This document shows positions 1-37,690 of a stretch of DNA of 37,690 nucleotides, in pieces. The position numbers and the translations under genes were made by a program. Position 1 is the stretch's first letter; every line of letters starts with the position of its first letter. The notes below the pieces were generated by a model, which had not been told where the DNA came from, did no database searches, and worked only from the letters and a program-made list of their open reading frames with translations. Location of the stretch: assembly GCA_016207685.1 (NCBI GenBank), contig JACQPE010000131.1:1-37690 (forward strand), given 5' to 3'. This DNA comes from Elusimicrobiota bacterium. GTDB taxonomy: Bacteria > Elusimicrobiota > Elusimicrobia > JACQPE01.

Positions 1-3000
1 AGCCAGAGCCCTGGGACTCAATGAGGTCACCCCAGAGGTCCTTAAAGCCAATTTCTCCAGAGCCCAGGAAATAGCGGAACAAGAAGCCATTGCCAAGTCA
101 GGATTAAACACGCAGGCCAGGGCAGCCACATCTCTACAGACAACAACACTAAAAGCCCGGACTTATTTGCAGAGAACCTATTTAAGAGTCCAGGCAGTAA
201 CGGCAAGGGTAACAACAGCGATAAGAGCAACGCTCTCCCCGCTCTTGTCATGGCCAACCCCGCTCTTGTCATGGCAAGCCAAGGGCGCAGCAATTTCATC
301 AAAAAACGCCCCTTCAATGAGATTGCCGTGGTCCCTTTGGAACCTCGCCATGACAAAGAAAAAAGATGAGACTGCGCCACCAGACAATGTTATTGGACTC
401 TATGACCATAGGACAGAACAGACAAGAACAGAAAAAGAGCAAACCCAGAATGCTCCCCTCACCCTGCCCTCTCCCCCAAGGGGCGAGGGGCTAGAGGGAC
501 AGGGACGAGGAGGCACAGAAAAGGGGCGAGGGATCGAAGAAGAGGGGAAAGGAATTTACAGGGAAGAGGGGCAAGGGATTGGCAGGGAAAAGGCACGAGG
601 GGAGGATAAAAAAGAAGAAGGGCAAGGGAGAAGGAATGGGAAAGCAGGAGGAACAATAAGAAAGGCGGCGGCAGCCGCAGCAGCGGCTGTTGTCTTAGGC
701 CTTTTGCCCTCATTAGCCCAGGCGGGGACGGTTGCTTCAGTTGGACAGGCGGGAACTTCTTGGGTAGCTCTAGCTTTAATATTTGGAGGGGTGCTTGGCG
801 GAAATGCCGGGCTTTCCAAGGTTGCGAGCGAAGGGATCGAGTCTCCACTGCACGCTTCAGAGGAAAGACCTCAAGATAAAGTGTCAAGTGGAGACTTGTC
901 CCCTTCGCTTATTAACGGTGAAATTCAAAAACTTTTGGAATCCGGGGGAGTCCTTTGGAATCTTGGAGGAAGCAAGGCTATAACCGAAGTGTATGACACT
1001 GGGCATAATTTGCCTTTAATCCTTGAGTATCTGGAGAATTCTCGCCAAGCTGGAAAATTCGTCAATCAAAACATAGGTTGGTTTACCTATAAGTCGGAGT
1101 ATACTGGAAGAGCATTTGCCTACTTTTATCATCGCGGGGCGTTGGTTAATCTCAAGGAAAATGCCAAGGCAATGCAACTCCTTAAACCATTTGGATTTGA
1201 ACCGGAAGATTCGATAGATGATCTTATTGCCAAATTCCAGTCTTTTATAAACAAGCCTTATATTCCTTATGGTCAGCGCAGCGCAGGGGAAGTTTATAGG
1301 GCGCATCTCATTTTCGGTATTTTCATGGGCTATCCTCCCGGTCAGGTTGAGGCTCATGCGCTTCTTGCCAAGATTGAAAAGGAAGGAAAATCACCACCTA
1401 AAGGGTTAATTTCACGCAACATGAAAAGGATTGGCGCAGGCGGGCGTGGAGCTTATGTGTATGAACGGTTTGATGCGCTGGGCTACAAAACTTACAATGC
1501 CAGCGACCGGAAATTTGAAAGACGTCTTCGCATGAAAAATGACGCGATTGTGAGAAAGTATGACCGCTTAAAGGCGATGAATTTGTCTCCGTGGCGCATT
1601 ATCAATGAATGGGATTTCGATTCCGGAGACCTTAATTCCCGATCATGGTTCAGATTTCATTCTGCCGCGGCTGTTTTATTTATGGGTATTTTTATTCAAC
1701 CTTCGATTTCCTTGGCTTCTGTGGGACAACAAGAAATTGATTTAAGCGGCTCACCATTGGTTTTTATCGGAGCGTCACTTTTGGCGTTGACTTGGAAATG
1801 GACGGCTTTAGAAAGAGTGATTAAATGGTTATTCAGACGACGCGGGCCGGCAAAAAGTGTCTCCTCTAAATTATCCGGAGAATTTAGATACCGAGAAGAA
1901 CGTAGCGACAAAATTTATCAGGCTATTGTGCCGACATTGGAGACAGGGGACCTTATTCATGGGACATCATTGGCTATTCTTGAGTTGATTATTCGCGATG
2001 GCCGCATGAAAGAGGGTGGGGCCGATGATGGATACCCACCGGGCATTTGGTTTGAAGAAATTACGCCGAGCAGACTCGCGGCAAAAAACTCTCCCGCTTT
2101 GGAGCCGCTTTTGGCCATAAGATACGCTGAATCAACCGCTCGCATAACTGATTCAAGTCCGGTGATATTGCGTGCCCGGAGCACGCCGGCAAGCCCGTTG
2201 CGATTTGAGGGTGTGCCCGCGACCACGATGCTTAGCCAGGGCGAAGTTCGCATTGAGAACCTTGAGGTATTTTCTCCCGATAATCTAAGTTGGATGCCGC
2301 TGGAGATTTGGGGCAAAAAAAATAATCTTAAAAACAAAAATGTCGAGCTTTCACTTGACACTTTACGAAAGGGGCCGCGGGGCACAGTGTCAAGTGGAGA
2401 CTTGACCCCTTTAATTACACCATGGCGGGCCTGGAGTTTTGAATCTGTTTCTCAGGAGCGTCTCATGTATGAGGCAACTGGAAAAGAAATTCCCTGGTCT
2501 TTAAAGATGCGGATATTTGCGGAGTGGCTGATTCTCACGCCTCTGGCGGCTATTTTCTGTTTGATTCCAGGCATTGGCGGAACCATTGTCCATGAGTACG
2601 GCCACTATGCGGCGGCCTTATTTGCGGGGGCGCCGGTTCGTAATTTTTCCATGACTCTATTGGACCCGCTGCGAGGCGCCAGGGGCGGCGTGACTTATCT
2701 TCCTGTCAATAATCCGTTAGTTAATTTTATTGTGACTATTGCCGGCCCTATGTTCGGCATTGGGAGCAGTTTAATTTTGATTGCGACATCGGTAATGACA
2801 TTGGCAAGCCGGCATGCGTCCATGGGACCACTGGCTTTGCTGGTAATTTTTTATTTAGCAATTTGCGGAATCATAAATTTTAATTTTAATGTTTTAGGAA
2901 GCACGAACGACTACCTTAGCGCCCGGAGCAATTGGCGTCACTGGCGATCACAAACTCAATCCCGTTCTGATTCATGGCGCCAGGTATTGATGGATCCACG

Positions 3001-6000
3001 CGACCAACGTCCGCGGCCCACGGTCGAAGACAGACCGCCGGTAGTTGGTCAAAATCCGCCGCTTAAAGAATTGAAACAAGTTTTAGGCGATGGGGCGTTA
3101 ACGCCAGGCGGGTGGATTGAGCCGTTCGGGTTCCGGCTCAAAGATGGCTCACGCAGGCAAGCGAGGTCGGCGGGATTGGAGGGGTTTCTCTACACCAAGC
3201 TCGAAATCGAACGGGATCCGACCGGCATCGCCCCTGAACAGTTCGATGATTTTTTTCGGTATTTGACGGCGCTTTTGGAGCCTTTTGAATGGGCCAAGGG
3301 ATATCGAATTCGGTTGCAAAAAGTTTGGAGTTCATGGAAGGAATTTAACGAAAAAAATGACCTTCTAAATCGCGAACTCGCCGCAATCATCAGCGAGCTG
3401 CAGAAGGAACTGATTGCCTCTGATCCTTCCCAATGGGTGCGCCAGGCAAATACGTATATGATTTTGGCTCGCGCTTACAATCGTTTAAGACCAGGGAAGA
3501 ACTTTTTTGATTCCCTTGATAATGAGGAGCTCAGGCGCATCAAGGATAATGCGAAGGCGGATGCCATCTGGCTTTTGGATATTTTTGAGATTGGGGATAT
3601 TAACCGCTGGGGCACGGGCGGCGGTTCCCCCTATGCCATCAAAGGGTACCGCGTCAAGAAAGAATTGGGAGGAGAAGCCGGACTCAAGGCGTTTATTGAA
3701 AGGGCGCATAAATTGGGTCTTAAAATCGGCGTTGATCAGATACCGAATCATGTTTCTCTAGACAGCGACCTAATTAAAAATCGGCCCGAAGCGTTGATTC
3801 ATATTGTTCCCCCTCAAGAACTTTCGGATGAACAAATTTTGGCTGCCGTTCCCAAAGAATCGGCCCCAAAAAATCCAAAACCTGTTTTCTATCTGCTTAA
3901 GACCAACAATTATCCCGAAGGCGGCCGCCGAGTGGAAAAAAGAATTTTGGTGCATCACCCCATAACTAATTTCGGCGGCCCGGGCGAAGATATGTGGGTT
4001 GATATGGCGCAGCGCGATCTTACCTCGCCTTTAGCGCGCGAATGGGAAATTACCGATGCCAAGCGGCTTTTTGGCGGATGGGGAGTGGATTTTGTCCGGC
4101 GAGACATGTCTTATGATTTGTTAAACGAGCGGTATCTTCAGCGATGGCTGGCTATTTTATCCCAAGAACGCGATCATTCGGAAGGATGGATGCGCCATGA
4201 GATGGATCAATTAATTGTCGGCCTAGAGCGGCGCGCGGCACAAATGGGGCAAACAGAAATTTTGGAGGAAATGACGAATGCCGTCCGAAAGATTCGTCCG
4301 GATGGCGCTGTCTTGGATGAAGCCTATTCCGAATTGGACGCATTAAGCCGGACCGGTTCAAGCGCCATTTACAACAAATGCGACCATGATCCCGCAAAAG
4401 GCCAAATAGGTTTATATGACGCCCTGGTTAGCCGTGATCCAAAACGGATTCGCGAAGCCTTAAAACACGCTGCGTTTCGGCGTTGGCAGCGCGGCGCCGC
4501 GGCGGCGCTTAATTTTATCGGTAATCATGACGGCGGCGAGGGAAATCCCGTTGATAAATTCGGCCGTTATTTCAAGGCTGCGGCTTTGGCGGTGCTTCTT
4601 TTGCCTCCAATTCTTCTCTACAACGGCGTTGAGTTGGGCGTTGGGCAGAAAGAAATGGTTATCGGCAGCCTTAATTCATCGCGCGACCGCAAAAAAGCCC
4701 TTCCTTTTGATATTCCCATCAAAATTAACTGGACTCACCGCAATGATGATAATAAAAAATTCATTGAACTGGTGCTGGCCCAAAGCCGCCGCTATCGTAA
4801 TCTCCTTAACCGAGGCATCATGGAAGTGCTGCGGCCGGATTCCCAGGACTCTCCTATTGTCGCCTGGAGCGTGAGCCGGGTTTACAGCCCTGTAACGCTG
4901 CTCATGGCAGCCAACTTTACCAATCATCGGGGCAGCGGGGCGTTTGGCATGAGGTCGCCCATTTTTGAGTTTTTGGGGGCATTTAAACCAGAGTCAGGGA
5001 AAAATTACCTTTTTAGAGATTTGGCGAACACGATTGACGGCGCGCCGGTAACCTACCGCCGTTCCGGTCAAGAACTATTGGATCAAGGTCTTTATATCGA
5101 GCTTGATACGGGTGGTATTCATTTCTTTGAAATAACCGAAGATGTTTCCGGCGTTTTATTGGGAGGGCAACATTTTGCAACTTTGGCAATTAGCCCCCGC
5201 CTGCCGACCTTTATTGTTGATTTTTTCAAGGCGTCTTGGGATAAGTGGACGGATGGATTGACAAAACTATCTCTGTTGGCGTTTGCTCCGCTTCAATTGC
5301 CCCAGATTTGGAAAAATTTGCAAAACCTTGTCTCAGGCAATGAGCAAGCCCTTTCGATATTGCCGTGGATGGGTTATTCAACTGGAATATTGGGCAATAT
5401 GTTGCTATTGTCTTTTTTTTCGTCTCAAGGCGAAAAAAGCGCCGCTTTGGTGCAGGCCGTCGGCGTCATAACCAGCGCTTTTGTTGTTATTCAGATATTC
5501 CAGGCTGGATTTATGCCTGAAATTGCATTTTGGTTAATTTTGCCCGTTATTGCCGCTGGACTAGTTATTAATTTATTGAAGATCAAAAATAGGCTCCCTC
5601 AAACGATTTGGAATATCTGGAGCAGGGGTTCGGCCCTGGTGGGTCTAGCTGCGCTGCCTCAAGTTTTTTGGTCCACATTTGCCCCGGGACAAGGAACATC
5701 GTTGTGGCCGGCTTCGGCCGCTTTTATTATGGGATCGATCATGGTCGTGTTGGACCATCGTGATTGGCTGCCCAAACAACTTAAAAATCTATGGATCATG
5801 CTTTCGGCATGGACCGCAACCATGTTATTCATGTTTGGTCCTATCGCCCAACTTTGGAATAATTACAACAACCCAGAGAATATGGAAGGCATCTCTTGGG
5901 TCACCTTGGCTTTGGCCGTTGGCGGCAACATGCTGATGCTGCCGCGCGCCATCTTGACCAAAAATCTTGTGTGGTTTACCGGCAGCGGCTGGGCGGTGGC

Positions 6001-6148
6001 CGTTGGCGGCTGGGCGGTGTTACTAAGCATGTTTCTTTATGGAGTTTTATCCGGAACCATCTTTTGGGGCGCAACGATTTTTATTCCATTGTGGATCGCG
6101 ACGGCCGTTCTATTGGCGCGGCAATTTCCTATTTCTAATGCGAGGTAA
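1..6148 (+). CDS. Giant multidomain membrane protein (5'-partial): M50-like metalloprotease region, GH13/alpha-amylase-like region, C-terminal PQ-loop/SWEET-like membrane region
   Basis: The frame of the 167..6148 ORF (TTG at 167) stays open upstream to base 2, so the real start lies outside the window. Motifs seen: VHEYGHYAAALFAGAPVRN with downstream NVLGSTNDY (M50-like); GVDQIPNHVS, GVDFVRRDMSYDLL, LDEAYSE and IGNHDGGEG, matching GH13 regions I-IV; LPQIWKN...PWMGYSTGILGNMLLL and GPIAQLWNNYNNPENMEGISWVTLALAVGGNMLML, resembling PQ-loop repeats. Stop TAA at 6146-6148. Confidence 0.85.
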   Translation, partial: ARALGLNEVTPEVLKANFSRAQEIAEQEAIAKSGLNTQARAATSLQTTTLKARTYLQRTYLRVQAVTARVTTAIRATLSPLLSWPTPLLSWQAKGAAISSKNAPSMRLPWSLWNLAMTKKKDETAPPDNVIGLYDHRTEQTRTEKEQTQNAPLTLPSPPRGEGLEGQGRGGTEKGRGIEEEGKGIYREEGQGIGREKARGEDKKEEGQGRRNGKAGGTIRKAAAAAAAAVVLGLLPSLAQAGTVASVGQAGTSWVALALIFGGVLGGNAGLSKVASEGIESPLHASEERPQDKVSSGDLSPSLINGEIQKLLESGGVLWNLGGSKAITEVYDTGHNLPLILEYLENSRQAGKFVNQNIGWFTYKSEYTGRAFAYFYHRGALVNLKENAKAMQLLKPFGFEPEDSIDDLIAKFQSFINKPYIPYGQRSAGEVYRAHLIFGIFMGYPPGQVEAHALLAKIEKEGKSPPKGLISRNMKRIGAGGRGAYVYERFDALGYKTYNASDRKFERRLRMKNDAIVRKYDRLKAMNLSPWRIINEWDFDSGDLNSRSWFRFHSAAAVLFMGIFIQPSISLASVGQQEIDLSGSPLVFIGASLLALTWKWTALERVIKWLFRRRGPAKSVSSKLSGEFRYREERSDKIYQAIVPTLETGDLIHGTSLAILELIIRDGRMKEGGADDGYPPGIWFEEITPSRLAAKNSPALEPLLAIRYAESTARITDSSPVILRARSTPASPLRFEGVPATTMLSQGEVRIENLEVFSPDNLSWMPLEIWGKKNNLKNKNVELSLDTLRKGPRGTVSSGDLTPLITPWRAWSFESVSQERLMYEATGKEIPWSLKMRIFAEWLILTPLAAIFCLIPGIGGTIVHEYGHYAAALFAGAPVRNFSMTLLDPLRGARGGVTYLPVNNPLVNFIVTIAGPMFGIGSSLILIATSVMTLASRHASMGPLALLVIFYLAICGIINFNFNVLGSTNDYLSARSNWRHWRSQTQSRSDSWRQVLMDPRDQRPRPTVEDRPPVVGQNPPLKELKQVLGDGALTPGGWIEPFGFRLKDGSRRQARSAGLEGFLYTKLEIERDPTGIAPEQFDDFFRYLTALLEPFEWAKGYRIRLQKVWSSWKEFNEKNDLLNRELAAIISELQKELIASDPSQWVRQANTYMILARAYNRLRPGKNFFDSLDNEELRRIKDNAKADAIWLLDIFEIGDINRWGTGGGSPYAIKGYRVKKELGGEAGLKAFIERAHKLGLKIGVDQIPNHVSLDSDLIKNRPEALIHIVPPQELSDEQILAAVPKESAPKNPKPVFYLLKTNNYPEGGRRVEKRILVHHPITNFGGPGEDMWVDMAQRDLTSPLAREWEITDAKRLFGGWGVDFVRRDMSYDLLNERYLQRWLAILSQERDHSEGWMRHEMDQLIVGLERRAAQMGQTEILEEMTNAVRKIRPDGAVLDEAYSELDALSRTGSSAIYNKCDHDPAKGQIGLYDALVSRDPKRIREALKHAAFRRWQRGAAAALNFIGNHDGGEGNPVDKFGRYFKAAALAVLLLPPILLYNGVELGVGQKEMVIGSLNSSRDRKKALPFDIPIKINWTHRNDDNKKFIELVLAQSRRYRNLLNRGIMEVLRPDSQDSPIVAWSVSRVYSPVTLLMAANFTNHRGSGAFGMRSPIFEFLGAFKPESGKNYLFRDLANTIDGAPVTYRRSGQELLDQGLYIELDTGGIHFFEITEDVSGVLLGGQHFATLAISPRLPTFIVDFFKASWDKWTDGLTKLSLLAFAPLQLPQIWKNLQNLVSGNEQALSILPWMGYSTGILGNMLLLSFFSSQGEKSAALVQAVGVITSAFVVIQIFQAGFMPEIAFWLILPVIAAGLVINLLKIKNRLPQTIWNIWSRGSALVGLAALPQVFWSTFAPGQGTSLWPASAAFIMGSIMVVLDHRDWLPKQLKNLWIMLSAWTATMLFMFGPIAQLWNNYNNPENMEGISWVTLALAVGGNMLMLPRAILTKNLVWFTGSGWAVAVGGWAVLLSMFLYGVLSGTIFWGATIFIPLWIATAVLLARQFPISNAR
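237..275. repeat. Tandem direct repeat CCCCGCTCTTGTCATGGC x2 (21-bp period)
   Basis: ccccgctcttgtcatggc at 237-254 and 258-275. Confidence 0.85.
318..356. repeat. Degenerate dispersed palindromic repeat of the GAGATTGCC...ATGACA type
   Basis: atgagattgccgtggtccctttggaacctcgccatgaca resembles a widespread interspersed palindromic repeat in bacterial genomes; recognised from memory. Confidence 0.5.
452..510. repeat. CCCCTCACCCTGCCCTCTCCCCCAAGGGGCGAGGGG-type palindromic repeat inside the ORF
   Basis: Near-palindrome ccctctcccc/ggggcgaggg; translated as APLTLPSPPRGEG, a familiar repeat-derived peptide. Confidence 0.65.
841..904. repeat. Palindromic repeat copy 1 (VSSGDL-encoding) with upstream inverted half-site
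   Basis: agtgtcaagtggagacttgtcccc (880-903); inverted gtctccact (841-849) versus agtggagac (887-895). Confidence 0.7.
2352..2410. repeat. Palindromic repeat copy 2 (VSSGDL-encoding) with upstream inverted half-site
   Basis: agtgtcaagtggagacttgacccct (2386-2410) contains gtcaagt-ggag-acttgac; inverted cacttgacact at 2352-2362 versus agtgtcaagtg at 2386-2396. Confidence 0.75.
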
Positions 6149-6152
6149 CTTG

Positions 6153-7421
6153 ATGAAAATTTTTATTTTTGGATGTTTGATCTCAATGCTGCTGATGGGA
6201 GGCTCCTGTAAAGAATCAGCGCAGCTGCGGGCTGGCTCCGAAGCCAAAGTCACCATTCGGTATCTGACTGCTCCGGATGTGGGTGGATTTTCCAAGGAAA
6301 TGATCCGGAAATTTGAAAAATTAAATCCTGATATTCATATCGAGATGGTGGAGGGTCCGGCTGCTCCCAATACGAGAGAAGACATGTATTCGGCTTCGTT
6401 TATGGCCAAAGAGGACACTTATGATTTACTTTATATGGATATTGCCTGGCTTCCCAAATTCGCGGCTCAAGGATGGCTGCGGCCGCTGGATGATAGGTTT
6501 AGCAAAGAAAGTCAAGCTGAATTTTTGAGCGGCGACATCGAAGGCTCGAAATACCAGGGAAAAATTTACAGGTTGCCGACCCAGTCCGATGGCGGGATGC
6601 TCTATTACCGCAAAGACCTTTTAAAGGCCAACGGACTCAACCCCCCGGAAACGTGGAATGACCTGGCGACCGCTGCCAAAAAACTCCAATCCCCCCCTCA
6701 AATCTGGGGGTTTGTTTTTCAGGGCAAACAATATGAGGGTTTGGTTTGTGATTATTTAGAGCTGGCTTGGGGCAATCAAACAACTTTGATGGATGGTGAG
6801 GGCAATGTCCATCTTGACAGTCCCCAAGCGGCGCAAGCGCTTGGGTGGCTTGTTGACGCCGTGCACAAGGATAAAATCGCGCCACCCGGAGTTTTGACTT
6901 ATCAGGAGGAAGAGGCGCGCCATATGTTTCAAGAAGGCAAGGCTGTTTTTATGCGCAATTGGCCGTATGCTTGGAATTTACTTCAAAACGATCAGTCTCC
7001 TGTTAAAGGCAAGGTGGGCATCATGCCGATGGTGCATGGAAACGGCGGAATCAGCGCCGCGACTTTGGGCGGCTGGGGATATGGGATTTCATCCTTCTCC
7101 AAAAATCCGGAGGCTGCTTGGAAATTTATCGAGTTTGCCGCCTCATCAGAAAATCAAAAGCTTTCTTATTTTAAGAGCGGCATTTTGCCGACTAGAAAGG
7201 CGCTCTTTCACGATGCCGAAATCGTCAAAGCGAGTCCACACATGAAAGAATTGGGTCAAGTTTTAAGCCATGCCAAAGCGCGTCCGGCGCACCCTTTGTA
7301 CGCGCGTATTTCAGATAGCCTTCAAATGCATCTTAGCGCCGCTTTAAGCCTCCAGGAGAAACCGGAGGCGGCTTTGGCTGCCGCCGCCAAAGAGATTCGT
7401 TTGATATTAACTTCAAAATGA
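6153..7421 (+). CDS. Sugar ABC transporter extracellular solute-binding lipoprotein
   Basis: MKIFIFGCLISMLLMGGSC lipoprotein-like signal; body typical of family 1 solute-binding proteins (MIRKFEKLNPDIHIEMVEG, GGMLYYRKDLLKANGLNPPETW, AWKFIEFAAS). Start chosen at ATG 6153, preceded by GAGG. Confidence 0.92.
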   Translation: MKIFIFGCLISMLLMGGSCKESAQLRAGSEAKVTIRYLTAPDVGGFSKEMIRKFEKLNPDIHIEMVEGPAAPNTREDMYSASFMAKEDTYDLLYMDIAWLPKFAAQGWLRPLDDRFSKESQAEFLSGDIEGSKYQGKIYRLPTQSDGGMLYYRKDLLKANGLNPPETWNDLATAAKKLQSPPQIWGFVFQGKQYEGLVCDYLELAWGNQTTLMDGEGNVHLDSPQAAQALGWLVDAVHKDKIAPPGVLTYQEEEARHMFQEGKAVFMRNWPYAWNLLQNDQSPVKGKVGIMPMVHGNGGISAATLGGWGYGISSFSKNPEAAWKFIEFAASSENQKLSYFKSGILPTRKALFHDAEIVKASPHMKELGQVLSHAKARPAHPLYARISDSLQMHLSAALSLQEKPEAALAAAAKEIRLILTSK

Positions 7422-8248
7422 CCGCTCGGCGAAGCTACTGGCTCAATTGGGTGTACGCCCTGCCCGCACTCATCATGATCGCCGTGGTTAATGTTGTTCC
7501 CATGGGACAAACATTTTGGTGGAGCAGCGGTTTTGGAAGGTTGTCCTCCGATAGCCGGTTGTGGGGCGTTTTGAGAAATACAACGATGTTTACTTTTTTT
7601 GCGGTCAGCGCGGAGTTGGTTTTAGGTTTGGCCATAGCGCTATTGCTGGCGCAAAAATTTTACGGCCGCGGTTTCGTGCGCGCGGCGGTGCTCATTCCCT
7701 GGGCCTTGCCGACAGCCGTTATGGCCATGGCTTGGAGATGGATTTTTAACGCGGACTACGGCGTTTTAGGGGATATTTTTTATAAATTTCATTTATCCAG
7801 CTCGCCCAACATTCCTTGGCTGGCATCGCCGGGTCTGGCCTTTTTTTCATGCGTTTTGGCTGATGTTTGGAAAACCACGCCGTTTATGGCCATATTGCTC
7901 ATGAGCGGTTTGGCCGCTATTCCATCTGAACTCTATGAGGCCGCCTTAATGGACGGCGCCGGGACATGGCGGCGGTTCTGGATGATTACTTTTCCCATGC
8001 TCAAGCCCACGATCGCTGTGGCTGTTATTTTCCGCGCGATTCAGACCTTTGGAATTTTTGACTTGATTTGGGTCCTGACCGGCGGCGGTCCCGGTGGCAA
8101 AACTCAAACAATCGCCCTTTATGTTTATGACGTTGTTTTTCGCTATCAGGAACTTGGTTATGGCTGCACATTGACTTTGGTCATGGCCACGGCCCTGATT
8201 TCTTTTTCTACGATTTTTATGCTGTTGTTGCGTCCTAAATCTTCATGA
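7418..8248 (+). CDS. Sugar ABC transporter permease (MalF/UgpA type)
   Basis: EAA loop EAALMDGAGTWRRFWMITFPMLKP; multiple TM segments; ATGA overlap with the upstream gene. Confidence 0.92.
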   Translation: MTARRSYWLNWVYALPALIMIAVVNVVPMGQTFWWSSGFGRLSSDSRLWGVLRNTTMFTFFAVSAELVLGLAIALLLAQKFYGRGFVRAAVLIPWALPTAVMAMAWRWIFNADYGVLGDIFYKFHLSSSPNIPWLASPGLAFFSCVLADVWKTTPFMAILLMSGLAAIPSELYEAALMDGAGTWRRFWMITFPMLKPTIAVAVIFRAIQTFGIFDLIWVLTGGGPGGKTQTIALYVYDVVFRYQELGYGCTLTLVMATALISFSTIFMLLLRPKSS

Positions 8249-9090
8249 GTCAAAAACAGCGGAAACAATCATCTAAATTTTTATTTTTTGGCGCCGTGGC
8301 CTTGGTTTGTTTCTGGAGCCTGGCCCCCTTTTTGTGGCAAGTTTTGACATCATTAAAATCGAGCGAGGAGGTCATTGCCTCGCCGCCTGTGTACTGGCCA
8401 TCGCGCTTGACCATCGTGAGTTACTTCAAAATTTTTTCAGCCAGGCCTTTTTCGGTTTATATTTGGAACAGCTTAATCGTGGCTTTTGGGACGACATTTT
8501 TATGCACCGGAGTCGCCGCTCTCGCAGCTTACGCTTTTTCCAGACTTAAGCTTCCCGGCGGCAAGGCAGTGTCAAATGCCATTTTGCTCGTTTCTCTATT
8601 TCCGCCAACGCTGCTTGTTGTCGCCTTAAAGCAACTGATTCAGACGGCCGGACTTTTGAATAATCCCTTGTCGCTTATTTTAACCTACGCCGCGCTTAAC
8701 CTGCCTTTTGCCATCTGGGTCTTGGCGAATTTTTTTAAACAAGTCCCCATGGACATTGAGGAGGCGGCCCAAGTGGACGGCCTGGGTCGTTGGTCGGTGC
8801 TCTGGAAGATCGTCGCTCCCTTGTCCGCGCCGGCGATCGCAACAACGGCTATTTTAGTCTTTATTTTTTCCTGGAACGAGTTTTTGCTGGCGTTAACCTT
8901 TATGTCGAAAGATGCGGCGCGGACAGTGCCGGTTGGAATCGCCATGCTTTCAGGTGTGACGATTTATGAAATTCCCTGGGATCAAATTTCAGCCGCCGTC
9001 GTCATCACAACGTTGCCCGTAGTGGCCATGGTTTTGGCCTTTCAGAGACGCATTATCGAGGGTTTAACGGCGGGAGCCGTCAAAGGATAA
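8245..9090 (+). CDS. Sugar ABC transporter permease (MalG/UgpE type)
   Basis: EAA loop EEAAQVDGLGRWSVLWKIVAPLSAPA; multiple TM segments; ATGA overlap with the upstream gene. Confidence 0.92.
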   Translation: MSQKQRKQSSKFLFFGAVALVCFWSLAPFLWQVLTSLKSSEEVIASPPVYWPSRLTIVSYFKIFSARPFSVYIWNSLIVAFGTTFLCTGVAALAAYAFSRLKLPGGKAVSNAILLVSLFPPTLLVVALKQLIQTAGLLNNPLSLILTYAALNLPFAIWVLANFFKQVPMDIEEAAQVDGLGRWSVLWKIVAPLSAPAIATTAILVFIFSWNEFLLALTFMSKDAARTVPVGIAMLSGVTIYEIPWDQISAAVVITTLPVVAMVLAFQRRIIEGLTAGAVKG

Positions 9091-9092
9091 TT

Positions 9093-10109
9093 ATGGCTCA
9101 CGTTGAGATCAAAAATATCAATAAGGCTTTTGAAACCGGGAAATCAATTTTAAGCGCCGTCTCATTTACTATTAATGACGGAGAATTTGTCTCTCTTCTT
9201 GGGGCTTCAGGGTGCGGAAAAACCACGATCCTGAGAATTATCGCTGGACTCGAGACGGCGGATTCAGGCAGCGTCTTAATTGACGGCCAAGATGTGGGCG
9301 CTGCTTCACCCAAAGATCGCGACATCGCCATGGTCTTCCAAAACTATGCGCTTTATCCGCATTTGAATGTCCGGGAAAATATTAGCATGGGTCTGACTTT
9401 ACGAAAAATTGCCCGGCCTGAAATCAGCCGGCGCGTTCAGGAAACAGCGGCTTTACTGGGAATTGAGGAATATCTGGACCGACGGCCCTCGGCCTTGAGC
9501 GGCGGCCAACGGCAACGCGTGGCTCTGGCACGCGCCCTTGTGCGGCGGCCCAAGGTTTTCCTGTTGGATGAACCCTTAAGCAATCTTGACGCGCTTTTAC
9601 GCGATAAAACGCGGTCCGAGCTCAAACTTTTGTTTGAAAGAGTTAAAGGAACGGTGATCTATGTGACGCATGATCAGGTCGAAGCCATGACCATGTCAAG
9701 CCGGATTATTGTTCTCAACAAAGGCCGGATTGAGCAAATCGGCGCGCCGCAGGAAATTTATTCCAAACCTAGAACAGCCTTTGTGGCGTCATTTTTAGGC
9801 ACACCATCCATGAATTTGTTTGATGTTTCCAAGGCAATTCAATGCGGATTGCTTTCCCAGACGGCATTTGGTTCGAAGTCGGCGCTAATGGCCGGAATTA
9901 GGCCCGAAGAAATTTTAGTATCGCAGCGCCGGCAAGACGGCTTTGTTGAAGTTGAAATTTTAGTGGCCGAGCCGACCGGGGCCTTGACAATTTTGACACT
10001 CAAGACCGGCGTTGACCTGCGCGCCGTAGTCAAAGGCTCTTTTAACAACGCGCGCCAAAAAATTTGGATTTCTCTTCCTGACCAACACCTTCACTTTTTC
10101 CCCAATTGA
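9093..10109 (+). CDS. Sugar ABC transporter ATP-binding protein (MalK/UgpC-like)
   Basis: Walker A GASGCGKT; signature LSGGQRQRVALARAL; Walker B VFLLDEPLSNLD; C-terminal TOBE-like tail. Confidence 0.95.
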   Translation: MAHVEIKNINKAFETGKSILSAVSFTINDGEFVSLLGASGCGKTTILRIIAGLETADSGSVLIDGQDVGAASPKDRDIAMVFQNYALYPHLNVRENISMGLTLRKIARPEISRRVQETAALLGIEEYLDRRPSALSGGQRQRVALARALVRRPKVFLLDEPLSNLDALLRDKTRSELKLLFERVKGTVIYVTHDQVEAMTMSSRIIVLNKGRIEQIGAPQEIYSKPRTAFVASFLGTPSMNLFDVSKAIQCGLLSQTAFGSKSALMAGIRPEEILVSQRRQDGFVEVEILVAEPTGALTILTLKTGVDLRAVVKGSFNNARQKIWISLPDQHLHFFPN

Positions 10110-10142
10110 TATCTGCGGACCCAAATTTTAGACAATAGGGCC

Positions 10143-11972
10143 ATGATGCGCCGGTTTGGCGGTTTTGTCAGGTCCCTGGATAAAATTTTTTTGTTATTTC
10201 TTTTTGTTTGGCTGATCCTTAATTGGATCAGTTTGCCTTGGGGTTTGCCCTCCGTGAAACGCGCGGCCATGGTGTTACCGCCCGAATCGAAGGAACCTCA
10301 ATTTTTTGAACAACTTGAGACTAATCGAAAGAAACTTTACGAAATATCACTCTCAAGCCAGATCGCCGTGGGATGGATGGATCCTTATTTTTCGCGGCCG
10401 GATGAAATTTTCAAGGTTCGCGGCTGGGAAACCCCCTGGCACCGGTTTTTGCTGCACGCCTACAGTGGATTTCTTCTGCGCAGTATTGATGGTGATGAAC
10501 AGATTTTTATCGTTTCCTTATCCAAAATGAATCCTAAAAAATTACAACTCAACCCCCATCACTATTTTCATGCGGGTGTTTATATTTACAGCCTGGGGGC
10601 TTTGTTTCAGGCTTCTCAAATGGCGGGTTTGATAAGACTTGTTTCTGACATTAAGTTTTATTATAGCCATCCCGATGACATGGGGCGTTTCTATCATATT
10701 GGCCGCATCTATAGCGCCCTCTGGGGAATCATCGGCGGCATTTTGCTCTATATTTTAGTTCTAAAAAATTCAAACCGCAGGATGGCGTCTTTAGCGGCCT
10801 ATTTTTATTTAGCGGCTCCCGTGACTCTTTATGTAACCCATGTCCTTAAAGGCCACGCCACAGGAGCGGCTCTCGTGTTTGGCTTGTTGATTTTGTGTCA
10901 CGACATTTTAGAGCGAGGAACCAAAAAATCCTATGGGCTGGCAAGCCTTTTGGCCGGTATTATAGTCGGCACTCAACCGCATTTATGGTTTGCCGCGCTT
11001 ACCGTGCCTTTGGCGCATTTGTGCCACGGGTTATGGGTTGACCGCGTTTCGATAAAAAAAATATTTATAGACCTGCGCTTTTTGCTGATGCCGGTTATCG
11101 GCATCCTTGGATTCGTGCTGGTTAGTCCCTATATTTTCTCCGCGTTTAAAGAATGGTATTACGTCGCCTTGGTTCACGGCTCTGATATCCATCCTCCAAC
11201 GTTGAATCCCTTGAAATGGCTGAAAGCTTATGCGATCGGATTGGGTATCGGCTTGAATTATCCGGTATTTTTAGCTTTTGCCATAGGTTTAATTTGGGCA
11301 TTATGCCGATGGGTGAAAAGAACCTCATGGGAGAAATTTTTGATTATTTTTTCGCTCGCCTATTTATTGCTTTTTGGAATCTATACGGGACCGGTGATTC
11401 AAGATAGCGCCATGTATTCCCGCCATTTTATGCCGCTTGTAGGCTTGTGCTGCTGCTGGGCCGCCTGGTCTCTGGAGCGCTGTTTCGGCTCAGGGAAGTA
11501 TTATTGGAAGGGCTTGGGCGCTTTTATTGTTTTGTATGCGCTTTCCGTGATGATTTTTTATGAATTCAATTATTTCAGCGATGCCCGAGGATCCTCCTAT
11601 ATGAAGGCTGGTGAATGGATATCGAAGAACATTCCCAAGCGTTCCTCGATCGGCCTCAAACACATGCCCCATACGGATTTTACACCGCCCTTTGATTTCG
11701 TCAATTATGAATTGTGGATTAATGTTTTTAACAATCATCTGGATCCGGAAAAGGATGCCTTGCCGCAGTATTACGTTTTAGAACGCAATCCCAATTACTA
11801 TTCAGTGCCTATCGAATGGAAAAAACCGTTCAAAAATTTCGAACGCTACTATGATCCAGTCGCCTATTTCGGCCGGGGTGGCAGACCCCGATGGTGGGAT
11901 TTTACGGATCATTTCAGCGGAGCAAATTTTCCGGTTTGGATTTATCAACTGCGGAGGACTCATGCGTCTTAA
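10143..11972 (+). CDS. Polytopic membrane protein, GT39/PMT-like glycosyltransferase
   Basis: About 609 aa with many TM helices; PDDMGRFYHIGRIYSALWGIIGG and PVTLYVTHVLKGHATGAALVF resemble GT-C glycosyltransferases. Confidence 0.7.
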   Translation: MMRRFGGFVRSLDKIFLLFLFVWLILNWISLPWGLPSVKRAAMVLPPESKEPQFFEQLETNRKKLYEISLSSQIAVGWMDPYFSRPDEIFKVRGWETPWHRFLLHAYSGFLLRSIDGDEQIFIVSLSKMNPKKLQLNPHHYFHAGVYIYSLGALFQASQMAGLIRLVSDIKFYYSHPDDMGRFYHIGRIYSALWGIIGGILLYILVLKNSNRRMASLAAYFYLAAPVTLYVTHVLKGHATGAALVFGLLILCHDILERGTKKSYGLASLLAGIIVGTQPHLWFAALTVPLAHLCHGLWVDRVSIKKIFIDLRFLLMPVIGILGFVLVSPYIFSAFKEWYYVALVHGSDIHPPTLNPLKWLKAYAIGLGIGLNYPVFLAFAIGLIWALCRWVKRTSWEKFLIIFSLAYLLLFGIYTGPVIQDSAMYSRHFMPLVGLCCCWAAWSLERCFGSGKYYWKGLGAFIVLYALSVMIFYEFNYFSDARGSSYMKAGEWISKNIPKRSSIGLKHMPHTDFTPPFDFVNYELWINVFNNHLDPEKDALPQYYVLERNPNYYSVPIEWKKPFKNFERYYDPVAYFGRGGRPRWWDFTDHFSGANFPVWIYQLRRTHAS

Positions 11973-12723
11973 AAATAAAATTGCGATTGTCACGGGTGGC
12001 GGCACGGGCATAGGCCGGGCCATCGCCCTGCGTTTTGCCGGCGAAGGCGCTTTGGTCGTGGTCAGCGGCCGCAGGCCCAGGCCCATTAAAGAAACGGCGC
12101 AGCTCATCGAGGCCTCAGGGGGGCGCGCCAAGGCCGTTCGCGCCGATGTGACCCTGACAAAAGACGCCAAATGGCTTATTAAAGAAACTTTACGTTCCTG
12201 CGGAAAAATCGATATTTTGGTCAATAACGCCGGCATTTTGCCGTCGCGTCTTAATGTGTTGGACACGCCGGAAAAAGACTGGGAAGCAACGATTCGCGGC
12301 AATCTCTCCAGCGCGTTTCTTATGTGCAAACACGCCATGCCCGAGCTTATTCGCCAACGAGGAAATATCATCAACATCGCTTCAGTAGCCGGTCTCAAGG
12401 GAACCCCCCTTCGCGCCGCCTATGGCGCATCCAAGGGAGGCATAATTATTTTAACCAAGGGCATGGCTTTAGATTTTGCTTCCTATGGCGTGCGGGTTAA
12501 TGCCATTTGCCCGGCTTACATTGAAACGGATATTAACAGGGAATATATCCGCCGGTTAAAAGCCCAGGGAAAATTTCAAGCCTTGGTGGCCCGCCATCCT
12601 ATGGGTATTTTGGGATGTCCGGATGATGTGGCCTGGGCCGCTCTTTATTTGGCCAGCGATGAAGCCCGCTGGGTGACCGGCGTCGCGCTGGCCGTTGACG
12701 GCGGCGTCAGCGCCGGAGTTTAA
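11962..12723 (+). CDS. SDR-family NAD(P)-dependent oxidoreductase
   Basis: TGGGTGIGRAIA cofactor motif; NNAG; YGASKGG active site; start ATG 11962, overlapping the upstream gene. Confidence 0.92.
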   Translation: MRLKNKIAIVTGGGTGIGRAIALRFAGEGALVVVSGRRPRPIKETAQLIEASGGRAKAVRADVTLTKDAKWLIKETLRSCGKIDILVNNAGILPSRLNVLDTPEKDWEATIRGNLSSAFLMCKHAMPELIRQRGNIINIASVAGLKGTPLRAAYGASKGGIIILTKGMALDFASYGVRVNAICPAYIETDINREYIRRLKAQGKFQALVARHPMGILGCPDDVAWAALYLASDEARWVTGVALAVDGGVSAGV

Positions 12724-12749
12724 GCGCGAATGTGCGGGCGCCGGATATA

Positions 12750-13727
12750 ATGTCCGAACGAATTGATGTTGTTTCTGCGGACACGTTGGACTACGAAAAA
12801 TTTGTCCGCCTCCAAAAAATCGCTTTTGATCAAGTCCTACGGCAACACCAGGCGTCATTTGATCACTTAAATCCTGATTATTATCGCTGGAAGTATAACA
12901 ATCCGGAGGGTCCTTCAAGGATCGCTCAAGTTTGGAATGAAGATGAGCTGGTTTCGGCAAATGCGATGAGCCCTTTTGATCTGGCGAGCGCCCTCGGAAA
13001 CCAAAGAATATGGATATCCAGCGAATCTGCCACGCTCCCCAAAGCCCGGGGAAGGGGGCTTCTTTTGAAATGCTTAAACGCCTTAAGAGAGGATTTGGGC
13101 CCAAATTTTATTTTTTGCGGCTTCCCTAACCCAAATTCAAAACCAAGGTTTTCTCGCTTCGGGTGGCAAGAAAAAGCTCTATTGCGCCTCTGGGTAGCCC
13201 CAAGGTCCCTGTTATTGGGCCAAGAAAAAAATGAAATTATTTTGATGCGGCATTTTGATGGGTTGATGGACGAATGTATCAGCCAAATCGTGCCCGCGTC
13301 CGGTCCTTTGCTAAAACGCAATGCCGGTTATTTGAACTGGCGCTACACGACGCATCCCATATGGCGTTATGAAATTTTCTTTTATATGAAAGATCACGTG
13401 GTCCGCGGATTTTGCGTCCTGCGACAGGCCGCCGTTAAAGGATACCGACTGGCGTTGATCATGGAACTTTGGGGCCGGGATGCCGACGCGGTTTCGGTCC
13501 TGCTTTCCCATGGCCGCTTTTGGGCGGCCCAAAAAGGGCTTTTTTGGACCGTTCTGTTTGATTCAAACATCTCAACATTGGAGGCGCTTCGGGCTGGATA
13601 TTTTTGCGTGCCACCGGCTTTTGTCCCGAGGGAATTTTTTTTAATGGGACAAGCGCTGGGACAAAAAGAAGAAAAGATGTGGGCCATGCCCTGGCGGCTC
13701 CAAAGCGGCGATTGGGACGCCTTTTAA
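12750..13727 (+). CDS. GNAT-family acetyltransferase-like protein
   Basis: PDYYRWKYNNPEGPSRIAQVWNEDELVSANAM and ARGRGLLLKCLNAL resemble GNAT; paralogous in layout to 19567..20685. GTG at 12732 is an alternative start. Confidence 0.65.
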   Translation: MSERIDVVSADTLDYEKFVRLQKIAFDQVLRQHQASFDHLNPDYYRWKYNNPEGPSRIAQVWNEDELVSANAMSPFDLASALGNQRIWISSESATLPKARGRGLLLKCLNALREDLGPNFIFCGFPNPNSKPRFSRFGWQEKALLRLWVAPRSLLLGQEKNEIILMRHFDGLMDECISQIVPASGPLLKRNAGYLNWRYTTHPIWRYEIFFYMKDHVVRGFCVLRQAAVKGYRLALIMELWGRDADAVSVLLSHGRFWAAQKGLFWTVLFDSNISTLEALRAGYFCVPPAFVPREFFLMGQALGQKEEKMWAMPWRLQSGDWDAF

Positions 13728-13728
13728 T

Positions 13729-14574
13729 ATGCTGGCCATGCCGGAGCATTGCTGCGTCTGCGATGAACCCCGATGGCAGCCCTATTGGCGGGGACTGCGC
13801 CGATGTCCGCGTTGCACTTTTGTCTGGGCGATAACGGAGGAAAATTACGATCAGGCTCAGGACATTTATCATGATCCGGGGTATTTTTTCGGTGGCGAAT
13901 ACTTAGACTACGTTAAAGAGCGTCCCTATTTGGCAAAGGGTTTTCGTTTACGTTTGGATATGCTGCGCCGTTTTGCGTCATCGGGACTTCTCTTTGAAGT
14001 GGGCAGCGCCTTTGGTTTTTTTCTTGAGGGGGCCAAAAAAAATTTTACGGTTTCAGGAATCGACATCAACGCCGAGGCCTGCGCCTATGCGCGTTCAAAT
14101 TTTAATTTGAATGTTATTACCGGTGATTTATTAAAAATTGATTTGCCGGAGAATCACTTTGACGTCATCGTCAGTTGGGCGACCCTAGAACATTTAACGC
14201 AGCCCCATCTCTACGTTAAAAAAATCAGCCAACTGGTAAAAAGAGGCGGCATCTTCGCCTGCAGCACGGGTGATATCAACTCCCCTCTGCCGCTAATGCA
14301 GAAAGGCAATTGGCGGTTGATTCACCCGCCGACTCACCTGTCCTATTTTTCAAGGCGGAGTCTCGCCGAGCTCATGAATCGGTGCGGCTTTAAACCTGTT
14401 TATTCCAAATGGATCGGTGAACATCGCTCACTTGACGGCATGCTGCACTCTTATTTCGTTACGCTCAAAAAAAAGCCCTCGATCTATGAATGGTTCAAGC
14501 GAAAGGGGCTCAACAAAGGAGGATTTTATTTAAACACATGGGATACAATTTTCATGATCGGACGCCGTGTTTAG
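13729..14574 (+). CDS. Class I SAM-dependent methyltransferase with N-terminal zinc-ribbon-like CxxC pairs
   Basis: CCVCDEPRWQPYWRGLRRCPRC; LLFEVGSAFGFFLEGAKK; DVIVSWATLEHLTQP; VKRGGIFACSTGD. Confidence 0.85.
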   Translation: MLAMPEHCCVCDEPRWQPYWRGLRRCPRCTFVWAITEENYDQAQDIYHDPGYFFGGEYLDYVKERPYLAKGFRLRLDMLRRFASSGLLFEVGSAFGFFLEGAKKNFTVSGIDINAEACAYARSNFNLNVITGDLLKIDLPENHFDVIVSWATLEHLTQPHLYVKKISQLVKRGGIFACSTGDINSPLPLMQKGNWRLIHPPTHLSYFSRRSLAELMNRCGFKPVYSKWIGEHRSLDGMLHSYFVTLKKKPSIYEWFKRKGLNKGGFYLNTWDTIFMIGRRV

Positions 14575-14588
14575 GGTTAGATCAACCC

Positions 14589-15461
14589 ATGAACGCCGGA
14601 TCGAAATTTCTGATCGTCAACGCGGATGATTTTGGCCTTACGGAGTCCGTTTGCGATGGTATTCTGGAATCTTACCGCCGAGGCATTGTAACCAGCACCA
14701 GTATGCTTTCCACGGGACGCGCTTTTGCGTACGGCGCCGATTATCTAATAAAAAATCCCGGATTGGCGGCCGGTATTCATTTGTGTCTCGACGAAGAACG
14801 GCCGGCGCGGCCCGATCTGTGGCCGGCAAAATTTCTAACGAAAGAAGGTTTTTTTGAACATCGGTCGCTAATGTTTACGTGGTGTCTTTTGGGGATCATT
14901 TCACCCGGCCTTGTTTATGAAGAATGGAAGGCGCAAATAGCTCGCTGCCTGGAAGCCGGCGTCCATTTGGATCACCTGGATGGCCACGGCCATGTTCACC
15001 TGATCCCTTCATTGGCGCCTGTGGCCGTCAAATTGGCCAAAGAATTCAAAATTTTGAACGTGCGCTTTCCTCAAATTGGAGGGCTGGGATGGCTGTTCCG
15101 CCAGGGTTTTCTCAAAACAGCGAGGGTATCGGCTATCGCGGCCCTCGGCTTGCTCTCGCGGCGCCATTTTAAAGGTGAGCGTTCCGGCAGGCCTTACAAT
15201 TTTCATGGACTGGCTCAGGGCGGGAGGCTGGACCCAAAAGCACTAAATCTTATTCTGGAGGCATTGCCTCAAGGGATTAACGAATTAATGTGTCATCCCG
15301 GCCTATGGAATGAAAAACAGATGAATCGTTACCTGTATTGGGACTATCACTGGCAAGCTGAATTGGACGCCCTGACACAATCACATTTACGTGAAAAATT
15401 GAAAAAAGAAGGGATCACCTTAGCAAGGTTTGGAGATTTGCCGTCAAAAAATTCCGGCTAA
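14589..15461 (+). CDS. ChbG/YdjC/HpnK-like carbohydrate deacetylase
   Basis: LIVNADDFGLTESVCDGILESYRRGIVTSTSML; GIHLCLDEERPA; HLDHLDGHGHVHLIPSL; ELMCHPG. Start ATG 14589. Confidence 0.9.
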   Translation: MNAGSKFLIVNADDFGLTESVCDGILESYRRGIVTSTSMLSTGRAFAYGADYLIKNPGLAAGIHLCLDEERPARPDLWPAKFLTKEGFFEHRSLMFTWCLLGIISPGLVYEEWKAQIARCLEAGVHLDHLDGHGHVHLIPSLAPVAVKLAKEFKILNVRFPQIGGLGWLFRQGFLKTARVSAIAALGLLSRRHFKGERSGRPYNFHGLAQGGRLDPKALNLILEALPQGINELMCHPGLWNEKQMNRYLYWDYHWQAELDALTQSHLREKLKKEGITLARFGDLPSKNSG

Positions 15462-16691
15462 AATGCGTCTAAAATCCGTTTTTTGCGCCGGATCAGATGG
15501 AAAGAATTCCTCAATACTCTTAACCACGGCCAAAGCAGCCGGCAGGATAAGAACAGGCGCGATTGATTCCCGGAACCGAATAATGATGTAAAAAAAGGCA
15601 TGAATGCTCCATTTATATAGGATGATAACGGCAATAAGGGTCCAAAAGGGCTCCTTTTTATAGGGGGCGATGTAGAGCCCGGTAAGACAAAGCGAAAATA
15701 ACGGAACATAGCTAAACACATATAATAAATTTTGACCCAGCGAGGCCGCCCCGGGGGTGACAAAGGGCCGCCAGAAATGGACCAGGTTTCCAGCGAAAAT
15801 ATAAAGGGCGCGGGCCGGGTTATTTTTGATGTAATCCAAGGCCTCTTTGGTCAAAATATTTCTAAATTCCAATTCGTTGAGGCGCTCAAATTTTACGGAA
15901 TTCTCCTCTAAAAAAGGAACTTCAACACCGGAAAAATGATACTGGGAATTATAGGTTTCCCACATCATGCGTGAAGAATTTGTGCTGACCGGGACAAAAG
16001 CGCGGTGAATGATCCAGTTGCGAATGACCCAGGGAGACATCATTAAAAAAAATCCAATGCCAAAAATGGCTGGGCGTTGCCATGAGCGCTTGATCCAGAG
16101 CAAGTAGGCTCCTAAAATGACGGCTCCGATGAGGTATTCCCCCCTGAACAAAGTCAGCACGGCAAGGACGACGCCGCAAAAAAATGGCAGCCAACGGCTG
16201 TTGTCTTTAGATTTGGAAATTTTTAAAGTCCACAGGAGGGCCAGGGTCAACAGGTCCGTGGCGATGGCGTGAGGATTCACGCGGGTTGACCAAAATAATT
16301 GCGGCGGATATAGCGCCCATATCCATCCGGCCAATCCCCCCCATTTTCCCAGAAGCATTTTGCCGATGTCGGCCAGCCAGAGACAGGCGCCGGCCGATAG
16401 AATAATAATAGGCCAACGCAGGGGTTCAAAATTCCCGGGGGTAAAAAATTGGCACAACGCCATGAGGTACCCCATTCCCGGAGGAAGATAAGAATGGTAT
16501 CTGGCTTTTTCCATATTCATGGGACTGACCCAGGCTCCTTCACCATTCAAAATGTGCATCCCCATATTGATGTAAGTCCCATCGTCGTCCCCATGATCTC
16601 CCGAGCCGATATACCACGCCATGACCGCACGGGTTATCAGAGCCGCAAAAAATAAAAGCAGACGCGGATTTGAAGAAATGAAGCGGCGCAT
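15444..16691 (-). CDS. GT39-like membrane glycosyltransferase
   Basis: GDDDGTYINMGMHILNGEG; YHSYLPPGMGYLMAL; LFRGEYLIGAVILG; many TM helices. Start at MRR via TAATG overlap. Confidence 0.8.
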   Translation of the reverse strand: MRRFISSNPRLLLFFAALITRAVMAWYIGSGDHGDDDGTYINMGMHILNGEGAWVSPMNMEKARYHSYLPPGMGYLMALCQFFTPGNFEPLRWPIIILSAGACLWLADIGKMLLGKWGGLAGWIWALYPPQLFWSTRVNPHAIATDLLTLALLWTLKISKSKDNSRWLPFFCGVVLAVLTLFRGEYLIGAVILGAYLLWIKRSWQRPAIFGIGFFLMMSPWVIRNWIIHRAFVPVSTNSSRMMWETYNSQYHFSGVEVPFLEENSVKFERLNELEFRNILTKEALDYIKNNPARALYIFAGNLVHFWRPFVTPGAASLGQNLLYVFSYVPLFSLCLTGLYIAPYKKEPFWTLIAVIILYKWSIHAFFYIIIRFRESIAPVLILPAALAVVKSIEEFFPSDPAQKTDFRRILAGIF

Positions 16692-17392
16692 TATGGCGTT
16701 TTGCAGCTCTCCATGACTAAGCACCATTGATATCTCATGGGCAATGGCACGACATCAATACCAACGGCGCTTTCGATCCTAAATCCGGTTTGTTGATGGA
16801 GCAGCGTCAGCTCCGAGAAGCTTAATTGATGCTCGTCATCCGTATCGCGCTGGATGACTCCTCGAAGAACATGCTTGAGTCGGAATACCGGCGATGAACG
16901 GTTTTCTTCATTGACAATGAGCCGCCCGTCATCTTTCAATGCGTTGAACGCGTTGGCCATCAGATCGTGATATTGGGGCACATGATGAATCGCATAGGCG
17001 AATAGAACCTGATCAAATGATTGCGGCGGCGCGGCGCCGATGACCTTGACCGCGTCGCCGCACTGAAATTCAACCGAGGTTAGCCCCAGTTCATTTCTGG
17101 CCATCTGGGCAACCGCGATTTCATCTTCATTGGCGTCTACTCCCACCACCGAAGCGCCCATCATCGAAAGCATTAGGGAAATCAACCCGCCGCCACAGCA
17201 GGCATCAAAAAGGCGCGGTGAGGATTTGTGACTGGCTGAAAAATCAATAATTGCTCGCAGCCGTTTTAAATTGATCGGCGTGAACGGATGGGCAAAAAAA
17301 TACCCGTAAGATTCGACAAGACGCGGATCTGATTGGTGCGCTTGATAAAAACTTTTGAGCCGCTCCAATCCCCTGTCAAATTTATCGGCCAT
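16691..17392 (-). CDS. Class I SAM-dependent methyltransferase
   Basis: RLFDACCGGGLISLMLSMMGASVVGVDANEDEI; FDQVLFAYAIHHVPQYHDLM; LKDDGRLIVNEE. Confidence 0.87.
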   Translation of the reverse strand: MADKFDRGLERLKSFYQAHQSDPRLVESYGYFFAHPFTPINLKRLRAIIDFSASHKSSPRLFDACCGGGLISLMLSMMGASVVGVDANEDEIAVAQMARNELGLTSVEFQCGDAVKVIGAAPPQSFDQVLFAYAIHHVPQYHDLMANAFNALKDDGRLIVNEENRSSPVFRLKHVLRGVIQRDTDDEHQLSFSELTLLHQQTGFRIESAVGIDVVPLPMRYQWCLVMESCKTP

Positions 17393-17647
17393 TTAAAGCT
17401 CAATCCCGTGTTCTTGCAAAGCTTTTTTGATCAGGAATATGTTGCGCATTTTGACCGCCTCCCGCGTTGCCAGCGTGATTTTGAATTGTTTCTCTAATTC
17501 TGAAACAAGCATCAGATGGCGCACCGAGTCCCATCGTTGCACCGACTCCATGGATGTTTCATCCGTAACGTCCCCGGGATCAAGGTGAAGCACTTTGGCC
17601 AATAGATTATCGAGCATCGCACGATTTTTTGAAAGGTTTGTCTCCAT
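17393..17647 (-). CDS. Acyl carrier protein
   Basis: 84 aa; WDSVRHLMLVSELEKQFKI with a DSV serine consistent with the phosphopantetheine site; next to an FkbH-like gene. Confidence 0.8.
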   Translation of the reverse strand: METNLSKNRAMLDNLLAKVLHLDPGDVTDETSMESVQRWDSVRHLMLVSELEKQFKITLATREAVKMRNIFLIKKALQEHGIEL

Positions 17648-17662
17648 CTCGCCGGTTAAAAT

Positions 17663-19516
17663 TCACTCCTCATGAACGCCAATGAATGCGGGGTAAGCAG
17701 TTTGAAGCCGGGAAATGTCACCTATCCACAAGCCGTCGGGGTTTTGTTTGAATCCCAAACCGGCGTAAAAATTCTGGACCTGATTGTTCTTTGCGGTGGG
17801 CAAATACTCCCCTTCCAAGCATGTTGCGCCCCCGACGCGAGCATCGCGCGCAATCTTGGCCAGCATGACCGTTTCGATTTGACGGCCGATGACCCGGCAG
17901 CTTAATAGAAAGGTGTCAATACGCCAAGCGGCGCCCTGCTTAAATACAATGGCGGCGCCAATGAGGCCATTATCGCCAAAGCGGTCTTTGGCCCCAACGG
18001 CATAGAGCCGATAAAGCGGCGACCGGCGCATTTGCTCCAATTGTTTTTCATTATAGCGCCTGGTGGTCAAATTGAATTGATTGGTGCGCTGGGTCAATTG
18101 CGCCAGCCGGGGGAGACTGAAATCGTCAGCCGGTTTGATTTCTACCTCCATCTCCAAGGAAGCCAAAAATTTCTCCATTGAACCGGAGGATCGCTTGAGA
18201 TCATCGCGGCGGCGTTCGCTGAGGTAAAGTTGGGGACGGCGACGGTCTTCTTCGGTCAGCGCAAGGCTGTCCCAATCGGTCATTTCCTCAAGAGTCACAC
18301 GATAAAGGGAGGCATCATGGGGGAGATCTACGGTCAAAATTTCCGGTAGAAATTGGCGCACCAACAAACGCTCGGCAGGATTATCGTCAAGATAAATCAT
18401 GCTGTCTAATCCGATGTTAAGTTCATTGGAAATTTGTTCAAGATTTTTCACTTTATCATTCCAGTTGATCTTGACACTGGAAAAATCATCTTCTTTGAGA
18501 ATCATATAGGGGTGGGTTCGAATGACTGACATCGCTTCCTCAAAATTGTTGCGGCTGTTGATGGCCAGGATGAGACCGCGATCTTTCAGGGATTTGATAA
18601 AAAATTGAAAATCTCGATAGGCGTTACCCGGAGGACCAGTATCAAGGTCAATCCCATGGGCGCCGTCTTCTCCCAGAATCCCCCCCCAGAGCGTATTGTC
18701 AAGATCCAAAACTAGGCATTTCTTATTAAGGCTCTTCAAGGGTTTGATATAACGCATATAGACTCTTGCCAAAAAGGCCATAAAATCGTCGGCTAAGTAA
18801 ATTTTTGCCATATACCACATCTTCGGATTGCGAACGCGTGATTTCCCGAAGTAACCGGCCCACGAATCAAAGTCCAGGATATGGACCTGGGAATTATCGG
18901 AGAGCCGAGAGGAGACAATTTTATTGTAAAGCCTGACGCAATCGCCGGGACTTCCCTCAATTTTATTTTCAAGAATGCCATAAGGCGAAATCGCCGGGGT
19001 CATCAAATTATGAACGAGCGCAGATCCTGAGGATTGTCGACAGAAATGATCAATCAAATCAGAAAATTTTTGCGCGGACTCTTCGACAATTTTTTGTTTC
19101 TTGGGAACTTCAATCCGGAACGGACTTTCCAATACCGGGCCAAGCATGGCCTCGGCATGCGCTGCGATAATGAGCAAGTCGGGTTGAAATTGATAGAGTC
19201 CGCTGGTTTGGCCGATAATTTCCTGGACATATTGACCAAAACCGGCAATGTAAAATTTAGGCAAAAGACCGATCCGGACGCATTCAAAATAGAGATAGCC
19301 GGCCATCGCGTCAAAAGTATAGGTGCTCAAGATGGCAATTTTTAATCGTTTTGGCGCTTCGATTTCCATGCGATCCGTGGCAGGGCTCAAGAGATCATAA
19401 AAGTCGCAATAGGTGACGGGAGACGAGTCGGACGAAAGGGCCTCCAGCGCGACGGTGATGGCTCCGGGTATGTCGCCGTCATTAATTCGCCGTTCACAGT
19501 CTCTTAGTTGATCCAT
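17663..19516 (-). CDS. FkbH-like HAD-IIIC protein with C-terminal GNAT-like domain
   Basis: KKCLVLDLDNTLWGGILGEDG; DSMIYLDDNPAERLLVRQFLPEI; LAQLTQRTNQFNLTTRRY. Confidence 0.92.
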   Translation of the reverse strand: MDQLRDCERRINDGDIPGAITVALEALSSDSSPVTYCDFYDLLSPATDRMEIEAPKRLKIAILSTYTFDAMAGYLYFECVRIGLLPKFYIAGFGQYVQEIIGQTSGLYQFQPDLLIIAAHAEAMLGPVLESPFRIEVPKKQKIVEESAQKFSDLIDHFCRQSSGSALVHNLMTPAISPYGILENKIEGSPGDCVRLYNKIVSSRLSDNSQVHILDFDSWAGYFGKSRVRNPKMWYMAKIYLADDFMAFLARVYMRYIKPLKSLNKKCLVLDLDNTLWGGILGEDGAHGIDLDTGPPGNAYRDFQFFIKSLKDRGLILAINSRNNFEEAMSVIRTHPYMILKEDDFSSVKINWNDKVKNLEQISNELNIGLDSMIYLDDNPAERLLVRQFLPEILTVDLPHDASLYRVTLEEMTDWDSLALTEEDRRRPQLYLSERRRDDLKRSSGSMEKFLASLEMEVEIKPADDFSLPRLAQLTQRTNQFNLTTRRYNEKQLEQMRRSPLYRLYAVGAKDRFGDNGLIGAAIVFKQGAAWRIDTFLLSCRVIGRQIETVMLAKIARDARVGGATCLEGEYLPTAKNNQVQNFYAGLGFKQNPDGLWIGDISRLQTAYPAFIGVHEE

Positions 19517-19566
19517 AAAATTAAAAATAGTTCAGTTTAAACAGCATCGCCGCTAGTTTGAATGAA

Positions 19567-20685
19567 TTAAGCGTCATCGTAATCGCCCAGGCTTAAAGAC
19601 CAATCAGATAAGAGCGGCAATGATATCTTGATTTCTGAAGAATACGACCGCAGCGCAACGGCAAAAGATTTGGGGCGCATCGGTTCGGGACACGCGATAA
19701 AGCCAAATTTTTTCAAGATGGGCGCCAAATGGTGCCGGGGGGTAGTCAGACACCCGGAAACGATGGCTCCGCTTTGCCGGCCATCATCAAGGGACTTGAG
19801 CAACAACGCCTGGAGCGCCTCGCGCCCTTCCTGGTCCAGGCGGTGCGAGCCATCCATAATCTGCCAAGCCTTAAAGCCGAATGTTATTTGATCAATTCCC
19901 GCAATCCACGCCAAAAGCTCCTCGCCCTTATATGCCGCCAAAAAACTGTACGATCGGGTGGGACACCGAAGGAACCGCCAGGTCAACCGAGAAGAATCTT
20001 TAGAAACCGACCACGGAAAATGGGGCGCGATTGATTTCCAAAGATCGTCCCATCGGGCATCCAATTGAGTGAGTCTCTCTATTTTGATCGGCGGTTTTGG
20101 CGATCGGGACCGGTGAAATTGATCAACGGCGCGGCCCAGTTCGTTAAAAATGCGGCCAAAAACATCCGGTAAAGAAAATTTTGTTTTTATGGATTCGCCA
20201 AGCTGAAGAAAAGGATAAAGCCAAAGCGTCGCATGACCCAAATTTTCAAAATTCAAAAATTTTAAAAAAATGGGATAAGAAATTCTGTTGGGAAGACAAA
20301 AAGTGAACGGGATTCTACGGCGAGCGCATTCATTAAATGCGTTTTCGCACAGATCCACAAAGAGCAGACTTCGATTCCGGAATTCCGGCTTGACGATGCT
20401 ATGAGTCGAGTATGTTCCCTTGATCTTTTTTCCCTGAATATTGACATCAACGGGAATTACGGCATTGGCGCCGACAATTTCTCCCGACGCTGTTTTAGCG
20501 ATTTGGGTCCAGGCCTTCCCAGCTGGGTTGTCTTCGTATTGCCAGCGAAGGTAGCTCTCTTGGGCCATGTCCGAATTGTTGGGAAATAGGGAAAGAAGCC
20601 GGCCCAGCTCTTTAAAATTTTGAAAATTGAATGCTTCAATGGTGAGCGCTTCGGCGGCTTTGGCCGTTTGATTTAACCGGCTCAT
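19567..20685 (-). CDS. GNAT-family acetyltransferase-like protein
   Basis: ESYLRWQYEDNPAGKAWTQIAKTASGEIVGANAVIPV; VKPEFRNRSLLFVDLC; start at MSRLNQT (ATGA overlap with the upstream GT39). Confidence 0.7.
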   Translation of the reverse strand: MSRLNQTAKAAEALTIEAFNFQNFKELGRLLSLFPNNSDMAQESYLRWQYEDNPAGKAWTQIAKTASGEIVGANAVIPVDVNIQGKKIKGTYSTHSIVKPEFRNRSLLFVDLCENAFNECARRRIPFTFCLPNRISYPIFLKFLNFENLGHATLWLYPFLQLGESIKTKFSLPDVFGRIFNELGRAVDQFHRSRSPKPPIKIERLTQLDARWDDLWKSIAPHFPWSVSKDSSRLTWRFLRCPTRSYSFLAAYKGEELLAWIAGIDQITFGFKAWQIMDGSHRLDQEGREALQALLLKSLDDGRQSGAIVSGCLTTPRHHLAPILKKFGFIACPEPMRPKSFAVALRSYSSEIKISLPLLSDWSLSLGDYDDA

Positions 20686-22112
20686 ACGACGGTGGAAGAG
20701 AATTTTTTGATGCTTTGGAGACATTGGACAATGCCTTGGGAACCCAGAATGATCAAGGGGAAATAACCGGGAAGCAAAAATCGGAATTCACAATGCATGG
20801 GCACGTGGCTCAAGAGGTAGTAAAGCGTAATCCCGGCCAGGGCCACCATCATGTTTTTGGTCTCCGGTGAATACTCTTCGGTGAAGTTTCTAAACGCAGC
20901 CATGCCCGCGAACCATAAAATTAACCATAAAAATTTATACATGATGGGAACGATAAACTCGATGGGGTATTCTTGGGCATAGTCAAATTTTCCCGTTTTG
21001 CCAAGAAGCTGACGGTAATACCGGGTGTACGTTTTCTCAAAAGGCATTAGGGTCGGCATTAAGGAGGTCAGGGTTCGCTTAAGAACGACCGAGAAATACC
21101 AAAAGGGGTCAGCCCTGACGAATTTAAAAAATTCTTGAATGCAAGCCTTATTAAATTCAACGGATGTTTTGGGGTAAGTCACCCCTTTGTCGCGTATATA
21201 TTTCTTGAGCCATTCCTCCGATGGCTCAAGACCCCATTTGTTGGGATAGTCGGCTAACCCCACGAGGAGATTGGCGCCATAGGTCGGTGAAAAAAGCGTA
21301 AGTTTTCCGAATCGTTCGTAATTTCGAAGTCCCCAAAAAAGAACGACGAGCAATGCCATGGCTTGCATCATAAGGGTCGTCTTGATTGTTTTGGCGAGGC
21401 TTCGCGTAAAAATGAGCGATGAGCCTAGAATGAAAGGTAAAAAAAATGGCTCTTGGCGGACAAGGCTGGCGATACCGGCGACCAGCCCGGATGAAACCAT
21501 GGCGGCAAGGGACTTGTTCTTCAATCCATACCAGAATAGACCGGCGCCGGCAAGCAATGGGAAGGCGCCCTGGGCGTCATGCGTTGTCACAATGGACAGC
21601 GTCGCGTGAGGCAGGCTTAGGGCGTAGATAAATCCCCCCAGAAGTCCGGCCCTGGGGCCGAATAATTCACGACCGAGCCACCAGGTGATAAGGGCGGCCA
21701 GCAAATCCAGCAGACAGAATAAAAACTGTGAATAAACAAATTTCTTATGGCCGAAAATTTTCCATGTGAGGGCAAGAATGAAGCTGTATCCCGGAGGCCT
21801 GCCTTGGAATGGTTCCAAGCGAGACGCATCATGGGCAGACGAAGGAATTTCTTCAAAGAGTTCCAGGCGGGGCCGCATCGGATCGGGTTTGATGTATTCT
21901 TCATTGAGAATTTTCAGGTAGAGCGGGTCCATGACAAGGCCGCGTCCTTCATTAATGTTTCTGGCGACTTCCGCGAGTTTGAATCCCGTGGAAATTCCGT
22001 AATCAATTTTTCTCGCGGTGAAAAAGACGGCTGTTCGCACGACCAGCGCCGTGGCGATCATCAGCAGGAACGCGCGCCGGCTGGAAAAAAAATTATCGGT
22101 CAACTGAAGCAT
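20682..22112 (-). CDS. GT39-like membrane glycosyltransferase
   Basis: FQGRPPGYSFILALTWKIFGHKKFVYSQFLF; ELFGPRAGLLGGFIYAL; LVRQEPFFLPFILG; many TM segments. Confidence 0.85.
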   Translation of the reverse strand: MLQLTDNFFSSRRAFLLMIATALVVRTAVFFTARKIDYGISTGFKLAEVARNINEGRGLVMDPLYLKILNEEYIKPDPMRPRLELFEEIPSSAHDASRLEPFQGRPPGYSFILALTWKIFGHKKFVYSQFLFCLLDLLAALITWWLGRELFGPRAGLLGGFIYALSLPHATLSIVTTHDAQGAFPLLAGAGLFWYGLKNKSLAAMVSSGLVAGIASLVRQEPFFLPFILGSSLIFTRSLAKTIKTTLMMQAMALLVVLFWGLRNYERFGKLTLFSPTYGANLLVGLADYPNKWGLEPSEEWLKKYIRDKGVTYPKTSVEFNKACIQEFFKFVRADPFWYFSVVLKRTLTSLMPTLMPFEKTYTRYYRQLLGKTGKFDYAQEYPIEFIVPIMYKFLWLILWFAGMAAFRNFTEEYSPETKNMMVALAGITLYYLLSHVPMHCEFRFLLPGYFPLIILGSQGIVQCLQSIKKFSSTVV

Positions 22113-23061
22113 TGACGGCGGCTTTGTGGTTTTGAAAACCAAGCCGGGAATCAACAATGTAGAGAGGCCTGCGCTTGACCTCTTCGTAAATACGGCCGAT
22201 ATATTCGCCGATGATGCCCAAAAATGTCAACTGCATTCCACCGATCAAAAAAATTCCAACCATGATTGATGTCCAGCCCACGGGCGCCGTATCGGTAAAG
22301 TAATAACGGTAGACGGCATCAAAGGCGAGAAATGCGCCCAACAGAGAGAGGCCAAGTCCCACCGCCGTGACGACCCTGATGGGATAGTAGGAAAATGAAA
22401 AGATGCCGTTGATGGCAAGATTAGCAAGCTTCATAAAGGTGTATTTGCTCCGCCCGTGGAGACGAGGCCGGACTTGGTAGACAATGGTGGTTGATCGAAA
22501 TCCAACCCATGAAATAAGGCCGCGCAAAAACCGCTGCCGCTCCTCAAACTTTAACAAGGGCTCCAGCGCCCTTCGATCGATCAAGCGAAAGTCAGCCATG
22601 CCGTATTCCAATTGCGCTCCCCCGAAAAGATTGATTAGCCGGTAAACGGTTTTGATGGCCCATTCTTTGAAATAGCCGGCCCCCTCGGGATTGTCTCGCT
22701 TGGTGTAGACGATATCAAACCCCTCCCGCCACTTGGCCACCAGCTTGGGAATAAATTCGGGGGGATGCTGGAGGTCGCCATCCATGGTGATAATCGCCTG
22801 TCCCTGCGCATGATCAAGGCCCGCCGTAAAGGCTATTTGATGGCCAAAATTACGGGAAAAACGAATCAATTTAACCGAAGGGTCTTTGAGATGAAAATTG
22901 CCGATCAGGGACGCGGTCTGGTCATTGCTGCCGTCATCGACAAAAATGATTTCATAGCCGCCCTCCAGGTTTTTTAAGACGGCGGTTAAATTTTGATAAA
23001 AAACCGGCAATACTTCTTCTTCATTGTAAAGGGGAACGACGATCGTATAAACGGGATTCAT
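22093..23061 (-). CDS. GT2 glycosyltransferase, DPM1/GtrB-like with C-terminal TM helices
   Basis: YTIVVPLYNEEEVLPVFYQNL; IIFVDDGSNDQT; RNFGHQIAFTAGLDHAQGQAIITMDGDLQHPPE; LGIIGEYIGRIYEEVKRRPLY. Confidence 0.95.
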   Translation of the reverse strand: MNPVYTIVVPLYNEEEVLPVFYQNLTAVLKNLEGGYEIIFVDDGSNDQTASLIGNFHLKDPSVKLIRFSRNFGHQIAFTAGLDHAQGQAIITMDGDLQHPPEFIPKLVAKWREGFDIVYTKRDNPEGAGYFKEWAIKTVYRLINLFGGAQLEYGMADFRLIDRRALEPLLKFEERQRFLRGLISWVGFRSTTIVYQVRPRLHGRSKYTFMKLANLAINGIFSFSYYPIRVVTAVGLGLSLLGAFLAFDAVYRYYFTDTAPVGWTSIMVGIFLIGGMQLTFLGIIGEYIGRIYEEVKRRPLYIVDSRLGFQNHKAAVNASVDR

Positions 23062-23198
23062 GCCGTCATGAGTATCCAAAATTTATCGAATATCCCGCAA
23101 TCAACCGGAGTAATTTAAATTTTGGCCGTGGGACCTTTCCGTTAAAAAGCAATGACCAAAGCCCCCGAATGAATGGCATTGCGTTGACAAAGGGCTCT

Positions 23199-24110
23199 TT
23201 AAGAGGCGCTATGGCCGCCAAATTCGTGCCGCAGGGCGTTGATCAATTTTCTTGAGTACATTTGGGATTTCTGGGAGGCCAAACGTTCAAATAGAGCCAT
23301 GGTAATAACAGGCAAATGTTGTCCCAGTCCAGTGGCCTCAATGACGGACCATCGAGCCTCGCCGCCGTCATCAATGGCATCTTTGGCGACTCGAGAAAGG
23401 TCCTGGTCTTTGGCAAGCACGCGCGCAATCAGCTCCAAAATCCATGAACGCACAATGCTCGCTTGGCACCATAGGCGAGCCACATCCTTGACGGCGATAG
23501 GGTAGGGGGCTTGACGCAGCAGTTCAAAACCCTCGGCATAGCTTTGGAGCAGACCATATTCAATGGCGTTATGAATCATCTTTACGTAGTGGCCGGCGCC
23601 CGCGGGACCGCAATAAAGAAGTCCTCCGGGGACTGCCAAGGCCTCGAAGAGAAATAAAGCTTGCCGGAAAATCTTCGCATCTCCCCCGATCATCAGACAG
23701 TAGCCTGAATCGGCGCCGCCGATGCCGCCGCTAATGCCGGCATCAAGATATCCGATGTTCCGGCTGTTGAACTCTTGAAATCTTCGACGGCTGTCTTGAT
23801 AGTGGGAGTTTCCTCCATCAATGATAATGTCTCCGGGCCCAAGGAGATTCGTTATATCCTTAAGGATCGCGTCAACGGCCGAGTGCGGGAGCATGAGCCA
23901 TAAAATTTTTGGGTGACCCAGGGATCGGGTCAATTCCACAAGGGAGTTCCGTGTTCCGAAGCCGGACTTTATTGCTTGGCGCTGTTGTTTTGGAGATTGG
24001 TCCCAAACAGCCGCATTAATGTTGGATTGTCGAAATCTCCGGGCGATTCCTGAACCCATTTTCCCGAAACCGATAATTTCGATATTGGGAGGGGCTTTGA
24101 GTTTTTTCAT
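23199..24110 (-). CDS. gnd: 6-phosphogluconate dehydrogenase (decarboxylating)-like
   Basis: IEIIGFGKMGSGIARRF; IIIDGGNSHYQDSRRR; YLDAGISGGIGGADSGYCLMIGG; GAGHYVKMIHNAIEYGLLQSYAEGFELL. Confidence 0.92.
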   Translation of the reverse strand: MKKLKAPPNIEIIGFGKMGSGIARRFRQSNINAAVWDQSPKQQRQAIKSGFGTRNSLVELTRSLGHPKILWLMLPHSAVDAILKDITNLLGPGDIIIDGGNSHYQDSRRRFQEFNSRNIGYLDAGISGGIGGADSGYCLMIGGDAKIFRQALFLFEALAVPGGLLYCGPAGAGHYVKMIHNAIEYGLLQSYAEGFELLRQAPYPIAVKDVARLWCQASIVRSWILELIARVLAKDQDLSRVAKDAIDDGGEARWSVIEATGLGQHLPVITMALFERLASQKSQMYSRKLINALRHEFGGHSAS

Positions 24111-25603
24111 GGCCTGCCCATCATCTTAAGATTTTTTTCATTTAACTGTTCGTTGACTTGGACAAATTGCTCCAAGCCTCGCCTTAAAGCCGAAAAATTT
24201 TTTTTCTTGGGGCGTATTATCCTATCAATGGGGCACGGGAAACTCCGGAGGGTTCTTTGTTCAAAGATATGAATAGCCCACAGCGCGGCGCCGCGGGCAG
24301 AAGGTTCGACAATGGCCGACGTTTCCAAAGGAATTTCAAGAGAATCCGATAACGCGTCGGCCCAAAAGGGTAAAATTCGGACAGCCCCGCCTGAAAGTAT
24401 GACCCTGTCAATCTTTTGAATTTTTATCAGAGTTTGGTAAACAAGCGCCAATTGATGGTTAATTCCTTGCCAGCAGGCGTGCAGAAGACGCCGGTGATCC
24501 GGTGGATTTTGGATACCGAAGATGGCTCCCGTCGCCCATGGATTCCAATGCGCGCTTCTTTCTCCAAAGAAATTCGGTAGCGCGATGGGGAACCGGGGAG
24601 TTGGATTTTCCTTGTGGGCTTGCGCGATTTCATTCTTGACGCGTATTGTTGACATGTTGAATAAACGGCTAAGAAACTCAATGAGATTGCCTCCGCAGTT
24701 GAGAGCGCCGCCGAGCACCGGCTCCGCGGCGTTTAATTGGTAGAGCCAAAGTTCGGGCGGAATCATCGTTGGTTTCGCCATTACTCGAATGGCGGCGGAT
24801 GTTCCCACGTTCAAAACGGCCGTCGCTCCATCAAGGCTCCCCACGCCTAAATTCTGCGCGGCGCCATCGCCAATGGGCATAGCCCAGAATGCCGGCGCCA
24901 ACGAAGGCCAACGGCGTTTAAACTCCTTGCGGAGATTGTCGCAAGTTTTTTGTTCGGTAACAATTCTAGGCAGGCGGCCGGCGGTGAGGCGCGCCGCGCT
25001 CATTAACGTCGGGTCCCAGGAGCCCGTCCGGCGGTCAAACATCCCCGTGGCGGAGGCGATGGAAACGCTCGTCGCGTTTTCATCAAAAAGTTTCAACCAT
25101 AAATAATCCCCCAGGCTCATCCAGTGGCGTATTTTTAAAAATAAAGCCTTATGATTGTTAAAAAACCAAAGAAGCCTCGCTGGAAAATAACATGAGTGAA
25201 TCCGGCAGCCCGTTCGTTGATGTATCTTGATCTCCGGCAATTGCCGGCGCAAAATGAGACATTCCTCAGCGGCGCGCGTATCCGACCAGGATAAAAGAGG
25301 CGTTAAGGCATGAAAATTATCGTTTAAACCGATTAGGCTGTGCCAAAATGTGGCCAGGCCGACAGCCTCGATGCGATAGTTTTCCTTTTTGACGGTTTTT
25401 TCGATCATATCGAGAATATCAGAAAATGCGGCAAAAAGAAATTCGGAGTTGATTTCGACCCGGCCGCCTTCAACATTAACCGTTCGGTAAGCTCGGATCG
25501 CATGCGGCCCGGCGGCCATCCCGTCCGACCACCGGTAAATGCCCGCCCTAATTCCGGATGAGCCGATATCAATGCCAAGCGCAAACCGGTTATCCGCCAT
25601 CAT
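24107..25603 (-). CDS. FGGY-family carbohydrate kinase, gluconokinase-like
   Basis: FALGIDIGSSGIRAGIY; LLSWSDTRAAEE; IGDGAAQNLGVGSLDGATAVLNVGTSAAIRV; VILSGGAVRILPFWADALSDSLEIPLE. Overlaps the gnd start by ATGA. Confidence 0.88.
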   Translation of the reverse strand: MMADNRFALGIDIGSSGIRAGIYRWSDGMAAGPHAIRAYRTVNVEGGRVEINSEFLFAAFSDILDMIEKTVKKENYRIEAVGLATFWHSLIGLNDNFHALTPLLSWSDTRAAEECLILRRQLPEIKIHQRTGCRIHSCYFPARLLWFFNNHKALFLKIRHWMSLGDYLWLKLFDENATSVSIASATGMFDRRTGSWDPTLMSAARLTAGRLPRIVTEQKTCDNLRKEFKRRWPSLAPAFWAMPIGDGAAQNLGVGSLDGATAVLNVGTSAAIRVMAKPTMIPPELWLYQLNAAEPVLGGALNCGGNLIEFLSRLFNMSTIRVKNEIAQAHKENPTPRFPIALPNFFGERSAHWNPWATGAIFGIQNPPDHRRLLHACWQGINHQLALVYQTLIKIQKIDRVILSGGAVRILPFWADALSDSLEIPLETSAIVEPSARGAALWAIHIFEQRTLRSFPCPIDRIIRPKKKNFSALRRGLEQFVQVNEQLNEKNLKMMGRP

Positions 25604-26559
25604 GATCGCCTAGGCGCCAGGGCTTTTAATGCTCCATGCCAGAATCCGGCGACAATTGCCAGATGGATTAAGATCGTGAGGGCGACGGCTTTTATGTAAA
25701 AGAAAATTCCCTTTTTTAACAGGCGCCATTGAGCGGCGTGAAGAATGCCCGCATAAATCAAAAATAAAAACGGCAATGCCCTTGGAGCGGCGAGGGCCAT
25801 GACTGCCAGTAAAAAATGCCCCACCAAAAAAAGGCCAATGGCCGGTATTTTTAGGTAGATTCGAGCCAACCGGACGGTGTTCCAGCCGGTAAAAATTCTT
25901 GTCCTGTATTTGTATTTGAGAAATTCCCCCAGGGACGGCGGGTAACGGTCATGCCGGATACATAACTCCGGTATGTTCCAGCAGGCGACCCCAAATTTTT
26001 GAACTCTGTAAAAAAATTCGACGTCATCAGCGTGCCAGTCAATGGTCTCATTGAATTTTCCCACTTGCTGAAATAAGGACCGGGTGACAAAGCAATTGCA
26101 TAGCGGCACATCATAAAAGGGAACCTGTTTTTCGGATGTCAAAACATGAGCCTGAAGGCCCTCAACGATCAAGCTGCTGCTGGCCGCGGCAGCCAAGCCG
26201 GCGGCCGCCGTCATGATTTTTGGTGTTTCCGGACCAGTGAAGACGACGCGCCCCTTCTGATATTGCTCCCAGGCGTTTTCCAGCCAATCGGGAGGGACGA
26301 CGGCGTCATCATCAAGAAAACCCAAAAGCCGGCCCTTGGCCTGAAAAATTCCCAGGTTGCGGCGGATTGAAGGATGCTTAGGCAGGCAGGGAACAAGGAA
26401 AACATTGGGTTCAGTCGCCGCTTCCGGCAATGGATGTCCAACGGCAATCACTTCAAACAGGTCCCGATCGATATTTTGCCGGGCTAAACTCCCAAGACAA
26501 TCCGTCAAATCATCCGGAGAAGTTGTCGCGACAATGACCGAAATCAGGGGTATTGACAA
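25600..26559 (-). CDS. GT2-family glycosyltransferase
   Basis: ISVIVATTSPDDLTDCLGSLARQ; GRLLGFLDDDAVVPPDWLE; WHADDVEFFYRV. Confidence 0.9.
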   Translation of the reverse strand: MSIPLISVIVATTSPDDLTDCLGSLARQNIDRDLFEVIAVGHPLPEAATEPNVFLVPCLPKHPSIRRNLGIFQAKGRLLGFLDDDAVVPPDWLENAWEQYQKGRVVFTGPETPKIMTAAAGLAAAASSSLIVEGLQAHVLTSEKQVPFYDVPLCNCFVTRSLFQQVGKFNETIDWHADDVEFFYRVQKFGVACWNIPELCIRHDRYPPSLGEFLKYKYRTRIFTGWNTVRLARIYLKIPAIGLFLVGHFLLAVMALAAPRALPFLFLIYAGILHAAQWRLLKKGIFFYIKAVALTILIHLAIVAGFWHGALKALAPRRS

Positions 26560-26564
26560 TATTG

Positions 26565-27710
26565 CTATAAGTGATTCTTATTAGCCGCTGATGATTCCCC
26601 AAGGCTGCTGCGCCAAGCGATCTTGGCGGCATTTATCATAATCGCCGGAATTAACGCCGGGTTCACCGAAATGCTCGTTTGAATGGCGCAGGACCAAGTG
26701 CAATTGCATTTTCCCGGACCAAGGTATTTGCTCCTGAACTCTTTCATTTTGGATGAATTAATAACGGCACGCAAGTCGTAATTGTGACTTCTAATATTGC
26801 CGACGTTTTCCCAGAGCGGCTCGCAGGGAAAAACATTACCGGCTTCATCCAAAACAACAAGCTGGCCCCCGACATTGCAGTAGCTGCCGACATTTTTCCC
26901 TTGAGATGCCTCTTGCAATAAATCAGTATAGACGAGCTTGGTGGAGCGGACTCCCAATGTATGGAAATCCAATTTTTGGCGCAACGGAACCTCGCTATGG
27001 AGAGCGTCCGCCATTTTCTTAAATTCGGCGATGGATAAAGAGCCGGTCAAACCCGACGCATGCTCTAGTCGCCCGTGAGGATAGGTCAATTGAATTCGAT
27101 CGACATCGAATAGATCGAGAAGCTGCCGCGCAATATCTGGTATACGGTCTTTGTTTTCGGCGATGTAGACCATATTGATTTTGATTTTGATATTTGGACG
27201 GCGTTCCCGCAAAGACGCCATCAGCTTATAGGTTTCTTTGACATGATCAAAAAGATGGGGCACCTTCCTAATTTGATCATGCTCTTCCCCGATGGCATCG
27301 AGAGACATCTGCAGCTCAAATATCGTATTCGGATTGCGGCCGGCCAGCGTTTCATACGCCCGGCTGACCCGGTCCGTAAAAAAACAATTTGATGGAATAT
27401 CAACGACCTTGGTCCGGCAATGATCAATAAAAAGCTGGCAAATCTCCGCAACATCTTCCCGAACGAAAGGTTCACCACCGGAAACCGCCAAGTAATGCAG
27501 GGGGCCGTAGTTCTTGGCAAATTTTTCTATTTCGTCAAGGCGAAGCTCCCTGGCCTTGGCCGTAGGGTTGTCAACCTGGTCGTAGTAAAGGCAAAAATTG
27601 CATTTTGCGTTGCAGCGCGATGTCACGAAAAAAATTAATGTTTGCGGAAGCGTAAACTTCTGCCTAATCGAAAGTGTCGCGGAATCAAAAACCGTTAAAA
27701 AACTACCCAT
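26565..27710 (-). CDS. Radical SAM protein with SPASM-like C-terminal cysteines
   Basis: FVTSRCNAKCNFCLYYDQVDNP (CxxxCxxC); AVSGGEPFVREDV; C-terminal GNVFPCEPL and KCNCTWSC. Confidence 0.92.
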   Translation of the reverse strand: MGSFLTVFDSATLSIRQKFTLPQTLIFFVTSRCNAKCNFCLYYDQVDNPTAKARELRLDEIEKFAKNYGPLHYLAVSGGEPFVREDVAEICQLFIDHCRTKVVDIPSNCFFTDRVSRAYETLAGRNPNTIFELQMSLDAIGEEHDQIRKVPHLFDHVKETYKLMASLRERRPNIKIKINMVYIAENKDRIPDIARQLLDLFDVDRIQLTYPHGRLEHASGLTGSLSIAEFKKMADALHSEVPLRQKLDFHTLGVRSTKLVYTDLLQEASQGKNVGSYCNVGGQLVVLDEAGNVFPCEPLWENVGNIRSHNYDLRAVINSSKMKEFRSKYLGPGKCNCTWSCAIQTSISVNPALIPAIMINAAKIAWRSSLGESSAANKNHL

Positions 27711-27767
27711 ATCATCAATATGGCTTTATATCTCTGATTAGTCAATTAGTTAGGGGTTGCCCTTATT

Positions 27768-27885
27768 GCCATCGCCGCTAATTTAACTTTAAATTTTACC
27801 CAAGCGCGCACGGCTTCGCAATGTCGCCCCGGGAGCCAAGTCCCAACCGGCAGGGTAGACTGAAAGTTGGATTAGCGGCAATGGC
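27768..27885 (-). ncRNA. Putative structured 5'-leader RNA (riboswitch-like position) upstream of the radical SAM gene
   Basis: 15-bp outer helix: GCCAUUGCCGCUAAU (27885-27871, minus) pairs with AUUAGCGGCGAUGGC (27782-27768, minus), fully paired with one G.U only in minus-strand RNA. Nested helices AACUUU/AAAGUU (27868-27863/27790-27785) and UACCC/GGGUA (27857-27853/27801-27797) surround a GC-rich core. It begins 2 nt after the upstream stop codon and ends about 57 nt before the ATG. Confidence 0.5.
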
Positions 27886-27887
27886 CT

Positions 27888-29228
27888 TTAGAGTCGGTAA
27901 ATTTTACCCAGTCCGTTTTTGACTTTTTTTGTGGCGTTCCTAGTGTCGAATACCAATCGTGAATGTTTAACGATCCATTTCCAATCGTAATTGTCATGAT
28001 CCGTATGGATGAGGACGCAAGCGGCCCGGGAAAGAATTTTTTCGGTCAATTCGACGCTTTTAAGACGCTGGCCGTTTAGACGGATTTCGGGAACAAAAGG
28101 ATCGTGATAGTTAAACGCGATGGCCTCGTCGTTCATAATCTCAAGGAATTTTAGGGCCGATGAATTCCTCATGTCATCAATATTTTTTTTGAAAGTTATT
28201 CCCAGCACAAGGACTTTTTTCCCAGGGAAATTTTGACGTCGTTGATAAAGAAGACGCTGCAATTTTCGAACAACGAAATAAGGCATGTTGGAGTTGACCT
28301 CGGCGGCCAGGTCGATAAAATTGGTGTAAAAGTCATACTCTTTGGCTTTCCAGGAAAGATAAACGGGATCAACGGGAATGCAGTGGCCGCCCACTCCCGG
28401 TCCAGGCGAAAAACTCATGAATCCAAATGGTTTCGTGGCCGCCGCTTCAATGACTTCCCAGACATTGACTTTCATGCGGTCACAAAGCATGGCGAGTTCG
28501 TTGACCAGGGCGATGTTGACGTTTCTGAAAATATTTTCAAGGAGTTTGGATAATTCCGCGGCCTGGGTGCTTGAAACGAGAGCAATGCTGGGGACTATTT
28601 GTTGGTAAAAAGCCGCTGCCAAATCACGGCAGCCGAGGGTCGTGCCGCCAATCACCTTGGGAATGTCTTGAACTTTAAAATTCGTATTCCCCGGATCAAC
28701 GCGCTCCGGGGAGTAGCCAAGAAAAAAATCTCTGCCAACGGTCAGGCCGGATTCTTCAAGCATCGGCAGCATGAGTTCTTGGGTCGTTCCGGGATAAGTC
28801 GTGGATTCAAGGATAATGAGCTGATCCTTGCGCAGCCTCGATGATATCTCCCGCGTGGCCGTGATCACCGGGGTCAAGTCCGGTTCGCGATTACGATTAA
28901 ACGGCGTCGGCACGCACAAAATCAAAATATCGCACTCCCGCGCCATATCCCAATTCGTTGTGGCCGAGAGCCTTTTGGAAACGATTAGGGCCTTAAGATC
29001 ATCGGATGATAAATCTTGAATGTGGGAGTCGCCTTTTGAAATTTTGGCCACCTTGGCGCCGTCGATATCAATGCCAAGAACAGAAAATCCTTTTTTAGCC
29101 GCCAATGCGGCCAAAGGCAGCCCGACATAACCCAAACCGACGATGCCGATTTTAGCATGCGCCGTCTGGATTTTGGACAAAAGGCCCGAATACTTATTTT
29201 TGGTTCGTTGCGTCATCTGCTTGATCAT
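27888..29228 (-). CDS. Nucleotide-sugar dehydrogenase (WbpA/UDP-HexNAc dehydrogenase type)
   Basis: IGIVGLGYVGLPLAALAAKKGFSVLGIDID; ILCVPTPFNRNREPDLTPV; ESTTYPGTT; GPGVGGHCIPVDPVYLSWKA; LGITFKKNIDDMRNSSAL. Confidence 0.95.
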   Translation of the reverse strand: MIKQMTQRTKNKYSGLLSKIQTAHAKIGIVGLGYVGLPLAALAAKKGFSVLGIDIDGAKVAKISKGDSHIQDLSSDDLKALIVSKRLSATTNWDMARECDILILCVPTPFNRNREPDLTPVITATREISSRLRKDQLIILESTTYPGTTQELMLPMLEESGLTVGRDFFLGYSPERVDPGNTNFKVQDIPKVIGGTTLGCRDLAAAFYQQIVPSIALVSSTQAAELSKLLENIFRNVNIALVNELAMLCDRMKVNVWEVIEAAATKPFGFMSFSPGPGVGGHCIPVDPVYLSWKAKEYDFYTNFIDLAAEVNSNMPYFVVRKLQRLLYQRRQNFPGKKVLVLGITFKKNIDDMRNSSALKFLEIMNDEAIAFNYHDPFVPEIRLNGQRLKSVELTEKILSRAACVLIHTDHDNYDWKWIVKHSRLVFDTRNATKKVKNGLGKIYRL

Positions 29229-29318
29229 ACCTTTCTACTGCGCGCTATCCTTCATCTCCAAGGATCATTAAAGAAAAATATTCAGGCAATAAAAAGCGGT
29301 ATTCCGGCCACGAATCCC

Positions 29319-30665
29319 TTAAAATTTTAAAAAATCGGCGGTTTTTCCAGTCATTGATTTGATCAGGCGTTGATAAACCGGTATATCTTGGCGAAACGAC
29401 CAGAATACGTTGGCCGGAAGAGCAGTTCTTTTGATGAAGGAACGCGCCAGCATGGCCCAGGTCATGAGATAGGTGAGGCTGGAAGTGAGCGCCGCGCCTG
29501 CGGTTCCCAGAATGGGCAACAGGATCAGGTTTAATAGGACATTAGCAGCCAAGGTAATGGCGGCTGTCTGGCGCGTCACTTGCGTGAGACCGCGGGCATT
29601 GAAGTATTCATACAGTGACTTGGCGACGCCCATACTGATCGTTCCCGGAAGCAAAATCAGGAAGGCGCCGACTAGATGGAGATATTGGGAGCCATAAAGA
29701 AACTGTGTTGCCGGATAAATGAACAAGGACCCGCAGGCGGCTCCCAAAGTCATCCACAGCGCCAATTGTCGTGTGATATTGGCGGCAAAGGCGCAGGCTT
29801 CTTGATCCGTCATTTTAGCGCTCATGGGATAAAAAAGAACATTGGCTACCTGCGGCAGGCGCCAGAGAAGCTGGCTGGCGGTCGTCGCAAGGGAGTAGTA
29901 GGCCGTTTGTGTGGGGTCAAGGAAAAAAGCGACGAGCATGAGGTCAATGCGGATTTGTAAAAATTGCGGGATCATTGTTTGATAAAAGCGCCAACCCCAT
30001 CGCAGAAGTTCCGGCACAAACGTGGGATTATATTTTTCCGGATTGGGATTAATAATCAAAAGACGTCCGTGGGCGTAAAAAACGGCAAGCGCTTGGGCCG
30101 CCAGACTCGCGCCAAGGACAGCCGCGAGATTAAATTCCGGCAATATAAGCGAAGATGCCGCTAAAAAAATCAATTGCGCCACGGGCACGGGCCAAATGGT
30201 CAAATTATAGGCAGCCACCTCGCCGGCTTGGGTGAGGAGTTTTCGGGAATTGATTAAAAGAAAACTGATCGGTATATGGGCCAGGGCCAGGAGGTAGGCG
30301 TTTGGTGAAATTTCCGGTAATTTAAGAAAATGGGCTGTTATTAAATTTTTAAGTAGGAAACCCAATAAAATCCAAGGCAGAGATAGAATCAAGGAACTCA
30401 TCGTCAACGTCCGATGGGCTTGGCGCAGGCTGCACCGCTCTTTGCCTAAAAGAAAAACAGCCGCATGGTCTAAAGAGAGACGTCCTAATTTTTCAGCATA
30501 TCCGGATATAGCTAAAAGAATGACCAGGTGGCCCAATTGCAGCGGACCCAAATGCCGGGCCACGTAAATGCTAAGAATGATTTCAAAAATTTTAGAAAGG
30601 GTATCCGCGCCAAAAATCCGCAGGGTGCCCGTAGAGAATTTGGCGCCGGCGGTATTCGTGGTCAT
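29319..30665 (-). CDS. Polysaccharide flippase (Wzx/MATE-like)
   Basis: 12-14 TM-type protein; FGADTLSKIFEIILSIYVARHLGPLQLGHLVI typical of the Wzx N-terminus. Confidence 0.88.
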   Translation of the reverse strand: MTTNTAGAKFSTGTLRIFGADTLSKIFEIILSIYVARHLGPLQLGHLVILLAISGYAEKLGRLSLDHAAVFLLGKERCSLRQAHRTLTMSSLILSLPWILLGFLLKNLITAHFLKLPEISPNAYLLALAHIPISFLLINSRKLLTQAGEVAAYNLTIWPVPVAQLIFLAASSLILPEFNLAAVLGASLAAQALAVFYAHGRLLIINPNPEKYNPTFVPELLRWGWRFYQTMIPQFLQIRIDLMLVAFFLDPTQTAYYSLATTASQLLWRLPQVANVLFYPMSAKMTDQEACAFAANITRQLALWMTLGAACGSLFIYPATQFLYGSQYLHLVGAFLILLPGTISMGVAKSLYEYFNARGLTQVTRQTAAITLAANVLLNLILLPILGTAGAALTSSLTYLMTWAMLARSFIKRTALPANVFWSFRQDIPVYQRLIKSMTGKTADFLKF

Positions 30666-30708
30666 GAATTAAATGCCATCTCATGAGCGGCGAAAGAAAA
30701 AGGCGATG

Positions 30709-32235
30709 TTAAAATTCGCTTTCAGGTTTTTTGCCGTAGTAGGTGTTCATGAACTCATCCCGAAGGCCGCGCCATTTTTGATCGCCCGAGGGCGTTAATT
30801 TTTCCGCTTCAGCGATTTCCGGCCAGCGGTTTTTTGGGAACCGGCAATACATCGCGAAACAACGCCGGACGCCGCGGATTTCTTCCGATGAATAATCGGG
30901 CATTTTGAGAACCGTGTCATCAGAATTTGACGGACAAATCAAGTTCGGATCCATAAATCCGTGTTTGACGGCCAGATCGCGCAGCGGGGTTCCATAAAAT
31001 GGCTGAAAAATCGAACACGACATCGTGTCCGTTGGAATTTTTCTATTGAGTTCAATCGTTTCAAATGTGAGAGCCCGTGTTTCAAGAGGGTATCCGATAA
31101 TATTATTTCCATTAAATGGGATACCGAGCTCCTTGGTGATAATGCCGGCCTGAACGACGACCTCATCCGGGTAGCGCCGGTTGACGACGTCACGGCGAAA
31201 TTTGGTGTTACCATGCTCGATGCCGTAGCTGATGCGGTCCAAACCGACGTTTTTAAGCATGGTCAAAATTTCCGTTTTAACGGTCTCGGGACGCGTTTGG
31301 CACCAAAAGGGAAGCTTAATGTCTTGATACATTTCCGCAAATTCAGCCATTTCATGCGGTGTCCACGCGAAAAAAGTATCCGCCCACATAAAATTGTATT
31401 GAACGTTCCATTTGTCCCTGTAATAAAGCAACTCCTCCCGGATGCGGTCAATGCGCTTTTTACGGAAAAAGCTGGACTTGGTCTGTTCTTCGTAAAGAAC
31501 ATTTTGAGACGGCGAGTTGCAGAAAGCGCATGTATAGGGGCAGCCTCGGTGTGTTTCAACGGGCAGCATCCGGTAGAGCTTCCCGCCCATAGGCCGGATA
31601 CTGCGATCGGGTTCCTTTTCTAGAAATAACCCGACGTCCAAATTGGTCGGCAGTTCGTTGATATCAACGGGTTTCGTGATGGAATTTTTGATAATTTCCC
31701 CAGCAGGCCTTTTCAGCCATAAATTGGTGACGCGCGAATAATCCTTTTTTTGGTCCAGACATTCGCAGAGGTCGGTGAGGCAATTTTCCCCCTCCCCGAC
31801 GCAGAGCATATCCACCTCCCCAAAACCAATGGCGCGCTCCGGCGCGAAGGTTGGAAAGACGCCGCCCCAAATGTTACGAATGCGAAAATCCCGGATGGAT
31901 TTGAGCAATGTTATGCCCACTAAAAAAGTGGCTTCAGTGGCGGTGACGGCGATGAGATCAGGAGAAAATTCCTGAACTTTTTTCTGCAGATCGTCGAAAA
32001 CATTGGCTTTTTTTCGCTCTCTGGTCCAAGAGTCGGTTGGCCGGACGTTTAGATTTTGTTCTTTGATTTTATCCGTATCCACCCTCTTGAACTCAAGCGG
32101 CACGTCATAATTGGTTGAATCGAACAAGTCAACCGTATGGCCGCGATCTTTGAGTATGCGGGACAGGAGCGTGATGCACGGAGGAATCAGGCTTTCCGCG
32201 CGAAGATTTGGATATAAAAAAAGGACTCTGGCCAT
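30709..32235 (-). CDS. B12-binding-domain-type radical SAM protein
   Basis: MARVLFLYPNLRAESLIPPCITLLSRILKDRGHTVDLFD; VETHRGCPYTCAFCNSPSQN (CxxxCxxC); GLDRISYGIEHGN. Confidence 0.92.
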   Translation of the reverse strand: MARVLFLYPNLRAESLIPPCITLLSRILKDRGHTVDLFDSTNYDVPLEFKRVDTDKIKEQNLNVRPTDSWTRERKKANVFDDLQKKVQEFSPDLIAVTATEATFLVGITLLKSIRDFRIRNIWGGVFPTFAPERAIGFGEVDMLCVGEGENCLTDLCECLDQKKDYSRVTNLWLKRPAGEIIKNSITKPVDINELPTNLDVGLFLEKEPDRSIRPMGGKLYRMLPVETHRGCPYTCAFCNSPSQNVLYEEQTKSSFFRKKRIDRIREELLYYRDKWNVQYNFMWADTFFAWTPHEMAEFAEMYQDIKLPFWCQTRPETVKTEILTMLKNVGLDRISYGIEHGNTKFRRDVVNRRYPDEVVVQAGIITKELGIPFNGNNIIGYPLETRALTFETIELNRKIPTDTMSCSIFQPFYGTPLRDLAVKHGFMDPNLICPSNSDDTVLKMPDYSSEEIRGVRRCFAMYCRFPKNRWPEIAEAEKLTPSGDQKWRGLRDEFMNTYYGKKPESEF

Positions 32236-32332
32236 CAGCTATTTTCCGCAAGAAACATTTTGCAGACCCCCCTCCTTTGCTCTTGTCGGCCCTATCGGCC
32301 ATTTACGCTTAGCCCATAAAGCCTACAATAAT

Positions 32333-32361
32333 AATTTAACTGAAGAATCATTTCAAATCAA
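32333..32361 (-). promoter_or_regulatory. Candidate sigma70-like promoter for the minus-strand block
   Basis: Minus strand reads TTGATT (32361-32356), 17-nt spacer, TAAATT (32338-32333), in the divergent intergenic region 32236-32468. Confidence 0.35.
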
Positions 32362-32468
32362 TAGGCGACTCTTTTCTATATGAGACTCATTTTTGTGACC
32401 ACAATGGGCACCCGTTCCGTGGCGCAGGGCAGGGATAAATCCCCAGGCTCATTTTTTGTAACCTATCA

Positions 32469-33989
32469 TTGATCATGAAAAGTCAAGGACAAGACACCAT
32501 TTTTATCACTGTTCCTTACGGCGTGTCGGCAAGAAACATTTTAAGATCGGACGCGTTAAAAATTTTACGATCCCGCTCGCGCGTGGTGATTCTTTGCCCG
32601 CTTTACCGGGACCCCGGATTCATCGAGGAATTTTCATCGGAGAATATTCTGCTCCGGGATCTGCCGCACCGGCTGCCTTTCGCTTTTCGTGCGCTGCGGC
32701 GATTTCTGGATGTGGCTGAAGGATACTACTTTACCAAAAAATCCGGAATTACGACTCTGAACATCCTCCGGGAGAGTTTGCGCCACGATGCCGTTGGGCT
32801 TTTTTATCAAAGGACATTGATCGGCGCTTTATTGGGGCGTCAGTTTGTTTTAAACTATCTGCGGTCAATTCAGATCAAACTCGTCAAGAATGACTACTAC
32901 GACCGGCTTTTTGACGAATTTAAGCCGGCCATGGTTTTTTTAACGCATGTCATGGCCTTGGAAGAATTCCCCGCGGCCTTTTACGGCCGTGCGCGCGGCG
33001 TCCCTGTTTTGGCCATGCTGCACAGCTGGGATGTAATCAATACCAAAACCGGCATCCGCGGCGCAGTCTCGATGAGTTCGGGCCGGCTGCCTCCATTGCA
33101 TTTCGATAAGGTCTTGGTGTGGAATGAAATCCAGAAAAAGGAACTGATGGATTATTGGAATTATCGCGATAAGGATATTGAAATGGTGGGCGTTCCCCAA
33201 TTTGATATTTATATCCAATTACCGCCGGCGCCCCGAGAAAAATTTCTAAAACTCCTGGGGGGCGATCCAAGAAAAAAAACAATCGCCTATCTGGCGGGAA
33301 ATCCCAATATGCTGCCGAGACAAATGGAAATCGTCGACATGCTGGTCCAATGGCTCAAGGAAAACAAGTATTCCCAACCATCCCAACTTTTAATACGCCT
33401 GCATCCGGGGCTTGACACAAATTATTTGCTTTCCCTTCGCGGTCAGCAGGATATTTTGCTTGATGAACCGAGTATCGCTTTCAGCGCGAACCGTTTTTCC
33501 AAAGGATGGCGCGCCGGCCGCGAGGACGAGGTGCGCTTGGCTGGTGTTTTATCAAGCAGCGACGTCGTGCTTAATGTGCTTTCAACAAGCAGTTTGGATG
33601 CGGCAGCTTTTGATAGACCGGTTATTTCCGTGGCCTTTGATGGATATACGAACATGCCCTATTACCGCTCCATCGTGCGTTACTACGATTGGACGCATTA
33701 CCAAACCTTGATGAAGACCGGCGGCCTAAGAATCGCGCGAAGACCAGAGGATCTGCTTCAGGAGATCAACCGCTATCTTAATAATCCCGCGATGGATCAT
33801 GCCGGCCGGGCGGAAATTGTCCGCTCTCATTGTTACCGGCTCGATGGAAAAGCCGGTGAACGCATCGGTAATTTTCTGGCGGCGCAGCTGGATTTTGTTC
33901 ATCCTAAAAATTCGCCCAAACACTACCGGTCCCTCTCCGCAGTCTCTGGCGACGATCAACGTTCAGCCGCGCCGGTTTTGCCCCAATGA
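32469..33989 (+). CDS. CDP-glycerol glycerophosphotransferase-like / surface polysaccharide biosynthesis protein
   Basis: GVPVLAMLHSWDVINTK; KVLVWNEIQKKELMDYW...MVGVPQFDIY; LLIRLHPG; SSDVVLNVLSTSSLDAAAFDRPVISVAFDG resembles GT-B folds of this type. Confidence 0.6.
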   Translation: MIMKSQGQDTIFITVPYGVSARNILRSDALKILRSRSRVVILCPLYRDPGFIEEFSSENILLRDLPHRLPFAFRALRRFLDVAEGYYFTKKSGITTLNILRESLRHDAVGLFYQRTLIGALLGRQFVLNYLRSIQIKLVKNDYYDRLFDEFKPAMVFLTHVMALEEFPAAFYGRARGVPVLAMLHSWDVINTKTGIRGAVSMSSGRLPPLHFDKVLVWNEIQKKELMDYWNYRDKDIEMVGVPQFDIYIQLPPAPREKFLKLLGGDPRKKTIAYLAGNPNMLPRQMEIVDMLVQWLKENKYSQPSQLLIRLHPGLDTNYLLSLRGQQDILLDEPSIAFSANRFSKGWRAGREDEVRLAGVLSSSDVVLNVLSTSSLDAAAFDRPVISVAFDGYTNMPYYRSIVRYYDWTHYQTLMKTGGLRIARRPEDLLQEINRYLNNPAMDHAGRAEIVRSHCYRLDGKAGERIGNFLAAQLDFVHPKNSPKHYRSLSAVSGDDQRSAAPVLPQ

Positions 33990-35911
33990 CGCCGCCTAAA
34001 CCCCCTTTTTTAAAAATTGGATCGCGGATTCTGGGAGATGGGCAAAGCGTCTTCTTGATCGCTGAAATCGGGGTCAATCACAACGGGAGCATGCAGCGCG
34101 CCAAAGAACTCATTGACATTGCGGCCGGCGCCGGGGCCGATGCCGTTAAGTTCCAAAAGCGCCACTTATCAGCAACTTATCTGGAACGCGTCATTGCGGA
34201 TCCCAATAAGGAAGAGCAGGGATTTACTTATTTATTGCCGATTCTCAAGGAGTGTGAATTCGGACGCGACGATTACGCCGATCTCGTTCGTTTCGCGGCG
34301 TCAAAAAATGTGATTTTTTTATGCACTCCGTTTGATGAGCCCAGCGTGGATTTTTTAGAGCAGTTTGACTTGCCGGCTTATAAGGTGGCCTCGGCGGATA
34401 TGACAAATTTCGTGCTTTTGGAAAGGCTCATCGCCGCTAAAAAACCTCTGATTCTTTCCACGGGAATGTCCGTCCTGGGAGAAATAGACGCGACGGTCAA
34501 ATTTCTTGAGAAACGCCGGGCCTCCTTTATGCTTCTTCACTGCAACAGCACCTATCCGGCCCCTTTAGAGGACTTAAATCTTAGGTTTATCGAGGTTTTA
34601 AAAAAACGCTATGGAGTGCCCATCGGATATTCAGGGCATGAGCCGGTTATCGGGCCGAGTCTCGCGGCCGTCAGTTTAGGCGCCGCGGCTTTGGAACGCC
34701 ATGTGACGCTGGATCGGGGCATGGAAGGCCCTGATCATGCGGCGAGCCTGGAGCCTCATGATTTAAGGCTTCTGATCAAATGCGTCCGTGATGTTGAGAA
34801 GGCCATGGGGCGGCCCGTTAAAATTTTTAATCGAGGCGAAATTTTAAATCGAGAGGTTCTTGGAAAAAGTTTGGTAGCCGCGTCAGCGCTAGCCAAAGGA
34901 GCGATGATCGGCCGCCATCAGGTGACGGCCAAGAGTCCGGGGAAAGGACTTTCCCCTCAATGCCTTTACGATCTTGTGGGGCGACGCTCAACCAGGGATA
35001 TGAATAGGGACGACGTTTTTTTTGAAAGTGATCTGGGCCGTTCACCTGTCCGGCTAAAAATTCCAAATTTGAAATCGCATTGGGGCCTAAAGAGCCGGTT
35101 TGCCGAATTGGATTTTGCGGAGACTTTTAGGTCTCCTGTGGTTGAGTTTCATATGTCGGATAAAGACTTGGAATTTTCATGGGACACCGGCCGGAAATTT
35201 GATCAGGCGCTCGTGGTGCATGCGCCGGAATATATGGGACGGCGTCTGGTTGATTTGTCCAACCAGGACCATGATTTAAGATCGCGCGCCGTTGCGACGA
35301 TTCAAAAGACCATAGATATCACAAGGGTGGCGGCCAAAAGCTTTAAGGGGATGCCTAAAGTTGTCATTCATGTCGGCGGCATGGACCTTGAGCCTAAGAA
35401 TAACCGCGAGATATTGCTTGATGCCGCGGCCGAATCTTTCCGGCGGCTTGATTCTCAAGGGGTGGCGCTATTACCGGAAAATTTGCCGCCCCAGCCTTGG
35501 TATTTTTCAGGACAATGGTATCAAAACGTTTTTTGTTCCTCGAAGGATATGGTTTATTTTTGCCGCCAAATGGGGCTTAAGATGACGTTTGACTTTTCTC
35601 ACGCGCAACTCTTTTGCAATGCGACCGGCGAATCACTGGATGCCTACGCTAAGGAAGTGTCGCCCTTCGTTTCGCATTTGCATGTAGCCGACGGCGCCGG
35701 AGTTCAAGGTGAAGGTTTGCAAATCGGCGACGGCGAAATTGATTTTGAGCGCATTTTTGCCTCCTTGGGAGCTCCTCGGTGGAGCTGGGTTCCGGAAATT
35801 TGGCGGGGGCATCAGTTAGGCTATCGCGGCTTTATCGTTGCTTTGCAGCGTCTCTCAAAAATAAAAAAATTGAGAAATCCGCTGCGTCAAGAGAAGCGAG
35901 GCGCGCCATGA
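33986..35911 (+). CDS. neuB: NeuB-type sialic/nonulosonic acid synthase fused to a C-terminal sugar-phosphate isomerase/epimerase-like TIM barrel
   Basis: VFLIAEIGVNHNGSMQRAKELIDIAAGAGADAVKFQKR; YSGHEPVIGPSLAAVSLGAAALERHVTLDRGMEGPDHAASL; SAF-like KSLVAASALAKGAMI. A further ~275 aa carries VVIHVGGMDLEPK, LLPENLPP, TFDFSHAQLF, SHLHVADG, PEIW. Confidence 0.9.
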   Translation: MTPPKPPFLKIGSRILGDGQSVFLIAEIGVNHNGSMQRAKELIDIAAGAGADAVKFQKRHLSATYLERVIADPNKEEQGFTYLLPILKECEFGRDDYADLVRFAASKNVIFLCTPFDEPSVDFLEQFDLPAYKVASADMTNFVLLERLIAAKKPLILSTGMSVLGEIDATVKFLEKRRASFMLLHCNSTYPAPLEDLNLRFIEVLKKRYGVPIGYSGHEPVIGPSLAAVSLGAAALERHVTLDRGMEGPDHAASLEPHDLRLLIKCVRDVEKAMGRPVKIFNRGEILNREVLGKSLVAASALAKGAMIGRHQVTAKSPGKGLSPQCLYDLVGRRSTRDMNRDDVFFESDLGRSPVRLKIPNLKSHWGLKSRFAELDFAETFRSPVVEFHMSDKDLEFSWDTGRKFDQALVVHAPEYMGRRLVDLSNQDHDLRSRAVATIQKTIDITRVAAKSFKGMPKVVIHVGGMDLEPKNNREILLDAAAESFRRLDSQGVALLPENLPPQPWYFSGQWYQNVFCSSKDMVYFCRQMGLKMTFDFSHAQLFCNATGESLDAYAKEVSPFVSHLHVADGAGVQGEGLQIGDGEIDFERIFASLGAPRWSWVPEIWRGHQLGYRGFIVALQRLSKIKKLRNPLRQEKRGAP

Positions 35912-36882
35912 AAACGCTGGTCACGGGAGCCGCCGGATTCCTAGGGTTTCACTTGAGCCGGCGATTGTTGGAATTGGGTCATGAAGTGACCATGATTGAT
36001 GACTGTTCGCGCGGCCGGGACGATGGATTTATGCGGGACCTTGCCCAAAAGCCCAACGCTAAGTTTTTAAAAATTGATCTGGCCGAGGAGCGCCACTACA
36101 AAAATCTTGAAGGCGGCTATGATGCCGTTTTTCATTTGGCTGCGATCAATGGCACAAAAAATTTTTATGAGAGGCCCAAAGACGTGCTGCGCGTTGACCT
36201 CTTGGCCACGATCCACCTTCTTGATTGGTTTGCGGCCAAGGGGAATAAACTTTTTCTTTTCGCGTCAACCGCTGAAACTTACGCCGGCGCTGCGGTTGCG
36301 ATTCCAACGCCCGAGGAGGTCATGCTCGTGGTCTCCGATCCCTTCAATCCCCGATGGTCTTACGGGGGCAGTAAAATTGCGGGCGAGCTCTTAACCATCA
36401 ACTACTCCAGGCAGCATAGATTTCCCTTTGTTGTCCTGCGTTACAACAATATATATGGTCCGCGGGCCGGCTACGATCATGTGATCCCGGCGTTTATCAT
36501 GCGCCTCTTGCAACGGCAGGATCCCTTTAAAATTTACGGCGCTGACTGCACAAGGACTTTCTGTTATGTTGACGATGCCGTTCAAGCCACAATTTTAGCG
36601 GCTACCCAAGAGGCGGCTCGGGGTTTGATCATGCATGTGGGCAGTGATTTGGACGGCGAGATGACGATGCGTGATTTGGCCAAAAAAATGTTCACTCTGT
36701 TTGAATATTCCCCCCGCATTGAAGAACTTCCCCCGCCCAAAGGCAGCCCCTTGCGACGCCGGCCCATGCTCGAAAAACTTTATCGCAATCTTCAATTTAA
36801 GCCGGCCATCCGATTGGAAGAAGGATTGCGTCGAACTTTTGAATGGTATCAAAAGCATGGCCGAAACCAATCAGCCGTTTGA
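35908..36882 (+). CDS. NAD-dependent sugar-nucleotide epimerase/dehydratase
   Basis: MKTLVTGAAGFLGFHLSRRLLELGHEVTMIDD; VFHLAAINGTKNFYERP; RWSYGGSKIAGE; RTFCYVDDAV. Start ATG 35908 (ATGA overlap). Confidence 0.93.
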   Translation: MKTLVTGAAGFLGFHLSRRLLELGHEVTMIDDCSRGRDDGFMRDLAQKPNAKFLKIDLAEERHYKNLEGGYDAVFHLAAINGTKNFYERPKDVLRVDLLATIHLLDWFAAKGNKLFLFASTAETYAGAAVAIPTPEEVMLVVSDPFNPRWSYGGSKIAGELLTINYSRQHRFPFVVLRYNNIYGPRAGYDHVIPAFIMRLLQRQDPFKIYGADCTRTFCYVDDAVQATILAATQEAARGLIMHVGSDLDGEMTMRDLAKKMFTLFEYSPRIEELPPPKGSPLRRRPMLEKLYRNLQFKPAIRLEEGLRRTFEWYQKHGRNQSAV

Positions 36883-37591
36883 ACTATTAGGAATTATCCC
36901 GGCGCGCGGCGGATCAAAATCAATTCCGCTAAAAAACATCAGGCTCCTGGCCGGCAAACCATTAATCGCCCATACCATCGAAGCGGCGAAGGCGTCATCG
37001 TTATTGACAAGGGTGATCGTCTCCACCGATCATCCGGAAATTGCGCGCGTGAGCAAAGAGTGGGGCGGCGAGGTTCCTTTCATGCGCCCCGATGAGTTGG
37101 CCGGTGATTTTATCGAGGATTGGCCTGTTTTCGACCATGCCCTGCGATGGCTTCAGGATCAAGAAGGCTATAGCCCTGAAGCGGTGCTTCGACTGCCGCC
37201 CACATCGCCCTTGCGCCGAAGTCATCACATTGATGAGGCGATACGATTGCTCCAGAGCCACCCAGAAGCTGATTCGGTTCGTTCCGTGTGCGAGGCGCCG
37301 AAGCATCCTCTTAAAATGTGGCGCATTGACCGCGGGCGATTGGAGCCTTTTGTTGATCCGAAGCATTCGGGAATTCAAGAGGCCTATAATAAGCCCCGCC
37401 AAAAACTCCCGGCGGCGTATATTCAAAACGGCGCCGTTGAGGTGATACGCGCCTCAACAGTTTTGAAAAAAAAATCCATGAGCGGCGATATTATTTTAGC
37501 TTACGAAATGAAGCCGGAAGAATCGGTTAATATTGATTCCTTGATGGATTTTGAATGGGCGGAATTCTTGGTCAAAAAGAGAGTTCCTTGA
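36857..37591 (+). CDS. neuA: Acylneuraminate cytidylyltransferase-like protein (CMP-nonulosonate synthetase)
   Basis: GIIPARGGSKSIPLKNIRLLAGKPLIAHTIEAAKAS; VIVSTDHPEIA; LRLPPTSPLRRSHHIDEAI; AAYIQNGAVEV. Start ATG 36857 overlaps the upstream gene. Confidence 0.92.
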   Translation: MAETNQPFELLGIIPARGGSKSIPLKNIRLLAGKPLIAHTIEAAKASSLLTRVIVSTDHPEIARVSKEWGGEVPFMRPDELAGDFIEDWPVFDHALRWLQDQEGYSPEAVLRLPPTSPLRRSHHIDEAIRLLQSHPEADSVRSVCEAPKHPLKMWRIDRGRLEPFVDPKHSGIQEAYNKPRQKLPAAYIQNGAVEVIRASTVLKKKSMSGDIILAYEMKPEESVNIDSLMDFEWAEFLVKKRVP

Positions 37592-37690
37592 AACAAGAGG
37601 CGCAAGCCGGGCTCGCCGCCATGGCGCCGCTGATTCGGCAGATGAATGAGTTTGTTCTTGAGAAATCCTCACGGTCGCGCCGCATAGGAG
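37588..37690 (+). CDS. Partial CDS continuing beyond the window (unassigned)
   Basis: TTG at 37588 overlaps the neuA stop; the frame is open to the edge (LKQEAQAGLAAMAPLIRQMNEFVLEKSSRSRRIG...). Confidence 0.35.
   Translation, partial: MKQEAQAGLAAMAPLIRQMNEFVLEKSSRSRRIG

Follow-up and report, generated by a model that had tools for sequence, protein, structure and literature searches.

A GH13 and membrane-domain module ahead of a sugar importer in a probable giant fused protein of Elusimicrobiota

Introduction

Which parts of a long fused protein form a working unit, and what might that unit do? The question is raised by the beginning of a 37,690-bp stretch of DNA (the window) that represents contig C97, from base 1, of a draft genome from the phylum Elusimicrobiota with a size of 2.37 Mb and a completeness of 90%. 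An initial annotation described one polypeptide here that joins an M50-type intramembrane protease region, a GH13-like amylase and a PQ-loop/SWEET-like membrane tail, with a sugar ABC importer directly behind it. As a whole, this observation is confirmed for the frame, the domains and the position of the importer. Elusimicrobiota are reported to be enriched in huge proteins (PMC11573180), and giant genes are reported to be common in Elusimicrobia, with membrane helices and carbohydrate-degradation domains noted for such proteins (PMC12057145). The combination of an M50-like segment, GH13 and a membrane tail was not found in the literature searched.

Results

A single open reading frame on the plus strand, which carries all features described below, spans positions 2 to 6148 and comprises 2048 codons without a stop before the stop codon at 6146-6148. 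The frame is open right from the first bases of the contig and the gene is thus truncated at its 5' end; the uninterrupted frame stood up, whereas position 1910 as the start of the gene did not. The visible 2048 aa appear to be the C-terminal portion of something larger: the first 36 residues share 58% identity with a 4903-aa frame in a genome of the same family, G003. In this comparison residues 1-37 (2-112) match the end of a region read as DEAD/SecA-like: the match site lies just after that region, for which Pfam DEAD gives merely E=0.061. Two more frames, 5022 and 6078 aa long, also contain the DEAD/SecA-like region; the loci with these frames of 4903-6078 aa are L052 (G003) and L105 (G002), both from same-family genomes. 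Further on, the 4903-aa frame carries a GH15 domain and a weak sigma-70 region 2. Measured against a length of >5000 aa for giant proteins, 2048 aa are visible here with the start missing, and frames of the same family that share its first residues or this region reach 4903-6078 aa.

Codon statistics prefer the frame from about nt 900 onward. The coding signal is low at nt 1-900, 2341-2520 and 2881-3060, the latter two coinciding with both module junctions. The first 900 bases combine little coding signal with dispersed repeats. Residues 24-110 (71-331) have a second copy with 96% DNA identity on contig C104, and both contigs begin inside this duplicated stretch. On C104 (L025) these residues belong to a 2215-aa frame that is open at both ends and has no Pfam match. 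A dispersed repeat at 449-490, read in frame as PSPPRGEG, has copies on contigs C138, C101 and C202. Two copies of a palindromic element (883-903 and 2389-2409) are identical in 20 of 21 bases, lie 1506 bp (502 codons) apart and are both read in frame; no further copies with up to 3 mismatches occur in the draft genome. We rejected the twofold SSGDL(S/T)P as a polyprotein linker since it is this palindromic DNA element read in frame, and likewise the look-alike LGDGALTP, which belongs to a conserved motif in the N-terminal region of GH13. An ADP-ribosyltransferase-like domain spotted by eye at residues 650-800 was discarded as unsupported, and a Pfam match to DUF3793 in the N-terminal half stayed below the cut-off.

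Residues 1021-1713 (3062-5140) comprise a GH13 domain with a conserved N-terminal region. The domain scores above the Pfam cut-off and matches PDB entry 3dhu with E=3e-16, the sequence match to solved GH13 structures spanning just about 120 residues. Its AF2 model has pLDDT values mostly between 80 and 94 and a TM-score of 0.77 to 4gkl. The predicted catalytic nucleophile Asp1368 (4103-4105), acid/base Glu1440 (4319-4321) and transition-state stabiliser Asp1510 (4529-4531) are retained in all 26 aligned sequences. Membership in GH13 is well supported by the modeled barrel fold and the catalytic Asp/Glu/Asp, in agreement with the amylase and the candidate catalytic residues first annotated. Close homologues of the frame come from Elusimicrobia, plus one from Polyangium. 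The latter, in Polyangium sp. 6x1 (Myxococcota; L087:9953-12091), is a tail-less GH13 with 47% identity and a possible case of gene transfer. Plasmid records yielded just ordinary GH13 matches with partial coverage. A tree of the GH13 clade gave the window sequence no well-supported sister and did not show a single origin of the tail or of the S8 protease fusions described below.

The membrane tail (residues 1713-2048; 5138-6145) has about ten predicted helices, with moderate support for PQ-loop-like repeats. In an hhalign comparison the PQ motif at its beginning and the one at its end form an internal repeat (P=3.7e-4); a third repeat in the middle of the tail is not supported. Pfam PQ-loop matches appear in relatives only, below the cut-off (E 0.0085-0.046). 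A fold search returned AtSWEET13 with the best TM-score, but at E=3.8 and with a model of mean pLDDT 63, and no sequence match was found in the PDB. If all ten helices span the membrane, Lys and Arg residues sit on loops that would face the cytosol only with the start of the tail inside, a pattern that is hard to reconcile with an exported GH13 and with the SWEET orientation (N-terminus outside, PQ loops in the cytosol). These features suggest the annotated PQ-loop/SWEET-like identity but do not establish it.

We compared the frame with 147 relatives and then with 341 Elusimicrobiota genomes. The strong matches start, with few exceptions, at residues 977-1023; the others are cut contigs or divergent copies. 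GH13 and tail form one frame in eight other genomes (G004, where it is cut, G024, G029, G037, G067, G077, G112 and G124). Identity is 47-52%; seven of these genomes have frames of 1053-1270 aa, and that of G124 is 1461 aa long. In G040 and G063 a separate gene directly after GH13 encodes the tail, and the module is split over two overlapping frames in G122. In G001, from the same family as the window, a related GH13 is followed by tail matches in swapped order (L043). This swapped-order gene also contains embedded stretches resembling dispersed repeats. Judged by these alignments, GH13 plus tail is a conserved module in Elusimicrobia.

The importer begins 4 bp past the stop of the fusion frame with the ATG of a CUT1 lipoprotein solute-binding protein (SBP; 6153-7421, lipobox-like LMGGSC), followed by a MalF-like permease (7418-8248), a GlcU/MalG-like permease (8245-9090) and a UgpC/MalK-like ATPase (9093-10109). 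Pfam confirms the order first described, and one row of genes contains the SBP, two permeases and MalK/UgpC-type ATPase of a CUT1 importer; no NCBIfam equivalog cut-off was reached. Farther downstream, a YdjC-like gene lies at 14490-15461. Orthologous sets (56-76% identity) are located directly 3' of the module in G124 and G063, which belong to two other families. G079 has this importer as well, there behind a GH77+GDE_C (glycogen-debranching) protein. An SBP with at least 58% identity occurs in 11 genomes, including that of the window. In the other seven of these the GH13 module was not seen with the importer; the module precedes the SBP in only three of the 11, which shows that the two are not always paired. 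At several module loci no CUT1 importer is seen nearby. Elsewhere, members of the GH13 family have two GH15 genes (G029), a GH13 gene (G033) or a GH77+GDE_C gene (G018) as neighbors, and further CUT1 sets are located close to family members in G037, G040, G081 and G091.

Upstream of GH13, an M50-like segment (2513-2914) begins with a hydrophobic stretch (residues 838-856) that adjoins HEYGH (residues 864-868; 2591-2605) and ends with NDY (residues 969-971; 2906-2914) in a region gapped relative to the two nearest relatives. An Arg-rich stretch follows. Both annotated motifs are in place. Pfam M50 stays just below its gathering cut-off of 27.2 bits, with 24.8-26.0 bits (E=1.6e-5 over the full frame and 6.7e-6 when the segment is searched by itself), and AF2, given the window's own sequence alone, did not resolve the segment (pLDDT mostly <50). 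A three-sequence profile found RseP as its best PDB match (E=0.067). Its nearest relatives (G124 and G024) are genes of their own on different contigs and share <30% identity over the aligned segment. The neighborhood search proposed for further M50+GH13+PQ-loop fusions turned up no second M50-GH13 fusion among 341 Elusimicrobiota genomes. With the fusion limited to one genome, it does not represent a general machine.

A different protease precedes related GH13 domains. In nine loci (L032, L035, L038, L039, L041, L044, L045, L046 and L047) an S8 subtilase and HEAT repeats lie ahead of GH13 in frames of 1473-2618 aa, the S8 match in L041 being just below the cut-off and L039 being 5'-open. Fusion of a protease to this GH13 is thus recurrent. 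In L045-L047, which are outside the 26 aligned sequences, the match skips at least residues 1257-1444, the site of the catalytic Asp and Glu, and GH13 therefore looks degenerate there.

Discussion

The domains, the module that recurs in relatives, its retained catalytic residues and the gene order are direct observations, and on them we base the reading we consider reasonably probable: the locus encodes a module for the processing and uptake of alpha-glucans, which was incorporated into a giant fused protein. The working unit would be GH13 joined to a multi-helix membrane domain, encoded directly ahead of a CUT1 importer. At the inner membrane, GH13 would most likely act on oligosaccharides of the alpha-glucan type, with the importer drawing sugars from the same pool. 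In the window this unit would form the C-terminal part of a larger fusion behind the M50-like segment, which would fit the giant proteins of Elusimicrobiota. We infer the substrate, the cooperation with the importer and the membrane side from this context, and the same applies to any activity or relevance of the M50-like segment. Since GH13, tail and importer recur together in relatives, glycan processing and uptake at the membrane, as initially proposed, is supported. The accompanying idea that the protease releases or regulates the hydrolase is not, because the M50 fusion is confined to this genome and the chain in relatives carries either no protease or one of the S8 family.

On which side of the membrane GH13 acts is where a rival reading fares best, although we regard it as rather unlikely. 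GH13 could be a cytosolic enzyme of glycogen or maltodextrin remodelling at the inner face that acts after import, with the tail as an anchor only. The charges of the tail agree with this reading, as do the Arg-rich stretch after the M50-like segment and the Polyangium homologue, which has no obvious signal peptide. However, most Elusimicrobia relatives have a start that by eye resembles a signal peptide, and the stand-alone tail genes in G040 and G063 carry such a stretch as well.

It is less probable still that the M50-like segment and the GH13-tail part are unrelated genes, joined by a chimeric assembly or by a recent chance fusion. Such an origin would match a fusion found in one of 341 genomes, a contig that begins inside a repeat shared with C104, the weak coding signal at nt 2881-3060 and M50 relatives that are separate genes elsewhere. 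On the other hand, 2048 codons pass without a stop or a change of frame, codon statistics prefer the same frame on both sides of the junction, and this GH13 is commonly fused to other partners in long frames. A bolder version of the preferred reading, in which GH13 and the PQ-loop-like domain process alpha-glucans and move the sugar in one chain while unrelated proteases (M50, S8) were repeatedly recruited as control, appears quite improbable to us. We give least credit to an active intramembrane M50 protease that frees or controls the GH13-tail part: HEYGH beside a hydrophobic segment, a later Asp and the nine S8 fusions of another protease family speak for it, but the Pfam score and AF2 confidence are low, and the module works without an M50 part in relatives.

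The preferred reading, a processing and uptake module within a larger protein, defines a conserved GH13 and membrane-domain module for Elusimicrobiota, and gene order links it to sugar import. The M50 fusion is confined to one genome. That proteases of unrelated families have repeatedly been fused to this type of GH13 offers a lead on the role of the giant proteins of the phylum.

Compared to known systems, the GH13 domain shares barrel fold, motifs and catalytic Asp/Glu/Asp with alpha-amylases such as 4gkl (AmyB of Thermotoga neapolitana) and 3dhu, but differs from solved GH13 enzymes by about 125 extra conserved N-terminal residues and by the C-terminal membrane domain. The tail resembles PQ-loop/SWEET sugar transporters in its PQ-like motifs within an internal repeat and in its best fold match, whereas its helix number, the missing PDB sequence match and a charge pattern opposite to the expected orientation set it apart. 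With site-2 proteases of the M50 family such as RseP the upstream segment has HExxH at a hydrophobic stretch in common; unlike them it is short, has no PDZ match, carries NDY in place of an LDG-type motif and remains below the Pfam cut-off. The importer has the composition of maltose-type CUT1 systems (MalEFGK), with a lipoprotein SBP, two permeases and a UgpC/MalK-like ATPase, but reaches no equivalog cut-off that would assign its substrate. Finally, giant proteins described from Elusimicrobiota and Omnitrophota (PMC11573180, PMC12057145) have the phylum, the many domains, the membrane helices and the carbohydrate-active parts in common with the frame as a whole.
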